Shown here: in pieces, positions 1 through 64,000 of the stretch
How the letters are laid out: each line of letters begins with the position of its first letter
How positions within the stretch are numbered: position 1 is the stretch's first letter
From: Pseudomonadota bacterium
GTDB lineage: Bacteria > Pseudomonadota > Gammaproteobacteria > Steroidobacterales > Steroidobacteraceae
Assembly (NCBI GenBank): GCA_947454465.1
Contig: CANGJP010000003.1
Span: 44,506-108,505 of the forward strand
DNA length: 64,000 bases
Direction: 5' to 3'
Program-made: the position numbers and the translations under genes
Notes under the pieces: model-generated
Told to the model about the DNA's origin: nothing
Database searches by the model: none
What the model saw: only the letters and a program-made list of their open reading frames with translations

Positions 1-313
1 GTCGCTCTTGATGATTCAGGCCATGCAAATCGTGCGGCGCGTGTCGCAATATGCCATTGCGCGCCCAAGTCGTGAGATGTGCTTTACCGTGGTATCACAA
101 GACAGCCGATATAAAGCTAAAAATGTGATTGATACTGTGGTTTATCGTTTTGGAGATGTCACCGCAGCGTGGGTACAAACTGCACTTAAAGCCTTTGGTT
201 TTGGCATGGCCGGTACAATCACCTTAGGATTGCTCACTTCGGGTCTATGGGGTGGCATCGCCATCGCACTAGGGAGACGCTACGATAAGCTACGCGCCCG
301 TCAGACCTCTTAA
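1..313 (+). CDS. MFS-fold NTP/NDP-carrier-like protein, C-terminal part (partial)
   Basis: The reading frame is open from the left edge of the window, so the start lies outside; about 103 C-terminal residues are visible. The segment ARPSREMCF followed by YKAKNVIDTVVYRFGD matches the penultimate region of the next gene (ARPAREMLF, YKTKPVIDTVIYRGGD), so the two are tandem paralogues. This signature is typical of the ATP/ADP carrier (Tlc/Npt)-like branch of the MFS that is widespread in free-living bacteria. One hydrophobic helix follows, then a basic tail (GRRYDKLRARQTS). Substrate is unknown; nucleotide exchange is only suggested by family resemblance. Confidence 0.8.
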   Translation, partial: SLLMIQAMQIVRRVSQYAIARPSREMCFTVVSQDSRYKAKNVIDTVVYRFGDVTAAWVQTALKAFGFGMAGTITLGLLTSGLWGGIAIALGRRYDKLRARQTS

Positions 314-436
314 CCAGATACACAGACCTGCAGTACGATCAAACTGTCAAGACTTGTTGTGCCGCACTGCAAGTTCACTCTCATTGCCGGTACACTGTCT
401 GTCTTACCTTTTCGCTCATCCGGATTATCACTCAAC

Positions 437-1732
437 ATGAATAACACTAAACGCAGCCCCTTTGCGAACCTGATGCAGGCGTTATCTAAAATTGAACCTC
501 ACGAAATAAAAGCGACCTTTGCTTCATTCACGTTTGTGTTCCTACTGATGACTTCTTACAACATTTTAAAGCCCATTCGCGACTCAATGGCCAGCGACTG
601 GAGTGACTCTGAAGTCGCACAACTGTGGACAATCAACTTCTTCCTCACGCTGGCCGTTAACTTTATTTACAGCGCCGCGCTTTCCATTGCGCGACTTAAA
701 GCAGTTGTACCTAGCGTGTATGGTTTTTTTGCACTTAGCTTTTTGGCCTTTGCATTTGGTCATCAAGCATTTTCTGATCCTGTTGTAATCAAAAAGGCCT
801 ATTACATCTGGGTAAGCTTATTTGCGCTGTTCCATATTTCAGTGTTCTGGAGCTTCATGGCTGACTTATTTAACAAGGAACAAGCCAAGCGTCTCTTCGG
901 ATTCATCGCAACCGGCGCCAGTGTTGGTGGATTGATCGGCCCACTACTACCTACGGTTTTGGCCGCTTTTGTCAGTAATGACGTGCTGATGGTGATTGCC
1001 TCATTATTATTGTTACCGGTCATTCCGTTGATTACCTACCTAGAGCGCCTCAAAATCACGGAGCTGCATCACAGCGATGAAAACACTATTGCACAGTCAC
1101 TGACGATTGGTGGCAACCCCTTTGCTGGCTTTACGCTGTTATTAAAGAGTCCTTTCTTGATTGGCATCAGTATCTTTTTGTTTTTCTATACATCACTTGG
1201 TTCATTCACTTATTTTGAATTGAAAAATCTCCTGGCTAGCTATGATGGTGAAACTCGCACGCAAATTCAGGCTGGTATCACCTTGGCCATCAACGCCCTC
1301 ACCATCATTACAGCGATGTTTGCCACAGGCCGCATTGCTTCACGATATGGTGTAAGCGCCACACTCGCATTGGTACCCATATTAATGATGGGCGGCTTTG
1401 TAACGGTAGGCATACTAGCGAGTTTGTGGTTAGTAGTCGGTCTACAGGTCATTTTGAAAGCAGGGAATTACGCCATCACGCGTCCAGCGCGTGAAATGTT
1501 ATTCACCTTAGTGAATCGCGAAGCGCGATATAAAACCAAACCCGTAATTGATACGGTGATCTATCGTGGTGGCGATGTTATTAACGGTTGGTCTTTCGCG
1601 GCCTTAACCGAAGGCCTCGGACTGGGCATGGGTCCTGTGGCATTTGTTGGCGCAGTCGTTGCCGCCGTGTGGGCCCTAATGGGCGTTATCTTAGGGCGCG
1701 CCTACCAAAAAGATCAGCGCGCATCGGAATAA
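437..1732 (+). CDS. MFS-fold NTP/NDP-carrier-like membrane protein
   Basis: A 431-residue inner-membrane protein with about twelve hydrophobic helices. The start chosen is the ATG at 437 (MNNTKRSPF), because the longer frame opens with a GTG at 359 and a non-homologous leader. Early motif YNILKPIRDSMAS and late motif RPAREMLFTLVNREARYK are characteristic of the ATP/ADP-carrier-like MFS family. It directly follows a paralogue (124 nt gap), so the two probably arose by duplication and may act together. Homologues in intracellular bacteria exchange ATP for ADP, but free-living members mostly have unknown substrates, so function is left open. Confidence 0.85.
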   Translation: MNNTKRSPFANLMQALSKIEPHEIKATFASFTFVFLLMTSYNILKPIRDSMASDWSDSEVAQLWTINFFLTLAVNFIYSAALSIARLKAVVPSVYGFFALSFLAFAFGHQAFSDPVVIKKAYYIWVSLFALFHISVFWSFMADLFNKEQAKRLFGFIATGASVGGLIGPLLPTVLAAFVSNDVLMVIASLLLLPVIPLITYLERLKITELHHSDENTIAQSLTIGGNPFAGFTLLLKSPFLIGISIFLFFYTSLGSFTYFELKNLLASYDGETRTQIQAGITLAINALTIITAMFATGRIASRYGVSATLALVPILMMGGFVTVGILASLWLVVGLQVILKAGNYAITRPAREMLFTLVNREARYKTKPVIDTVIYRGGDVINGWSFAALTEGLGLGMGPVAFVGAVVAAVWALMGVILGRAYQKDQRASE

Positions 1733-1749
1733 ACGTTTGCCCGAAGTAC

Positions 1750-3174
1750 TTAACTCGGCATCACGGGCGGGTGATATGACAACGTGGTGCCGAATAACCA
1801 CAACAAGAACAGCACCAACGGCACGTGCACAATAAATTGCACAAAAGTGTAGCCAATTAAATCACGCGCACTCAGTTTCAAAATACCCAGTACAGGCAAC
1901 ATCCAAATTGGGTTAATGAGATTAGGTAATGCCTCTGCAGCGTTATAGATTTGCACCGTCCAACCTAAGTGATACTGCAGATCATTGGCTGTTTGCATCA
2001 CATAAGGTGCTTCAATAATCCACTTACCGCCTGCCGAGGGAAAAAACAATCCTAACACCGCTGAATAACTGCCGGTAATCACCGCAAAAGTATCATGGGT
2101 GCAAATTTGCGTGAAGAAGTGACTCAAACCCATGGCTAACGAAGCACCGTCGGCATTAGTGGCCTTACTGAGGATCGCAGCAACACCCGCATAAAAGGGA
2201 AATTGAATTAAAACGCCCGCTACGCTCGGCACGCTGCGCGCCACGGCGTCTAGAAAGTTTTTAGGTCGCCATTGCAGCAGCAACCCCAACATTAAGAATA
2301 GGAAGTTGTAAGTATTGAAACTAGAAATGGCAAGTACTGGACCTTTAGTACTGAATTCAATGGCAAGCCAAACCAATCCAATCAGAACAATGCCTATATT
2401 TAATAATGGACTGTACTCCAACCATTCACCCGGACGACTACGAGGTGGCAACTGATGTTGTGATATCTCAATTTCAATGCCCAGCTGTGTAGCAGTACGC
2501 GCCTGCGCATCATTCGGTGCTGAATACCAAGCGACCAACGCACTGACTACCGTGAGAATCAGCGTTAATACAATCGACTGCCACAGAAAAATAGTTTCTT
2601 CGAACGGAATTACCCCTGTAATTGCCAACATATTGGCCGGCATGCTGGCTGGATTGGCTTGTAATTGAGCCGCTGATGATGATAAGCCCATCGCCCACAC
2701 TGACCCGACCCCTAAATACGCTGTAGCACCCGCGGCGTGATAATCCATGCGCAAATCACTACGACGAGCCAGTGCACGAACCAGTAAGCTAGACAGCACC
2801 AAACTTAAACCCCAATGCAGCAACGATAACAACATACTAAATACACCAATCAACAGGATTGCTCGTCGCCCTGAGTTGGGTACGCGCGCTAAGGCAAAGA
2901 TCAATCGCGCCACCGGTGGTGAATCTGCTGCCACATAGCCACCAATGATGATGAAACACATCTGCATAGCAAAGGGACTGAGGTTCCAAAAACCATCACC
3001 AAAAGCCTTAGCAACATCGATGGGCGCAGCACCATGGAAGATGGCGGCGAGCGCAATAATGCCCACAGCAAGAATGGCAAACGCAAATGCATCGGGGAAC
3101 CAGCGTTCAGACCATGCGCAACTGCGTTGTGCTATACGAGTCAGTACGGTGGTGTCATTATTATTTGAAATCAT
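1750..3174 (-). CDS. atoE: Short-chain fatty acid permease, AtoE family
   Basis: A 474-residue polytopic inner-membrane protein with about 11-12 helices, usual length for the AtoE/SCFA transporter family. Near the N terminus are ERWFPDAFAFAIL and FGDGFWNLSPFAMQM, and later GGKWIIEAPYVM, all typical of this family. Known members move butyrate and related short-chain acids. The ATG is preceded by an AGGCAGGGG Shine-Dalgarno. It converges on the carrier-like gene to its left (17 nt apart) and stands alone rather than with an ato operon, so the physiological substrate cannot be fixed. Confidence 0.85.
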   Translation of the reverse strand: MISNNNDTTVLTRIAQRSCAWSERWFPDAFAFAILAVGIIALAAIFHGAAPIDVAKAFGDGFWNLSPFAMQMCFIIIGGYVAADSPPVARLIFALARVPNSGRRAILLIGVFSMLLSLLHWGLSLVLSSLLVRALARRSDLRMDYHAAGATAYLGVGSVWAMGLSSSAAQLQANPASMPANMLAITGVIPFEETIFLWQSIVLTLILTVVSALVAWYSAPNDAQARTATQLGIEIEISQHQLPPRSRPGEWLEYSPLLNIGIVLIGLVWLAIEFSTKGPVLAISSFNTYNFLFLMLGLLLQWRPKNFLDAVARSVPSVAGVLIQFPFYAGVAAILSKATNADGASLAMGLSHFFTQICTHDTFAVITGSYSAVLGLFFPSAGGKWIIEAPYVMQTANDLQYHLGWTVQIYNAAEALPNLINPIWMLPVLGILKLSARDLIGYTFVQFIVHVPLVLFLLWLFGTTLSYHPPVMPS

Positions 3175-3268
3175 AAACCCCTGCCTAACCTGATGGCGTT
3201 ACCACGATGATCCAAGCCGCAGATGTTAGAAGGTGCACTGACCGCTGACAAGCAGTCACCAGAATAGG

Positions 3269-4465
3269 TCAGTTTTTCGACGCTTTAGCTCTATCTGCGG
3301 CTCGCCATAAATACCAACTGACTACACTTCGATATGGTGACCAGCGTTGTCCATATGTATGTAATTCCTTAGGTGTCGGCATGGCGCTTTTATTAAAGGC
3401 CAGCATGAAGCCCTTGCGAATACCGTAATCATCTACAGGCAAGACATCTGGGCGACCTAATCGAAATATTAGTAACATTTCTACCGTCCACCGGCCAATA
3501 CCACGCACGGCAGTCAGTCGTTGGATAATACTTTCATCATCAAGGGCACGTAATTCATCCAAACTGGGCAGCGTGCCATCAAGGGTTTTATACGCCAGAT
3601 CACGCAAAGCCAATAACTTATTGGATGATAAGCCCGCACTGCGTAAGTCTTCATCGCCACATCGACCGATATCTTGTGGCGTAAACAGTTCGCCAGAGTC
3701 TGGAAACAAATTGCACAAACGTTTGAAAATGGTAGCCGCCGCCTTTCCATGCAGTTGCTGATACACAATGGCCTCGGCCAATGCGGTAAATACGTCCTGG
3801 GTGTGACTAAGTGTCAATTGGAAAGTACCAATCTGCTCGATCAAGGTAGCAATCTGCGTGTCTACAGCACATAAATGCATCATGGCATTGCGTACCTTGA
3901 GGGGGACCTGACCGTGATCAAGACGGCCCCAGTGATTAACGCTTGGCGCATCAAGCGCCACACCTTCTTTTTCCAATAAATACCGCTTGGTTTCGACACC
4001 TCCATTGGCAGTGAACCCACCCAGCTTGCCACCCGCCGCTGTCACGCGATGACAAGGAACTATTAAAGGAAAAGGATTACGGGCCATGGCTTGCCCTACA
4101 GCACGGGATGCCGAAGGTGAACCCACCTTTTCGGCAATCTGTTTGTAAGTCTGTATCTTGCCGTACGGAATCTGCTTAACAACAGCGTACACCCGCTGAT
4201 GAAATGGCGGCACATCGGTCATGTCCAGTAACACGGCGCTCAGATCAACGACTTGCCCACCAAGGACAGCACTGAGCTGACCGATAACACGTTGCATCTG
4301 ACCAGTAGGTTTGTGCTCTATAGCCATAGGAAACCGATCCTTCAATCGCTCTCGAGTCGCAGCGACCGTCGCCTCGGGTAATTGCACGCCCCTTACAAAC
4401 TTTTTCTGCCATACCAGACCACAAAAGCCCATCGCGGTTTCAAATAGAGTGAATGTCACGGCCAT
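3269..4465 (-). CDS. Fused O6-alkylguanine-DNA methyltransferase / AlkA-type 3-methyladenine glycosylase
   Basis: One continuous frame encodes two alkylation-repair enzymes. Residues about 1-170 form an Ogt-type methyltransferase: the wing Tyr segment PYGKIQTY, the arginine-finger segment SRAVGQA, the acceptor site PCHR with Cys138, and GGFTANGGVETKRYLL. Residues about 190-398 form an HhH-GPD glycosylase of AlkA type: the helix-hairpin-helix VRGIGRWTVEM (about 320-330) followed by LPVDDYGIRKG, whose second Asp (346) aligns with the catalytic Asp of AlkA. Both catalytic residues are present. I chose the ATG at 4465; a TTG ten codons upstream (4495) is an alternative with no better Shine-Dalgarno. 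An accidental frameshift joining neighbours is unlikely, since both halves are in frame with a short linker. Confidence 0.9.
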   Translation of the reverse strand: MAVTFTLFETAMGFCGLVWQKKFVRGVQLPEATVAATRERLKDRFPMAIEHKPTGQMQRVIGQLSAVLGGQVVDLSAVLLDMTDVPPFHQRVYAVVKQIPYGKIQTYKQIAEKVGSPSASRAVGQAMARNPFPLIVPCHRVTAAGGKLGGFTANGGVETKRYLLEKEGVALDAPSVNHWGRLDHGQVPLKVRNAMMHLCAVDTQIATLIEQIGTFQLTLSHTQDVFTALAEAIVYQQLHGKAAATIFKRLCNLFPDSGELFTPQDIGRCGDEDLRSAGLSSNKLLALRDLAYKTLDGTLPSLDELRALDDESIIQRLTAVRGIGRWTVEMLLIFRLGRPDVLPVDDYGIRKGFMLAFNKSAMPTPKELHTYGQRWSPYRSVVSWYLWRAADRAKASKN

Positions 4466-4728
4466 GGCTATTTTTCTAATGGGTATTGAGGTCAATATAG
4501 GGACTACAATTCACAGTGTGAGCGCGCACACACCGTGAGACACAGCCCACAATCCTAATCTTCTAAGCGTTTTTTCGACTTGACTATGTCATGCTTACCA
4601 AATCATCTTAGACACCATCAGCCACCGTGGGTAGATGAGCGTATTAACCTAAACTCAATGGGATAAAGCAACGTCTGAATCTTGGGGTTTGCGGCTGGCA
4701 TTGTTATCACGACTTAATTGACATCAAC

Positions 4729-5370
4729 ATGAACATGACGGATATCGCTTTTAAACTAAACCGAACTGCAATATGGGCTCGAACTGTTCAAGGTCTGCAA
4801 ATGTGTGGCTTGCTACTGCTCTGCGCCTGCAACTCAGTGCCTAAAGTAGCGCAATGCAGCGCCAAAGCTACCGACTATCTGCAGGCGCAAGATCATGCAC
4901 CACTGCACATTCCCGACGGGATTGAAGCACCAGATCGACGCAATACCCTGAAGATCCCGCCTGAAAATGGCCAAACCCCAGATCCAAAGCGCTGCCTGGA
5001 AATCGCGCCAGCATACTTCGGTACTGCAGCACGCATTGCCGCCTCACCAGAAGAAACTGTGGCCGATTGGGCTCAGGCTTGGGCTGATCGCAACAGCAGT
5101 ATTGTCATGAATATGTACGCCAGCCAATTCACCCCAGACAGCAGCGATGAACGTACTGCTTGGTTAGAACAACGCCGTAATGACATCAACACCACACCGA
5201 CTCCTAACCCACGCGTAACCAACCTTAAGGTAACGCAGGCCGGTGATGATCAACGTATCGCTACGTTCACGCAGCAATTTGGCGCGACAACCGTGCACAA
5301 ACAGCTGACCCTGATCCGTGAAGCCGGACTGTGGAAGATTGCTAGCGAACGAATCATCGCCACACCCTAA
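4729..5370 (+). CDS. Lipoprotein with C-terminal NTF2-like domain
   Basis: A 213-residue protein with a hydrophobic leader ending in a lipobox-like LLCAC (Cys34), so probably a lipoprotein. The middle is rich in Pro and charged residues. The last ~105 residues (ETVADWAQAWADRN onwards, ending with LWKIASERI) look like the SnoaL/NTF2-like fold found C-terminally in Cds6-type and TPR lipoproteins. A specific function is not recognised. It lies 17 nt upstream of glgP in the same direction; co-transcription is possible, though no functional link to glycogen is evident. Confidence 0.7.
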   Translation: MNMTDIAFKLNRTAIWARTVQGLQMCGLLLLCACNSVPKVAQCSAKATDYLQAQDHAPLHIPDGIEAPDRRNTLKIPPENGQTPDPKRCLEIAPAYFGTAARIAASPEETVADWAQAWADRNSSIVMNMYASQFTPDSSDERTAWLEQRRNDINTTPTPNPRVTNLKVTQAGDDQRIATFTQQFGATTVHKQLTLIREAGLWKIASERIIATP

Positions 5371-5387
5371 CGCACAGTAATTCTTCG

Positions 5388-7871
5388 ATGACCATGAGTG
5401 AGTTACCTGTCAACGCTATTACTACTGGCTTGCGCCTGTACAGCGGCCATGTTCGCGAAGCGATCGTTGATCGTCTGCAACGTCGCCTTGGTCATGACCC
5501 CGCCAGCGCATCGCGTCGAGATGTTTATGACGCATTGGTACTGGCTGTACGGGAAGAACTGACTGATCAGTGGCTGGCTACTTGGCGACGGGCCAATACT
5601 TCAAAAATAAAAAGGGTCTGCTACTTATCGGTGGAATTCTTACTAGGACGTAGCTTGATCAATGCGCTTTCGGCCATGCCACCGATGGTATTACAGGAAG
5701 TCCGCGAGGCACTGCGCGACATGGGACATGACTTAGACACCATTGCCGAACAAGAGGAAGACCCCGGTCTTGGCAACGGCGGCCTGGGTCGATTAGCTGC
5801 CTGTTTTCTTGATTCGATGGCCACACTCGGTTACGCAGCCACCGGCTACGGCATCCGCTATGACTACGGAATTTTTGAACAGCAGATCGGCGCCGATGGC
5901 GCGCAACGTGAACTGGCCAGCTCCTGGTTAAAGTATCAAAATTTTTGGGAAAGCGGCCGTGGCGGGGTGCGTTACCGTGTTCGATTTGGTGGTCACTGTC
6001 AGGCAGAGCGTAATGCTCAAGGCATCATCCATCATCACTGGGTAGACACTCAGGACGTATGGGCAGTGGGATACGACATGCTGATTCCAGGCAACAATAG
6101 CCCAACCGTTAATCATCTACGCTTATGGTCGGGTCGTGCCATCGTGCCGTTCAATATTGAACAGTTCAATGCCGGTAACTATGCAGCAGCGATGACCGAT
6201 CAGATCGAAGCAAAAAATTTATCCCGCATCCTTTACCCTGACGACAGCACCCCCCAAGGCAAGGAACTACGATTTAAACAACAATACTTTTTTGTCAGCG
6301 CCTCAATACAAGACTTACTACAACAACATATCGATAACGGCCGTCCTCTCCATGAAGTGTCAGATGCGGTCGCCATTCAGCTTAATGATACGCATCCAGC
6401 TTTGTCCATTTTGGAATTGATGCATCAACTGGTCGATATTCATGGTCTGTTATGGGACGAAGCATGGCTCATCACACAACGAACCTGCGCTTACACCAAC
6501 CACACCTTGTTACCTGAAGCGCTGGAAACCTGGTCTATATCACTGTTCGAGCGACTAATACCGCGGCACTTACAAATCCTGTATCAGATCAATCGTGACT
6601 TTCTCGAACAGGTTAGCCAACTTCATCCACACGACATGGAACTACGTCGTCGACTCTCGCTGATCGAAGAGAATGGAGATAGACGGGTGCGTATGTCTCA
6701 CCTGTCCGTGGTGGGCTGCCATAAGGTTAATGGCGTTGCTAAATTACACTCCCAATTGATGCGCGAAACCATCTTCAAAGATTTTGCGGCACTATGGCCA
6801 GATCGTTTTACCAATGTCACCAATGGCATCACTGTACGCCGTTGGTTAAAACAAGCTAACCCAGAACTTGCAAAACTGATTACTGAACATCTTGGAAGTG
6901 CATGGGAAAACGATCTGGAAGAACTCGAAAGACTAAAGTGGGCGGCGGATGACGCCGGACTACGACAACGATTTCGTGATATCAAGCTGGCCAATAAAAA
7001 TCGATTGACCAATACCATACGTAGTCTTATTGGCATAAATGTCGATGTCCATTCCTTGTTCGACGTACAGGTCAAACGTATTCATGAATACAAGCGACAG
7101 TTACTAAATTTACTGCATGTCTTGTCACGCTATCAACGCATCCTTGATAACCCAGACGCTCCGGTTGTACCGCGTACTGTCATTTTTGCTGGTAAAGCCG
7201 CGCCAGGCTATATCATGGCCAAATCAATCATCAAGCTCATTAACAATGTCGCACAAACCATTAACCATGACCCACGCATCGGCAACAAACTGAAGCTATG
7301 CTTCCTGCCTGATTATGATGTCTCTCTAGCACAAGAAATCATGCCTGCAGCAGATTTATCCGAACAGATTTCAACTGCGGGAATGGAGGCCTCAGGTACT
7401 GGCAACATGAAACTAGCACTCAATGGGGCATTGACCATTGGTACACTCGATGGCGCGAATATCGAAATCAAAGATGCCGTGGGTGATGAGAATATCTTCA
7501 TCTTTGGTATGAATGCTGAAGAAGCACACGCTCTGCGCTCACGAGGTTATTCACCCATGTCGATCGTACAGGACTGCCCAGAACTGAAACGCATTCTGCA
7601 GTTACTGGAGTCGGGCGAATACACCCCGAACTGTATTTCAGATGCAAAATCCGTAGTGGATCGACTGCTGATTGATGGCGAACATTTTCTAGTACTGGCT
7701 GATTTCCGCTCCTATCTAGAAACACAGGCACAAGTCGATACACTGTATTTAGATCAAGATATATGGAGCCGTAAAGCCATGATCAATACCCTCAGCATGG
7801 GTCGATTTTCCAGTGATCGTAGCATTCGTGATTATGCTGAACGCATCTGGAACATCAAACCAGTCCTGTGA
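5388..7871 (+). CDS. glgP: Glycogen/alpha-glucan phosphorylase
   Basis: An 827-residue glycosyltransferase family 35 enzyme of normal length. It releases glucose-1-phosphate from alpha-1,4-glucans in the cytoplasm using pyridoxal phosphate. Seen directly: the N-terminal YLSVEFLLGRSL, the glycine loop EDPGLGNGGLGRLAACF, VKRIHEYKRQLLN, and the PLP site EASGTGNMKLALNG with Lys675. Two in-frame ATGs occur at 5388 and 5394. No other glycogen gene (glgA, glgB, glgC, glgX) is visible in the window, so the rest of the pathway must be encoded elsewhere. Confidence 0.97.
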   Translation: MTMSELPVNAITTGLRLYSGHVREAIVDRLQRRLGHDPASASRRDVYDALVLAVREELTDQWLATWRRANTSKIKRVCYLSVEFLLGRSLINALSAMPPMVLQEVREALRDMGHDLDTIAEQEEDPGLGNGGLGRLAACFLDSMATLGYAATGYGIRYDYGIFEQQIGADGAQRELASSWLKYQNFWESGRGGVRYRVRFGGHCQAERNAQGIIHHHWVDTQDVWAVGYDMLIPGNNSPTVNHLRLWSGRAIVPFNIEQFNAGNYAAAMTDQIEAKNLSRILYPDDSTPQGKELRFKQQYFFVSASIQDLLQQHIDNGRPLHEVSDAVAIQLNDTHPALSILELMHQLVDIHGLLWDEAWLITQRTCAYTNHTLLPEALETWSISLFERLIPRHLQILYQINRDFLEQVSQLHPHDMELRRRLSLIEENGDRRVRMSHLSVVGCHKVNGVAKLHSQLMRETIFKDFAALWPDRFTNVTNGITVRRWLKQANPELAKLITEHLGSAWENDLEELERLKWAADDAGLRQRFRDIKLANKNRLTNTIRSLIGINVDVHSLFDVQVKRIHEYKRQLLNLLHVLSRYQRILDNPDAPVVPRTVIFAGKAAPGYIMAKSIIKLINNVAQTINHDPRIGNKLKLCFLPDYDVSLAQEIMPAADLSEQISTAGMEASGTGNMKLALNGALTIGTLDGANIEIKDAVGDENIFIFGMNAEEAHALRSRGYSPMSIVQDCPELKRILQLLESGEYTPNCISDAKSVVDRLLIDGEHFLVLADFRSYLETQAQVDTLYLDQDIWSRKAMINTLSMGRFSSDRSIRDYAERIWNIKPVL

Positions 7872-7933
7872 TTGCTTGCAGCAAGACAGTAGCCTGTACA
7901 CTCATCGCCTTTACCCCGCAATAACTTCGCTTC

Positions 7934-9016
7934 ATGACCACCTCCTCCGATCCAGCACTGGATACCTTATTCATACCATTCAAAACGGGCATGCTGCCTT
8001 GGCCTTCAGCACACGTATTGTTCTTGCGCGCAAGACTTGGCAATTCGATGCTCGATCCATCTTTTAAAAATATCATCTGCGAACAAACATTCAAACCCGA
8101 TGCCGAGCCACTCATTGCAGCAGGATTCAACGTAGTCAACTCGACGGATGCAGAGACCTACCCACTGATTATGGTGTTATTACCTCGTCAACGTGAAGAG
8201 GCACGCGCGCTGTTAGCACAAGCCGTCAGACTGACGCAACCAGGTGGCCAAGTCATCGCTTGCTTGAGCAACAGTGAAGGGGCACGCTCGGGTGAATCCG
8301 ACATGGAAAAACTAGTAGGCCCCGTCTCCAGTCTTAGCAAGCACAAATGCCGTGTTTTCTGGAGCGCTCCTCTGACTACACAAGTGAATAAGGCACTCCT
8401 TGATGAATGGTCAGCACTCGATGCGCCGCGTCCAATCTGTGATGGACGTTTTATCAGTCGACCCGGTCTGTTTGCTTGGAACCGCATTGATCGCGCATCG
8501 CAATTATTAGCCACGCATCTACCAGCCAATTTAAGCGGTCATGCCGCCGATCTAGGGGCTGGCTTTGGTTATTTATCCGTGGAAGCACTCAGACGCTGCG
8601 CAAACATTACGGCAATTGATCTTTATGAAGCCGAGGCGCGTGCACTGACACTCGCAACAGTGAACTTGCGTGAATACAACGAACATAGAACGCTTGGATT
8701 TCATTGGCATGATGTTACACAAGGCATACCACCACGTTATGATGTCATCATCACCAATCCACCCTTCCATACTCAAAGTCGCGCAGATCGTCCGGACATT
8801 GGTAAGCGCTTCATTACGGTCGCGGCAGCTGCCCTCCGGCCTGAGGGTCAATTATGGCTGGTTGCCAACCGTCACCTTCCCTATGAAGACATTCTCACCA
8901 GTAGTTTTAGCCATATACGTACGGTCGCTCAGGAAGATGGCTTCAAAATCATTGCGGCAACCAAAACAGGGAGCTCAGGCCCCTCTCAAACTGCACCCCG
9001 CAGGATACATCGATGA
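7934..9016 (+). CDS. rsmC: 16S rRNA guanine-N2 methyltransferase, RsmC-like
   Basis: A 360-residue protein in the RsmC/RlmG arrangement: a degenerate N-terminal methyltransferase-like half and a catalytic C-terminal half. The C-terminal half has the SAM-binding motif DLGAGFGYLSVEAL (about residue 205) and the amino-methyltransferase motif NPPFH. E. coli RsmC methylates G1207 of 16S rRNA. Its TGA overlaps the ATG of the following rsuA gene by 4 nt, so the two 16S rRNA modification enzymes are probably translationally coupled. RlmG (23S target) is the main alternative; the rsuA neighbour favours a 16S target only weakly. Confidence 0.85.
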   Translation: MTTSSDPALDTLFIPFKTGMLPWPSAHVLFLRARLGNSMLDPSFKNIICEQTFKPDAEPLIAAGFNVVNSTDAETYPLIMVLLPRQREEARALLAQAVRLTQPGGQVIACLSNSEGARSGESDMEKLVGPVSSLSKHKCRVFWSAPLTTQVNKALLDEWSALDAPRPICDGRFISRPGLFAWNRIDRASQLLATHLPANLSGHAADLGAGFGYLSVEALRRCANITAIDLYEAEARALTLATVNLREYNEHRTLGFHWHDVTQGIPPRYDVIITNPPFHTQSRADRPDIGKRFITVAAAALRPEGQLWLVANRHLPYEDILTSSFSHIRTVAQEDGFKIIAATKTGSSGPSQTAPRRIHR

Positions 9017-9723
9017 AACTAGTCAAATTGATCGCCAATCTTGGCTATGGAAGCCGCAAAGAAGTTACAGCCATGTTTCGCGAGGGACGCATCACCAATG
9101 CACAAGGAGAGGTGCTATATACCGATGACCAAGTGACGCATGATCAAATTCGTATCGACGATGAACCATTGGACCCACCATCAGGTTTGCTGATCATGTT
9201 GCATAAACCGATTGGCTATACCTGCTCAACCAAGGATCAGGGTGAATTGATCTACGACTTGCTTCCACCACGCTTTAGACTACGTTCACCGATTGTCGCC
9301 AATGTTGGCCGGCTTGATCGCGAAACCAGCGGCCTGCTGTTACTTACCGATGATGGAGTGCTGTTACATCGTATCAGTTCACCGAAACATAAACTGGCCA
9401 AGGTCTATGAAGTCACGCTGGCCCGCGACATGAAGGGTAACGAAGCCGTACTTTTTGCCAGTGGCACCCTCATGCTGGAATCCGAAAAGGAACCACTCGC
9501 ACCGGCACAACTGACCGTAATTAACTCACGACAAGCACGTATCATCGTCACTGAAGGCAGATACCACCAGGTCCGTCGTATGTTTGCTGCAGTAGGTAAC
9601 CATGTAGAGACATTACACCGCTCACAAATTGGCGGCCTGACGCTCGGCGACTTGCTGGTAGCAGAATGGCGAATTTTGAATGATGCCGATCGCTTGAAGC
9701 TATTTGAACAGCGTCTAATGTAA
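9013..9723 (+). CDS. rsuA: 16S rRNA pseudouridine synthase RsuA
   Basis: A 236-residue RsuA/RluB/E/F-family synthase. An N-terminal S4-like segment (KLIANLGYGSRKEV) is followed by the catalytic motif GRLDRETSGLLLLTDDG, whose Asp is the nucleophile, and then EGRYHQVRRMFAAVGNHV, which matches E. coli RsuA closely. RsuA converts U516 of 16S rRNA to pseudouridine on small-subunit precursors. The start overlaps the end of rsmC (ATGA), pointing to coupled translation. Confidence 0.93.
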   Translation: MKLVKLIANLGYGSRKEVTAMFREGRITNAQGEVLYTDDQVTHDQIRIDDEPLDPPSGLLIMLHKPIGYTCSTKDQGELIYDLLPPRFRLRSPIVANVGRLDRETSGLLLLTDDGVLLHRISSPKHKLAKVYEVTLARDMKGNEAVLFASGTLMLESEKEPLAPAQLTVINSRQARIIVTEGRYHQVRRMFAAVGNHVETLHRSQIGGLTLGDLLVAEWRILNDADRLKLFEQRLM

Positions 9724-9757
9724 ATTAAACGCGGCTTTATTGTTATCGCTTAAGTAA

Positions 9758-10648
9758 TCAAGTCGTCATCTCCAGTCTTAAATGCTGAAGCAATAACTTC
9801 GCAGCCGCATGCAACTCACCCTTGACCGTACATAACAACAATTGACGTTGCGCCCAGTGATTACTTAAAGGAATACTCACTAGTTTTAACGACTGTACAT
9901 AAGGCGTAGCTGCTGCGCGCGGGACGATACTGACACCTAAACCCGCCGCGACCATGGCACATACCGCATCGAAACTCGTCACTTGAATTCGTAGGTTGAT
10001 TGGTTTACCGACATCCGCAGCGGCGCGTGATAACAATAAATATAAAGAACTATCCGCATGCAAACCGACGAAAGGTTGATCGAGAACCTGCTCGAATGAC
10101 AACTGTGGATATTGATTTAGCGGATGATCCGGACGCGTCACCAGCACTAGTTCATCAGCACGAAAAGGTACCGTCACCAAACCTTCTAATAGTGGCGGTT
10201 CGCTGACAATGCCAATATCCGCACGGTTATCGGCGACAGCCTGCGCGATAGTACTGCTCACCTGTTCTTCAAGTTGTATATTCACCTCGGGGTGCAGTTT
10301 CATAAAACCAGCCAAAGCATCAGGCAAAAATTCGACAATCGCTGAAATATTAGCAAACACACGCACCTGACCACGTATACCAGAAGCATGCTGGTGCATT
10401 TCTTGCTCCAACTTATCAGCTTGATACAACAAGGTACGTGCTTTAACTAACAGCGCGTGACCGGCACCGGTCAACTCAACACCTTTGGCACCTCTGACCA
10501 ACAAGGAAGTACCAAACTGCACTTCTAATTCAGACAGCCGCTTACTAGCGGCAGAGGCAACGGTATGGACGCGCTCTGCTGCTTTAGCAATGCTGCCGAC
10601 CTCAGCCACCGCCACGAACAATTCCAGATCACGAAAATCAAAGCGCAC
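9758..10648 (-). CDS. LysR-family transcriptional regulator
   Basis: The N-terminal winged helix-turn-helix has the LysR pattern DLELFVAVAEVGSIAKAAERV and SKRLSELEVQFGTSLLVR. A periplasmic-binding-protein-like effector domain follows. Start chosen: GTG at 10648 (VRFDFRDLELF); another GTG at 10660 and a longer frame exist, but the HTH begins just after this codon. The start lies inside the 3' end of the upstream MFS gene, so the regulator is the last gene of the osmC-MFS-lysR unit. LysR regulators usually control adjacent genes, so it likely responds to a substrate of the MFS protein. The effector is unknown. Confidence 0.92.
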   Translation of the reverse strand: MRFDFRDLELFVAVAEVGSIAKAAERVHTVASAASKRLSELEVQFGTSLLVRGAKGVELTGAGHALLVKARTLLYQADKLEQEMHQHASGIRGQVRVFANISAIVEFLPDALAGFMKLHPEVNIQLEEQVSSTIAQAVADNRADIGIVSEPPLLEGLVTVPFRADELVLVTRPDHPLNQYPQLSFEQVLDQPFVGLHADSSLYLLLSRAAADVGKPINLRIQVTSFDAVCAMVAAGLGVSIVPRAAATPYVQSLKLVSIPLSNHWAQRQLLLCTVKGELHAAAKLLLQHLRLEMTT

Positions 10649-11819
10649 GCGATGCCTCACTGCGCAACGACACTGGTGCCAATAAAAAGCAACAGACAAA
10701 CACAACAGCGCTAATCAAACTCAACAACATGAATACACTGTGATAACTGGCACTGTGATCACGCAACCAACCCGCCAGCACAGGTCCTATGGCTGCGATC
10801 ACATATCCGCCACCACACATCATCGCTGTCCACGCACCGGCGGCGGATGGAGTTTCGCTGTAGTCCAACGGTAAAATCAACATCAGCGAGAAAAAACCTG
10901 CCGTGCCCGCACCCAGTAGGCACATCATCAACTCGGGAGCCACAAGAGGCGCCTTCCAAACACCAAATAATCCTATCAACATACAACTGCTGCACAGCAA
11001 GATGGCGGGACGACGTTCACGCTGCGCAGCAGGCAACGTACTGACTAGCATGGTTCCCACAACTTGCATGATGGCAAACACACCGAGTAGATGACCAGCA
11101 TCGGCTGCACTTTTTCCGTATTCGATATAAGCAGGAGCAACCCAAGCTAACAGCACATAAAACACGACACTGTGTAAGCCAAAAATAAAAACCAATAACC
11201 ATGCACGCGCACGCCTCCAAGGCATCGTCTGGCGCTGCGCAACTGAAACCACCTCGGTATACGGCACAACACGCCACCATAACCATGCCGCCACAAACGC
11301 CAATACACTCCAACAAGCCAGCCCATTGGGCCAACCAAGCCAGGCACTCAGCAAGGCACTGGTACCTGCAGCCAACCCCGCCCCAAAACACAACGCGCTG
11401 GTTGTCCAACTGCTTACCCGTGCACTGCGTGAGGAATACGCTTGTTTAACAAAGATGCTGAGCAAAGGACTTAACAACGCGATACCTGCCCCCGTACCGA
11501 TCGAACTGATGATCAGACCGCTAAAATTTCCCAAGCCTCTCAATAATGTTGCCGAACCAATCAGCACTGTACTTAACAATACGGCGCGCTTAAGCCCAAA
11601 GCGCGCGCACAATTGCATAGCAAACGGCGAGAAAATACCCATGCATAGTACCGGCAAGGTCGTAAGCCAGCCTGCCTCACCGTGTGACAAATTGAGATCA
11701 TTACGCAGGGTTTCCAGTATAGGGCCCAATGAAGCCAGCGCGGGGCGCAAGTTCAATGCCACCAAAAACACACACCACAGTGTGTAAGTCTGATTACGTA
11801 TCAGCGATGGTGAGCTCAT
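10638..11819 (-). CDS. MFS transporter, CynX/NimT family
   Basis: A 393-residue, 12-helix transporter. The N-terminal LNLRPALASLGPIL and the following LSHGEAGWLTTLPVLCMG are hallmarks of the CynX/NimT branch (cyanate and 2-nitroimidazole transporters, many uncharacterised). The ATG overlaps the TGA of the upstream osmC gene (ATGA), and the 3' end overlaps the lysR start, so all three genes are tightly coupled. It likely moves a small anionic or xenobiotic compound, but the substrate cannot be read from sequence. Confidence 0.88.
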   Translation of the reverse strand: MSSPSLIRNQTYTLWCVFLVALNLRPALASLGPILETLRNDLNLSHGEAGWLTTLPVLCMGIFSPFAMQLCARFGLKRAVLLSTVLIGSATLLRGLGNFSGLIISSIGTGAGIALLSPLLSIFVKQAYSSRSARVSSWTTSALCFGAGLAAGTSALLSAWLGWPNGLACWSVLAFVAAWLWWRVVPYTEVVSVAQRQTMPWRRARAWLLVFIFGLHSVVFYVLLAWVAPAYIEYGKSAADAGHLLGVFAIMQVVGTMLVSTLPAAQRERRPAILLCSSCMLIGLFGVWKAPLVAPELMMCLLGAGTAGFFSLMLILPLDYSETPSAAGAWTAMMCGGGYVIAAIGPVLAGWLRDHSASYHSVFMLLSLISAVVFVCCFLLAPVSLRSEASRAL

Positions 11820-12253
11820 GCGCCAACCGTGACCACTTCACGCAATTCAAAATCATGCGTGATGGTTGCCACCGCCCCAAGCATTGCTGAGGCTGAACAA
11901 TATTTTTCGGCAGACAGCTTGATGGCTCGATCGACTTTATTACGATCCAGTTGATGGCCAGTCACGATATAGTGCAGTTTTATCTGAGTAAATACTTTCG
12001 GTTCGGTGGTGGAGCGCTCTGCGTCGATGTCCACCACACAATCAGTGATGGCTTCACGGCCACGCTTTAAAATCATCACCACATCAATCGCACTGCATCC
12101 GCCCAACCCCACCAATAACATTTCCATAGGTCGCGGCCCTAGATTGCGACCACCAATATCCGGTGCACCATCCATCACAATCGCATGACCCGAGCCGGTT
12201 TCACCGACAAACATCATGTCTTGAACCCATTTAACGCGCGTTTTCATCTTCAA
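11816..12253 (-). CDS. OsmC-family peroxiredoxin-like protein (YhfA type)
   Basis: A 145-residue OsmC/Ohr-fold protein. Two Cys-containing motifs typical of the family are present: GLGGCSAIDVV and EKYCSASAML. OsmC and Ohr reduce organic hydroperoxides with these two thiols; the YhfA subgroup is less defined. The overall pattern (RNLGPRPMEMLL before the first Cys) matches YhfA more than Ohr. It is the first gene of the minus-strand operon with an MFS transporter and a LysR regulator, and sits about 60 nt downstream of an intrinsic terminator, which may matter for its regulation. Confidence 0.88.
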   Translation of the reverse strand: MKMKTRVKWVQDMMFVGETGSGHAIVMDGAPDIGGRNLGPRPMEMLLVGLGGCSAIDVVMILKRGREAITDCVVDIDAERSTTEPKVFTQIKLHYIVTGHQLDRNKVDRAIKLSAEKYCSASAMLGAVATITHDFELREVVTVGA

Positions 12254-12309
12254 GACCCATCAATACTTAGGGAAAGGGGAGGTTAACAGTTGCAAATCAA
12301 GCAGGCGAA

Positions 12310-12520
12310 AAAAAAGCCCCTTATTTAAGGGGCTTCTTTAATTATTTTTTGTGCTCGAATGGACTCGGCGTGATGTTCTTCTACAAGTCCTAGGTTATTC
12401 CTCCCCCACTGCTAACCGCGTCTTTCCTTTGATCATCGTTGGAGCGTTTCGGCCCCATCCCCCTTCGCTACAGCTTAGGCTGCATTTGTCTTCGCAACTT
12501 AGCGTTGTCTGGTGAGAGAG
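12310..12520 (-). ncRNA. Candidate structured leader or small RNA upstream of osmC
   Basis: On the minus strand, five non-overlapping hairpins precede a strong intrinsic terminator: CAAC/GTTG (12495-12507), TACAGC/GCTGCA (12469-12484), GGAGC/GCCCC (12441-12456), GGTTA/TAACC enclosing 15 nt (12393-12417) and GGACT/AGTCC (12361-12390). The terminator at 12314-12335 has eight T residues on this strand. No minus-strand frame of 60 or more codons lies between here and dsbC, so the terminated transcript has no evident protein product. Either a free small RNA or an attenuated leader (riboswitch-like) of the osmC-MFS-lysR operon fits. I could not match it to 6S RNA, tmRNA, RNase P, SRP RNA or the common riboswitch consensus sequences. 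Boundaries are approximate. Confidence 0.5.
12314..12335 (-). terminator. Intrinsic terminator
   Basis: The arms AAGCCCC and GGGGCTT enclose an AT loop; the whole element is a perfect inverted repeat. On the minus strand it is followed directly by a run of eight T. The plus-strand side is also T-rich, but no plus-strand gene lies upstream. It ends 60 nt before the osmC start codon. Confidence 0.9.
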
Positions 12521-12937
12521 ACTAAGGGCATTGTCTAAATTTGTAAACATTTTTTTGCAGCTGAAACGAAGTGTAAATTGCTGTATTTACAGCAATTTAA
12601 TCCCGCCAAACTTGCTGCCTATGCAGCACTATTTATTTCCATTTCACGCCCGATTTGATCGGCATCCCTTACTGCCGCTAGAGACATGTGATGGCATGGC
12701 ATTCGCTAATGATCCGTCCCTTAAATCATAAGTAGCCGTTTCAAATTGAATAGAGTTAGACGCAATTCTAATGATTCAGCCTCAATAAAAGTTATGATGG
12801 ATAACAAGGGTCTAACCTGATGTCCATGCATCACAGAACGGCAATACAATTCACATCGTGCAAAGACTCAAGTGATACAACGTAATGCCTGACTGCTTAA
12901 CTACACGCATCCACTCTATCTACAAGGCGATTTTGCT
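12521..12937. other. Non-coding stretch upstream of dsbC
   Basis: No frame here has coding character. The region is A+T-richer than its surroundings near 12530-12620 and contains a small palindrome (AAATTGCTGTATTTACAGCAATTT, read as arms AAATTGCTGT/ACAGCAATTT around ATTT at 12576-12599). It presumably carries the divergent promoters for dsbC (plus) and for the minus-strand leader RNA. I cannot assign -35/-10 boxes with confidence. Confidence 0.4.
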
Positions 12938-13684
12938 GTGAATCCATTCATTAACGGCTTTTTGATCATGATCCTGAGTGCAGTCCTGACCACCCCTTCA
13001 GAAGCACAGACATCAACACAGGCTAACCATGATGAATCAGCACGTATTCTCAAAACACTCCAATCGCGCCTACCTTCGAAAATGATTATTGAAAAGGTAC
13101 AACCCTCTCAGTGGCCATGGCTCTATGAAGTCATCACTGATTCAGAAATGTTTTATGTCGACAGCACTGGCGACTATCTGTTTTATGGTCGTGTCATGGA
13201 CACCAGAACTCGTACTGATTTAACGGCTAAACGCTGGACTGATTTGTCACGAATCGACTTTAATGACTTACCACTGAGCCTTGCGATCAAACATGTCAGA
13301 GGCGATGGTAGCCGTAAAATTGCAGTTTTTTCTGATCCTCTCTGCCCATTTTGCGTGCGGCTTGAAGGCACCCTGCAAGAAATGACTAACATCACGGTGT
13401 ATACCTTCCTTTACCCCGTAGAGACCTTGCATCCCGGCGCTACAGAAACGGCCAAAAACATTTGGTGCGCACCAGATCGCGCCGCCACCTGGACAGCATG
13501 GATGATCAACAAGAAAAAACCAGCCGCTGCTAATTGCAAGGCAGATGAAGTGACGACCCTAGTGAAATTGGGTCAAAAATTAAAAGTTAACGGCACTCCA
13601 ACCATCTACTTTGCAGACGGTCACAATATCTCGGCGGCACTTGATAAGGACCAGTTAGAAGCGGAATTAAAAGCTCTGAAATAA
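12938..13684 (+). CDS. dsbC: Periplasmic protein-disulfide isomerase, DsbC type
   Basis: A 248-residue exported protein with a signal peptide cleaved near SEAQ (about residue 23), a DsbC N-terminal dimerisation domain (WLYEVITDSEMFYVDSTGDY, about 61-80) and a thioredoxin fold whose active site is CPFC (Cys136/Cys139; CGYC in E. coli). The cis-Pro loop NGTPTIYF is present. Further Cys residues at NIWC and AANC match the second pair of DsbC. It rearranges wrong disulfides in the periplasm and is normally kept reduced by DsbD, which is not in the window. The start codon is GTG. Confidence 0.87.
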   Translation: MNPFINGFLIMILSAVLTTPSEAQTSTQANHDESARILKTLQSRLPSKMIIEKVQPSQWPWLYEVITDSEMFYVDSTGDYLFYGRVMDTRTRTDLTAKRWTDLSRIDFNDLPLSLAIKHVRGDGSRKIAVFSDPLCPFCVRLEGTLQEMTNITVYTFLYPVETLHPGATETAKNIWCAPDRAATWTAWMINKKKPAAANCKADEVTTLVKLGQKLKVNGTPTIYFADGHNISAALDKDQLEAELKALK

Positions 13685-13726
13685 TCAGCACATTGGCCCG
13701 ATGTGAAGAAAGAGGAGCATAACCTA

Positions 13727-15433
13727 TCAATCGCGAGTCAATTTTCGATAAGCCAAACTACTGCGATACCACACGGGTCGCTCCGGATCATTGGCAATGT
13801 CCAGCAAGGTAGACACATTGAGTACCGCCAAGTCCCGTGCGGCACTAGCATCCAGCGGGGCACTGGTAAGGTCATCTGATGGATGAGCAATATGCTGCTG
13901 CAACCAGCTGCGCTTTGTCGTTAGAACATTGATACGACCATCGCGCGCACGATTACCACTGCGCAAAGCAACAGCCGGAATACCGGCACGTACTAACGGC
14001 GACATCGACGACATGAGCAAGGAACTATCTTGCTCTTCACTCAAAATCAGGCGCAGATTTTGCGACTGCGCTGCACTAACTAGGTGATTACCCACACTGG
14101 ATTGATCCGCCCCTATTCCAATGACATCACTGGTACGCGTGATGGGTAATGGCGTATCCAACGTGATGGCCGCAACAATATTCCGTCCCTGAGTCGCCGC
14201 ATCGGCGAGCACTGCTTTCAACCCTTGAGCATCCTTTTCCCCTGCAGTGACCGCGGCAAACAAAATCGATCGCTTAGGTTTGACCGGCATGGCCGCCACA
14301 GCGCGCGCCATTTCTAACAACATCGCGACCCCTACCGCGTTGCGCTGCAATCCGTTATACAAATTATCGCCGTTAATCGCCGTACCTCGGCCCAACCCAT
14401 CCAGATTTGCTGTAACCAGAACGTATTCTTGCTGTAGTCGCGAATCACTGCCCCGCACCATCGCCAGCACATTATTACTTTCAATGCGACGTAGACCAGT
14501 GGTGGCGGTCATGGTCATACTACCCTGCAAGTTGAATCCCTGCGGTTCACCGGCTCGTGCCGCTTGCATAACTTGCTCGAATGAATGCCCACTGTTAGCA
14601 AACAACGACGCAACCGAGGCCGCATTAAAGCGGAACTTCAGTTTCAGTTCAGGAAAACGTTCATCTGGTTGCATCTCAGCATTCAGTCGACGCATCTGTG
14701 ACACCCAACTCATTGCAGCGATACGCTCCCAACTGTTTTTGTCAGTCATGGGGTGGATTTCGATAACTCCAATTGCGCCGGCTTTTGACAAGCTGGCGTA
14801 CTTCGTTTCCGGCCAGCCATAAAAATTTCGCAACTCCTCATCCAGACGCTCAGGCGCTCCATCTAGTATCACCGCAATCTTGCCTTGCAGTTCCAGTTCA
14901 GCGAGGTCGTTGTATTTGTACTCAGGGGCCTCAATACCATAGCCCGCAAAGACCAGCGGTGCGGTCACGCTGCTACTGGCATTAAAAAAATTCACTGACG
15001 GCAAGTAATCCTTACTGAAGTCAAAATCGGTAACCGCGCCTTCATTACGCGCAATAGCGGAAGACCCGGGTAGCACCGCGGTTGCCTCGACTAAGGGCAC
15101 AGAACGAAAAAACCCACCCTCGGATCCAGCGGGAGTCAAGCCATATTGACGAAACTGCGCCGCCACGTATGCCGCCGCCAATTCATATCCACGAGATCCT
15201 GTCGCGCGGCCCTCGAGTAAATCCCCACTGAGAAACTCGGCGTGTGCACGAATGGCCTGCGCTGCAATCGCAGGCATGGGCGCCGAACTACGCTGCACCT
15301 CAGCTACCGTTTGGGGGCCAAGCTGAGTCCCAGATTGGCCGTATGCATCACCACTGCACATCGCATAGGCCAGTCCTAAGCACACCACTTGAAAATGCCG
15401 CAGTCCAACAGAAGAAATCAAACCAAAACTCAT
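13727..15433 (-). CDS. Exported M28-family peptidase homologue with a degenerate active site
   Basis: A 568-residue protein with a signal peptide, a PA-like insert around residues 140-230 and an M28 aminopeptidase fold. Compared with the Vibrio aminopeptidase, the zinc His of HxD is Asn343 (ANLDG), the bridging Asp of the GADD motif is Arg364 (GLQRNAVGV), and the catalytic Glu of the EE pair is Gly398 (AGEK). The neighbouring Asp345, Glu399, the Asp of TLDTP and the His of AHPSDD are kept. The fold is clear, but two metal ligands and the general base are lost, so peptidase activity is doubtful; a binding or structural role is more likely. Convergent with dsbC. Confidence 0.85.
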   Translation of the reverse strand: MSFGLISSVGLRHFQVVCLGLAYAMCSGDAYGQSGTQLGPQTVAEVQRSSAPMPAIAAQAIRAHAEFLSGDLLEGRATGSRGYELAAAYVAAQFRQYGLTPAGSEGGFFRSVPLVEATAVLPGSSAIARNEGAVTDFDFSKDYLPSVNFFNASSSVTAPLVFAGYGIEAPEYKYNDLAELELQGKIAVILDGAPERLDEELRNFYGWPETKYASLSKAGAIGVIEIHPMTDKNSWERIAAMSWVSQMRRLNAEMQPDERFPELKLKFRFNAASVASLFANSGHSFEQVMQAARAGEPQGFNLQGSMTMTATTGLRRIESNNVLAMVRGSDSRLQQEYVLVTANLDGLGRGTAINGDNLYNGLQRNAVGVAMLLEMARAVAAMPVKPKRSILFAAVTAGEKDAQGLKAVLADAATQGRNIVAAITLDTPLPITRTSDVIGIGADQSSVGNHLVSAAQSQNLRLILSEEQDSSLLMSSMSPLVRAGIPAVALRSGNRARDGRINVLTTKRSWLQQHIAHPSDDLTSAPLDASAARDLAVLNVSTLLDIANDPERPVWYRSSLAYRKLTRD

Positions 15434-15528
15434 CGGGTACTCAATCTACAAAGTAATAAGGTAATGCTAGACCAGTCGAGGTTCTCAGGGTAGCTTTAGC
15501 AGCAATTTTTAGATGATTGGATTGCACG

Positions 15529-16044
15529 ATGCACGCCACAAAATTACAGCACTTTGCGCTGCTACTGGTATTTACTTCAGTCACGGCATGCACAAGCCTG
15601 GCTAATACGCGCAATACTGCAAGCATCTTGGCCAACCCCGTTGGTATTGGCAGCATGGTTGACACAGTAGGAAACGAAATTGCACTTCGCGCGCTAGCAT
15701 TGGTGGGTAAACCCTACCGCTATGGCGGCGCCGATCTACAAGGCTTCGATTGCAGCGGACTGGTGTATTACATCCATGATGCATTGGGCTTGATCGTACC
15801 GCGGACCGCGTCCGATCAGCAAAAGGCGGCCATCAGCGTCGACAAATCGGGCTTAGTGCCCGGGGATTTAGTGTTTTTTAAAACCTCAGCCGGTAATCAG
15901 ATTTCCCATGTCGGCGTATACGTAGGTGAAAATCGCTTTGTCCATGCCCCGCAATCCGGCAAACTGATTGAACTACGCTCACTGGATGACAGTTATTACG
16001 GCCCACGCCTCACCAGCATTGGTCGCCTGTACCCAAAATCCTAA
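15529..16044 (+). CDS. NlpC/P60-family peptidoglycan hydrolase, lipoprotein
   Basis: A 171-residue protein (ATG at 15529; a TTG four codons upstream is less likely). A hydrophobic leader ends in the lipobox SVTAC (Cys21). The NlpC/P60 domain starts at ALVGKPYRYGGADLQGFDCSG, with the catalytic Cys75, His127 (ISHVGVYVG) and the third polar residue His139 (FVHAP). Such enzymes cleave the D-Glu/meso-DAP bond in cell-wall stem peptides, here probably from the outer membrane (similar to Spr/MepS). It stands between an M28 homologue and a thioredoxin-like gene without an obvious operon link. Confidence 0.9.
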   Translation: MHATKLQHFALLLVFTSVTACTSLANTRNTASILANPVGIGSMVDTVGNEIALRALALVGKPYRYGGADLQGFDCSGLVYYIHDALGLIVPRTASDQQKAAISVDKSGLVPGDLVFFKTSAGNQISHVGVYVGENRFVHAPQSGKLIELRSLDDSYYGPRLTSIGRLYPKS

Positions 16045-16067
16045 TGGTGCACTCGGAGTACTAACCC

Positions 16068-16643
16068 ATGGCCGCCAAATCATCCACCATGCTGTCACTG
16101 GGTACCGTTGCGCCCACATTCGCGCTGCACGATTTTAATGGCAAGTTGTATCAACTCAGTGACTTCAACGCTGCCAAAGGCTTATTGGTCGCCTTCATCT
16201 GCTATCACTGTCCGTTTGTACAACACATTCGTCGCGAGTTTGCTGAATTTGCGCGCAACTATCAGGCGAAAGGCCTCGCCGTGGTGGCCATCGCCTCAAA
16301 CGACATAGAGGCCTATCCCCAAGATGGGCCAGCCGGCATGAAGGCAGAGGCCACTGAATTTAACTACAGCTTTCCCTACTTACTGGATAACACGCAAACG
16401 GTGGCTAAAGCTTATCAAGCCGCTTGCACCCCCGATCTTTATCTATTCGATGGCGCACAACGCTTGTTTTATCGCGGCCAGTTCGATGCCAGTCGTCCTC
16501 GCAACACCATCCCGGTCACCGGTGATGATTTACGTGCGGCAACTGATGCCTTATTGGCAGGGCTTCCTGCCCCGACCGATCAACGCCCCAGCATTGGGTG
16601 CAGCATCAAATGGAAAGTAAGCAATGCACCAACCTATGCATGA
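16068..16643 (+). CDS. Thioredoxin-family (AhpC/Redoxin-like) protein
   Basis: A 191-residue cytoplasmic protein of the widespread family that resembles thiol-disulfide isomerases. The N-terminal GTVAPTFALHDFNGK is typical of AhpC/TSA/redoxin proteins. The putative peroxidatic or thiol site lies in FICYHCPFVQHI, where CYHC provides a CxxC. FRGQFDASRPRN near residue 145 is also conserved in this family. No signal peptide. It lies 23 nt after the NlpC/P60 gene. Exact substrate is unknown. Confidence 0.82.
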   Translation: MAAKSSTMLSLGTVAPTFALHDFNGKLYQLSDFNAAKGLLVAFICYHCPFVQHIRREFAEFARNYQAKGLAVVAIASNDIEAYPQDGPAGMKAEATEFNYSFPYLLDNTQTVAKAYQAACTPDLYLFDGAQRLFYRGQFDASRPRNTIPVTGDDLRAATDALLAGLPAPTDQRPSIGCSIKWKVSNAPTYA

Positions 16644-16660
16644 GAAAAAACCAAGCAAAC

Positions 16661-17137
16661 CTATTGATCAGCAACGTTGAGCCACATCATGACCAGCACG
16701 GCAGAGGCAAAATTTCTGAAAGCCTCGTCAAGCGTGGGCGCAGCCCTGTTCTGCCATAGCAGGAACCACTCGCCGGCAATCGCCTGAAAGCCAACCAAAT
16801 ACAACACTGCCGCTAAGGACAGTCCCAACATAGCCGGCGCTTTTGCTGAATTGAATGCGGCGCCAGTTGACCTTGCCGCCCAGAGCCGATACGCACCCCA
16901 CAGGCATAACAATCCAGCCACCGCTTCGGTAATGATGATAGCGGCCACACATAGCCAGATCAGGATGGGACTTTCGATTGCACGCCACATCAATACGGGC
17001 ACCTTAAAAGTACCCTGCATATCGACAGCCGATTTGACCGCTCCGAAGGTTCCCTCTAGCGTCATGCTGTTGTTAAAAGCGGCCAAGGTAAGAAACAAGC
17101 CCATGCCGAACACTAGAAATATTTTACCTATTTTCAT
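16661..17137 (-). CDS. DUF2165 small integral membrane protein
   Basis: A 158-residue protein with four hydrophobic helices. The N-terminal GLFLTLAAFNNSMTLEG and the C-terminal NFASAVLVMMWLNVADQ fit the DUF2165 family of predicted small membrane proteins, whose function is not known. The ATG has a GGGGACAAG ribosome-binding site. It converges on the thioredoxin-like gene. Confidence 0.8.
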   Translation of the reverse strand: MKIGKIFLVFGMGLFLTLAAFNNSMTLEGTFGAVKSAVDMQGTFKVPVLMWRAIESPILIWLCVAAIIITEAVAGLLCLWGAYRLWAARSTGAAFNSAKAPAMLGLSLAAVLYLVGFQAIAGEWFLLWQNRAAPTLDEAFRNFASAVLVMMWLNVADQ

Positions 17138-17325
17138 CTTGTCCCCAGTTATGTTGCTGTCGGATATGCATTCCGAACTTTTTGACTATTACTTACAGTC
17201 TATAAACGTAGTGCAATCAATACTAACACTACAGCAGCGTAAAACAGAGGTTGAGTTAGTCATTGTGCATCTAAATAGATACACTTCAGCGTACTCATAA
17301 TAAGACTTAACCAGAGACGATATAC

Positions 17326-18366
17326 ATGCCTCACGCTACTGCACACCGTCCGCTCAACCCCGCACCAGCACCCACTCCCAGCACACTGTGGCGAGTGAAT
17401 AATCCCAGCGGCACCACGGGGATGCTGGCTGTGGATAAAGTCGGTGGAGCCGCGCTATTCCTTGATCCAAAAACATTAGCCATACAAAGCTCTATTGCCA
17501 TTCCGGGCGCGCACGAAATGGTGATCTCGCCCGATCACACGCTGGGCTATGTGGCGCAGTTTGGTAAATGGGGACGCAATGCCGCAGGCATCGGTGCACT
17601 GCTAGAACCAGCCTATTTAATTTGGGTAATCGACTTGGCCACCCGCAGCGTAGTTGATCGTATCGATACTCACCCTAATGTGGGACCTCACGGTATGAAG
17701 TTCGATCTGCACGGTAATTTGTGGGTGACATTTGAAAGCAACTCACTTGGACTGGTGGATACTAAACAACGCAAGCTAGTTAGTGTCTGGCCGTTAGGTG
17801 AACCTCAACAACCGCCGCGTACACTAGAGATCAACGATGAAGGCACCACACTATATTGCACCGGCAAAGGCGATGATGTGTTGGTGTTTGACTGTCAGTC
17901 ACACCAAGTCCGCACACGCATTGCGCTACCCGGCGGCGCCACCAGTCTCACCGCCGCACCCGATGGTCATCGATTAATCACCTTCGATAAAGCCAAGCAA
18001 GACTTGCTTATCATCAACATGAACGAAGAACGCATCATCGAACGCCATCCCTTCTGTGGCGCAGTATTAAGCAGCCCTAAGGCAAGTCGTTTCGTACATG
18101 CGCGTTATTCACCCGATGGCCGTTACTTAGCGACGTGCAATTATGCGGGCGGCACAGCGCATCTTCACGATGGCAATCATCCACAAGACCATGTGGTGAT
18201 TCCCGTGGCTAAAGGTCCGCAAGGATTAGCATTCTCGGATGACAGCAATAAACTGTATGTAGCTAATCACGACTGTGGCATTGTAACGATTATCGACGTA
18301 GCCTCAGCCAAGGCTATCGACTGGCTACCTGCCGGTTCGGGTATTGAAGCGTTTAGTTTTTACTAA
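17326..18366 (+). CDS. YncE-like beta-propeller protein
   Basis: A 346-residue protein of repeated beta-propeller blades (YVAQFGKWG, LWVTFESNSLGLVD, LYCTGKGDDVLVFD, LATCNYAGGTAHLHD, LYVANHDCGIVTIID), in the pattern of YncE/lactonase-like seven-blade propellers. No signal peptide is evident, although many relatives are exported. No catalytic signature can be assigned; it could be a binding protein or a lactonase-like enzyme. Confidence 0.75.
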   Translation: MPHATAHRPLNPAPAPTPSTLWRVNNPSGTTGMLAVDKVGGAALFLDPKTLAIQSSIAIPGAHEMVISPDHTLGYVAQFGKWGRNAAGIGALLEPAYLIWVIDLATRSVVDRIDTHPNVGPHGMKFDLHGNLWVTFESNSLGLVDTKQRKLVSVWPLGEPQQPPRTLEINDEGTTLYCTGKGDDVLVFDCQSHQVRTRIALPGGATSLTAAPDGHRLITFDKAKQDLLIINMNEERIIERHPFCGAVLSSPKASRFVHARYSPDGRYLATCNYAGGTAHLHDGNHPQDHVVIPVAKGPQGLAFSDDSNKLYVANHDCGIVTIIDVASAKAIDWLPAGSGIEAFSFY

Positions 18367-18414
18367 GCAATTAAGCTCAAACGTTAACCGTCACATTTCA
18401 GTAGAGCGCGCATT

Positions 18415-18747
18415 TTGTACGCAGTTAAAACTCTCTTAAGCGCACTGATTATTCTGCTCGCCACCGAACTAAGTAAGCGCAGCAATAGCCTAGCGGCACT
18501 TATTCTGGCACTGCCAATAGTATCAATCCTTGCCCTATGTTGGATTTATATTGAAAGCAAAGACATCAATAAAATTGCCACCATTTCCTATGAAACATTC
18601 TGGTATACGCTAGCTAGCTTGCCCATGTTTCTATTGATGCCTTATCTATTGCGCAATGGTTATCGCTTCTATATTTCACTCATCGCCTCATGCATAGTGA
18701 CTGCAGCACTGATGTCCCTCACTCAATATCTAATCTCGAAGTTGTAA
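18415..18747 (+). CDS. DUF3147 family membrane protein
   Basis: A 110-residue protein made of four hydrophobic helices, starting with a TTG codon. The sequence KTLLSALIILLATELSKRS followed by ALILALPIVSILAL is characteristic of DUF3147. Function unknown. It follows the beta-propeller gene by 48 nt. Confidence 0.75.
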   Translation: MYAVKTLLSALIILLATELSKRSNSLAALILALPIVSILALCWIYIESKDINKIATISYETFWYTLASLPMFLLMPYLLRNGYRFYISLIASCIVTAALMSLTQYLISKL

Positions 18748-18896
18748 ATAGGGCACCTAGCCGATCAGAACGGTAGAAACAGCAACCTTGTTGACAAAAC
18801 AATCATGCTATCGTCTACCCTACCAATCGAAGGCTCGAGACTACACCAAAGCCGAGAATAGGGACTGCAAGCAACCGACGCTTATAGATAAATACA

Positions 18897-18920
18897 TTAA
18901 GGCGCTTTACAGCGCCTTAA
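18897..18920 (-). terminator. Intrinsic terminator overlapping a gene end
   Basis: Perfect inverted repeat TTAAGGCGCT / AGCGCCTTAA with a 4-nt loop. It contains the stop codon of the minus-strand fumarylacetoacetase-like gene; on that strand it is followed by the moderately T-rich TGTATTTATC. Confidence 0.65.
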
Positions 18921-20013
18921 CTGGATTGGTCAGGGTGCCAATCCCCTCGTAGGTACATACTGATTTATCACCATCCTTAAAAAAAACCGGTGGCTTACGG
19001 GCACTGCCAACACCACCTGGCGTGCCAGTAGCAATCACATCACCCGCTTGCAAGGTGAGAATGTTCGAGGCGTACACTACTTGCTCGAAAACCGTATGAA
19101 TCATCATTGACGTATTGCCTTCCTGCATCACTTCGCCATTGAGCGAATAACGAATAGGTAGATTTTGAGGATCGGTGACAAACTCTTTAGGCACAATAAA
19201 TGGACCCAACGGTGCAAAGGTATCGTGCGATTTACCAATCAACCAATCAGAACCATAACGGACATCACCACGGCCTTCACGATCAGAGACATCATTCTCT
19301 AGCGTATAGCCAAAAATATAATCAGCGGCATGAGCAAGAGGTATGCGACTGGCTTTACGCGCAATGACAATACCTAACTCACATTCCCAGTCGACCATCT
19401 TGCGACCTGGCGGCAATAAAATGGTTTCACCTTCAGCAATGATCGCTGACGGGGCTTTCAAGAACATATACGGATTCCAGCGCTGATCGTCAGTAGCACG
19501 ATCCCAAATCGCGGTTGCGCTCTTGGTGCCCGCAGGCGCGGCACCGGGCTCGTTATCGGCAGGCACGCCAATGTTGCGCATGCTTTGAGATTCCACCGCA
19601 TGCGCTCGATAGTTGATTGCCGTGTTGAGCAACTTTGATGGCTGCACTGGGGGACGCACCCCCACATCTTTAAGCGCATGCACATAGGCTAACTTCTGTG
19701 TGGCAGCTGCTGCATTAACGATTGAAACAATCTCGACTATCCGCGAACGCAACTCAACGTCATAGCGTGCCATCAGATCCAACATGTCAGTAGGCGACTT
19801 CACCTTAGACGCAGGTTTCTTGATTGCGTCATTGGCTGCAGATACATCAATCACCAACTGATCACGCAACACCACACCGACAAAAGGTTTACCGTTACGC
19901 TCAAAAGTGCCGAGCTTGTAAGTCGTTTGTGCAGTGGCCGCGCTGGCGCCCTGACTTAACATCACACCGATTATGAACAGGGTGCGCAGGTGTCGAATCA
20001 AAGAAGCAGTCAT
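18907..20013 (-). CDS. Fumarylacetoacetate-hydrolase-family protein with signal peptide
   Basis: A 368-residue protein (ATG at 20013, AAGG ribosome-binding site; the longer frame to 20058 has no support). The C-terminal ~240 residues are an FAH domain: the metal-binding VDWECELGIVI (about 206-216), GYTLENDVSDRE, and GDVIATGTPGGVG near the end. Family members hydrolyse or decarboxylate acylpyruvates and oxo-acids. The N terminus (RHLRTLFIIGVMLSQGASA) is a signal peptide with ASAATA cleavage sites, so the protein is predicted to be exported, unlike typical cytoplasmic FAH enzymes. It is flanked by other exported proteins. Confidence 0.85.
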   Translation of the reverse strand: MTASLIRHLRTLFIIGVMLSQGASAATAQTTYKLGTFERNGKPFVGVVLRDQLVIDVSAANDAIKKPASKVKSPTDMLDLMARYDVELRSRIVEIVSIVNAAAATQKLAYVHALKDVGVRPPVQPSKLLNTAINYRAHAVESQSMRNIGVPADNEPGAAPAGTKSATAIWDRATDDQRWNPYMFLKAPSAIIAEGETILLPPGRKMVDWECELGIVIARKASRIPLAHAADYIFGYTLENDVSDREGRGDVRYGSDWLIGKSHDTFAPLGPFIVPKEFVTDPQNLPIRYSLNGEVMQEGNTSMMIHTVFEQVVYASNILTLQAGDVIATGTPGGVGSARKPPVFFKDGDKSVCTYEGIGTLTNPVKAL

Positions 20014-20232
20014 ATGCAGTACCTTAAAGAAGATTGAGTAAAAATCGGTCAGATGCACGGCAAAGAGCGACTGTGCATTACATCAAACCACTGGCTTATC
20101 TTGTACCCGTCTTGACCAAACTTAAGCCAACGGACGCGAATTGGCTCGCTTTCTAAACCTCGCCCACAACCAATGTTGCTACAATCTTTGCCCACTTTGC
20201 TGCCTTTTCTTCAATTGAAGCAGATTGCACCG

Positions 20233-21042
20233 ATGATCACTAAGTCCACACTGAGCCTGACTGCACTGGCCCTAGCCTGTGGCCTGACTACTGCTTTGTC
20301 TGCCGCCGCACCCTTACAACCCACCACGCCGCCTGATTTTTCCGGGGTGTACTTCAACGTTCAGAATTTAGGTGGTGGATCTGATCCGGCAAAGCCTGGC
20401 AAACCTGATCCGGACGCCCCACCACCTCCGCCGCCGAAATCATCTGCGCCGGTCAATGATGGCTCACTCGGTCGTCCAGCCAATCTACCACCATTGAATG
20501 ACGAGTACCTCGCGCAATGGGACATCATCGCCAAATCACGAACTGCGGGTTTAGCCGAGTACGACAGCTCTGCTAAATGCTTACCACCCGGCATGCCATT
20601 TATGATGGGCATGGTGTATGGCATGGAAATTATGCAAACCAAGGATAAGGTCACGATCTTCAGCGAATGGATGGATGCGCTACGCCGTATTTATTTAGAT
20701 GGCCGCCAAGCCACGCAGAAACATTTTGATGACCCTACCTTTGCAGGCTATTCCACGGGACATTGGGAAGATGACACACTGGTGGTTGAAACAGTGGCGC
20801 TGCGCGCCGAGAGCCAACTCGATGGCGGCGGTTCACCACACAGTGATGCCTTAACTGTCACTGAGCGCATTCGCTTCATTGGTCCAGGCCTATTGGAAGA
20901 TCGTATCATCGCCAATGATCCCAAAGCCTTTACCAAGCCGTGGGAAACCTCCCGCACCTATCGCAAGGCCTCGCCACCTTATGATGAACTACGCGAATTC
21001 GCCTGCGCTGAAGGGTTAATACTGGCGCCGGGATATCATTAG
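20233..21042 (+). CDS. Exported protein of unknown function with Pro-rich linker
   Basis: A 269-residue protein with a signal peptide (start ATG 20233) cleaved near LSAAAP. A Pro/Asp/Lys-rich linker (residues about 55-80) precedes a domain with the pattern KCLPPGMPFMMG, FSEWMDALRRIYLDGR, STGHWEDDTLVVETV and ELREFACAEGL. The same domain is the C-terminal half of the product encoded at 21702-22802. I know this pattern from uncharacterised exported proteins of proteobacteria and acidobacteria, without assigned function. The next gene encodes a DUF6152 protein. Confidence 0.7.
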   Translation: MITKSTLSLTALALACGLTTALSAAAPLQPTTPPDFSGVYFNVQNLGGGSDPAKPGKPDPDAPPPPPPKSSAPVNDGSLGRPANLPPLNDEYLAQWDIIAKSRTAGLAEYDSSAKCLPPGMPFMMGMVYGMEIMQTKDKVTIFSEWMDALRRIYLDGRQATQKHFDDPTFAGYSTGHWEDDTLVVETVALRAESQLDGGGSPHSDALTVTERIRFIGPGLLEDRIIANDPKAFTKPWETSRTYRKASPPYDELREFACAEGLILAPGYH

Positions 21043-21086
21043 GCCACCGTGGCTGACTGATTTTATCTGAATTGATCAGGCCGAAA

Positions 21087-21485
21087 ATGAACATGAATTT
21101 GCGTAGCCCCTTTGTGTGTGTACTGCTAGCGATCAGCCTCTACAGCCTCACCCCCGTATCTGCTCATCACAGCAATGTCGCCTTTGAAACATTGAAAATT
21201 CAGGAAGCCACAGGCACGGTTACCGACTGGAAATGGACCAATCCCCATACGTGGCTTTATCTTGCAGTCGATGAGGGTAATGGTCTCAAGACTGAATGGG
21301 CCTTTGAAGGGCGTGCCCCAGGATTACTCTCACGCACAGGCTGGTCAGCTAAAACTTTTAAGAAGGGTGACATACTGACCATCCATTACAGCCCAGCCAA
21401 AGATGGCACCAAAACGGGCTTGATTGCTCGAGTCACCCTTGCTGATGGCACCATCCTGCCTTATACCCCGCCAACCACTCAGTGA
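21087..21485 (+). CDS. Exported DUF6152 family protein
   Basis: A 132-residue protein (ATG 21087; ATG 21093 also possible). The signal peptide ends in SLTPVSA, so cleavage would leave His27-His28 (HHSNVAFE) at or near the mature N terminus. Other conserved spots are TGTVTDWKWTNPHTWLY (His54), EWAFEGRAPGLLSRTGW and KKGDILTIHYSPAKDG, all typical of DUF6152. Function unknown. It sits 44 nt after the gene encoding the partner domain, and both domains are fused in the downstream gene. Confidence 0.78.
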   Translation: MNMNLRSPFVCVLLAISLYSLTPVSAHHSNVAFETLKIQEATGTVTDWKWTNPHTWLYLAVDEGNGLKTEWAFEGRAPGLLSRTGWSAKTFKKGDILTIHYSPAKDGTKTGLIARVTLADGTILPYTPPTTQ

Positions 21486-21701
21486 ACCTCCTACATCGCT
21501 GCTAAAATCAGTGCCTCTGGCTACAGTGTTGATTAGGACAACGTCAATATTGTTTGCAACTCATGGCCTTATTTTTTGCATATTAATTCGCCACCATCTG
21601 CTAACGCTGTGATTTGAAAACGACAGACTCCAGCAAATCTATTGATTCATCAGAGCCACTCTAAGTGCAACGTTTATATTAATCTGTAGAGGGAGAACGC
21701 C

Positions 21702-22802
21702 ATGAAATCATTCATCAAAGCCGGATTACTTGGCTGGGTCACACTGGCGACCATCGCCCAGGCACATCACTCGTCTGCACCCCACTACGACGCATCCAAA
21801 ACCGTGGAAGTCGAAGGCACAGTCACGAAATTTATGTTTGTGAATCCGCACGCCTACATTTATTTCAATGTTACAAATGGCTCAGGCAAACCAGTGGAAT
21901 GGCGCTGCGAACTGTCAGCTCGCGCATCCCTAGAACGACTCGGCTGGACCGCCGACCTGTTCAAGAGCGGAGAAAAGATCACGGTCAACGGTGCACCGGC
22001 ACGTCGCGAAGATAATGTCTGCTCAACAAATAAAATCACCCTGGCCGATGGCCGCACCCTTGGACGTGAACAAAAAATTTCAGTGGCCACCACTACACCT
22101 GTAACTGCCGCAAAAACAACTCGAACCGCCCGACTCAGCGATGGCCATCCAAATCTTGAAGGCTCGTGGGTCTCTCAAGGTGGACCCGGTGGGCCGCCCC
22201 CGGGTGCAGGGGGTGCAGTTGGCATGAGTGGGCCGCCCGGTGCACCTGGCGCTGCAGGCATGTCGGCCTTCCCCGCTCAAACTACTGCGGGCGCCACCGC
22301 GGCCAAACTCTACGACCAACGGTTTGATGACCCCGCCATCAAGTGCAATCCTGCCAATATCATTTTCGGCTGGACCCATGACAGCAATGTCAACAAGATC
22401 ACACAGGCCAAAGATGCCATCACCCTCACCTATGGCTACATGGACTTCGTGCGTACCATTTACATGAACATGGCCGAGCATCCTAAGAAAATCACCCCCA
22501 GTACCGGCGGTCATTCAATCGGTCAATGGGACGGCGACGTACTTACTGTTGATACGGTTGGATTCCTACCCGGCGTACTCATACCGCTTTCTGGACTGAT
22601 GCACAGCGATCAACTCCATATCATCGAGCGGTTTACCGTAGACAACTCGGCAGGCACGCTGACTCGAGAATACCGAGTGGAAGATGCGCTGTATTTGCAG
22701 GCCCCTTACTCCGGCAAAGACGTGCAATCCCTGTCTGCCAAACCCTACACGCCATATAACTGTGTGGAACTGTCGGGCAAAAACAACTTGCGCACTAATT
22801 AA
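21702..22802 (+). CDS. Exported fusion of DUF6152 domain and partner domain
   Basis: A 366-residue protein with a strong AGGGAGAA ribosome-binding site. The signal peptide ends in IAQA, followed by HHSSAPHYD, as in the smaller DUF6152 protein. Residues about 22-125 are DUF6152 (GTVTKFMFVNPHAYIYF, EWRCELSARASLERLGW). A Gly/Pro/Ala/Met-rich linker covers about 160-190. The rest resembles the protein encoded at 20233: KCNPANIIFGW, DFVRTIYMNM, SIGQWDGDVLTVDTVGF and the C-terminal YNCVELSGKN. It therefore joins in one chain the two domains encoded separately upstream. Confidence 0.78.
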   Translation: MKSFIKAGLLGWVTLATIAQAHHSSAPHYDASKTVEVEGTVTKFMFVNPHAYIYFNVTNGSGKPVEWRCELSARASLERLGWTADLFKSGEKITVNGAPARREDNVCSTNKITLADGRTLGREQKISVATTTPVTAAKTTRTARLSDGHPNLEGSWVSQGGPGGPPPGAGGAVGMSGPPGAPGAAGMSAFPAQTTAGATAAKLYDQRFDDPAIKCNPANIIFGWTHDSNVNKITQAKDAITLTYGYMDFVRTIYMNMAEHPKKITPSTGGHSIGQWDGDVLTVDTVGFLPGVLIPLSGLMHSDQLHIIERFTVDNSAGTLTREYRVEDALYLQAPYSGKDVQSLSAKPYTPYNCVELSGKNNLRTN

Positions 22803-23130
22803 TTTAACTTTATGTCTCCTAAAAGAGACAGCAACACAACAGACGGAGTGGTACCTACTCCGTCTCATTCCTCGATCAGTTAAACAGGCTCACCGCCATA
22901 CCGCGCACTTTTCTTTTCATTAATTCGCACATCCTTTGCCCCTACAAGGGATAATCAAACTGATCCTATGTAGGAAAATTGTCGGTCAAAAGAGCCCTCA
23001 GCGTTATCTATTTGAAAGATTCAAGACCTGCATATCCTCTGCATCGGCTATGATTTGGAGTGAACCTCTTCAAACAAGCCACTGATGGCTTTCTTTTTTA
23101 TAGCAGTGACAGTACTTCAGGTTAGTAATA
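22803..23130. other. Intergenic region with two hairpins
   Basis: No gene seen. Two inverted repeats follow the stop codon of the fusion gene: TGTCTC/GAGACA with a 6-nt loop (22813-22830) and AGACGGAGT/ACTCCGTCT with a 7-nt loop (22841-22865). Neither has a clear T-run, so they may be weak terminators or mRNA 3'-end structures. The remainder presumably holds the promoter of the next gene. Confidence 0.45.
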
Positions 23131-23832
23131 ATGCGCAGTAACGATTCAATTATATTATGTGGTTTGTTAATGGGCTCATTGATGGCCGCCGGTTGCGCCA
23201 CTGCCGCTGAACCAACGGTCAACACAACACCAGCTACACGCACCATTAAGGCCCAAATCTGGGTGGACAACTGGTTTGCCTTGTATTCAGGCAATACTTT
23301 AATTAAAGAAGACTCCGTACCCTATAACACCGAAATGTCATTCAATACGGAAGCCTTCACATTCACCACAACGTTACCGGCGCAACTCAGCGTGGTCATG
23401 AAAGACTACAAGGAAAACGACACAGGACTTGAATACATCGGGTCGCGTCGTCAGCAGGCGGGTGATGGCGGATTCATTGCACAATTTATTGATGCGTCTA
23501 CCAATGAAGTCCTGGCCGTCTCTAACGAAAACTGGCGTTGTACCACCATCCATCAAGCCCCACTAAACCTTAATGAGTGTGAGCGCTCATCCAACCCGCA
23601 ACAGGTATGCAAATCGAAAATCGAACCTGAACCTAACAACTGGAAAAGCTCCAGCTTCGATAGTAGCAGTTGGCCCAATGCAATCGTTCACTCAGTACGT
23701 GAAGTGCAACCGCATGGAGATTACGGCCGGTTCTCTTGGCAGTCAGCGGCTAAATTCATCTGGTCATCAGATATCGTGGTCGACAACACCGTGCTCTGTC
23801 GCTTCACGATTCCCGCTGCAACTAGCAAGTAA
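23131..23832 (+). CDS. Putative lipoprotein with galactose-binding-like C-terminal domain
   Basis: A 233-residue protein with a leader ending in MAAGC (lipobox, about Cys22). The body is rich in Trp and aromatic residues: IWVDNWFALYSGN, WRCTTIHQAPLNLNEC, then NNWKSSSFDSSSWPNA and AAKFIWSSDIVVDNTVLCR. The NW-FDSSSWP-W pattern resembles jelly-roll carbohydrate- or ligand-binding domains. I do not recognise a named family with certainty. A strong terminator follows directly. Confidence 0.6.
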   Translation: MRSNDSIILCGLLMGSLMAAGCATAAEPTVNTTPATRTIKAQIWVDNWFALYSGNTLIKEDSVPYNTEMSFNTEAFTFTTTLPAQLSVVMKDYKENDTGLEYIGSRRQQAGDGGFIAQFIDASTNEVLAVSNENWRCTTIHQAPLNLNECERSSNPQQVCKSKIEPEPNNWKSSSFDSSSWPNAIVHSVREVQPHGDYGRFSWQSAAKFIWSSDIVVDNTVLCRFTIPAATSK

Positions 23833-23867
23833 TCTCTCTACTTTAACTTGAGACAAGAAAAACAAAA

Positions 23868-23894
23868 CCCCGCAACAGTTGAACTGTTGCGGGG
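23868..23894. terminator. Strong bidirectional intrinsic terminator
   Basis: Perfect hairpin CCCCGCAACAGTT / AACTGTTGCGGGG with a single-base spacer, flanked by A4 on the left and T6 on the right, so it can end both the plus-strand lipoprotein gene and the minus-strand sulfatase gene. Confidence 0.95.
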
Positions 23895-23918
23895 TTTTTT
23901 CATCATCACCACTTATGG

Positions 23919-25505
23919 TTATTTTATAGCAGAGGCTCGCGCAGCCACCTCCGCTAAGGGCTCACCCTTCTCCACCGTATAACCCTGCAACACACCCGTA
24001 CCGGCCAACACATCACCTGCAGACATACCCGCCGCCGCAGTCATTCCAGCAGCAGGCTCCGCGGCCATCCCCGCTGCAGCCATGCCTTCTTCAGCAAGAC
24101 TGCGTGGAGCGCGAGGTGCAGCATCTAGATTAAACAACAGTTGCTTTACCTTCTCTGGTTGTTTAACGGCTAAATCCGTCGTTTCGGCTGGATCCGCCAC
24201 CACATCAAACAACATCACTGTTTTTCCATCCGCACCTAGCGCAGGCGAAGCAGCTGGCCCCACCAAAGCCGTCGGGGCACGTAAGACTTTCCATGGCCAT
24301 TGATACGCTGACTCATAGTAACCCGGCGCACCATTCACCACGCGATTACCTAACACCATGCTGACAGCGGAAGACTGAGGCGCACCCGCTAAGACGGACA
24401 TCACATCATGACCCACTAGGCGTTTATCATTCGGCACGTTACCACCCGCAGCTTTAATGAATGTGGGGAACCAGTCGAGCACGCTCACCACCGATTCCAA
24501 TTTCTTTCCGCCGGTTAAATGTCCTGGCCAATAGACAATGGCCGGCACGCGCTGTCCACCTTCAAATGACGACGCCTTATCACCGCGCAGCCCCCCTGCC
24601 GTGGCACCACCGGGAATCGGCGGACCATTATCACTGGCCCAAACAATCAGCGTATCGTTAGCCATGCCCTCAGATTCTACTGTGGCTAATACGCGAGCAA
24701 TCTGCGCATCGTTATGATCGACCATCGCAGCAAAAGTACGGCGAATTGGATTTGCGATATGTGCATAGCGTTGTACCACCGACTCCGGTGCTTGTAGAGG
24801 CGCATGCGGTGCATCGTAAGCAAGATACAGAAACAGGGGTTTACTCTTGTCGCGCGATTTAATCTGCTTGATCGCATCCTCGGTGAACAGATCAGTGGAA
24901 TAGCCGTCTTCACGCACCGACATCCCATTACGTTGCCAATCTAACTGTCCACCACTAGTCAAATGCGTATAGTGATCAATGAAGCCACCCAAAAAACCAT
25001 AAAAATAATCAAAGCCGCGCTTGTAAGGTGCATATTCCTCACGACTTTCACCCAAATGCCATTTACCGATCATCATGGTCTGATAACCGACTTGCTTTAG
25101 ATACTGTGGCAATAAGGTCGCTTCCATCGGTAGCGTTTCTTGTGTAGCAATGGGTGCATCCACACCAGTCTCTAGTGAAGAACGGCCTGTCATCAATGCT
25201 GCACGCGTTGGACTGCATACTGCAAACGTATAGTAACGATTCAGCTCCACACCACGCTTAGCGAGTTGATCAAGCGTTGGGGTTTTGACCTCTGACCCGT
25301 GATAACCCACATCGCCCCAACCAAGATCATCATTGAGAATAAAAATAATATTGGGCGGCCTGCTCGCTTTAGCAGGCGCCTGACCTAAAGCCGAATTAGG
25401 TCTGAGCACCGCAAAGACCGTCAACAACACACAGGACATGGCCACCAAGCCAGTCATCATGCGAACAGAAAGATGAGATGCCGATATTTTGAAATGATTA
25501 GCCAC
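23919..25505 (-). CDS. Exported sulfatase (arylsulfatase-like, formylglycine type)
   Basis: Start chosen is the GTG at 25505 (VANHFKIS), preceded by an AGGGGG ribosome-binding site; 528 residues. After a signal peptide or anchor the sulfatase domain starts with PNIIFILNDDLGWGD and holds the active-site CSPTR (Cys97, converted to formylglycine by a maturase). GKWHLG and WASDNGPP are also conserved. These enzymes hydrolyse sulfate esters, usually in the periplasm. The last ~60 residues form an unusual Ala/Met/Gly-rich stretch with repeated GMAA/GMSA units before a short charged tail. No sulfatase-maturing enzyme is visible in the window. Confidence 0.92.
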   Translation of the reverse strand: MANHFKISASHLSVRMMTGLVAMSCVLLTVFAVLRPNSALGQAPAKASRPPNIIFILNDDLGWGDVGYHGSEVKTPTLDQLAKRGVELNRYYTFAVCSPTRAALMTGRSSLETGVDAPIATQETLPMEATLLPQYLKQVGYQTMMIGKWHLGESREEYAPYKRGFDYFYGFLGGFIDHYTHLTSGGQLDWQRNGMSVREDGYSTDLFTEDAIKQIKSRDKSKPLFLYLAYDAPHAPLQAPESVVQRYAHIANPIRRTFAAMVDHNDAQIARVLATVESEGMANDTLIVWASDNGPPIPGGATAGGLRGDKASSFEGGQRVPAIVYWPGHLTGGKKLESVVSVLDWFPTFIKAAGGNVPNDKRLVGHDVMSVLAGAPQSSAVSMVLGNRVVNGAPGYYESAYQWPWKVLRAPTALVGPAASPALGADGKTVMLFDVVADPAETTDLAVKQPEKVKQLLFNLDAAPRAPRSLAEEGMAAAGMAAEPAAGMTAAAGMSAGDVLAGTGVLQGYTVEKGEPLAEVAARASAIK

Positions 25506-25657
25506 CTTAATACCCCCTAAAAACAATCAGCACATCGCCATGCTGTCACCAAGCAAACCAAAACACTAAGTGGAACCATGCTTCTGAATCAAGATAAACA
25601 CACAATAAAAACACAAAATCAACACAACGAGAAACTGATCACACGAATAAATCATCA

Positions 25658-27067
25658 TCAACCAACGGGCAGCACCAAACGAAGCTCGAACACGTCATCC
25701 GGTGTGTTTTCAAGAAACAAATCACCCCCATGAACGCGGGCAATTTCACGCGACAAACTCAGCCCCAATCCACTGCCATCAGTTCCTTGATAAAGCGACG
25801 CCTCTCCACGATAGAATCGATCAAACAATCGCTTTCGCTGCTCCAAAGACAGCGATTTACAACCATTACGAAAGCGAGTCTCAATGACATCATCTAACTG
25901 TCGCGACGACACTTGAATGGTTTCGGGTGAGACGCAATAACTCATGGCATTGGCGATCAAATTATTACAAAGCCGACTTAACAAAATTTCATCCCCCTTC
26001 AGCTTCAGCGAGGGCGCAATCGACGCTTTTAATACCAAACCATCAAGGACCATCGTCGCATCTGCAAGCAACTCATGCATAACCTGCGTCCAATCAATAA
26101 TTCTTTTATCCAACACCAAATGACCTGAATCGGCTTGGGATAACAACAACAATTTAGACGTAATTCTCGAGAGCTGCTGGACTTCCATCTGTAGCCCAAT
26201 GAGTAATTGTTGGTGACCCACGTCATAAGTAGTGGCCAAAGCCCCCTCGATTCGGCCTTGTAAAATGGTCAAAGGTGTTTTTAATTCATGGGCGGCATCG
26301 GCAGAAAATCGTACTGCCTGCTGAAAGCTTTTATTTAAGGCCAATAGCATCGCATTGTAATCATTAATTAGACCCTCAAATTCAGGCACATAAATAGGCA
26401 ACCCATCCTGCTTAAGCTCGGCTGTAGAAGATGTGTTTTTAATCGCATTAGTAATTAATTTGATAGGTAAAAACACATACCAAGCGAGCAACCATGCCGA
26501 AGCCAGTCCTAATACCAACGCAAAAGGAATATAAAATCCGGTTGCCCAGCTTGTAAACAACGCGGAAACTCTAAACATCAAGGATCTAATATCAACCGCA
26601 ATCACAGCTTCACCAGCAGATGTCCTCGCTCTGGCCATCAACCATGAGTAACCATTGACGATTAATTTAGTTTCGTCGCAAGCAATTGTAAGCAAGGCTT
26701 TATCTGGAGGACTTACTGGCGGTATCGTCCTGGGAATCCAAGTTAAATTTTTAGACTCTAATTGACCGTCCCAGTTGGCTGTCCTATAAGGGGTGCGCCC
26801 ATCACTTGGGATCCATGACAGCGCAACTGCATTGGGGTTGGCAAGATCCATAGCTCTAACAAAACGGGGAGTCACCAAGGTATCCACGTTGTGGCCTTTA
26901 TACAAAACAAGCTTGCGCACTTCCATGCACATGGCTGACCTTAACGCTTGACGATCAGTCTCACGAGCCAACCGATTAAAAAAAACCACAATGGCTAGTA
27001 ACATGATAGCCATCACGCCTAATGAAAACAAAAGAATACGGTACTTAAATTTTATTTTTATATGCAT
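25658..27067 (-). CDS. Sensor histidine kinase (second of a tandem pair)
   Basis: A 469-residue membrane kinase: TM helix about 11-31, periplasmic sensor about 32-175, second TM about 176-200, HAMP, HisKA with phospho-acceptor His260 (AAHELKTPLTIL), and a HATPase domain ending with GSGLGLSLSREIARVHGG. It starts 26 nt after the end of the paralogous kinase gene. Both sensors keep a Cys at position 47, just outside TM1, and another near 130, although the sensors are otherwise divergent. It likely signals to the regulator encoded at 28524-29231. Stimulus unknown. Confidence 0.93.
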   Translation of the reverse strand: MHIKIKFKYRILLFSLGVMAIMLLAIVVFFNRLARETDRQALRSAMCMEVRKLVLYKGHNVDTLVTPRFVRAMDLANPNAVALSWIPSDGRTPYRTANWDGQLESKNLTWIPRTIPPVSPPDKALLTIACDETKLIVNGYSWLMARARTSAGEAVIAVDIRSLMFRVSALFTSWATGFYIPFALVLGLASAWLLAWYVFLPIKLITNAIKNTSSTAELKQDGLPIYVPEFEGLINDYNAMLLALNKSFQQAVRFSADAAHELKTPLTILQGRIEGALATTYDVGHQQLLIGLQMEVQQLSRITSKLLLLSQADSGHLVLDKRIIDWTQVMHELLADATMVLDGLVLKASIAPSLKLKGDEILLSRLCNNLIANAMSYCVSPETIQVSSRQLDDVIETRFRNGCKSLSLEQRKRLFDRFYRGEASLYQGTDGSGLGLSLSREIARVHGGDLFLENTPDDVFELRLVLPVG

Positions 27068-27093
27068 AATTCGAATTATATATATTCAAGCTT

Positions 27094-28527
27094 CTATACT
27101 TGAGGACTGGGCAACCATAAGCGCAATGCAACCACATCCTCAGCGCTAGGCATCAATGTCAATGTACCTCCATGCGCTTTCGCAACCTCACGCGCCAAAC
27201 TTAAACCGAGACCACTGCCAGTTAAGCCTTGCTGCCGAACCTCAGATCGTCGATAAAAGCGATCAAAAAAATGCAGTCGATCCTCGTCAGAAATAGGATC
27301 ACATTCATTACTAATGACGGTCTCAACACCATCATCAACTTTGCGAACTACAATCCGTACTCCTCCAGTTGGTCGACAGTAATTCAATGCATTAAGCATC
27401 AAATTTCCACAAAGTTGGCGCAACAAAACAGCATCACCAATCAAACTAAGATTTGGCTCAATATCAGCCTGCAGATTCACGTCCTGCCGAATCAGTGAAG
27501 CATCCTCAATGACCGATGACATAAAGAATGACCACTCTATCTTGGTTTTATCTAAGGCAAAGTGCCCAGCATCTGCCTGCGACAGCAGTAGCAGTTTCCG
27601 AGTAATAGACACTAAATTACTGACTTGAGCTTGTAGATCCACTAGCAGCGAATAGTTATTAGATTTATCGTGCAAAGCTTGCTCAAGCTGACCGCGCAAA
27701 ATCGTCAACGGCGTTTTCAATTCATGGGCCGCATCAGCAGAAAATCGAGACGCTTGTTCAAAGCTGCTTCTCAACCGTGCAAGCATGTCGTTATAGGATG
27801 TAATTAATCGCTCGAATTCAGGCGACTCATGCTTGAACGGTATCGGTTCTGCTGAATAATAGGGAGTCGCGTTAGCCATGGCTTCACTCAGACGACTAAC
27901 AGGCCGTATGACAAATACAGACAGTAACCAAGCACTGCAAAAAGCCAGAATCAATCCAACAGGGATTGCCAACATAAGTACCGGCCTAGTGACAGAATCC
28001 CAAGTGGCGCGGATAATAGATTGCGAATTCATGGCCAGAAACGCATAGGCCTCAGAGGTGTTAGCACGCACTGCTAGCCAGTCACCCGCTCGTACCGGAT
28101 CATGGATAACAAAACTCGCAGCATGACAGGCAACCGACGTGACTTGACCTTTTGTGGATTGCAACTCATCTACTGTTGTGACGGGCACCAACTGCCAATC
28201 CAAACTTGCTTCATTCAAGTCAGCAGGCCATCGTTGAGATTGCAAAACAATGTCATCTGCTGAATTTACCCAATGCATTAAAAGATTCTTTTCACCGGGA
28301 ACTTTTAATTTAACAACTGTGGCAGCCACAACGTTATCTCGAGGGCCGTTATGCCTCACCAGCATGGCCATCAGTCGCGCCTCAAGGCAAAACGATCTAA
28401 TAGCCTGTTCTTGACGAATCGTCTGAATTTGGCTCTGTACCAACCAAGTGACGACACCTATCAGAAGCATACTAAACAGCATCGCCATCAGCGCAACGCG
28501 TAACCTGAAACTTATTCTTAGATTCAT
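27094..28527 (-). CDS. Sensor histidine kinase (first of a tandem pair)
   Basis: A 477-residue kinase with the same plan as its downstream neighbour: TM about 11-31, periplasmic sensor, TM about 183-207, HAMP, HisKA with His268 (AAHELKTPLTIL), HATPase with GSGLGLSLAREVAKAHGG. Cys47 and Cys134 in the sensor match Cys47 and Cys130 of the paralogue. The ATG overlaps the stop of the regulator gene by 4 nt (ATGA), so kinase and regulator are coupled as a standard two-component pair. Confidence 0.94.
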   Translation of the reverse strand: MNLRISFRLRVALMAMLFSMLLIGVVTWLVQSQIQTIRQEQAIRSFCLEARLMAMLVRHNGPRDNVVAATVVKLKVPGEKNLLMHWVNSADDIVLQSQRWPADLNEASLDWQLVPVTTVDELQSTKGQVTSVACHAASFVIHDPVRAGDWLAVRANTSEAYAFLAMNSQSIIRATWDSVTRPVLMLAIPVGLILAFCSAWLLSVFVIRPVSRLSEAMANATPYYSAEPIPFKHESPEFERLITSYNDMLARLRSSFEQASRFSADAAHELKTPLTILRGQLEQALHDKSNNYSLLVDLQAQVSNLVSITRKLLLLSQADAGHFALDKTKIEWSFFMSSVIEDASLIRQDVNLQADIEPNLSLIGDAVLLRQLCGNLMLNALNYCRPTGGVRIVVRKVDDGVETVISNECDPISDEDRLHFFDRFYRRSEVRQQGLTGSGLGLSLAREVAKAHGGTLTLMPSAEDVVALRLWLPSPQV

Positions 28528-29231
28528 GGCTGAAAGCGGTATCCCACGCCCCGCACTGAATCAATACACGCTGATAAATCTTTAGTTCCCACCAACATGG
28601 ACATCTTGCTGCGGATGCGCTTTACGCAGACGTCCACGACATTGGTTGTTGGATCAAAATCATAACCCCACACGTGTTCTAGAATCTGCGCACGGCTAAA
28701 CAACTGATTAGGAGCCCGCATTAAATACTCTAACAACGCAAACTCGCGTGCGGTCAGTTCCACCTCTTGCTGATCATAGGCTAATTTCCGGCTTACTAGA
28801 TCGAGCCGAAGACTACCAAACTGAATCAAATCGTGAGGGGCACCGAGAATGCGCCGTCGCAGAACATTCAAGCGCGCCACCAACTCCTCAACAAAAAATG
28901 GCTTGGCCATATAGTCATCCGCACCCAATTCTAGACCGCTGAGCCGATCACCCAATTCGTTGCGAGCGGTCAACAAAATGACCGGCGTTGCGATCTTATT
29001 AGCCCGTAATTCTTTGAGCACCGATAGGCCATCGCGTCCCGGCAACATGATGTCCAAAACAATAAAGTCGTAACTGTTATGCTTGGCCCACTCCAAACCT
29101 TGATGGCCGGTGCGAGCATGCTCGACGAAAAAACCACGCGACTCTAAGCCGGCACAGACAAAGTCGGCAATTTTCTGCTCGTCTTCGACCAACAGCACTC
29201 GTAAAGCAAATTTTTCTATATTTTCAGACAT
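28524..29231 (-). CDS. OmpR/PhoB-type response regulator
   Basis: A 235-residue regulator (ATG 29231; the longer frame to 29366 has no homologous N terminus). The receiver domain holds the acidic pair VEDEQ, the phospho-acceptor Asp in DFIVLDIMLPGRDG, the Thr of LLTARN and Lys of MAKPF. The C-terminal winged helix (ELTAREFALLEYLM, VDVCVKRIRSKM, SVRGVGYRF) binds DNA. It is the first gene of a regulator-kinase-kinase operon. Targets are unknown. Confidence 0.95.
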   Translation of the reverse strand: MSENIEKFALRVLLVEDEQKIADFVCAGLESRGFFVEHARTGHQGLEWAKHNSYDFIVLDIMLPGRDGLSVLKELRANKIATPVILLTARNELGDRLSGLELGADDYMAKPFFVEELVARLNVLRRRILGAPHDLIQFGSLRLDLVSRKLAYDQQEVELTAREFALLEYLMRAPNQLFSRAQILEHVWGYDFDPTTNVVDVCVKRIRSKMSMLVGTKDLSACIDSVRGVGYRFQP

Positions 29232-29541
29232 TGGATGGAGCTCTGACGACACGAAGTCATGCCAGTAGTGAAACCAAATAACAAAGTAAACCCAATCACT
29301 CCTTAAATTCTCTTCACCACACCATCCCAAGATCGGCCCTCCAATCATACCGATCCTGATAATCACGACGCGATTCTATGCAACTCTGCCGGATTAGGGT
29401 GAGGTTTCCACACTCAAGGCGAGCCAACCGCATCCCCACCACCAGGTTCAGGATTAAAAATGACAGCCTAGACAACCTGATAACATAGCCGAGTACTCAA
29501 TTCGCCTTGGTTGCCACAAGGTAACCGTTTGCGGAGACATC
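29232..29541. other. Divergent intergenic region
   Basis: A 310-nt gap between the two-component operon (minus) and the DUF502 gene (plus). No gene, tRNA or clear repeat seen. It should carry both promoters; I cannot identify them reliably. Confidence 0.4.
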
Positions 29542-30159
29542 ATGCGACGTATCTGGACCACATTCATATCAGGCTTGGCCGCAGTATTGCCGGTCACCCT
29601 CACGCTGTATCTGATTTACTGGCTGGGCTCAACCGCCGAAACGGTACTGGGCAATGCCCTGAAAGTGGTCTTGGATGAGCAACATTATCGACCTGGATTG
29701 GGGTTGCTAGCCGGTTTCGCAGTGGTGCTGATCGTGGGTACGCTGATCAATGCCTATATGGTGCGCTGGTTTATTCGCCGCGGTGAAGCGTGGCTGGCGC
29801 GCGTGCCACTCATCAAGACCATTTACGGCGCTATCAAGGACATTACTAACTTTTTGCCAGGGCAAGGCGACCGTCGCGATACTCGACGCGTGGTACTCTG
29901 GCTCAATGACAATGCCTACATGATTGGCTTTATTACTTCCAATACCGTCAGCCCGCACTTACCGCAGCACATACTCGCCGACCGCGTACCGGTGTACTTC
30001 CCTAAAAGCTATCAGATCGGGGGCTACACCTTGTATGTCCTAAAATCTGAATTGATTGAAACCGATATGGCCGCCGAGGAAGCCATGCGCTTGGTACTCA
30101 TTGGTGGCGTCAATGCCACCAATGATGAAGAACTACGCCATGAACTCGGCCATCGATAA
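29542..30159 (+). CDS. DUF502 family membrane protein
   Basis: A 205-residue inner-membrane protein with two N-terminal helices (FISGLAAVLPVTLTLYLIYW and a second near 55-72) and the conserved RVPLIKTIYGAIKDITNF followed by the soluble VPVYFPKSYQIGGYTLYV. This is the DUF502 signature. Function unknown in general; some plant homologues (COV1) affect vascular development. It lies 39 nt upstream of hemH in the same direction. Confidence 0.88.
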   Translation: MRRIWTTFISGLAAVLPVTLTLYLIYWLGSTAETVLGNALKVVLDEQHYRPGLGLLAGFAVVLIVGTLINAYMVRWFIRRGEAWLARVPLIKTIYGAIKDITNFLPGQGDRRDTRRVVLWLNDNAYMIGFITSNTVSPHLPQHILADRVPVYFPKSYQIGGYTLYVLKSELIETDMAAEEAMRLVLIGGVNATNDEELRHELGHR

Positions 30160-30198
30160 GCCAACCCTTAACACGCTGACTGCTTGGCACTGACCACC

Positions 30199-31278
30199 AT
30201 GACCACCTACCTTGGTTCACCCAATTACGATCACCACACCCCTGACCGCATTGGCGTGCTGTTGGTGAATCTCGGCACACCCGATGCACCTGACACCCGC
30301 TCAGTGCGTCGCTACTTAAGTCAGTTTTTATCCGACCCGCGCGTCATTGAATATCCACGCTGGCTGTGGGCGCTCATTCTGCACGGCATCATTTTGCGCG
30401 TTCGTCCTGCACGCAGCGCGCATGCCTATCAACAAGTTTGGACCGATCAAGGCTCTCCCCTTCTAGTCAATTCCCAACGCCTTACCGACAAACTTAGCCG
30501 CTACCTGAGTCAGCAACTACATCCACAATGCCAAGTAGTTCTAGGCATGAGTTATGGCGAACCTTCAGTGAGCCGGGCACTGGAGCAGTTACGTGAGGCG
30601 CAAGTGCGTAAATTGATTGTCCTGCCGCTGTACCCACACTATTCAGGTAGCACAACTGGCTCGGTGTTTGATGCCGTGACAAGCCAACTGCAACACTGGC
30701 GTTGGGTACCGGCGTTGCAGTTCATCACTCAATATCACGATGACCCGGCATACATCGCTGCCCTGGCCAATTCGGTTCGCCAGCACTGGCAGACTCATGG
30801 TAAGCAGCACTTATTGTTATCGTTTCATGGCTTACCAAAGCGCTATTTGATGAATGGTGATCCCTATCACTGCCAATGCTACAAAACCGGCCGATTGCTC
30901 GCCGAACACTTACACCTCGGTAAAGAAGAATGGAGCGTCAGTTTTCAATCCCGCGTGGGCCGTGAAGAATGGCTGCGCCCGTACACGGATGAACTCCTTC
31001 TCAACTTCGCCAGCCATGGGCCAAAACGAGTTTCTGTGCTCTGTCCTGGCTTTGCTGCCGACTGCTTAGAAACCATTGAAGAAATTGCCTTGCGTAATCG
31101 CGAGGATTTTCTAAAAGCGGGTGGCGAAGCCTTCGATTACATTCCAGCACTCAATGACTCAGCCGATCATGTAGAGCTCTTAGGGCAACTCATCGCTCGT
31201 CACGCACAGGCATGGTTACCACTGTCAGAGCGCACAAACAGCGCCACGTTAGCAAAGCAATTAGGCGCGACGCAGTAA
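30199..31278 (+). CDS. hemH: Ferrochelatase
   Basis: A 359-residue ferrochelatase (ATG 30199; TTG 30184 is possible but gives no extra homology). It inserts Fe2+ into protoporphyrin IX, the last step of haem synthesis. Seen: GVLLVNLGTPDAPD at the N terminus, LPLYPHYSGSTTGSV, the catalytic His in LLLSFHGLPKRYL, then the DPYHCQC segment and VLCPGFAADCLETIEEI. Length matches proteobacterial HemH, without the extra C-terminal domain of eukaryotes. No other haem gene is adjacent. Confidence 0.96.
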   Translation: MTTYLGSPNYDHHTPDRIGVLLVNLGTPDAPDTRSVRRYLSQFLSDPRVIEYPRWLWALILHGIILRVRPARSAHAYQQVWTDQGSPLLVNSQRLTDKLSRYLSQQLHPQCQVVLGMSYGEPSVSRALEQLREAQVRKLIVLPLYPHYSGSTTGSVFDAVTSQLQHWRWVPALQFITQYHDDPAYIAALANSVRQHWQTHGKQHLLLSFHGLPKRYLMNGDPYHCQCYKTGRLLAEHLHLGKEEWSVSFQSRVGREEWLRPYTDELLLNFASHGPKRVSVLCPGFAADCLETIEEIALRNREDFLKAGGEAFDYIPALNDSADHVELLGQLIARHAQAWLPLSERTNSATLAKQLGATQ

Positions 31279-31352
31279 CAAAGAACACGGCACTACAGCA
31301 AAACGACAGTAAAGAAACCGCACCGCATTAATCAGGAGAGACGACCACTGTC

Positions 31353-32249
31353 TTAGCTTAGACGCCGCGCAATGCGCTCGGCCTGATTGCGCAGCAATGG
31401 ACCGAAATTGGCCGACTCATATAGCTCATGCAACCGCTGAAGATCAGGCGCTTTTCTTGCCAACATCGGTAGCTCAACCTGCAAAGGCATATCGCATGCA
31501 ATCGCGGTAAGCTTTCGCGCCAGTACAGCCGATGCTTTGTGCTCGCGCAACTGACTGGCCACAAACGCCGGGTTGCGCAACTTCAATGTCAAGACATCAT
31601 CCAAGTTGTCATATAAATGGGTCAGCGATTCAAAATGCCTGAATAACGTCGACGCGGACTTGGTCCCCACTCCCGGTACACCGGGAATGTTATCTACCGC
31701 ATCACCCATAACCGCCAAGTAACAGGCCATCCGCTCAGGCAATACGCCAAACTTTTCAGGGATGTCTGCATATTGGTAACGTTTTTCACCCAGATAATCC
31801 CAGTAGACATCACCGGGACGGATCAACTGCGTTAAATCTTTATCGCGCGACAGCAGCACAATGCGCTTACCCTGCGCCCGCATTTGCGTGGCGAGACTAC
31901 CGATAATGTCATCCGCCTCATACTCGAGGCTGCTGAAACAAGCCACCCCTAACGCCTCACAAGTCTGACGACACAATGCAAACTGTCGCTTCAACTCTTG
32001 TGGGGCCGGATCACGATTGGCTTTGTAGGGAGGATAGAGCTGATTACGAAATGAATTGCGCAAACTGGCATCAAAAGCCACCGCCAGATGCGTGGGATTG
32101 ACCTGTTCCAACAAATCACTGATGAAACGGGCAAACCCATGGAGTGCGTTAACCGGATTACCTTCAACGTCCACCAACGTATCCGGCACCGCATGCCAAG
32201 CACGGAACACGAAGATAGAAGCATCAATCAGGTAGACAGGATCGGTCAC
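31353..32249 (-). CDS. 5'-3' exonuclease of the PolI N-terminal/ExoIX family
   Basis: A 298-residue stand-alone flap/5'-3' exonuclease starting with GTG. Metal-binding motifs are in order: YLIDASIFVFRAW, VAFDASLRNSFR with YPPYKANRDP, YEADDIIGSLA, LSRDKDLTQL, and GDAVDNIPGVPGVGTKSA, which belongs to the helix-3-turn DNA-binding element. It is as long as the N-terminal domain of DNA polymerase I but has no polymerase part. It may act in removing RNA primers or flaps. Which named orthologue (for example Xni) it corresponds to cannot be decided here. Confidence 0.9.
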   Translation of the reverse strand: MTDPVYLIDASIFVFRAWHAVPDTLVDVEGNPVNALHGFARFISDLLEQVNPTHLAVAFDASLRNSFRNQLYPPYKANRDPAPQELKRQFALCRQTCEALGVACFSSLEYEADDIIGSLATQMRAQGKRIVLLSRDKDLTQLIRPGDVYWDYLGEKRYQYADIPEKFGVLPERMACYLAVMGDAVDNIPGVPGVGTKSASTLFRHFESLTHLYDNLDDVLTLKLRNPAFVASQLREHKASAVLARKLTAIACDMPLQVELPMLARKAPDLQRLHELYESANFGPLLRNQAERIARRLS

Positions 32250-32281
32250 AGTTCATTATAGAGCAAAGCAGCAGCTGAACC

Positions 32282-32896
32282 CTATGCCATCCCGGCTTTT
32301 AATCGGGCGTGCAGCGGACTGCTGCGTGAAAAATGGGCCAACAGGTATTCCATCTGATCGGCCAGCACGCGCCGACCTTTTAGATAAATGTATTCTGCAT
32401 AGGTTGGCGCAAAAGGTACCGCCAACAATTGCATACGCGCCTGTTCAGGGGTTCGCCACGCTTTGATGTTGTTACAGCGACGGCAGGCCGTAACTACATT
32501 GGTCCACGTGTCCTTCCCCCCCTTGCTCAGTGGGCGCACATGATCACGGGACAATTGGTTAGATGGAAAGTGCTCGCCGCAATACAGGCACAGGTGGGCA
32601 TCGCGCCTAAATAAGGTTTGATTATTCAAGGGGGGCACATAGTCCTGACGGAGATTGCCAGGATTGTGCGAGTGACCGAACGTGGACAGAATGGTGGGGA
32701 TTTCAAGAATACTCTGCCGCCCCGTCAGCGCATTGGTACCGCCATACAGCCGGTAGAGAGACATACCGCAGGCATAAGCCACTTGGCCGGTATGATAAAG
32801 GCGCACGGCATCGCGGTAGTCGATCCATTCCAGCGGCATGCCGGAGACATCGGTGCGCAATATTTCCTGATTCAATTTCTGATTCAAAAAATACAC
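32282..32896 (-). CDS. HNH endonuclease family protein
   Basis: A 204-residue protein with GTG start. The HNH module is clear: CLYCGEHFPSNQLSRDHVRP (zinc CxxC, then the DH catalytic motif), followed by WTNVVTACRRCN with the second CxxC. The flanking sequences (N-terminal LEWIDYRDAVRLYHTGQVAY and C-terminal LPFAPTYAEYIYL-like part) match a chromosomal HNH family common in proteobacteria and cyanobacteria; it is not part of a recognisable mobile element or restriction system here. Biological role unknown. Confidence 0.85.
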   Translation of the reverse strand: MYFLNQKLNQEILRTDVSGMPLEWIDYRDAVRLYHTGQVAYACGMSLYRLYGGTNALTGRQSILEIPTILSTFGHSHNPGNLRQDYVPPLNNQTLFRRDAHLCLYCGEHFPSNQLSRDHVRPLSKGGKDTWTNVVTACRRCNNIKAWRTPEQARMQLLAVPFAPTYAEYIYLKGRRVLADQMEYLLAHFSRSSPLHARLKAGMA

Positions 32897-33124
32897 AAAC
32901 CCCTCGCTTAACGTTGAGTTTATTTGCTGATCTCTTTACCCGCGACGGGCAACCGGTGATGACCGCTCGGCTGTCCGACTGCTATTTTCGACTAATGACC
33001 TTATAACCTGTAAAATCTCTCGACCTTTATAACCTCATGCTTACAATCCCGACAATAAAAAGTATTAAGCTGCCTGTCCAGCCTAGACTTTTACTTGCCA
33101 AGTATCACGCTCTTTGGAGGATTC

Positions 33125-34249
33125 ATGACCCTTATTTTGGGTGTGCTTAAGGAAACTGTACCCGGTGAATGCCGCGTTGCACTGGTTCCAGAAGTGGCCA
33201 CCAAATTTGCCAGTGCCGGTGCACAGATCCTGCTGCAGCGCGGTGCAGGTGTGCTCGCTCAATTTCCAGATGACAGCTTTAAGAACATTGACTTCACGGA
33301 CAGTGCAACCGATGTCTTGCACCGCGCCGATATCCTTCTGAAAGTACAGCCACCCAACTTGGACGAAGTCGCACAGATGAAAACCGGTGCTACGCTGGTG
33401 TGTTTCATGTATGGCCATCTGCGATTGGAAGTAGTCAAAGCCTTGCGTGATAAACAGATCACCACCTTAGCTACCGAATTGGTTCCACGCATTTCCCGCG
33501 CCCAATCCATGGATGCGCTGTCTTCACAGGCGGCAGCAGCCGGCTACAAAGCCGTGCTAATTGCCGCTAACACCATGGATAAGTTTCTACCCATGCTCAC
33601 CACCGCGGCCGGCACCATTCGCCCCGCGCAGGTGCTGGTGATCGGTGCCGGTGTGGCAGGACTGCAAGCCATTGCCACGGCCAAACGCCTCGGCGCCATC
33701 GTTGAAGCCTACGATGTACGCAGTGCCACTAAAGAGCAAGTCAAATCACTGGGTGCTAAATTTGTTGAGACTGGAGTATCCGCTGAGGGTCAAGGCGGCT
33801 ACGCACGTGAACTCACCCAAGAAGAAAAAGATCAGCAACAAGCCGTACTGGAAAAACGCATTGCTGCGGCCGATGCGGTGATTACCACGGCGGCCATTCC
33901 CGGACGTCCCGCACCTAAGCTGATTCGTAAAGAAGCAGTCTACGGCATGAAGCCCGGCGCGGTAATCGTCGATATCGCGGCCGAAACTGGCGGCAACTGC
34001 GAACTGACCGTCCCCGGTGAAACCACGTTGGTCAATGGTGTAAAAATAGTAGGGCCACTTAATCTGGCCAGCTCACTGTCTTACCACGCCAGTGAAATGT
34101 ATTCGCGCAATCTATACAACTTGATCAAGCCCGCGCTCGATAAGGGCGTGTTCAATATCGACTGGAATGACGAAGTGTTTGCCGGCTCGGCTTTAACGCA
34201 TGCTGGCACTGTGCGTCATGAACCCACCCGCAAGCTGATCGAAAGCTGA
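33125..34249 (+). CDS. pntAA: NAD(P) transhydrogenase subunit alpha, part 1
   Basis: A 374-residue cytosolic NAD(H)-binding domain I. The ATG at 33125 follows a strong GGAGG. Typical motifs: ETVPGECRVALVP at the N terminus, the conserved MDALSSQAAAAGYKA, and the Rossmann motif VLVIGAGVAGLQA. It works with PntAB and PntB to use the proton gradient for hydride transfer from NADH to NADP+. The alpha subunit is split here into two genes, as in alphaproteobacteria and many gammaproteobacteria, unlike the fused PntA of E. coli. Confidence 0.97.
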   Translation: MTLILGVLKETVPGECRVALVPEVATKFASAGAQILLQRGAGVLAQFPDDSFKNIDFTDSATDVLHRADILLKVQPPNLDEVAQMKTGATLVCFMYGHLRLEVVKALRDKQITTLATELVPRISRAQSMDALSSQAAAAGYKAVLIAANTMDKFLPMLTTAAGTIRPAQVLVIGAGVAGLQAIATAKRLGAIVEAYDVRSATKEQVKSLGAKFVETGVSAEGQGGYARELTQEEKDQQQAVLEKRIAAADAVITTAAIPGRPAPKLIRKEAVYGMKPGAVIVDIAAETGGNCELTVPGETTLVNGVKIVGPLNLASSLSYHASEMYSRNLYNLIKPALDKGVFNIDWNDEVFAGSALTHAGTVRHEPTRKLIES

Positions 34250-34259
34250 GGTATTCATC

Positions 34260-34562
34260 GTGACTGGAATGTTAGCTCTTTATATTTTCATGTTGGCTGC
34301 CTTCACGGGCTATGAAGTAATTTCGCGCGTGCCGGTGATTTTGCATACCCCACTGATGTCAGGGTCCAACTTCGTCCATGGCATTGTGCTGGTCGGTGCG
34401 ATGGTGGCCCTAGGCCATGCCCAAGGTCCACTGCAATTAACCATCGGCTTTATTGGTGTGGTACTCGGTGCGGGTAATGCAGTGGGTGGTTACGTAGTGA
34501 CAGAACGCATGCTAGAGATGTTCAAGTCCAGCGGTCAGAACAAAAACAAGGGAGCGCACTAA
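34260..34562 (+). CDS. pntAB: NAD(P) transhydrogenase subunit alpha, part 2
   Basis: A 100-residue membrane protein with three helices, starting with GTG 10 nt after pntAA. YIFMLAAFTGYEVISRVP and HTPLMSGSNFVHGIV are diagnostic of PntAB, the membrane part of the split alpha subunit that forms the proton channel together with PntB. Its TAA overlaps the ATG of pntB by one base. Confidence 0.97.
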   Translation: MTGMLALYIFMLAAFTGYEVISRVPVILHTPLMSGSNFVHGIVLVGAMVALGHAQGPLQLTIGFIGVVLGAGNAVGGYVVTERMLEMFKSSGQNKNKGAH

Positions 34563-35959
34563 TGGACATGACTTCTGCGAGCAGCGCACGCCTACTGATT
34601 GACGCCAGTTATTTGCTGGTTGCCTTCTTGTTCATCATGGGCTTAAAACAAATGAGCTCACCCGTGACGGCCAAACGCGGGATTCTCTGGGCCGGTGCAG
34701 GGATGGTGATTGCCACGCTGGTCAGCTTTGCTTACCCCGGCATGAGTAACTATGTACTGATCCTTGCTGCCATTGGCGTTGGTAGCGCCATCGCTTGGAT
34801 TACAGGCAAGCGCGTCGCGATGACCGATATGCCGCAGATGATTGCACTGTACAACGGCATGGGCGGCGGCGCGGCGGCAGCCATCGGTGCAGTGGAACTC
34901 TTCTCTGGTGAAGTACATGACCCCGTGGCGTTAACGCTGGCCGTAGTGGGTAGCGTGATCGGCTGCGTATCTTTTTCTGGTAGCCTAATTGCCTTCGGCA
35001 AGCTGCAAGGCTTAATTAAGAAATCATTCCGCTTCAGTGGTCAGCAATTCTTCAATCTACTGCTGCTGCTCGGCATTGCCATCAGCGGCGTAATGATTGC
35101 TATGGGCGGTAACACGACCGCGGTGACCGCTTCGCTGTTTGGTTTAGCCTTATTGCTGGGTCTGACCATGACGCTGCCAATTGGCGGTGCCGACATGCCC
35201 GTGGTGATTTCGCTGTATAACGCCCTGACGGGTTTAGCCGTGGCCTTCGAGGGCTTCGTGCTGGATAACGCTGCCATGATTATCGCGGGTACCGTGGTGG
35301 GCTCAGCCGGTACTTTGTTAACACAGTTGATGGCCAAGGCCATGAATCGGTCGCTGGGTAATGTCCTGTTCAGTGGCTTTGGTGACAGCGGCGGTAATGC
35401 AGCCGCTGGTCAAGCTGTAACCGGCAGCATGAAAGCCATTGAAGCGAATGATGTCGGCGTGATGATGGCTTATGGCCAGAAAGTCATTGTTGTGCCAGGC
35501 TATGGCATGGCGGTCGCTCAAGCCCAGCACAAGGTCTGGGAACTCACGCAGTTATTGCAAGACCGCGGCGTAACCGTGAAGTTCGCCATTCACCCCGTGG
35601 CCGGTCGTATGCCAGGTCACATGAACGTACTGCTTGCTGAAGCCGGTGTACCCTACGACATCATTGCCGACATTGATGAAGTCAATGCTGAATTTGAAAC
35701 AGCGGACGTGGCCTTAATCATTGGTGCCAACGACGTGGTTAACCCCGTCGCCCGCACTGACAAATCGAGCCCCATTTACGGCATGCCAATATTGAATGCT
35801 GATAAAGCTCGCAACGTGATTGTGATTAAACGCGGTCAAGGCGCGGGCTTCTCCGGCATCGAAAATGCGCTGTTCTATTTGGACAACACCCGTATGCTCT
35901 ACGGCGATGGCCAAGCAGCCGTGGCGCAACTGATTCATTCCGTCAAGGCATTGGGCTAA
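34562..35959 (+). CDS. pntB: NAD(P) transhydrogenase subunit beta
   Basis: A 465-residue protein: about nine N-terminal helices (proton channel) and the C-terminal NADP(H)-binding domain III. Seen: IALYNGMGGGAAAAIGAVEL, TLPIGGADMPVVISLYNALTGLA (channel region) and the domain III motifs VIVVPGYGMAVAQAQ, GRMPGHMNVLLAEAGV and IGANDVVNPVA. Start overlaps the end of pntAB, so the three genes are co-translated. A terminator follows. Confidence 0.97.
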   Translation: MDMTSASSARLLIDASYLLVAFLFIMGLKQMSSPVTAKRGILWAGAGMVIATLVSFAYPGMSNYVLILAAIGVGSAIAWITGKRVAMTDMPQMIALYNGMGGGAAAAIGAVELFSGEVHDPVALTLAVVGSVIGCVSFSGSLIAFGKLQGLIKKSFRFSGQQFFNLLLLLGIAISGVMIAMGGNTTAVTASLFGLALLLGLTMTLPIGGADMPVVISLYNALTGLAVAFEGFVLDNAAMIIAGTVVGSAGTLLTQLMAKAMNRSLGNVLFSGFGDSGGNAAAGQAVTGSMKAIEANDVGVMMAYGQKVIVVPGYGMAVAQAQHKVWELTQLLQDRGVTVKFAIHPVAGRMPGHMNVLLAEAGVPYDIIADIDEVNAEFETADVALIIGANDVVNPVARTDKSSPIYGMPILNADKARNVIVIKRGQGAGFSGIENALFYLDNTRMLYGDGQAAVAQLIHSVKALG

Positions 35960-35977
35960 CTTACACTGAGCACACAT

Positions 35978-36000
35978 CCCCCACAGCTCAATGTCGGGGG
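35978..36000 (+). terminator. Likely intrinsic terminator after pntB
   Basis: Arms CCCCCACA and TGTcGGGGG (one bulged base) with loop GCTCAA, followed by the T/G-rich tail TGTTTGTGTT. Located 18 nt after the pntB stop codon. Confidence 0.65.
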
Positions 36001-36286
36001 TGTTTGTGTTCCTTGGCTTTAGTAAGTCACGCTTAGGCAGATGCCCACCCAACTGTTAATACGGGTATGGTGATCCTAACGCTTGAATGATGTGCTGAGC
36101 GAACACGCCGATGTAATGTGCAACGCATCGGTCAAAATACATCCAATCCGGATTCGCGATATAAAATTGATCCATGAATCACCGACTTGAGTCATGTGCA
36201 GTCCTTTGCTCGAGCAGCTCATCCATAGGCTTCTCCTCATTTTTTGTGGGTAGTTTTTGGCTGATACCAAACGAATCACCTCAAGC
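36001..36286. other. Non-coding gap before priA
   Basis: Together with the terminator this makes about 327 nt without a convincing gene. A 76-codon minus-strand frame (36076-36306) covers part of it but has no recognisable domain and overlaps the start of priA. No repeat or RNA gene seen. Confidence 0.4.
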
Positions 36287-38485
36287 ATGAATTGCATCCT
36301 GCGCATCGCAATCGATACTCCGCTGCGGCGGCTGTTCGATTACTTGCCTCCCGTTCATTGCAACACCACACCGACACTCGGCATCCGCGTGGGCGTACCC
36401 TTTGGTCGCCGGCGCGTGATCGGTGTACTGGTTGCAGTGACGGCGCACAGCGACGTACCTCAAGCCAAACTACGTCGCGCTCATGAATTCATCGACACGG
36501 AACCGGTTTTTGATTCGCACTTATTCAATCTGCTGCAATGGTCTGCGGAGTACTACCGCCATCCAATAGGCGAGGTCATGGCCAGCGCGCTACCCGGCCA
36601 GTTAGCACAAGGTGCCGCAACCACATCCAGTCGAGAATGCTGGCAACTCACGCCTGACGTGTCGGCGGGATCTCAACAACCGCTGCCCAAGCGCGCCACC
36701 CGCCTGCACACCCTACTGGAGCGCTTGAGCGATGGTGCATGGCACGATGCCACGACACTCGCCAATTTGCACCCGGACTGGCGCACCGGTCTGCGCACGC
36801 TAGAACAACGTGGCCTTGTTCACCGCACCCTCAAAACGCATGCAGAGGCTATTGAACATCCACCACCTCAGCCTGCTGCCATATTGCAACTGGGCACAGC
36901 GCAACACACCGCCGTTCAACACATCGTGGAAAGCCTAGGCCATTTTGCGACCTTGTTATTACACGGCGTCACCGGCAGTGGCAAAACCGAGGTGTACCTG
37001 CAAGCCATCACCGCCGTGATACAACGCGGTGAGCAAGCCTTGGTACTGGCGCCAGAAATAGCACTAACACCACAATTGGTGACCCGATTTCGCAACCGCT
37101 TCTCGGTGCCGATTGCGGTGATTCACTCCGGATTAAGTGATAGCGAACGGTTGTCATCATGGCGTGCGGCACGCAGCGGACAGGCGCGTATTGTCATTGG
37201 GACGCGCTCAGCTATTTTCACCGCATTGCAACGATTAGGACTGATCATCGTCGATGAGGAGCACGATGCATCTTACAAACAGCAGGAAGGATTTCGCTAT
37301 TCGGCACGCGATCTGGCCATTGCTCGTGCGCAGCGGCAAGGCATTCCAATAGTGCTAGGCTCCGCAACGCCCTCACTGGAAAGTCTGTTACGCACCTTAC
37401 GCAAACCTGAGGATTTATTGTCGTTACCCGACCGTGCCGGCGACGCACAAACCCCTACACTGAAATTGGTTGATCTGCGTCAACATGCGGCTAATCAGGG
37501 CTTGTCCACACCAGTGATGATGAGCATCCGTAAGCATCTAGATGCGCAAAGCCAGGTACTGCTTTATCTGAATCGCCGAGGCTTTGCACCCGTGCTGTTC
37601 TGCCCCGGTTGCGGCTGGTCAGCACCCTGTCCACGTTGTGATGCACGCTTGACCGTTCATCAACGTCGCCACAAACTGATTTGCCATCACTGCGCCCATG
37701 AACAACCACTGCGCAACGATTGCCCGGTCTGTCACGCGCCGGTTAAAGCCGTGGGGCAAGGCACGGAGCGCATCGAAGACGCCTTACAAAAAATTTATCC
37801 CGATGCGCCACTGGTGCGCATTGATCGAGATAGTGTCAGTCGTAAAGGCGAACTGGACGCCACCCTAGCGCGGGTTCACTCGGGGGAAGCCAGACTACTT
37901 GTTGGTACCCAAATGCTTTCCAAAGGTCACCATTTCCCCGATGTATCACTGGTGGTCATTCTCGATGCAGACCAAGGCCTGTTCAGCACCGAGTTCCGCG
38001 CCAGTGAACGTCTGGCTCAAAGTATCTTGCAAGTTGCAGGTCGGGCTGGCCGGGGCGATCGTCCTGGCGAGGTGCTGATTCAAACCGAATTTCCTGACCA
38101 TCCGCTACTGCAACGTTTACTCCATGAAGGGTATAGCGGCTTTGCCCACGCTGCGTTGCAAGAACGCGAGCAGGCACACTGGCCGCCTTTTTCCCGGATC
38201 GCCCTACTGCGTGCGGAAGCCACCACGCTCGCGACGGCGGTAACGTTCTTACGGATGGCGCAACAACTGGCCGTAAAACAACAAAAGAAAGTCAACGTGT
38301 TAGGCCCGGCACCGGCTCCAATGACCCGCCGTGCTGGAATGCATCGTGCGCAACTGCTACTGCACGCGGGCAGTGTTGGGCCACTGCAAACCCTACTGGC
38401 GACGCTACTTCCTCAATTAGACGCACTGCCCGACGCGAAACGGGTTCGTTGGTCCGTCGACGTCGATCCGATTGAATTGTTTTAA
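36287..38485 (+). CDS. priA: Primosomal protein N' (replication restart helicase)
   Basis: A 732-residue PriA (ATG 36287, MNCILRIAIDTPLRRLFDYLPP; the TTG at 36257 is not needed). The N-terminal 3'-DNA-binding domain is followed by superfamily 2 helicase motifs: GVTGSGKTEVYLQ, VDEEHDASYKQQEG, and GTQMLSKGHHFPDV. The zinc-binding insertion CPGCGWSAPCPRCD followed by CHHC and CPVCH is complete. PriA restarts collapsed replication forks. Located 79 nt upstream of argS. Confidence 0.97.
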   Translation: MNCILRIAIDTPLRRLFDYLPPVHCNTTPTLGIRVGVPFGRRRVIGVLVAVTAHSDVPQAKLRRAHEFIDTEPVFDSHLFNLLQWSAEYYRHPIGEVMASALPGQLAQGAATTSSRECWQLTPDVSAGSQQPLPKRATRLHTLLERLSDGAWHDATTLANLHPDWRTGLRTLEQRGLVHRTLKTHAEAIEHPPPQPAAILQLGTAQHTAVQHIVESLGHFATLLLHGVTGSGKTEVYLQAITAVIQRGEQALVLAPEIALTPQLVTRFRNRFSVPIAVIHSGLSDSERLSSWRAARSGQARIVIGTRSAIFTALQRLGLIIVDEEHDASYKQQEGFRYSARDLAIARAQRQGIPIVLGSATPSLESLLRTLRKPEDLLSLPDRAGDAQTPTLKLVDLRQHAANQGLSTPVMMSIRKHLDAQSQVLLYLNRRGFAPVLFCPGCGWSAPCPRCDARLTVHQRRHKLICHHCAHEQPLRNDCPVCHAPVKAVGQGTERIEDALQKIYPDAPLVRIDRDSVSRKGELDATLARVHSGEARLLVGTQMLSKGHHFPDVSLVVILDADQGLFSTEFRASERLAQSILQVAGRAGRGDRPGEVLIQTEFPDHPLLQRLLHEGYSGFAHAALQEREQAHWPPFSRIALLRAEATTLATAVTFLRMAQQLAVKQQKKVNVLGPAPAPMTRRAGMHRAQLLLHAGSVGPLQTLLATLLPQLDALPDAKRVRWSVDVDPIELF

Positions 38486-38564
38486 GCATGGTTCTGCGCT
38501 GGCCGCGGCATGGCTTGGCCACGTAGAATGTATCGGATTAGCATAGCCCTACCGTTGATCGAAA

Positions 38565-40286
38565 TTGAAACACCTCATACAGACCCTGCTCGAAACCGCC
38601 CTGCGTCATTTGCCTGAAGGCACGCTGCCGCCTGAATTGGATATACCCAACATCGAACTAGAGCGGACCCGTGACGCCAGTCACGGTGACTTTGCCTGTA
38701 ATCTTGCGATGCGAATCGCCAAAGCGGCCAAACGTAACCCACGCGAACTGGCTCAAGCATTGATCACTGCCTTGCCGACTAATGCCTTCTTAAGCAAGGT
38801 GGAAGTCGCCGGACCGGGCTTTATTAATTTTCATTTGTCACCAAACGCTTATGCGTACGCACTGGATAGTGTAGCGACGGAAGGAACGAGCTATGGACAC
38901 TCGACGTCGGGTCATGGGCAGCAGGTGTTACTCGAATTTGTTTCCGCTAATCCCACAGGGCCCTTGCATGTAGGTCATGGTCGGCAAGCCGCATTAGGTG
39001 ATGCTTTAGGCGCACTGCTGACCACGCAAGGATATAACGTCACCCGTGAATTTTATTACAACGATGCCGGCGTGCAGATTCAGAATTTGGCGCTTTCCGT
39101 GCAAGCACGAGCTAAAGGCTTGAAACCAGGCGACATCGGTTGGCCTGAATCAGCCTATAACGGCGATTATATTGCTGACATTGCAATGGATTTTCTGGCG
39201 GGTAAAACGGTACGCGCCATGGATGGAATAGCCGTTACTGCCAATGGCAACTGCGACGACTTGGAATCAATCCGCCAATTTGCCGTGACTTATTTACGCA
39301 ATGAACAGGACATTGATCTACAAACCTTTGGCGTCAAATTCGATCACTACTATCTTGAATCCAGTCTCTATGCCGATGGCAAAGTAGACAACACCGTGGC
39401 TGGCCTGATGGCCAGCGGTAAAACCTACGAGCAAGATGGTGCGCTATGGTTACGTACCACCGAATATGGCGACGATAAAGATCGCGTGATGCGCAAGTCA
39501 GATGGCGGTTTTACCTACTTTGTTCCCGATGTCGCTTATCACGTAGTGAAATGGCAGCGCGGCTTTGAGCGAGCCATCAATATTCAAGGATCGGATCATC
39601 ACAGTACCATTACCCGAGTTCGTGCCGGTCTTCAGGCATTAAACCTTGGTATTCCTACCGGCTATCCCGATTACGTGCTGCATAAGATGGTTAAGGTGAT
39701 GCGCGGTGGTGAGGAAGTCAAAATTTCTAAGCGTGCAGGCTCGTACGTTACGGTACGAGATCTAATTGAATGGGTAGGAAGAGATGCCGTTCGCTTTTTC
39801 CTCGCCTCACGTCGCGCCGATACCGAATTTGTTTTCGATATTGATCTGGCCCTAGCGCAGGGTGAAGAAAATCCTGTTTACTATGTGCAGTATGCCCATG
39901 CACGAGTATGCAGTGTGTTCCGCCAACTGGCTGAAAAAGGCTGGGCGCACGACCGGACTCATGGTTCTAGCAACTTACATTTACTCACCACCTCCCATGA
40001 AAGCGCGTTGATGCGTCGCGTCACGCAGTACCCAGAGCTACTGGCTACCGCCGCAGCCGCCTTAGAACCGCATCAAATTGCCCATTACTTACGCGAACTA
40101 GCGGGAGACTTCCACACCTATTACAACGCGCATGTTTTCCTAGTAGACGATGCAGCCCTGCGTGATGCACGCTTGAATTTGGTGGCAGCCACCAGACAGG
40201 TTATTGCTAACGGCCTGCAATTGCTTGGCGTGAGCGCCCCTCAATCAATGTGGTCTTCAGATAAAGTAGAAAATCATGGCGCGTGA
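38565..40286 (+). CDS. argS: Arginyl-tRNA synthetase
   Basis: A 573-residue class I synthetase of standard length with a TTG start. The N-terminal Add-1 domain is followed by the HIGH-like [15 protein letters not shown], the region [13 protein letters not shown], the KMSK-equivalent VKISKRAG and the C-terminal anticodon-binding DALR domain. It charges tRNA-Arg. The 3' end overlaps the following SPOR-protein gene by 11 nt. Not linked to the arginine-biosynthesis cluster 5 kb downstream other than by proximity. Confidence 0.97.
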
Positions 40287-40845
40287 TTACAAACATACGC
40301 AGACACGCAGCTCTAGCGGACTGTCTGCTTGGGGTGGATTCGTCATTGGTCTGCTTATCGGCCTAACGATAGCAATAGCAGTCTATATCTATGATCGCCG
40401 CCCCGGCGCACAGAGCACTGCCACCAGCGCACCCATTTCGAATGAACGCTCAAGTAATACCAAGGATGCACCTGCACCAGAATCCGCTCAATCAGATACG
40501 CACTACGATTTTTATGATGTGTTACCCAACATGGAAGTGGAAGTAGCCAATGACAAAAACAAGCCTGCTATTAACGCTTCAACGTCCGGCACGATCGAGG
40601 CGCCAGGCTCTTACATCTTGCAAGTCGGTTCATACCGAAACTTCTCTGATGCGGATCGAGTTCGAGCACGTATCGCTTTACAGGGGATTGAATCGACGGT
40701 ACAAAAAGTCACCATCGATAATGACACTTGGCACCGTGTCCGTATTGGCCCCATTAACAACTTGAATAAGCTGGAAGAAACACGCCGTAAATTACGTGAA
40801 GCGCAAATCGATACGCTAGTGATCAAACAGGAAGATAGTAAGTAA
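40276..40845 (+). CDS. SPOR-domain protein, FtsN-like
   Basis: A 189-residue membrane protein: short basic cytoplasmic N terminus ([13 protein letters not shown]), one TM helix (about 18-38), a variable Ser/Ala/Asn-rich linker, and a C-terminal SPOR domain ([20 protein letters not shown] ... [11 protein letters not shown]) that binds denuded septal peptidoglycan. The argS-SPOR order is common in gammaproteobacteria, where the gene is often annotated ftsN-like. It probably takes part in cell division. Confidence 0.88.
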
Positions 40846-40858
40846 CCACGACCCAGTG

Positions 40859-40888
40859 TTAAGCACACACTGATCCTGTGGTGCTTAA
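40859..40888. terminator. Probable terminator between convergent genes
   Basis: Inverted repeat TTAAGCAC / GTGCTTAA with further CAC/GTG pairing inside. It lies between convergent genes (SPOR protein and esterase) but lacks a good T-run, so termination would be weak or the element may be an mRNA end structure. Confidence 0.5.
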
Positions 40889-40896
40889 TAATGGAA

Positions 40897-41583
40897 TCAG
40901 TTCAGGACTTGCTGTAACCACGCGGAAATATCGCCAATTTCATCAGCGCACACTGAATGCGGCATGTCATAGTAACGAAAATCCACGGCATAGCCCTGCG
41001 TTAACAACAGATCACGAGAACGCTCGGCCAGTTGTAATGGGACAATCGTATCCTCCCGACCATGGCACATTAGGATGGGAATGTCGCCATTTTCGACGCT
41101 GGCTTCTGTCGCCAATGATTGACGCAAAGGAAGATAGGTAGATAAAGGCATGACACCCGCCAACCGCTGTGGATAACGCAGTGCCACCTGCAATGCAATC
41201 GCACCACCCTGCGAAAAGCCGGCAATCACGATACGCCGCGCCTCAATGCCCGCAGCCAATTCCGCTTGAATCAGCTGACGTACCCGCAGTTCAGATTCAC
41301 GAATGCCGACGACATCTTCTTCTGCCTGAAGCGCGAGGGCCTTGATGTCATACCAAGCACGCATCACATAACCATTATTAAGCGTCACAGGTCGATGCGG
41401 CGCATGTGGAAATACAAAGCGTACGGATAAAGCTTCCGGCAAGTGCAATTGCGATACGATGGATACAAAATCGTAGCCATCTGCGCCCAATCCATGTAAC
41501 CAAATAACACTGGACGTAGCAGGCCGAGCGGGCTGCAAAACAATGGCCTCTGACTGCTCCTGCGTACTGTATTGCATGATCAT
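40897..41583 (-). CDS. Alpha/beta-hydrolase carboxylesterase (EstB/YpfH type)
   Basis: A 228-residue cytosolic serine hydrolase of the phospholipase/carboxylesterase family. Motifs: VIWLHGLGADGYDF (oxyanion region), nucleophile in AGFSQGGAIAL, Asp in CHGREDTIVP, and His in MPHSVCADEI. Length and layout match Pseudomonas EstB and E. coli YpfH. Substrates of such enzymes are short acyl esters; depalmitoylase-like activity occurs in eukaryotic homologues. Two ATGs lie close together at the start (41583 and 41577). Confidence 0.9.
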   Translation of the reverse strand: MIMQYSTQEQSEAIVLQPARPATSSVIWLHGLGADGYDFVSIVSQLHLPEALSVRFVFPHAPHRPVTLNNGYVMRAWYDIKALALQAEEDVVGIRESELRVRQLIQAELAAGIEARRIVIAGFSQGGAIALQVALRYPQRLAGVMPLSTYLPLRQSLATEASVENGDIPILMCHGREDTIVPLQLAERSRDLLLTQGYAVDFRYYDMPHSVCADEIGDISAWLQQVLN

Positions 41584-41607
41584 CCAACCCTACGGTTGTA
41601 GTGAACG

Positions 41608-42831
41608 TTAAGACGATTGCGCCGCTTTCAGTGCCGCAGCACGCTGCTGCTTCTGTTTGCGACGTGCCAGATACTGTAACCAACCTGTTACCAGCAACAC
41701 GGGCATCATCAAGCTCGTGAACAACATCAGAATCCGTCCACCGATACCGAAATAGCCTCCGGAATGCAGATCGAAATTGCGCTCGACAATTTTTTGCAGA
41801 ACTGATTTATCACTAAAGCGCTGGTGAGTAACCACCGCACCCGATTGAGCATCCAATACGATCGTACTGGTGTTACGACCCCCTTTTTTCGTGACCGGCT
41901 CATTCATGAGGTAATTTATTTTTAATTCTTGCTCAGTACTGCTACCGAACTGCAAAGTAGCTACCGCATAGTCGGGCACTTCACGTTGGAACGCACTCCA
42001 TAGCATTGTAAGTTGATCGGGAGCCGATCGTGTCAGTGGAGGACTAGACTGGTTTTCTTCATCGCGCCGGCGAGGCGCCACACCCGCTACTTTGTTGACC
42101 CCATCTTTATACCAACCCATTTCGCTCATCATCAGACCACTATGAGCACTGAGCAAATAACCTACAAACACTACAGTACCCAAGACCGCATGTAAGTTGT
42201 AATTGAATGCATAGCCTTTTAGTCGCCAATGAATTTTTAACCACGTGCGCCATTCGGAGGCCTTACGACGTGGCCAGCGCAAATAGAGCCCAGACCCTGC
42301 CATGATCAGCAGACACAACACCGCTGTCGATGTGATCAACTTGCCCAATGAGAAACGATGATCACCATTGCGTTCATTATGCTGCTGTCCATTATCTTCA
42401 TGATCCCCCGCAGCACCTAACATCAACTCACGATGCAAATCTTGAACCGTAGCCATGAAGGCCTGACCGCGCGGCGCATAAGCAGACTTAACCCCGCCCG
42501 TGTAGGGATTGATCCACACGCTGCCATTATCTTGAGTAGGTCGGCCCCGTCTTTGGGCTCCAAACTCGGCTTTGACTGCCCGCTCAGGATCAGCAGAAAC
42601 TACCAACGCCGAGACAGACTGATCCGGATGCACGGCCTGTGCAGCGATCAATACCTGCTCTGGAGTCAAACGCGACTCCATCGGAACCACATATCCCGGG
42701 CGACCATTCAATAGAGACAGAATTTCGTCTTCAAAAACCAGTATGGCGCCACTGACCCCCATCAACGCCAGCACCATGCCAATTGAAATGCCAATCAACC
42801 AGTGAACATTGAATAAAAATTTTCTTAACAT
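41608..42831 (-). CDS. PepSY-associated TM helix family protein
   Basis: Start ATG 42831 (MLRKFLFNVHWLIGISIG) with GGGAGTGG ribosome-binding site; 407 residues. Four TM helices: the first is at residues 8-30, then a large periplasmic region with PepSY-like parts, a pair of helices near 175-250, and a last helix near 365-385 (LMLFTSLMMPVLLVTGWLQYLARR). Conserved HxxG-type residues LHAVLGTVVFVG and NFDLHSGGYFG fit the PepSY_TM family (FecR/siderophore-reductase-like proteins, possibly haem-binding). An iron or redox role is plausible but not shown. Confidence 0.85.
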   Translation of the reverse strand: MLRKFLFNVHWLIGISIGMVLALMGVSGAILVFEDEILSLLNGRPGYVVPMESRLTPEQVLIAAQAVHPDQSVSALVVSADPERAVKAEFGAQRRGRPTQDNGSVWINPYTGGVKSAYAPRGQAFMATVQDLHRELMLGAAGDHEDNGQQHNERNGDHRFSLGKLITSTAVLCLLIMAGSGLYLRWPRRKASEWRTWLKIHWRLKGYAFNYNLHAVLGTVVFVGYLLSAHSGLMMSEMGWYKDGVNKVAGVAPRRRDEENQSSPPLTRSAPDQLTMLWSAFQREVPDYAVATLQFGSSTEQELKINYLMNEPVTKKGGRNTSTIVLDAQSGAVVTHQRFSDKSVLQKIVERNFDLHSGGYFGIGGRILMLFTSLMMPVLLVTGWLQYLARRKQKQQRAAALKAAQSS

Positions 42832-43028
42832 GCAAACCACTCCCGAGCCCATCAGCGCATTTCCTGACCCAGCAGGCAGGACGCGTAACCTAGCGATCTT
42901 AGGCATTCTACCTGCCTAATAAACATAGCGCAGACATCAGTGCACAAATCTTTACTTCCAATCCATCCATCGCCATGACCCACTGGCAAGTATCGGTTTT
43001 ATAGTGTCAGCTTGCTACGGAAATACCC

Positions 43029-43502
43029 ATGCTCACACACTTCCAACGCCCAATCGCTATTGCCGTGTTACTCAGTAGCTTGACTGTACTTACGCCACTG
43101 CATGCCGCGCCGATCGATGAGTTTCGTCTTAGTGATATTGAACAAACCCTTCATGCACTGGAGTCCACCGTCAAGGAACAGGCCCGCCAAATTGCTGAAC
43201 TTCAGCGCCAATTGGGACACACTCCCTTGCCCGCAACCGCAACCACAACGACTACGTCAACGCCCATCAGCAGCGACTCTCGCTGGATGAGCAGTGAAAA
43301 TTGGCTGCAGATCAAGCTCGGCATGAATGAGTTACAGGTTATTGACCTGCTCGGTCCACCCACCCAACTGCGCACGAGCGATGACCAAACCGCTCGCATT
43401 CTTATGTATGCCATTGAAATTGGCCGCTCTGGATTTCTCTCCGGCCGTGTCATCCTAAACAAGGGCATAGTCAGTCTAATTGAAATCCCGAGTTTGAAAT
43501 AA
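43029..43502 (+). CDS. Exported coiled-coil protein with SmpA/BamE-like C-terminal part
   Basis: A 157-residue protein. The signal peptide ends in PLHA; a short coiled coil follows ([26 protein letters not shown], about 35-62; only its first and last residues matter: heptads of Ile/Leu). A Thr-rich linker leads to [20 protein letters not shown], which resembles the SmpA/OmlA (BamE) motif of small outer-membrane-associated proteins. The role is unknown. It lies 43 nt upstream of the YqhA-type gene. Confidence 0.6.
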
Positions 43503-43545
43503 TTCACCACTAAAATATCATTTTAGCTTCAGTCCACCATGGGTA

Positions 43546-44058
43546 ATGAGCATGCTTGAACGCTCCATCGAAAAATTGTTATTTGCAAGCCGCTGGATAC
43601 TGGCTCCCGTATATCTGGGCATGTCGATTGCACTGATCGCACTAGGCATCAAGTTTTTCCAAGAGGCATGGCATGTCATTGCCCATGTCATTACCATGGA
43701 AGAATCTGATCTAGTACTCACCTTACTTGCGATGATTGATCTGGTACTGGTAGGTAGCCTGATCGTGATGGTGATGTTTTCGGGTTATGAAAATTTTGTC
43801 TCACGCATTGATGTGGCCGGCGAAGGCGATAAGCTCGGCTGGTTAGGCAAACTTGATGCCGGTACGCTAAAACTGAAAGTCGCAGCCTCTATCGTGGCGA
43901 TTTCATCCATTCATTTACTACGCGCATTCATGGAAGCGCAATCTATCGATAACGATAAACTCATGTGGTACGTCATCATCCACCTGACATTCGTCATCTC
44001 TGCGGTATTAATGGGAGTTTTAGATAAAATGGCCTTTGCTTCGCATCGCGAACATTAG
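43546..44058 (+). CDS. yqhA: UPF0114/YqhA family membrane protein
   Basis: A 170-residue membrane protein with three to four helices. The N-terminal [19 protein letters not shown] and the internal [20 protein letters not shown] are diagnostic of the UPF0114 (YqhA, TIGR00645) family. Function unknown. Length equals that of the E. coli homologue. Confidence 0.92.
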
Positions 44059-44105
44059 GAACAAGTTACTCTGGCGCTAATGAATACAAGTCACTGGCGA
44101 GCCGT

Positions 44106-44717
44106 TCAATCATATTCGGTCGCCAGACTCGGCTGCAGATAATGTCGATGCAGCAAACGCAATTGAGCTGCAGTGATCCGCCCCGTCGATAATTCAGGCA
44201 GTCCATTGATAGGAAAGAACCCTACGCCGTCGGTTTCCATGCTTTCCTGCGGGGTACCGCCGGTAATTTCACAGACAAATAATAATTTCCATAAATGAAA
44301 CATAAAGCTCGGATAATTGTGGATGTTGCGATCGTGCACCGCAGCCAGTTTAAGAACACGCGCGGTATAGCCTGACTCTTGTTCGATCTCTTTCAAGATA
44401 GCAACTGAAGGCGACTCATTTACATCCGCAAAACCACCCGGCACCGTCCACCTACCATCGCTACGTTCACGCACCAACAGCACTTGGTCATCACGAAAAA
44501 TTGCCCCGCGCACATCTAACTTAGGCGTGACATACCCCTGCTCCACCTGCCAGATTTCTTTAAGGTGTTCAGCTCGATAGACATCATTAGCGATTAAGTC
44601 TGTGGCGATGCGAATCACTTCCGCATAGCGTTCTTTTTCGAATTCATTCTCGGTGTAGTGCAGTCCGGTATGCGCGAGCGCTAATAATCGTCTTGCACGA
44701 TCTAACAAAATGCTCAT
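44106..44717 (-). CDS. Nudix hydrolase with Nudix_N domain
   Basis: A 203-residue protein with a helical Nudix_N domain (about 1-60, ARRLLALAHTGLHY) and a catalytic Nudix domain. The Nudix box reads GGFADVNESPS ... KEIEQESGY, so the consensus REUxEE appears as KEIEQE: Arg is Lys and the first Glu of the pair is Gln, while the last Glu is kept. Nucleoside-diphosphate derivatives such as ADP-ribose or CDP-choline are substrates of relatives. It begins 6 nt after the cyclophilin gene, so the two probably form one transcript. Confidence 0.87.
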   Translation of the reverse strand: MSILLDRARRLLALAHTGLHYTENEFEKERYAEVIRIATDLIANDVYRAEHLKEIWQVEQGYVTPKLDVRGAIFRDDQVLLVRERSDGRWTVPGGFADVNESPSVAILKEIEQESGYTARVLKLAAVHDRNIHNYPSFMFHLWKLLFVCEITGGTPQESMETDGVGFFPINGLPELSTGRITAAQLRLLHRHYLQPSLATEYD

Positions 44718-44723
44718 CAGCCG

Positions 44724-45380
44724 TCACTCCACACGGCGCACTGTCAGTATTTTGATTTCCTTTTCTAGCATCTGACCCTTCATTACCCCCACCCCTGCAG
44801 TTTGCGAACGCGGCTGATCAATGATGGTTCGTAACACTTCCATACCCTCGATAATCCGTCCAAACACGGCATAGCCTAAGTTATCGCCCGAGGCTTGTGG
44901 ATTTGCGTCCATCGCCTTCAAATCTCCTAACACCATAAAGAATTCGGCCGTGGCGGTACCGGGTGCCAGTCGCGCCATAGAAATCGCACCGTTAACATGA
45001 CTCAAACCCGTGACCGTTGTTGGTTCGTGCGCAATGGGTTTGAGTAGACGTTTCGGATCGCTTTTGACCCCAGCTTGCGCAAACCCATATTCACCGGTAT
45101 CGCCGATTTTCACGGCGCGATAAAACGTGATGCCATCCAAGCGCTTTTGATCGACATAGCGCAAGAAATTGGCTGTGGTAATGGGCGCACGCTCCTTTTC
45201 TACCAGCAGCAGGATGGGGCCAAGAGTGGTCTGCATCCGTACCTTCACCGTGGCCGGCACTGGAATGGGAGCGGTAGCAGTTTCCACCTGCGCATCAGCA
45301 CGCTCGGCAGTCAGCGACTCTGAAACGTCCTGGGCTACCGCCGCATCTGACAACAGCCACATAAAACTTAATACTTTCAT
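44724..45380 (-). CDS. Cyclophilin-type peptidyl-prolyl isomerase, exported
   Basis: Start chosen: ATG 45380, giving a signal peptide (MKVLSFMWLLSDAAVAQ) and 218 residues. A longer frame to 45491 would run through the ARG-box operator and is unlikely. The cyclophilin domain shows TTLGPILLLVEKERAP, ANFLRYVD, FYRAVK, GAISMARLAPGTATAEFF and GYAVFGRIIEGMEV. Catalytic Arg and Phe of cyclophilins (FYR, EFF) are present. Predicted to act in the periplasm. Divergent from argR. Confidence 0.88.
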   Translation of the reverse strand: MKVLSFMWLLSDAAVAQDVSESLTAERADAQVETATAPIPVPATVKVRMQTTLGPILLLVEKERAPITTANFLRYVDQKRLDGITFYRAVKIGDTGEYGFAQAGVKSDPKRLLKPIAHEPTTVTGLSHVNGAISMARLAPGTATAEFFMVLGDLKAMDANPQASGDNLGYAVFGRIIEGMEVLRTIIDQPRSQTAGVGVMKGQMLEKEIKILTVRRVE

Positions 45381-45450
45381 GAGGTTGCAAAAAATCGAAC
45401 ACGCATTCTGGCTCACCGCCTTAATTTGAGCGGTGATTTTCTTGACCCGA

Positions 45451-45488
45451 GCTGCATATTTATGCAGAATATCGTAAATTTTATGCAT
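45451..45488. promoter_or_regulatory. Two ARG-box-like operators upstream of argR
   Basis: First box at 45451-45468 contains the perfect half sites CTGCAT and ATGCAG around ATTT, close to the E. coli ARG box plan TGAAT-N4-ATTCA. Two bases later a weaker 18-nt box (45471-45488, ATCGTAAATTTTATGCAT) follows. A 2-3 nt spacing between tandem boxes is what hexameric ArgR needs. Position just before argR suggests autoregulation and control of the arg operon. Confidence 0.7.
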
Positions 45489-45534
45489 CAATGAACCTTC
45501 CCCTCACGCCAACCCATTACCGCAACTCCGCACC

Positions 45535-45987
45535 ATGGCCGCTGAACTGCACCAATCCACCCTACGCCGCGCGGCGATCGTCAAGATCATCCGCGAATCG
45601 GTGGTGCACAAGCAATCAGAGTTGGTCAGTCTACTGAAACAACAGGGTTTTGATGCCACCCAATCCAGCGTCAGCCGTGATTTGCGGGAGTTGCAAGTTG
45701 CCAAAGCCGGTGACCATTACATCGTGCCGCAAAATGCGATCAGTCAAACCGATCCCTTCAGCGCCATCAGTGGCTTTGTGACCCAAATTCGTACTGCCGG
45801 CAGTTCGCTGACGGTTATCAATACGCGCGCGGGCACGGCTCAGAGCGTGGCGGTTGCCATTGATCAAGCACAGTGGCCTGAAGTAGTCGGTACGATTTCT
45901 GGAGACGATACGATTTTCATCGCCACTGAAGACGGCCACGCACAGAAAACACTCGAGTCGCGTTTACGCGCCATCTTCTCCTTGTAA
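45535..45987 (+). CDS. argR: Arginine repressor ArgR
   Basis: A 150-residue ArgR. The N-terminal winged helix contains the SSVSRDLRELQVAK recognition region; the C-terminal hexamerisation and arginine-binding domain holds the GTISGDDTIF motif whose two Asp residues contact arginine. It is the first gene of the arginine cluster, 43 nt before argG, preceded by ARG-box-like palindromes. This puts the regulator inside the operon it likely controls, as in some Bacteroidetes clusters. Confidence 0.95.
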   Translation: MAAELHQSTLRRAAIVKIIRESVVHKQSELVSLLKQQGFDATQSSVSRDLRELQVAKAGDHYIVPQNAISQTDPFSAISGFVTQIRTAGSSLTVINTRAGTAQSVAVAIDQAQWPEVVGTISGDDTIFIATEDGHAQKTLESRLRAIFSL

Positions 45988-46030
45988 TTCCATTTCCTAT
46001 TGTTCCGATTATTAGAGATTGCTTTGCATC

Positions 46031-47248
46031 ATGACTGACACGATCCCTGCTGGTAACGAACCCATCCTGCTCGCCTTCTCCGGCGGTCTAGACACTTCCT
46101 TTCTGGTGCCTTGGCTGAAAGAAAATTATGGCCGACCAGTGATTACCGTCACTGTCGATACCGGTGGCATTGATGCACAAGCCGCCAAAGTACTCGAACA
46201 ACGCGCGCTGACCTACGGTGCGCAGCAGCAAATTTTGGTGGAAGCTAAACCCACGTACTTCGATCAAGTCTTGAAGTACTTGATCATGGGTAACGTCCGT
46301 CGTGGCAACCTGTATCCGTTATGCGTAGGCGCTGAACGCGTCATGCAAGCCCAAATCATTGCTGAATATGCCCGCAAGCTCGGCACCAAAATTGTCGCGC
46401 ACGGCTGTACTGCGGCCGGTAATGATCAGGTTCGCTTTGAAGTAGCACTACGTACGCTTGCGCCTGAACTGACCATTCTTGCGCCGGTACGTGATCGCGC
46501 CTTTAAGCGTCCGGAACAATTGAAGTATTTGCAGGACAAGAACTTGCCACTGCCACCTTATGGCGCAGCGTACTCGGTGAATCGTGGTCTGTGGGGTGTC
46601 ACTATTGGCGGCAAGGAGACGCTGACATCGAATGACACCATTCCTGACAGCGCGTGGGTGCTATCTAAAGATGCGTTCAGCACTCCACAAGCACCTGAAG
46701 TACACACCATCGGCTTCGATAAAGGCATTCCTTGTAGTGTCGATGGCGTCACTCTTAATGCCGTAGACGTCATTGAAAAGCTGGAAAGTATTGGCGCTAA
46801 ATTTGGCGTGGGCCGCGGCATTCATGTCGGCGATACCATCATTGGCACCAAGGGTCGTGTGGCTTTTGAAGCACCTGCTGCCGATGTGTTACTCAATGCT
46901 CATCGTGAACTGGAAAAATTAGTGCTCACGGGTCGTCAAACTCGCATTAAAGACAGCGTTGCCGCACCTTACGGTGACTTAGTGCATGAAGGCCAACACT
47001 TAGATCCCGTATGTCGCGACATTGAAGCCCTCTTGGTGTCTTCACAGCAACGTGTCACGGGTGAAGTCAAAGTGATGTATCGACCAGGCATGGCCTTTAT
47101 TGAAGGCGTTACTTCTAAATACTCCATCATGGCTGCATCGAAGGGAGTTTATGGCGAAGCTGCTGGCGAATGGACCGCTGCCGATGCACTGGGCTTTTCT
47201 AAAATGCTGTCGTTGACCGGTTCATTCTGGCAACGCGCAGGTAAATAA
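46031..47248 (+). CDS. argG: Argininosuccinate synthase
   Basis: A 405-residue enzyme (ATG 46031, the upstream TTG frame adds only four codons) that joins citrulline and aspartate using ATP. The N-type ATP pyrophosphatase motif AFSGGLDTSFLVPWL and the region AHGCTAAGNDQVRFE are seen, as are KGRVAFEAPAADVL and ARPG-like YRPGMAFIEGV. The second gene of the arg operon. Confidence 0.96.
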   Translation: MTDTIPAGNEPILLAFSGGLDTSFLVPWLKENYGRPVITVTVDTGGIDAQAAKVLEQRALTYGAQQQILVEAKPTYFDQVLKYLIMGNVRRGNLYPLCVGAERVMQAQIIAEYARKLGTKIVAHGCTAAGNDQVRFEVALRTLAPELTILAPVRDRAFKRPEQLKYLQDKNLPLPPYGAAYSVNRGLWGVTIGGKETLTSNDTIPDSAWVLSKDAFSTPQAPEVHTIGFDKGIPCSVDGVTLNAVDVIEKLESIGAKFGVGRGIHVGDTIIGTKGRVAFEAPAADVLLNAHRELEKLVLTGRQTRIKDSVAAPYGDLVHEGQHLDPVCRDIEALLVSSQQRVTGEVKVMYRPGMAFIEGVTSKYSIMAASKGVYGEAAGEWTAADALGFSKMLSLTGSFWQRAGK

Positions 47249-47299
47249 TTCTTTTTATCCACTCTTATGCTGTGAAGCCAGAGTTAAATAGGCAAGCGA

Positions 47300-48391
47300 A
47301 TGAAGACTGTTGTCGTAGATAAGATCGCATCCATCACTCAAGCCCTGAACTTGAGCCGTGAATTGCGCATTGAAACGCAGAACATGCCGTGCGAAGAAGG
47401 CGTGGTGTTGGTGGTTGAAATTCTCACCAATAAATCCACGTACAACACACTGGAACTGACCAGCGGGCGTATGGCTAAAGTGGCACGTGGTGACATCGTG
47501 GTTGGCGCACTCGGTCACCGTCAGGCCTTGTTCGGTTATTCAGGTCACCTGCCTGAATCCGTCAAGGAAGGTGACATCATTCAAATGTTGAACATCGGTG
47601 GCGTGCTGGGTATTTGTGATTCAGCCAATCCAGATAAGGGCAAGCCTTTTGATTGCCGCGTGCTGGGTGTCGTATTGCAATTCCCCTTCCTAGGTGAACG
47701 CATCGGCGTGCCCGCTAAAGTTGGTTACAAACCACTCGACTTTAATGCCACGGTCAATACACGTGGCGTACCTGTCGTCGCCTTGGCCGGTACGTGCATG
47801 GAAGCCGGTAAAACGGCAGCGGCCTGCGTCATCGTATCGCGCATGCGTCATCGCGGCTTAAATGTGCATGCGTTCAAAGCGACTGGCGTGTCATTACGTC
47901 GCGACATTTTGGCAATGGAAGATGCTGGTGCGAAGAAAAGCGCGATTTTCACTGACTATGGCGTGGTCACCACCACCGCAAAAACCGGCCCTGCCATTAC
48001 CCGCACGCTTCTGACTGAAATGTCGCAGGGCGAGCCTGATGTGATTGTGTTTGAACTCGGCGATGGCTTGCTGGGCGCTTATGGTGTGGAAGCGATCTTA
48101 CTTGATCAAGACATCAAAAAATCACTGACTTCTGTCGTGCTCTCAGCAAATGACCCTGTCGCCGCATGGGGCGGTGTGAAATTGCTGCGCGAAAAATTCG
48201 GCATTGAGCCGAGTGTTGTGACAGGTCCTTCAACAGATAACGCCGTGGGCGTGAATATCATTCGCGACCAAATGGGTGTGCCTGCATTCAATGCGATGAC
48301 CGATGGCGTCGCCTTGGGCGACTGCGTGATTGACAGCCTGAAGCTGCCTGCACATGTGTTGGCTAAAGCTCATGTGGAGCAGTCCACATGA
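47300..48391 (+). CDS. P-loop protein of the arginine operon, DUF1611/DgcN-like C-terminal half
   Basis: A 363-residue protein of no certain name. The N-terminal ~150 residues form a beta-rich domain (MAKVARGDIVVGALGHRQ, KEGDIIQMLNIGG). Then a P-loop ALAGTCMEAGKTAA (Gly-Lys-Thr at 170-172), FKATGV, a Walker-B-like EPDVIVFELGDGLLGAYG (about 245-262), LSANDP, and the C-terminal GPSTDNAVGVNIIRDQMGVP. This layout resembles the C-terminal domain of DUF1611, a family containing DgcN, reported as a D-glutamate N-acetyltransferase. Its stop overlaps argC (ATGA) and all neighbours are arg genes, so a role in arginine synthesis is likely. It could supply the acylation step, since no argA or argJ is in the cluster. 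A GTPase-like or regulatory role is the alternative. Confidence 0.65.
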   Translation: MKTVVVDKIASITQALNLSRELRIETQNMPCEEGVVLVVEILTNKSTYNTLELTSGRMAKVARGDIVVGALGHRQALFGYSGHLPESVKEGDIIQMLNIGGVLGICDSANPDKGKPFDCRVLGVVLQFPFLGERIGVPAKVGYKPLDFNATVNTRGVPVVALAGTCMEAGKTAAACVIVSRMRHRGLNVHAFKATGVSLRRDILAMEDAGAKKSAIFTDYGVVTTTAKTGPAITRTLLTEMSQGEPDVIVFELGDGLLGAYGVEAILLDQDIKKSLTSVVLSANDPVAAWGGVKLLREKFGIEPSVVTGPSTDNAVGVNIIRDQMGVPAFNAMTDGVALGDCVIDSLKLPAHVLAKAHVEQST

Positions 48392-49449
48392 GTCACACAG
48401 TCCCAACGATTGTTCTAGGTGGTACCGGTTATGTAGCCGGTGAATTGCTACGCCTGATCGCTGGTCATCCTAAATTAGAATTGAAAGCCATTCTGTCTGA
48501 TAGCCAACCGGGTGAATTAGTCAGCAAGGCCTTTCCTCATTTAGCGAGTGTATACCCGCAATTGCAATACTCCAGCTTGGAGCAAGTCTCGCAATTGGTC
48601 ACCACGTTGCCGAAATCAGCTATTCTGGCTGCGGCACCACATGGCGTATCTCACAAATTACTTGATGGTTTATTGGCTGCGGCTGAACAAGCCGGCACCC
48701 ATCCTGTCGTGGTAGATATTTCAGCCGACTATCGTTATGCAACTGCCGAAGCGTATGAAGCAGTTTACAAACACACACATGGTGCACCTTCACGCATTAA
48801 AGACTTTACTTGTGCGGTACCGGAACATTTAAGCCAAGCCCTAACTAAACACGTTGCGCATCCAGGATGTTTTGCTACATCCCTATTGCTTTCTAGCGTG
48901 CCATTACTGAAATTAGGTTTAGTCGAGCCGCGTCTATTTGCATCTGCGATTACGGGCAGCACCGGTTCTGGACGCACGCCGACGGCAGGTACACATCATC
49001 CGCAACGACATAGTGATTTGTATGCCTACAATCCATTGGCACATCGTCATGCACCTGAAGTCACCGAAATTGCTTTGGCAGCTTCAGGCGTTCAAGCTGA
49101 ATTTTGTTTCGTGCCACATTCAGGCCCTTTCGCGCGCGGCATTCACACCACAATTCAAGCTACTGCAGTGAAGCCCATTAAAACGGCTGACTTGGTTGCA
49201 GCGTTGCGTGAGTTTTATCAGCACTCACCCTTCGTACGCGTCAGCAATGACATGCCACGCATTAAAGATGTGGTGACCAGCAACTATGCACACATCAGTG
49301 CTGCAGCCAATGGCAATACCATTGCGGTAATGTGCGCCATCGATAACCTCACTAAAGGTGCTGCCGGCGGCGCAGTGCAATGGATGAATCGCCTACTGGG
49401 CTTTGATGAAACTCTGGGTTTAATTACGCCTGCGCCGGGCTGGACCTGA
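48388..49449 (+). CDS. argC: N-acyl-gamma-glutamyl-phosphate reductase
   Basis: A 353-residue ArgC. The Rossmann motif VLGGTGYVAGELLRLIAGHP is followed by the active-site Cys161 in AHPGCFATSLLLS and ITGSTGSGRTPTAGTHHP, with a conserved His in FVPHSGPFARGIHTT. It reduces N-acylglutamyl-phosphate to the semialdehyde with NADPH; whether the acyl group is acetyl or succinyl is open here. Start overlaps the upstream P-loop gene by 4 nt. Confidence 0.95.
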   Translation: MSHTVPTIVLGGTGYVAGELLRLIAGHPKLELKAILSDSQPGELVSKAFPHLASVYPQLQYSSLEQVSQLVTTLPKSAILAAAPHGVSHKLLDGLLAAAEQAGTHPVVVDISADYRYATAEAYEAVYKHTHGAPSRIKDFTCAVPEHLSQALTKHVAHPGCFATSLLLSSVPLLKLGLVEPRLFASAITGSTGSGRTPTAGTHHPQRHSDLYAYNPLAHRHAPEVTEIALAASGVQAEFCFVPHSGPFARGIHTTIQATAVKPIKTADLVAALREFYQHSPFVRVSNDMPRIKDVVTSNYAHISAAANGNTIAVMCAIDNLTKGAAGGAVQWMNRLLGFDETLGLITPAPGWT

Positions 49450-49468
49450 GCGCACTGTTGAGGTTGAT

Positions 49469-50647
49469 ATGAATACGCAAAACGTTGCAACGCTTCCCAT
49501 CACACCAGATGAGCCTGATCATCTAGCCAAGGTGTATGCGCAATTTCCATTAGAAGTAGTTGATTCCAAGGGCGTCTATCTGCATACGCCGGATGGTCGC
49601 AAAGTACTGGATATGTATGGTGGTCATGCGGTAGCGGCCGTCGGCTATGGTCATCCCCGTTGGGTCGAGGCATTAACCAACCAAGCACATGCACTGGCCT
49701 TTCAAAGTAACGCTGTGCCCTTAGATGTGCGTGCCCGTGCCGCAACAAAGTTAGCAAAGTTCTGTGGTATCGGCATGAACACCGTGTTCTTTGTGAACTC
49801 GGGGGCTGAGGCGAATGAAAATGCTTTAAAGATTGCACTGAAGATGACAGGTCGTCGTCAGGTTGTCGCTGTTGAAGGCAGCTTTCATGGCCGTACTGCG
49901 GCAGCAGGCGCGGTCACATGGGGCGCAATGAAAAAATGGTATGGCTTTCCACAAGCGCCTTTCGATGTGCAATTTTTACCGTGTGATGATGTGACCGCGG
50001 TGCAAACCACGATTACAGAACACACTGGCGCAGTCATCGTTGAACCCATTCAAGGTGTCGCCGGTGCACGTGATTTATCCAAAGAATTCTTAGCGGCCAT
50101 TCGTCAACGTTGTAACGAAACCGGCACCATTTTGATTTTTGATGAAGTGCAATGCGGCATGGGTCGAAGCGGTTACCCGTTTGCAGCGAATTTTTACGGC
50201 ATCACACCCGACATCATCACCACAGCTAAAGCGTTAGGTGCGGGCTTTCCGGTGTCTGCGGTACTGATGAATGATTGTGTAGCAACCACCTTAAAAATGG
50301 ATGATATGGGCACCACATTCGGTGGCGGCCCGATGGCATGCGCCATGGTCGAAGTTGTGGTGGACATCATTCAAGATGAAGGTCTGCTAAATAATATTCG
50401 TGAACGCTCTGCTGAAATTCGCCAGAAATGTATTGTTGGTCCGGTCACCGCTATTCAAGGCGCAGGTATGTTACTTGGGCTTCGCACCACTCGACCTGCT
50501 AAAGAAATTCAAGCTGAACTGCTCAAGCGTGACATTCTTACCGGCACCAGCGGCGATCCTCATATCGTGCGTATCCTTGCGCCATATGTATTGGAATCAC
50601 AGCATGTCGATGCCCTACGTGCCGCATTATTGGATATAGGTCATTAA
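49469..50647 (+). CDS. argD: N-acylornithine aminotransferase
   Basis: A 392-residue class III PLP-dependent aminotransferase. Motifs: DMYGGHAVAAVGYGHP, FVNSGAEANENALKIA, SFHGRTAAAGAVTW, the PLP Asp in IFDEVQCGMGRSG and the Lys in TTAKALGAGFPVSAV. Within the arg operon it must convert N-acylglutamate semialdehyde into N-acylornithine with glutamate as donor. Begins 19 nt after argC. Confidence 0.95.
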   Translation: MNTQNVATLPITPDEPDHLAKVYAQFPLEVVDSKGVYLHTPDGRKVLDMYGGHAVAAVGYGHPRWVEALTNQAHALAFQSNAVPLDVRARAATKLAKFCGIGMNTVFFVNSGAEANENALKIALKMTGRRQVVAVEGSFHGRTAAAGAVTWGAMKKWYGFPQAPFDVQFLPCDDVTAVQTTITEHTGAVIVEPIQGVAGARDLSKEFLAAIRQRCNETGTILIFDEVQCGMGRSGYPFAANFYGITPDIITTAKALGAGFPVSAVLMNDCVATTLKMDDMGTTFGGGPMACAMVEVVVDIIQDEGLLNNIRERSAEIRQKCIVGPVTAIQGAGMLLGLRTTRPAKEIQAELLKRDILTGTSGDPHIVRILAPYVLESQHVDALRAALLDIGH

Positions 50648-50683
50648 CCCACTGGCCTGAACACACTATCACTCCGAGCCATC

Positions 50684-51685
50684 ATGCAACGATTTTTAGA
50701 CTTGGCTGATTTTGAACGTGCTGAAGTAAAAGACCTACTGGGTCTGGCCGCACGGCTGCAACAACATCCCGACCCCCATGCACTTGCTGGAAAGGTGTTG
50801 GGATTACTGTTCATGAATCCTTCACTGCGTACGCTTGCATCATTTCAAAGCGGCATGATGCGTTTGGGTGGCTCGGTGTTTGTGGTCACGCCCGGACAAG
50901 GCACGTGGCAACTGGAAACTCGCAATGGCGCGGTAATGAATGGCACAGCAGCCGAACATATCAAAGAGGCTATTCCGGTCATGGCCTCATACTGCGATGC
51001 ACTCGGCGTGCGTATGTTTGCTGAAGGTAAAAACCTACACGCCGACATCAATGAAACGGGCTTCAAGATGATTGCGGATCTGTGCGACAAGCCACTCATC
51101 AATTTGGAATCCGCAGTGAATCATCCCTGCCAAGCGCTGGCCGACTGGTACACCATGGATGAACTAAACGTGCCCGAGCGTGGCAAGTTCGTGATGTCAT
51201 GGGTGAACCACCCGCGAGCGCTACCGCTTGCTGTGCCTTCTGCCACAGTGCAAATGGCGGCTATGCGTGGCATGGAAGTAGTGGTGTTGCGTCCTGATGG
51301 TTATGCACTGCCCGATGCGATCATGGAAAAAGCGCGCGCGGCGGCTAAAGCTTCAGGCGGCATTGTTACTGAAACCACTGATCGCCATGCCGCTTTGAAA
51401 GGCGCACAAGTGGTATATGCCAAAGAATGGGGCTCACCCCAACATTATGGCGATGCCGAGGCTGAAACACGGCTGCGCGAAGATTTAATGGATTGGTGCG
51501 TAAAAGACAGTTGGTTTAAACATACCGATCCTGACTGCCACTTGATGCACTGTTTACCGGTACGCCGTAATGTTGCTGTTGACGATGAAGTACTGGACGG
51601 CTCACACAGTGTGGTGATTCGTGAAGCTTTCAACCGCATGGTGGTGCAAATGGCCGTACTGCATCGACTGTTACGCAACAAATAA
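50684..51685 (+). CDS. argF': N-acylornithine carbamoyltransferase, probably N-succinyl type
   Basis: A 333-residue transcarbamylase. It has the carbamoyl-phosphate motif FMNPSLRTLASF in place of the STRT of true ornithine transcarbamylase, WVNHPRALPLAVP, and MHCLPVRRNV with Cys290. These mark the N-acylornithine transcarbamylases (Xanthomonas AOTCase, Bacteroides SOTCase). The 80s-90s loop VMNGTAAEH carries Ala90 where Xanthomonas has Glu92 (N-acetyl) and B. fragilis has Pro90 (N-succinyl). From published mutagenesis, Ala at this position gives succinyl specificity, so I predict N-succinylornithine as substrate. Product would be N-acylcitrulline, which needs a deacylase before ArgG; that gene is not in the window. 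Confidence 0.88.
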   Translation: MQRFLDLADFERAEVKDLLGLAARLQQHPDPHALAGKVLGLLFMNPSLRTLASFQSGMMRLGGSVFVVTPGQGTWQLETRNGAVMNGTAAEHIKEAIPVMASYCDALGVRMFAEGKNLHADINETGFKMIADLCDKPLINLESAVNHPCQALADWYTMDELNVPERGKFVMSWVNHPRALPLAVPSATVQMAAMRGMEVVVLRPDGYALPDAIMEKARAAAKASGGIVTETTDRHAALKGAQVVYAKEWGSPQHYGDAEAETRLREDLMDWCVKDSWFKHTDPDCHLMHCLPVRRNVAVDDEVLDGSHSVVIREAFNRMVVQMAVLHRLLRNK

Positions 51686-51779
51686 GTTAATTGAATCTGG
51701 CATCAACCAGATTTTCATCGACTACCGACACGCCGCAGTTATTCACAGAACATTATTTTAGTTATTACGAGTTACTTAT

Positions 51780-52700
51780 ATGTCCATCCACACCGATCCC
51801 ATGGTTACAGTCAGTGCGTTAAAGAGCGCCGCGCCCTATATCCGCCTGTACAAAGGCAAGGTGTTCATCATCAAAGCCAGCGGCGGCGTGTTTGGTAATC
51901 CCGATGCCACGCGTTCATTAATGGAACAAGTCGCCATCCTGCATCAAGTAGGCATTCGTGTGGTCATTGTGCACGGTGGCGGTGAACAACTGACCGGTAT
52001 TCAACAATCCATGGGCATTGAACCCCGCATGGTGGCCGGTCGTCGTGTCACCGATGCCAAGTCGATTGAAGTCACCAGCATGGTGCTCAATGGTTTAGTC
52101 AACACACAAATTCTTGGCATCTGTCGTGAACTGTCCATTAACGCCGTCGGTGTCAGCGGTGTCGATGCTGGCTTGATTAAAGCGCACAAACGTCCACCTG
52201 TTGTTGTGAATGGCGAGACTGTGGATTACGGCTTTGTCGGTGACATTGATTTGGTTGATGCCAAAGTGTTGCAACAATTACTCGATGATGGCTTGATGCC
52301 CGTGGTCAGCCCTGTCTCTTGTGATGACAAAGGCGTATTGCTCAACATCAATGCAGACACCGTGGCTGCAGCAATCGGTTCGGCATTGAATGCTGAAAAA
52401 CTTATGTTGGTCACCGGCGCACCGGGCATCATGGAGTCTTTGGAAGATCCCCATTCGTTGGTGTCTTATACCGACTTGAATGGTCTAAAAAAACTCAAAG
52501 ACCAAGGCAGCTTGAAAGACGGCATGTTGCCAAAAGCCACTGCTATTGAATCGGCTATCAAAGGCGGCGTGCGTCGCGTGCATTGCATTTCTTACAAAAC
52601 GCCAGATAGCGTATTGATTGAAGTATTCACCAATGAAGGCACGGGCACATTGATTGTGGAAGACATCAAGGCACTGACTGCGGCCGAGCAAGGCAAGTAA
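51780..52700 (+). CDS. argB: N-acylglutamate kinase
   Basis: A 306-residue amino-acid kinase. Motifs: KASGGVFGN with the active-site Lys, IVHGGGEQLTGIQQSMGIEP, GRRVTDAKSIEV, and the C-terminal NADTVAAAIGSAL and GSLKDGMLPKATAI. The VDYGFVGDIDLVDA segment and the GRRVTDA variant (instead of GLRVTDA) recall Bacteroides ArgB, which uses N-succinylglutamate. Longer N terminus than E. coli ArgB (about 20 residues). Between argF' and argH in the operon. Confidence 0.93.
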   Translation: MSIHTDPMVTVSALKSAAPYIRLYKGKVFIIKASGGVFGNPDATRSLMEQVAILHQVGIRVVIVHGGGEQLTGIQQSMGIEPRMVAGRRVTDAKSIEVTSMVLNGLVNTQILGICRELSINAVGVSGVDAGLIKAHKRPPVVVNGETVDYGFVGDIDLVDAKVLQQLLDDGLMPVVSPVSCDDKGVLLNINADTVAAAIGSALNAEKLMLVTGAPGIMESLEDPHSLVSYTDLNGLKKLKDQGSLKDGMLPKATAIESAIKGGVRRVHCISYKTPDSVLIEVFTNEGTGTLIVEDIKALTAAEQGK

Positions 52701-52753
52701 TTGCATGCTTAACTGCCAGATCGCATTCATCGGCCCACATATCGGAAAACATC

Positions 52754-53938
52754 ATGTCTAGACTTTGGGACAAAGGTGCACCCCTCGATTCACGCGTGTT
52801 GCAATATACCGCCGGTGACGATCATGCCTTGGACAATCGATTGGTAGCTTACGACGTGCGTGCATCCATTGCACATGCACAAATGCTCACAACTCAAGGC
52901 TTACTGTCTGCTGAAGATTGCAAATTGATTTGCGATGGCCTTACCGCCATTGGTAATGAACATACCCAAGGCAAGTGGCAAGTCACGCTAGAACATGAAG
53001 ATGGTCAGACCGCACTGGAAACATTACTCACGCAACGCATCGGTCAAGCTGGTGCGCGCGTGCATTTAGGTCGCTCACGTAACGATCAAGTGCTGACTGC
53101 CCTGCGTTTATATTTACGCGATGCCACCAGTGATTTGAATGAAGCCGTACTGAATGTCGCTACTGCGTTAGATGCATTAGGTGAACGTGAAGCAGATACC
53201 GCGTTACCCGGTTACACACACATGCAACAAGCCATGCCTAGTTCAGTGAAGCTCTGGGCCGGTGGCTTTGCCGCTGAATTGCGAGATGATGCGGCGGGCT
53301 TGATGCATGTGCAGCGACGTGTCGGCAAGAGCCCCTTAGGTTCAGCCGCAGGGTATGGCACACCTAACTTGCCATTGAATCGTGCAGCCACGGCGAAAGC
53401 ACTGGGCTTTAATGAAGTGCATGAACCGGTCACCGCGGTACAACTGTCACGCGGCAAAGCCGAAGCGCAATTGTTATTTGAAATTTCCATGGTGATGCAG
53501 GATGTCGCACGCCTGTCTTCTGACCTGTGTTTGTTCTACACGCAGGAGTTTGCGTTCGTCTCGCTACCCGATGCTTTCACCACCGGCTCATCCATCATGC
53601 CGCAAAAGCGTAACCCTGATGTATTCGAATTGATTCGTGGTCGTTCTGCGGCTGCACAGGCGGCGTTGTTTGAAGTGCTAGGCATTGTCGCCAAGCTACC
53701 TTCAGGTTATCAACGTGATTTGCAGCTGATCAAAGTACCGCTGTTCCGCGCTATTGATTTATGCAGCGAAACACTCAATATTCTTGCCCCTGCATTAGCG
53801 GAAGTGAAATTCAGAAAAGAAAATATCTCGATGGATGCGTCAATACACGCGGCAGCAGAAGCCTATGAGTTGGTAAAGAATGAAGGCATTCCGTTTCGGG
53901 AAGCATACGTTCGGGTTGGGAAGAAGTATTTGAAATAG
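52754..53938 (+). CDS. argH: Argininosuccinate lyase, short form
   Basis: A 394-residue member of the fumarase/aspartase superfamily, clearly ArgH by HLGRSRNDQVLTALRLY, LPGYTHMQQAMPSS, SPLGSAAGYGTPNLPLNR and the flexible catalytic loop TTGSSIMPQKRNPDVFEL. The protein ends right after GIPFREAYVRVGKKYLK, about 50-60 residues before the usual C terminus (430-460 residues). The tail after this point is variable in Xanthomonas- and Bacteroides-type ArgH, so the enzyme may still work. No frameshift is apparent downstream. Last gene of the operon. Confidence 0.93.
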   Translation: MSRLWDKGAPLDSRVLQYTAGDDHALDNRLVAYDVRASIAHAQMLTTQGLLSAEDCKLICDGLTAIGNEHTQGKWQVTLEHEDGQTALETLLTQRIGQAGARVHLGRSRNDQVLTALRLYLRDATSDLNEAVLNVATALDALGEREADTALPGYTHMQQAMPSSVKLWAGGFAAELRDDAAGLMHVQRRVGKSPLGSAAGYGTPNLPLNRAATAKALGFNEVHEPVTAVQLSRGKAEAQLLFEISMVMQDVARLSSDLCLFYTQEFAFVSLPDAFTTGSSIMPQKRNPDVFELIRGRSAAAQAALFEVLGIVAKLPSGYQRDLQLIKVPLFRAIDLCSETLNILAPALAEVKFRKENISMDASIHAAAEAYELVKNEGIPFREAYVRVGKKYLK

Positions 53939-53959
53939 CTATCTAAGCTAATATCGCTT

Positions 53960-54325
53960 ATGAAATTTATTCAACTTATATGTCTTTCGGCTTTACTCTT
54001 TAATCTATCTCTAGCAAATGAAATTGCGCTCTTGAGAAATGATGGAATAGAGTCTTACTACTACGAAAAAGACACTCTTAGAAGAACCAACCAATTCGTT
54101 TTGGTTTGGGACCTTACTATAAAAAATAAAACAAAAAATAGTGAGCGGCTAACTGAGTTTGATTGCCAAAAAAGTTTATACAGACAACTTTCTCATCGAG
54201 TATTCACCTCACAAACAGAGGTAATTAGTAGCGACTTTATTTACAAAGAGTGGTTCGAAATACCAAAACCAGACCAGATAACTGGACAACTCTTTAAGAT
54301 AGTTTGCTCGGGTGTAGCTAAGTAA
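53960..54325 (+). CDS. Small exported protein, A+T-rich
   Basis: A 121-residue protein with a clear signal peptide (MKFIQLICLSALLFNLSLA). The mature part has two Cys residues (DCQKSL and IVCSGVAK) that could pair. The layout resembles the surface-adhesin-E/CNP1-like group of small exported proteins with unknown function, but the match is weak. The DNA is visibly A+T-richer than the flanking argH and thioesterase genes, which hints at transfer. Confidence 0.65.
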   Translation: MKFIQLICLSALLFNLSLANEIALLRNDGIESYYYEKDTLRRTNQFVLVWDLTIKNKTKNSERLTEFDCQKSLYRQLSHRVFTSQTEVISSDFIYKEWFEIPKPDQITGQLFKIVCSGVAK

Positions 54326-54343
54326 AAAATCTATGGTTTTTTA

Positions 54344-54823
54344 TTACTGGTTTTTCTTCGACAAAAACTGCATCTCCTCGCCAATCAACTTACGCATTTC
54401 CATCAATTTGATGGCCTTTGAATGATGCAACTTATCTTCTTCTGTTTGGGGCACCCACTCAGGCACTTGCATCGGCTGACCGGATTCATCCATTGCAACC
54501 ATGATCACAATACACTGTGTGGTTAAGCGACGATTGAGTGCTTTAGGATCGCAAGCATTCACGTGCAAAGCGATATGCATAGAAGTGTTGCCGGTGTAAA
54601 TAATCTTGGCATCCACTTCGACCAAGTTGCCCACATGAATGGGCGCTAAGAAGCGAATGCCGCCGGCATACACCGTGACGCAATAACGACCGCTCCACCC
54701 CGCGGCACAGGCATAGGCTGCCAAGTCGATCCACTTCATCACGGCGCCACCATGCACCTTGCCGCCAAAATTGACGTCCTGCGGCTCGGCTAAAAAACGT
54801 AAGGTAATGTCACGCTGGTGCAC
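54344..54823 (-). CDS. Hotdog-fold acyl-CoA thioesterase
   Basis: A 159-residue protein with GTG start. The hotdog motif NFGGKVHGGAVMKWIDLAAYACA contains the conserved Gly-Gly before the long helix, and VEVDAKIIYTGNTSMHI follows. This is the YciA/BFIT-like acyl-CoA thioesterase pattern (cytosolic hydrolysis of acyl-CoA). The last ~30 residues are a charged helical tail. Convergent with the small exported-protein gene. Confidence 0.87.
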   Translation of the reverse strand: MHQRDITLRFLAEPQDVNFGGKVHGGAVMKWIDLAAYACAAGWSGRYCVTVYAGGIRFLAPIHVGNLVEVDAKIIYTGNTSMHIALHVNACDPKALNRRLTTQCIVIMVAMDESGQPMQVPEWVPQTEEDKLHHSKAIKLMEMRKLIGEEMQFLSKKNQ

Positions 54824-54925
54824 GGTTTAAATTCCAAAGATTGATGATGGGAACAATACTCAAGCTAGATTAAACGCAACAGCCGATGCTGACTAGAGTT
54901 AGTTGTGATACAAGCTAGCCCCCGT

Positions 54926-57481
54926 ATGTCTGACACCCGTTTTCCACAATTACCCATCACCGACACACTGCAGGCACTGATCGCGGCGGTGCAAACGCAC
55001 TCGAATGTCGTGCTGCAAGCCCCACCGGGCGCCGGTAAATCAACGGGTGTACCGCTGGCATTACTTCATGCGGGCGTGGTAAACGGAAAAATTATCATGC
55101 TGGAACCGCGACGACTGGCGACACGCACCGTGGCGATGCGCATGGCAGAAAGCTTGAACGAACCGGTAGGTAAAACCGTGGGCTATCGCACTCGTCTGGA
55201 CACCAAAGTCAGTGCCCAAAGCCGCATTGAGGTGGTGACCGAAGGTATTTTGACACGTATGCTGCAATCGGATGCTGAGCTGAGCAATGTCGGCTTAGTC
55301 ATCTTCGATGAATTTCACGAACGTAGTTTACAAGCCGATTTAGGTCTGGCGCTGTGTTTGGAAGTGCAAGCCACCCTGCGCGATGATCTGAAGTTATTGG
55401 TCATGTCGGCGACATTAGATAGTACTTCGGTGGCTAAACTTCTCGATGATGCACCGATCATCACTTCAAAAGGACAGGCTTTTCCAGTCAGTACGATTTA
55501 TCGCAGTGCAGGACACACTCCGCAAAAGATCTGGCAGAACGAGGATGTCGCACACAAAGTTACGCAAGTCATTTTGCGCGCCTTGAATGAAGAAGCCGGC
55601 GATATGCTGGTGTTCCTGCCCGGCCAAGGTGAAATACGTCGCACACAATCCCTGCTGCAAGCGGCCGGTCTTAACCCAAACATTCATGTATTGCCGTTAT
55701 ATGGCGAACTGACAGCCGTCGAACAAGATCGTGCTATTCAGCCCAGCCAAGCGGGTCGTCGCAAAATTGTCTTAGCGACTAATATCGCAGAAACGTCTTT
55801 AACTATTGAAGGCGTGCGCATTGTGGTCGATAGTGGATTGGAACGACGTGGTCGCTTTGATCCTGCCACAGGGATGAATCGTTTAGAGACCTTACGGATT
55901 TCGCGCGCTTCTGCCGATCAACGGCAAGGTCGTGCAGGACGTACACAAAGTGGCGTGTGTTATCGCTTGTGGCAAGAATCGGAACAGACTCTGCTCAATG
56001 CACATACACCTGCGGAAATATTAGAAAGCGACCTTTCTCCACTGGCCTTAGAACTCGCAGCGTGGGGTACGCATGACATTAATCATCTTCGATTTTTAGA
56101 TTTACCGCCCACGGCGCACTTTTTTCAAGCGCGTGAGTTGCTCAGGTTATTGGGTGCATTAGACCAACACGGCAAACTCACTACCCATGGACGCGCCATG
56201 TCGCAGTTACCGACGCATCCACGACTAGCGCATTTATTACTAAAAGCACGGGAATATCACTTGAGCAGTCTAGGTGCAGACATTGCGGCGCTGCTTACAG
56301 AGCGAGATCTATTACGTAATCAATATGGCCACAACAAAGACCTCGATTTACGCACCAGGATTGAAGCCCTGCAGGGCGCGATGATTCCTTATCATGAAGT
56401 GGATCATGCCGCTCGGCAACGCGTGCAACGTAGCCGTGAGCAACTGTTGCGTCTGTTAGGCGCGGTAGCCCACTCACCACTTCAAGATTTACAGCATTGT
56501 GGCAGGTTACTTGCGTTGGCATATCCCGATCGCATCGCACAAAAGCGCGGTGATGTGAATAATGCGGCAACAGGTCGATACTTACTCAGTAATGGTCGAG
56601 GGGCAGTTTTAACGCAGGCTCAATCACTCAGCACCTCTAGTTATTTGGTGGTGGCGCAACTCGATGGCGGTGAACGCGAAGCCACGATTCAACTGGCTGC
56701 ACCAATTGATTTGGATGAGTTACTCGTTATTTTTGCTGATGAAATAACAAATGAACCACGCATTGAATGGAATTCCCGCGAAGGTGTGGTGATTGCCCAA
56801 CAAGAACGCAAATTCGGCAGCTTACTGCTGAGTATTACTAAATTAGAGCGACCTGATCCGTCACTGGTTTTATCGGCGCTGATACAGGGCATTCGTGAAC
56901 TGGGGTTATCTTCATTGCCTTGGACCGAATCCGCACTCGCTTTACGCACACGCGTGGCCTTCGCACATCAACATGATGCGCGTGCACCCACGCCTTGGCC
57001 TGATGTGTCGGACCACGCACTCATCACCAACCTTGAACAGTGGCTGGCACCGTGGTTAGAAGGCATCACTCGTCGCAGCCAACTCAATCAACTGGACATG
57101 CACGCCATTATATTGGCGTTACTGGACTGGAATCAGCAACAACGCTTGGATGAGATTGCACCCACACACTTACAAGTACCGAGTGGTTCATATATCGCGT
57201 TGGATTATTCAACCGATACGCCGACTTTATCAGTGCGCCTGCAGGAAGTGTTTGGTATGCAGGCTACGCCTCACGTGGGTGGTGGCGGTGTGCCAGTGGT
57301 AATGGAACTGCTATCTCCAGCGAGACGGCCGGTGCAAGTCACCCAAGATTTAACCAGCTTTTGGCAGCGCGGCTATCACGATGTAAAAAAAGACTTAAAA
57401 GGCCGCTACCCAAAGCATTTTTGGCCGGACGACCCACTACAAGCCCAAGCCACCTCCCGCGCTAAACCGCGGGGAACCTGA
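54926..57481 (+). CDS. hrpB: ATP-dependent helicase HrpB
   Basis: An 851-residue DEAH-box helicase (ATG 54926; GTG at 54905 adds seven codons). Helicase motifs: Walker A APPGAGKST, EPRRLATR, VIFDEFHERSLQADLGL, MSATLD, and NIAETSLTIEG with DQRQGRAGRT. The C-terminal part including PHVGGGGVPVVMELLSPARRPVQVT and KGRYPKHFWPDDP is typical of HrpB, a bacterial DExH helicase with RNA-linked but poorly defined role. Full length. Confidence 0.96.
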   Translation: MSDTRFPQLPITDTLQALIAAVQTHSNVVLQAPPGAGKSTGVPLALLHAGVVNGKIIMLEPRRLATRTVAMRMAESLNEPVGKTVGYRTRLDTKVSAQSRIEVVTEGILTRMLQSDAELSNVGLVIFDEFHERSLQADLGLALCLEVQATLRDDLKLLVMSATLDSTSVAKLLDDAPIITSKGQAFPVSTIYRSAGHTPQKIWQNEDVAHKVTQVILRALNEEAGDMLVFLPGQGEIRRTQSLLQAAGLNPNIHVLPLYGELTAVEQDRAIQPSQAGRRKIVLATNIAETSLTIEGVRIVVDSGLERRGRFDPATGMNRLETLRISRASADQRQGRAGRTQSGVCYRLWQESEQTLLNAHTPAEILESDLSPLALELAAWGTHDINHLRFLDLPPTAHFFQARELLRLLGALDQHGKLTTHGRAMSQLPTHPRLAHLLLKAREYHLSSLGADIAALLTERDLLRNQYGHNKDLDLRTRIEALQGAMIPYHEVDHAARQRVQRSREQLLRLLGAVAHSPLQDLQHCGRLLALAYPDRIAQKRGDVNNAATGRYLLSNGRGAVLTQAQSLSTSSYLVVAQLDGGEREATIQLAAPIDLDELLVIFADEITNEPRIEWNSREGVVIAQQERKFGSLLLSITKLERPDPSLVLSALIQGIRELGLSSLPWTESALALRTRVAFAHQHDARAPTPWPDVSDHALITNLEQWLAPWLEGITRRSQLNQLDMHAIILALLDWNQQQRLDEIAPTHLQVPSGSYIALDYSTDTPTLSVRLQEVFGMQATPHVGGGGVPVVMELLSPARRPVQVTQDLTSFWQRGYHDVKKDLKGRYPKHFWPDDPLQAQATSRAKPRGT

Positions 57482-57544
57482 TCAGCTTAAGTGAAATATA
57501 GACCGTATATGTCCTACTTGATCTGGCAAGCGATATACGGATAA

Positions 57545-57637
57545 ATGAGGCTACCGGAGGGTGTCAAGTTGAATGCTGTGATTGATGCGCTGCAGCAGAC
57601 CGGCAAACGTGATGCCATGAATCGAGCTCAACCATGA
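57545..57637 (+). CDS. Possible 30-residue peptide upstream of DUF6491 gene
   Basis: ATG at 57545 opens a 30-codon frame (MRLPEGVKLNAVIDALQQTG and ten more residues), preceded immediately by a stop codon in the same frame. Its TGA overlaps the ATG of the next gene (ATGA). A TTG at 57569 behind CCGGAGGG is an alternative start giving 22 residues. No homology recognised. It could be a coupling leader peptide or chance. Confidence 0.35.
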   Translation: MRLPEGVKLNAVIDALQQTGKRDAMNRAQP

Positions 57638-58080
57638 ATAAGAATTTAATTTATACGCTACTTTTAACGTTTTGCACTGCATCGGTTAATGCTCAACCTA
57701 ACTCGAGGATCGAGCACACTGCTGGTAAAGACTGCATGTTCGCAACTCGACCCAGTAGCTGGCGCGTGTTAGACACGCGACATATGGTTCTGTGGGGCCC
57801 GTCTCAGCAAGATACCTATCTGGTCACGCTGTTTTCACCCCTGATTGATCTGCGCTCCAGTGACGTTATTGCATTCATTGATGCAGATCGGAACAACAAA
57901 CTGTGTGGAAAAAGTGCTGACAAAATTGCCGCTCCCAACTCAAGAATTGATTCGTCGCCAACCCTCATTTCCTCCATGATCAAGCTGAACGAACAGGACT
58001 TGATTACATTGGGCAAGCAGTACAATCTGCAACTCTTATCCCCCGCCCGCATCAAAGCATTGTCCGAGAAGGACTATTAA
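57634..58080 (+). CDS. Exported DUF6491-like protein
   Basis: A 148-residue protein with signal peptide cleaved after VNAQ. The mature part has KDCMFATRPSSWRVLDTRHMVLWGPSQQ and DTYLVTLFSPLIDL, matching the general DUF6491 pattern (Cys, then a Trp, then YLV-L) known from Xanthomonad-like bacteria. A second Cys is in NKLCGK. Function unknown. Confidence 0.65.
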   Translation: MNKNLIYTLLLTFCTASVNAQPNSRIEHTAGKDCMFATRPSSWRVLDTRHMVLWGPSQQDTYLVTLFSPLIDLRSSDVIAFIDADRNNKLCGKSADKIAAPNSRIDSSPTLISSMIKLNEQDLITLGKQYNLQLLSPARIKALSEKDY

Positions 58081-58239
58081 TCGTGGCTGCGACACTAATG
58101 ACAACGCCGGTGCATCGGCCATTGCGACAAAGATACAGTTTGTTAAATAAAAATGACCCATCCACTCACTTCATATACATTCACCCTGCATCAAGTGCTA
58201 TGAACACTGAACCTAGTTTTGCTTAAGGAGTATTCGGCT

Positions 58240-58497
58240 ATGTCACATCCTATTGACCTGCAACTTCAAGAACTTCATCGGCACCTCGCCAGTTTGCCCG
58301 AAGCCTCGCCGAGCACCCGCGAACAGTTGCTGATCATCATGGCGGACATTAATCGCTTGCTTGATAACAGTGCCGAACAGGAACAAACACCGAGCGAAGC
58401 CGTGGAATCACTGGCAGCGCAATTTGATGCTGAACACCCTTCATTGAGTGCAGCATTACGCAACATCATTGATAACCTTGGAAAAGCTGGAATTTAG
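58240..58497 (+). CDS. DUF4404 family protein
   Basis: An 85-residue acidic cytosolic protein; the ATG at 58240 follows AAGGAG. The N-terminal LQLQELHRHLASLP and the C-terminal HPSLSAALRNIIDNLGKAGI are typical of DUF4404, a small helical family of gammaproteobacteria without known function. Followed 47 nt later by the HIT gene. Confidence 0.85.
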   Translation: MSHPIDLQLQELHRHLASLPEASPSTREQLLIIMADINRLLDNSAEQEQTPSEAVESLAAQFDAEHPSLSAALRNIIDNLGKAGI

Positions 58498-58544
58498 TAC
58501 GACTCTTAAAATGAACTGTTCAGACGAAATTTTTGGATTTGATT

Positions 58545-58967
58545 ATGAACTACAATCCCAATAATATTTTTGCCAAAATTTTACGTGGCGAAATCCCAGC
58601 ATATAAGGTGTATGAAGATACACAGACGCTGGCTTTTATGGATGTCATGCCTCAGTCGGATGGGCACACGCTGGTGATTCCTAGAGTCGCGGCAGAAACC
58701 TTATTTGACTTGAGCACCGAGGAACTGCAATCGCTGATTGCCGTCACGCAACGTATTGCCATTGCGGCCAAACGTGCGTTTCATGCTGATGGAATGACCT
58801 TGATGCAATTCAACGGATCAGCAGCAGGACAGACCGTTCCCCATGTGCACTTCCACGTCATTCCTCGCTATAACGGCAAATCGCTACAGTCCCATAGTCG
58901 CACTATGGCTAACAATGAGTTATTAGCACAGCATGCCGAACACCTGCGCGCTTTACTCAATCCCTAA
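58545..58967 (+). CDS. HIT-family nucleotide hydrolase or transferase
   Basis: A 140-residue histidine-triad protein (ATG 58545). The N-terminal [17 protein letters not shown] and the triad [10 protein letters not shown] identify the HIT branch (HinT/Fhit-like). Such enzymes cleave nucleoside phosphoramidates or dinucleoside polyphosphates. It lies 20 nt upstream of acs; co-transcription is possible. Confidence 0.93.
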
Positions 58968-58987
58968 CTAATCATTTGAGATTGACC

Positions 58988-60928
58988 ATGAATAAACCGC
59001 TTTATCCAGTTAACTCCGCGTTTGCACAACAGGCTCGCTACACCCGTAACCAGTATTTACAACAATACGGTGCGTCGATCAGCGATCCAGAATCTTTCTG
59101 GCAACTTGCTGGGCAACGACTCGACTGGATTAAACCCTATTCAAAAATTAAAGACGTCAGCTTGCATAGTCATGATTTTCGTATCCGTTGGTTCTATGAC
59201 GGCCAATTAAATGTAGCCACCAATTGCCTCGATCGACATCTCGGCACCCGCGATCATAAGACAGCCATCATTTGGGAAGGTGACGATCCTAATCAGTCAC
59301 AACACATCACTTATCGCGAACTATACGAACGGGTCTGTCAGTGTGCTAATGCATTGCGTGAACTAGGTGTTCAAAAAGGCGATCGCGTCACCATTTATTT
59401 ACCAATGATTCCAGAGATTGCTGTTTCAATGCTTGCCTGTGCGCGCATTGGTGCGATTCATTCGGTGGTGTTTGGCGGTTTTTCTCCGGATTCGCTGGCG
59501 GGTCGCATCGTAGATTGTCAATCCAGTGTAATTATCACTGCCGATGAAGGCGTGCGGGGTGGTAAAAAGATTCCACTCAAAGGCAATGTAGATGCGGCAT
59601 TGGAGGTTTCTGGTACGGAATGCGTTAAACATGTCGTTGTCGTCAAACGCACGGGCGTACCGGTGCCGATGTATACCCGTGACCATTGGTACAGCGATCT
59701 GGTTAATAGTCAAATAAAAAGCTGTGTACCAGAGATCATGGACGCCGAAGATCCCTTGTTCATTCTGTACACCTCTGGATCGACAGGCAAACCTAAGGGG
59801 GTACTGCATACCAGTGGAGGGTACTTGGTGTATGCCTCACTGACACACGAAGCTATTTTTGATATTCGCGAAAACGATGTGTATTGGTGTACGGCGGATT
59901 GTGGCTGGATTACTGGGCACAGTTACTTGCTGTATGGCCCATTGGCTAATGGTGCAACCACCTTAATGTTTGAAGGCGTACCTAGTTATCCGGACAGCAG
60001 TCGCTTCTGGCAGGTGGTTGATAAACATCGAGTCACTATTTTCTACACAGCACCTACTGCGATTCGCGCTTTGATGCGTGAGGGCGATGCACCAGTCAAA
60101 CGTACCTTACGTACTTCGTTGCGTTTACTGGGTTCTGTGGGCGAACCCATCAACCCAGAGGCTTGGGAATGGTATTACCGTGTGGTGGGCGACAACCGCT
60201 GTCCTATTGTGGACACTTGGTGGCAAACCGAAACCGGTGGCATTTTGATTACTCCTTTAGCAGGCGCCACGGATTTGAAACCCGGTTCGGCGACCCTGCC
60301 TTTCTTTGGCATTGAACCGGCGATTGTTGATAGTGACGGCAACATATTATCTGGAGCCTGTGCAGGTAATTTAGTGATACTCGACAGTTGGCCTGGGCAA
60401 ATGCGCACCGTCTATGGTGATCATCAGCGTTTTATAGACACTTATTTCAAAACATTCCCTGGAAGGTATTTCACAGGTGATGGTGCACGTCGCGATGAAG
60501 ATGGTTATTACTGGATTACTGGACGCGTTGACGATGTACTGAATGTAGCAGGGCATCGACTAGGAACGGCCGAAATTGAAAGCGCCTTAGTGGCTCATCC
60601 ACAGGTTGCCGAAGCAGCCGTAGTGGGCTGCCCCCATGATATTAAAGGACAGGGCATTTACGTGTTTGTTACGTTAATTGTCGATGCGATTCCCAGCGAA
60701 GCCTTACGTAGCGAATTGCGCGAGTGGGTACGTAAAGAAATCGGCCCCATCGCTACGCCCGATTTTATTCAATGGGCTCCAGGTTTACCCAAAACTCGAT
60801 CGGGAAAAATTATGCGGCGTATTCTGCGCAAAATTGCCGCCAACGAACACGATCAGCTAGGCGATATTTCAACATTAGCCGATCCAAGTGTCGTAAGTAA
60901 TTTAGTCAACGAACGTCTAAATCGTTAA
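58988..60928 (+). CDS. acs: Acetyl-CoA synthetase
   Basis: A 646-residue AMP-forming acyl-CoA synthetase of normal length. Motifs: [31 protein letters not shown] (ATP binding), [27 protein letters not shown] with [16 protein letters not shown], and the C-terminal [11 protein letters not shown] with the Lys that is acetylated in regulation. It activates acetate; an AtoE-type short-chain acid permease is also present in the window, but far away. Confidence 0.96.
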
Positions 60929-60948
60929 GGGAAGTCAGCTTATTTTTC

Positions 60949-63900
60949 TTAGCGTTCAATCTTAAATTCGACATCGGCACTTTTAGCCGCACCGAGTTCG
61001 CTCTTAACCGCCCAACGATCACTCAAGGTATAACGCATCTTCAATGTATTAATAGCCTGTGTCAGCGAGATACCATAACTTACAAAAAGCCGAGGCGATA
61101 GGAATTTACCCAACACCACGCTACTTTGATTTTTGGAATCGGTCTCTACATCAACCTGCTCTAAACCGATTCGTCTACCAATCTGTGAAGCCAGATACCC
61201 TCCACCTTGGAGTGCCAATGCACTGCTAGCTGAACCAACTCGCTTGGCTTCTCCTGTCTGCAATTCATCAATAGGCTTACCGACTAAAAGATACGACATC
61301 GCTTGAGTTTGTGACATCGCTGGACTCGAATAGAATTGAAAACGAGGCGCACGAAGCAACCCACGCACATTCACGCCGACCGTCGTACTACCAATACTGC
61401 GTTCAGCCTGAATATTAAGACCCGGATCAGATAGCGGAGTGTTGTCATAGATCAACTGACCACGTTTAATCGTCAACTTCTGTCCATAAATTTCATAGCT
61501 GCCATCATTTACATTTAACTCCCCACTGCCTTCTGCTTTATCGCTGTTACGCAGTCGGGTCATCACTTCGCCACTTAACCGTCCATGCAAGCCTAGCGCA
61601 TCAAATTTAATGTTTTCACCCAAACGCACACGAGTCTCACTATTTATGATCCAGCCAGGCTGTTTGCTCTCGATCATAGTTTCATTTTTAAAATGAGCAT
61701 CTGTTGAGGCTTGCACCGCACCAATGATTTCTTTTGGTTGTAATCGAGCCTCAGGTATCAGCACTTCCCCCTTCACATTGACTTGATGGTCATCAATATC
61801 GAAACGTAAGTCGGGTGATGCAAGCACACGATACTCTGGTAGATCAGTGACCAATAACCGCTCACCCTTCAACTGTAAACTCCCGAATGGCTTGGAATTA
61901 CGCCATTCAAATTGGCCCTTACTATTCAACAGTCCTTCACCTGCATTGGCCTGTGCTGTGAAATTAATCTGATCGCTGCTGACCTGTGCATCTAAATCCA
62001 TACTACGTAAGGCTAAATTCAACCGATAGAAATCCAACTCACCCTGCAACAACCGAATAATTCCCGCTACTTGAGGTGCTTCCGTCGTACCAGTTAATTG
62101 CAATAAAACCGCCACAGTGCCCGCGGCACGATCCACTTCTGGAATAAATACCGGAATTAATTTGGCGTCACTGCTACTGACCGTCATCACGCCAGTAAGG
62201 GGATAGTCTGTAAGCTTTGTCCCCTTAGTGCGATCCATCATGGCCGTAAAGGTGGCAACGGACTGATCAGCAATGCGAAATTCGCCTGTTGTTTGTACTG
62301 ACTTGGCATCAGCCACCATATGTGCCTCACTCATCTTAACGGGCAACACCTCACTGCGACCTGACACCGAGGTGTAGTGGATACCTGCTTGCACCATTTG
62401 AATATCAGCGGTACCTCTCCAAGGCATAGTAGGCGTTGCCGCTAATTGCAACTTAGCATTCAGCTGAGCTTGCAAGTAAGCGCCACTGATTAATGACTGA
62501 TTGGTGATGGTCAATGGCACCGCCTGAATATTGGCATTAATACTCCAGCCCGGTTGGGACTGATCATCACGTTGCCAAATGGCATCTGCGCAAGCACGCC
62601 CCTCGTTAATATTAAGACACAATTGTTGCAGTTCGTTTCGATACGCTGACAACACAACGTTGGCATCTTGAATCAAGCTAAGGTGTTTTACTTTTTTAGC
62701 ATCTTCAATCTGTAATTTTTTTATTGCTCCCTGCCATTGCTCGTCTTCATAGGCACCATGAAGCTCAAGATCAAATTGCATTCCAGCCGGTAGCGAGTCC
62801 ATGGCAACGACTGCCTGAGCACTGACTTGATGATTCGAAGTTTGGCCCTCACCCGTTAATTTGACTTTCAATAAACTTTCATCTTTGAACGCGATACGAT
62901 CAGCCGTCAGATCAATTTTCGAGCCGGTGCGATCGGTCATGTCCACATGGCTAAACACTTTCAAATTTTGTAATTGCCAGCCCTTGTAACTGAGTCGCGC
63001 TGATTGTGCCTGTAGCTCTATTTTAGGTTCATCACGCTGGCCACTTAACGCACCCTTAATACTTAAATCTCCAGTAAAATCCGGATGCAATTGCTCTAAC
63101 GTCGGAGCAGTAAGCGTCCAACGCAGATTGTTATATAAACCGATCTGACCCTGTGCAGTGAAATGATCTTTCCCCCATGCTACGTCTAAACCATCTGCCA
63201 CCCACTGCCGACTGTCATACTGCAGACGTCCATGTGCACTGAGAGGCTGCTTGTGCAACATGCCACTGAGTGATTGCACATTCACATCAAACTTAGCTTG
63301 GGCATTAAATCCCTGACCCTTGCCATTAGCTTTGATATCGATACGCCCTGGCCACTTTGCGCTCAAACCTGATGTATTCAGTGCTCGCGCTAATAGCTCA
63401 AATTGCCAAGCCTGTGAATCACCCAACCCAACAGACCCCGAACCAGAAACAGTTCCATCTAACGCACTGATTTGATACCGATGAATCGCTACCTGATCGG
63501 GAAACCATCGGCCTTTGAGACTGACGCTACTTTCAGGCCATTGCGTCGTCGCCACCTGACCTGATGCTTCAAACTGATATGGCTGCGAACCAGTAATCTT
63601 TAATTGCCCCGTCCGGCTGGTGAACTTGGCCTGCTCAATCCTACTGTGTAGCGGCCACTGCACGCCTGTCCATTGACTCTGTATATCCAGAATGGGTTTG
63701 TTAGGCTGTTGCACATTAATCTGCCCGGTCGCACTGATCTGCATGCGTTTTTCAGGTACTGATACCTTCAATTGCTTTAACAAGAGCTCTTGATTGGCAT
63801 ACTGCAACTGCGTATCGATCCTGAGGGTGAGCGGACTCCATTCAGGAATAACCAAACGACCCGTATAACGCATACCGGTATGATCAAGATTAAATTGCAG

Positions 63901-64000
63901 ATTAACCTGACTGAAACTGATACTGGGATGCGCCACCCAAGGATTTAACAGCACTTGATCGGCTAGAGCACCGCCCACGATTGACCACCCTGAGTGAGGA
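60949..64000 (-). CDS. tamB: TamB/YtfN-like translocation and assembly protein (partial)
   Basis: The frame is open to the right edge, so the N-terminal part and start are missing; about 1017 residues are seen. Long stretches of repeated amphipathic beta-strands (alternating hydrophobic/polar) are typical of the TamB/AsmA-like lipid-transport bridge. The C-terminal TamB (DUF490) domain is clear: LPEYRVLASPDLRFDID, GSGELNVNDGSYEIYGQKLT, IKRGQLIYDNTPLSDPGLNI, GVNVRGLLRAPRFQFYSSP, AMSYLLVGKPIDEL and the final barrel-like LSPRLFVSYGISL. TamB with TamA links inner and outer membranes. tamA would be expected further right. Confidence 0.92.
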   Translation of the reverse strand, partial: PHSGWSIVGGALADQVLLNPWVAHPSISFSQVNLQFNLDHTGMRYTGRLVIPEWSPLTLRIDTQLQYANQELLLKQLKVSVPEKRMQISATGQINVQQPNKPILDIQSQWTGVQWPLHSRIEQAKFTSRTGQLKITGSQPYQFEASGQVATTQWPESSVSLKGRWFPDQVAIHRYQISALDGTVSGSGSVGLGDSQAWQFELLARALNTSGLSAKWPGRIDIKANGKGQGFNAQAKFDVNVQSLSGMLHKQPLSAHGRLQYDSRQWVADGLDVAWGKDHFTAQGQIGLYNNLRWTLTAPTLEQLHPDFTGDLSIKGALSGQRDEPKIELQAQSARLSYKGWQLQNLKVFSHVDMTDRTGSKIDLTADRIAFKDESLLKVKLTGEGQTSNHQVSAQAVVAMDSLPAGMQFDLELHGAYEDEQWQGAIKKLQIEDAKKVKHLSLIQDANVVLSAYRNELQQLCLNINEGRACADAIWQRDDQSQPGWSINANIQAVPLTITNQSLISGAYLQAQLNAKLQLAATPTMPWRGTADIQMVQAGIHYTSVSGRSEVLPVKMSEAHMVADAKSVQTTGEFRIADQSVATFTAMMDRTKGTKLTDYPLTGVMTVSSSDAKLIPVFIPEVDRAAGTVAVLLQLTGTTEAPQVAGIIRLLQGELDFYRLNLALRSMDLDAQVSSDQINFTAQANAGEGLLNSKGQFEWRNSKPFGSLQLKGERLLVTDLPEYRVLASPDLRFDIDDHQVNVKGEVLIPEARLQPKEIIGAVQASTDAHFKNETMIESKQPGWIINSETRVRLGENIKFDALGLHGRLSGEVMTRLRNSDKAEGSGELNVNDGSYEIYGQKLTIKRGQLIYDNTPLSDPGLNIQAERSIGSTTVGVNVRGLLRAPRFQFYSSPAMSQTQAMSYLLVGKPIDELQTGEAKRVGSASSALALQGGGYLASQIGRRIGLEQVDVETDSKNQSSVVLGKFLSPRLFVSYGISLTQAINTLKMRYTLSDRWAVKSELGAAKSADVEFKIER

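Follow-up and report, generated by a model that had tools for sequence, protein, structure and literature searches.

Arginine gene cluster of the window

We analyzed a 64,000-nucleotide stretch of DNA (the window; G000:C3:44506-108505) from a genome of 2.14 Mb that is 93.5% complete. It carries an arginine cluster whose genes lie on a single strand in the order argR-argG-X-argC-argD-argF'-argB-argH, where X stands for a gene encoding a P-loop protein and for that protein itself.

45535..45987, + strand: argR, arginine repressor (Pfam Arg_repressor domains above cut-off; TIGR01529 at 117 bits, just below its cut-off of 130)
46019..47248, + strand: argG, argininosuccinate synthase (TIGR00032 at 285.8 bits, above cut-off)
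47300..48391, + strand: X, P-loop protein, predicted N-succinylglutamate synthase of the first step (from context, distribution and AlphaFold model)
48388..49449, + strand: argC, N-acylglutamyl-phosphate reductase (TIGR01850 at 283.7 bits, above cut-off; 4-nt overlap with X)
49469..50647, + strand: argD, N-acylornithine aminotransferase (best model TIGR00707 at 327.7 bits, below its cut-off of 410)
50684..51685, + strand: argF', knotted-type transcarbamylase (NF003384, an N-acetylornithine carbamoyltransferase model, at 343 bits)
51780..52700, + strand: argB, N-acylglutamate kinase, 306 aa, without a fused NAT domain (TIGR00761 at 205 bits, above cut-off)
52754..53938, + strand: argH, argininosuccinate lyase, 394 aa, without a fused acetyltransferase (TIGR00838 at 317 bits, above cut-off)

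A first-pass annotation of this DNA had placed X between argG and argC, and this was confirmed, with argG ending at 47248 and argC starting at 48388, where the stop of X and the start of argC share ATGA. It had also described a cluster with ArgB, ArgC, ArgD, ArgF', ArgG and ArgH that lacks argA, argJ, argE and any GNAT, and our Pfam and NCBIfam scan of the cluster gave the same inventory. Separately, we noted that ArgH (52754-53938) is short: because its profile match stops at position 388 of 455 and its C-terminal domain is matched only weakly (17 bits), the C-terminal part of the protein is reduced.

Sequence and predicted structure of protein X

The ORF at 47300-48391 (+) has an ATG start and encodes 363 amino acids. 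No family in Pfam or NCBIfam matched X above its cut-off, the best being DUF1611 at 17 bits (cut-off 25); within the same two collections no GNAT family matched at E-values up to 1, nor did PF01960 (ArgJ). Proteins of this type are named "hypothetical" or "DUF1611" in their sources, and the names on close homologues include Steroidobacteraceae, Steroidobacter and Povalibacter, which assigns the window to the Steroidobacter group. The AlphaFold model (pLDDT 91) comprises a P-loop domain and a beta-rich part. The P-loop and the Walker-B-like motif recognized in the first-pass annotation were found at residues 164-172 and 248-256, and in a 21-sequence alignment each of the two domains has many charged positions that never vary.

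47300..47752, + strand: N-terminal beta-rich domain, approximately residues 1-151 (no Pfam match; unaligned with the DUF1611 N-terminal part)
47789..47815, + strand: Walker A P-loop GTCMEAGKT, residues 164-172 (GKT in 103 of 103 homologues of the fetched loci)
47876..47905, + strand: KATGVSLRRD, residues 193-202 (K193, T195, G196, R201 and D202 invariant in the 21-sequence alignment)
48041..48067, + strand: Walker-B-like VIVFELGDG, residues 248-256 (E252, G254, D255 and G256 invariant in the 21-sequence alignment)
48233..48241, + strand: TDN motif, residues 312-314 (present in 103 of 103 homologues; the five group b paralogues in the alignment lack it)

Structural matches of X include dethiobiotin synthetase-like folds and nucleotide-dependent accessory factors such as HypB, and MobB was among the weak sequence matches. 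In the model, the P-loop domain shares its fold class with dethiobiotin synthetase, CTP synthase and DUF1611. The likeness of fold and Walker A to dethiobiotin synthetase would suit a role of X in supplying carbamoyl phosphate or some other cosubstrate through a similar carboxylation and phosphorylation; however, the source genome encodes a full-length CarB (1562 bits), and we regard such a role as extremely improbable.

The first-pass annotation had compared X to DUF1611/DgcN while noting a different N-terminal domain. The kinship holds for the fold of the P-loop domain and not for the N-terminal part, which neither aligns with its DUF1611 counterpart nor matches any Pfam family, so that its distinctness was borne out. 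A profile of X aligned with four DUF1611 proteins over columns 153-347 only, and in ten further X homologues PF07755 scored 25.7 and 26.4 in two myxobacterial proteins and 14.3-23.6 in the other eight (cut-off 25). The link between X and an acyltransferase, DgcN, is a distant one that extends over the P-loop domain only, and this counts against the function proposed below.

Other relatives of X were also observed. Relatives that are nearly full-length form a second group, found in L114, L115 and L116 and, by sequence, also in L113, L117, L165 and L175. In L114-L116 the gene directly adjoins an M20 peptidase gene and, in L114, also a flavin-reductase-domain gene, to which an ORF in L116 is similar. 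Such relatives occur also in X-negative genomes (G038, G042) and possibly represent another N-acyl amino acid system. A third group (L118, L119, L164, L166-L174), from Gammaproteobacteria, has about 340-380 aa and 25-33% identity; in L164 and L166-L174 no adjoining arg gene was matched.

Absence of a known first enzyme from the source genome

The first-step enzymes named in the available parts of sources that include PMC9026213 are the GNAT-related ArgA, S-NAGS, ArgO, C-NAGS, NAGS/K and ArgA2, ArgJ, the deacetylase homologue ArgA3, and H-NAGS. None of them is presented in these sources as a P-loop protein, and a literature search, whose coverage excluded most subscription journals, found no publication on the X gene.

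The proposal of the first-pass annotation depended on there being no argA or argJ elsewhere in the genome, and none was found genome-wide. ArgJ (PF01960) and matches to the ArgA model TIGR01890 above cut-off were absent from all 59 genomes searched, including the source genome, in which the sole match to TIGR01890 is the ArgB kinase domain. The NAT domain (PF04768) likewise had no match in the source genome at its 93.5% completeness. Its GNATs amount to six PF00583 matches, one of them sub-threshold and one of them RimI, and none of the others reached an NCBIfam/amino-acid acetyltransferase cut-off. The single M20 match is DapE (553 bits). For comparison, a cluster without X (L120) encodes ArgB-NAT and an ArgE-type deacylase, both of which are absent from the window cluster.

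Conservation of the locus and mutual exclusion with ArgB-NAT

Among 88 fetched loci, some of which possibly represent one species twice, X adjoins argC in every one and the order argG-X-argC is kept in 86. The two exceptions, L029 (7391-11129) and L036 (7454-11104), keep argR-X-argC-argB, and their clusters are without argG, argD and most or all of argF; L036 also lacks argH there, while L029 retains an argF remnant and its contig ends inside argB. The missing genes may lie elsewhere in those genomes, and the arrangement represents loss or relocation of the later arginine steps. Because these stripped clusters keep X beside argC and argB, X is placed with steps 2 and 3. X occurs with argF' in the 74 clusters that have a full ArgF', which, together with the count of 0 of 59 genomes for argA and argJ, is the pattern that the first-pass annotation had proposed to look for.

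X was present in 47 of the 59 genomes (49 matches, two of which were only a paralogue at 33% identity). All 12 genomes without X were searched for NAT: in nine the search found the NAT domain that is fused to ArgB in the Xanthomonas type, and the remaining three gave no match to an ArgA/ArgB-type model either. Conversely, the NAT domain was found in none of the 37 X-positive genomes searched (37 of the 47 being in the NAT sample). We also scored 296 genomes of the order (Steroidobacterales), counting a match at E up to 1e-40 as presence of X. X was present in 238, NAT in 22 and both in none (Fisher p = 7e-26, computed ignoring descent). ArgB was detected in 266 genomes, of which 236 have X, 22 have NAT and 8 have neither, so that 258 have exactly one. 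Of the 36 genomes with neither, 28 had no ArgB match; two genomes had X without an ArgB match.

Five of the eight ArgB-bearing exceptions were fetched (G560, G518, G570, G619 and G573; G489, G642 and G663 were left out). Their contigs end inside X, with the C-terminal part held (G560), 61 nt upstream of argC (G518), inside argC (G570, G619) or inside argF' (G573), which is compatible with X having been lost at assembly gaps. As a separate observation, families f10 and f13 of the order include genomes with no match to ArgB, X or NAT (e.g., G044, G057, G047), which are possibly arginine auxotrophs.

These distributions bear on whether X could be a P-loop protein that assists or regulates the arginine enzymes, with a generic GNAT performing the first step. 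HypB among the structural matches, MobB among the weak sequence matches and the presence of GNATs without an assigned role in the source genome (e.g., L097, L099, L100) would agree with such a role. However, the exclusion of NAT and the absence of X from most ArgB-less genomes fit an essential pathway step, both domains of X contain many invariant charged residues and the cluster contains no GNAT, so that we consider an accessory role quite unlikely.

Specificity residues of ArgF' and the acyl group

According to the available part of PMC4581275, acetyl-type ArgF' is marked by Glu92, Asn185 and Lys302, the succinyl type has A/S/P/V/Q, P and V/I/E at these positions, and H176, R178 and R278 of the Bacteroides enzyme serve as anchors for the succinyl group. 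We read the diagnostic positions in Xanthomonas numbering, with alignment columns verified by spacing (93 and 210), in 89 ArgF' sequences: 74 from X loci, 8 from non-X genomes and 7 from short loci of X-positive genomes. The window ArgF' has Ala92, Pro185 and Ala302 together with the His/Arg/Arg succinyl anchors. Ala92 and Pro185 were found in all 74 X clusters with a full ArgF', in the seven short loci and in the five fetched exceptions, and Glu92 and Asn185 in all eight non-X clusters. Position 302 in the X clusters is Ala in 69 of 74 and Val in five, never Lys; Ala lies outside the succinyl-type list in the available text of PMC4581275. Within the H-P-R anchor, 64 of the 74 X clusters conserve the middle Arg, and the three clusters outside the order have Lys. 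Ala302 and the incomplete conservation of the anchor Arg count against a clean succinyl-type assignment of ArgF'.

Three more NAT genomes, among them G524 and G540, have Glu/Asn/Lys. G524 and G540, with NAT and an acetyl-type ArgF', come from a family (f7) in which many genomes are X-positive, and their ArgF' branches inside the Xanthomonas-type clade in the tree; the whole pathway type therefore seems to have been exchanged as a unit, rather than X alone.

In a class-wide sample of 369 genomes, strong X matches occurred in nine, five from the same order and four from outside it (G343, G097, G290 and G175; three families, 41-46% identity). All four outside loci have argG-X-argC, and the three on long contigs have a permuted order, argD-F'-B-H-G-X-C. 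Positions 92/185/302 of the three visible ArgF' proteins are Pro/Pro/Glu, Pro/Pro/Glu and Val/Pro/Glu, which agree with all three succinyl criteria. In the tree these proteins cluster with SOTCase, the succinylornithine enzyme of Bacteroides (support 0.92), and not with the window clade; X thus occurs together with two distinct ArgF' lineages, each of which has succinyl-type residues. Holophagaceae, Stigmatella, Hyalangium and Myxococcus are the names on further homologues, which are about 67-72% identical to the G097 protein.

Because the companion ArgF' carries succinyl-type residues, X most likely makes N-succinylglutamate, not N-acetylglutamate. An X that catalyzed the same step with an acetyl group, as an N-acetylglutamate synthase, would agree with DgcN, reportedly a D-glutamate N-acetyltransferase with acetyl-CoA as donor. 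The PDB title of 7xrj reads "N-acetyltransferase DgcN-25328", the window ArgF' passes the N-acetylornithine carbamoyltransferase model at 343 bits, and its position 302 is outside the listed succinyl type. Nevertheless, this ArgF' has Ala92, Pro185 and the His/Arg/Arg anchors, the acetyl-type genomes read in the same order have Glu92/Asn185 and no X, and position 92 is Pro or Val in the X clusters from other orders. We therefore judge acetylation by X to be unlikely.

Proposed function of X

We propose that X is probably an N-succinylglutamate synthase, with which a succinyl-type arginine pathway begins; that it is an N-acylglutamate synthase of either kind appears highly likely. This assignment, a prediction from sequence data, rests on genome context and on the specificity residues of ArgF'. 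The first-pass annotation had suggested that X acylates glutamate in place of ArgA, with either an acetyl or a succinyl group. The pathway gap, the operon and the exclusion of NAT support part of that suggestion, and succinyl is now favored over acetyl.

In the proposed pathway, X would succinylate L-glutamate on its amino group to give N-succinyl-L-glutamate, which ArgB, ArgC and ArgD would convert to N-succinylornithine. ArgF' would then carbamoylate this compound to N-succinylcitrulline, and after desuccinylation to citrulline, ArgG and ArgH would carry out the last steps to arginine. DapE removes a succinyl group in lysine synthesis and, as the only M20 enzyme found in the source genome, is probably the desuccinylase. 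Alternatively, X itself might be a late N-succinylcitrulline desuccinylase, with another enzyme making N-succinylglutamate; the window cluster also lacks the deacylase present in the non-X cluster L120. We find this very unlikely, given that DapE is present and no candidate synthase was found in the source genome, that in the stripped clusters X remains together with argB and argC and not with argF, argG or argH, and that X excludes the NAT synthase. Moreover, the fold of X is of the P-loop NTPase type, which does not seem to be that of any known hydrolase with such an activity.

For X as the synthase, the P-loop domain would bind the donor, which may be succinyl-CoA, in analogy to DgcN and acetyl-CoA, or ATP activating free succinate, and the beta-rich N-terminal domain would help bind the acidic substrates. 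Since X keeps a GKT that is absent from the four DUF1611 proteins, both succinyl-CoA and ATP plus succinate are candidate donors. Tentatively, and with a lower probability than an even chance, X may be a CoA-independent N-succinylglutamate synthetase, a BioD-like ligase in which ATP activates free succinate (or a similar acid) for joining to L-glutamate. Such a ligase would constitute an ATP-driven protecting-group step without an acyltransferase, with DapE serving both lysine and arginine synthesis.

If X is the N-succinylglutamate synthase, it would be a new, unrelated solution to the first arginine step, which has been replaced several times by different proteins. It would explain how arginine synthesis starts without ArgA or ArgJ in most sampled members of the order, and possibly also in the homologue-bearing Myxococcota and Acidobacteriota, and succinyl-type arginine synthesis would extend beyond Bacteroidetes. 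A "hypothetical" or "DUF1611" protein would gain a function, the acetylornithine annotation of these ArgF' proteins would be corrected, and a gap in pathway prediction would become directly testable.

Comparison with known systems

DUF1611/DgcN proteins have the overall P-loop domain fold in common with X; however, the four that were aligned have GKM, GKK or GKR where X has GKT, and DUF1611 genes have epimerase- or racemase-like neighbors and no arg genes, whereas X adjoins argC throughout. By eye, an epimerase-like gene lies beside DUF1611 in four of six loci (L182, L183, L184, L187). In L185 and L186, also by eye, the DUF1611 gene is followed by an alanine-racemase-like gene in the epimerase's place, which suggests another D-amino acid pathway. 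BioD (dethiobiotin synthetase) has the P-loop fold and an intact GTxxxxGKT, as X does, but consists of about 220 residues without an X-like N-terminal domain and belongs to the biotin pathway.

LysX and ArgX would be analogues of X if X uses ATP, in that the amino group of glutamate is protected in an ATP-driven manner. In the available part of PMC4490483, glutamate is ligated to a carrier protein at the expense of ATP; this system differs from X in its RimK-like ATP-grasp enzyme and its carrier protein.

Within the order, the first step in X-negative genomes is filled by ArgB-NAT (Xanthomonas type, PF04768), in which, unlike X, NAT is fused to ArgB and the partner in the clusters read is an acetyl-type ArgF'. 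The Bacteroidetes N-succinylglutamate synthase ArgA2/BT3761 catalyzes the reaction predicted for X, and both are linked to arg genes and to a succinylornithine-type ArgF' (available parts of PMC9026213 and PMC7311316). The partner of succinyl-type ArgF' in Bacteroidetes, as far as given in PMC9026213, is a member of the GNAT family, whereas X has a P-loop and matches no GNAT model.
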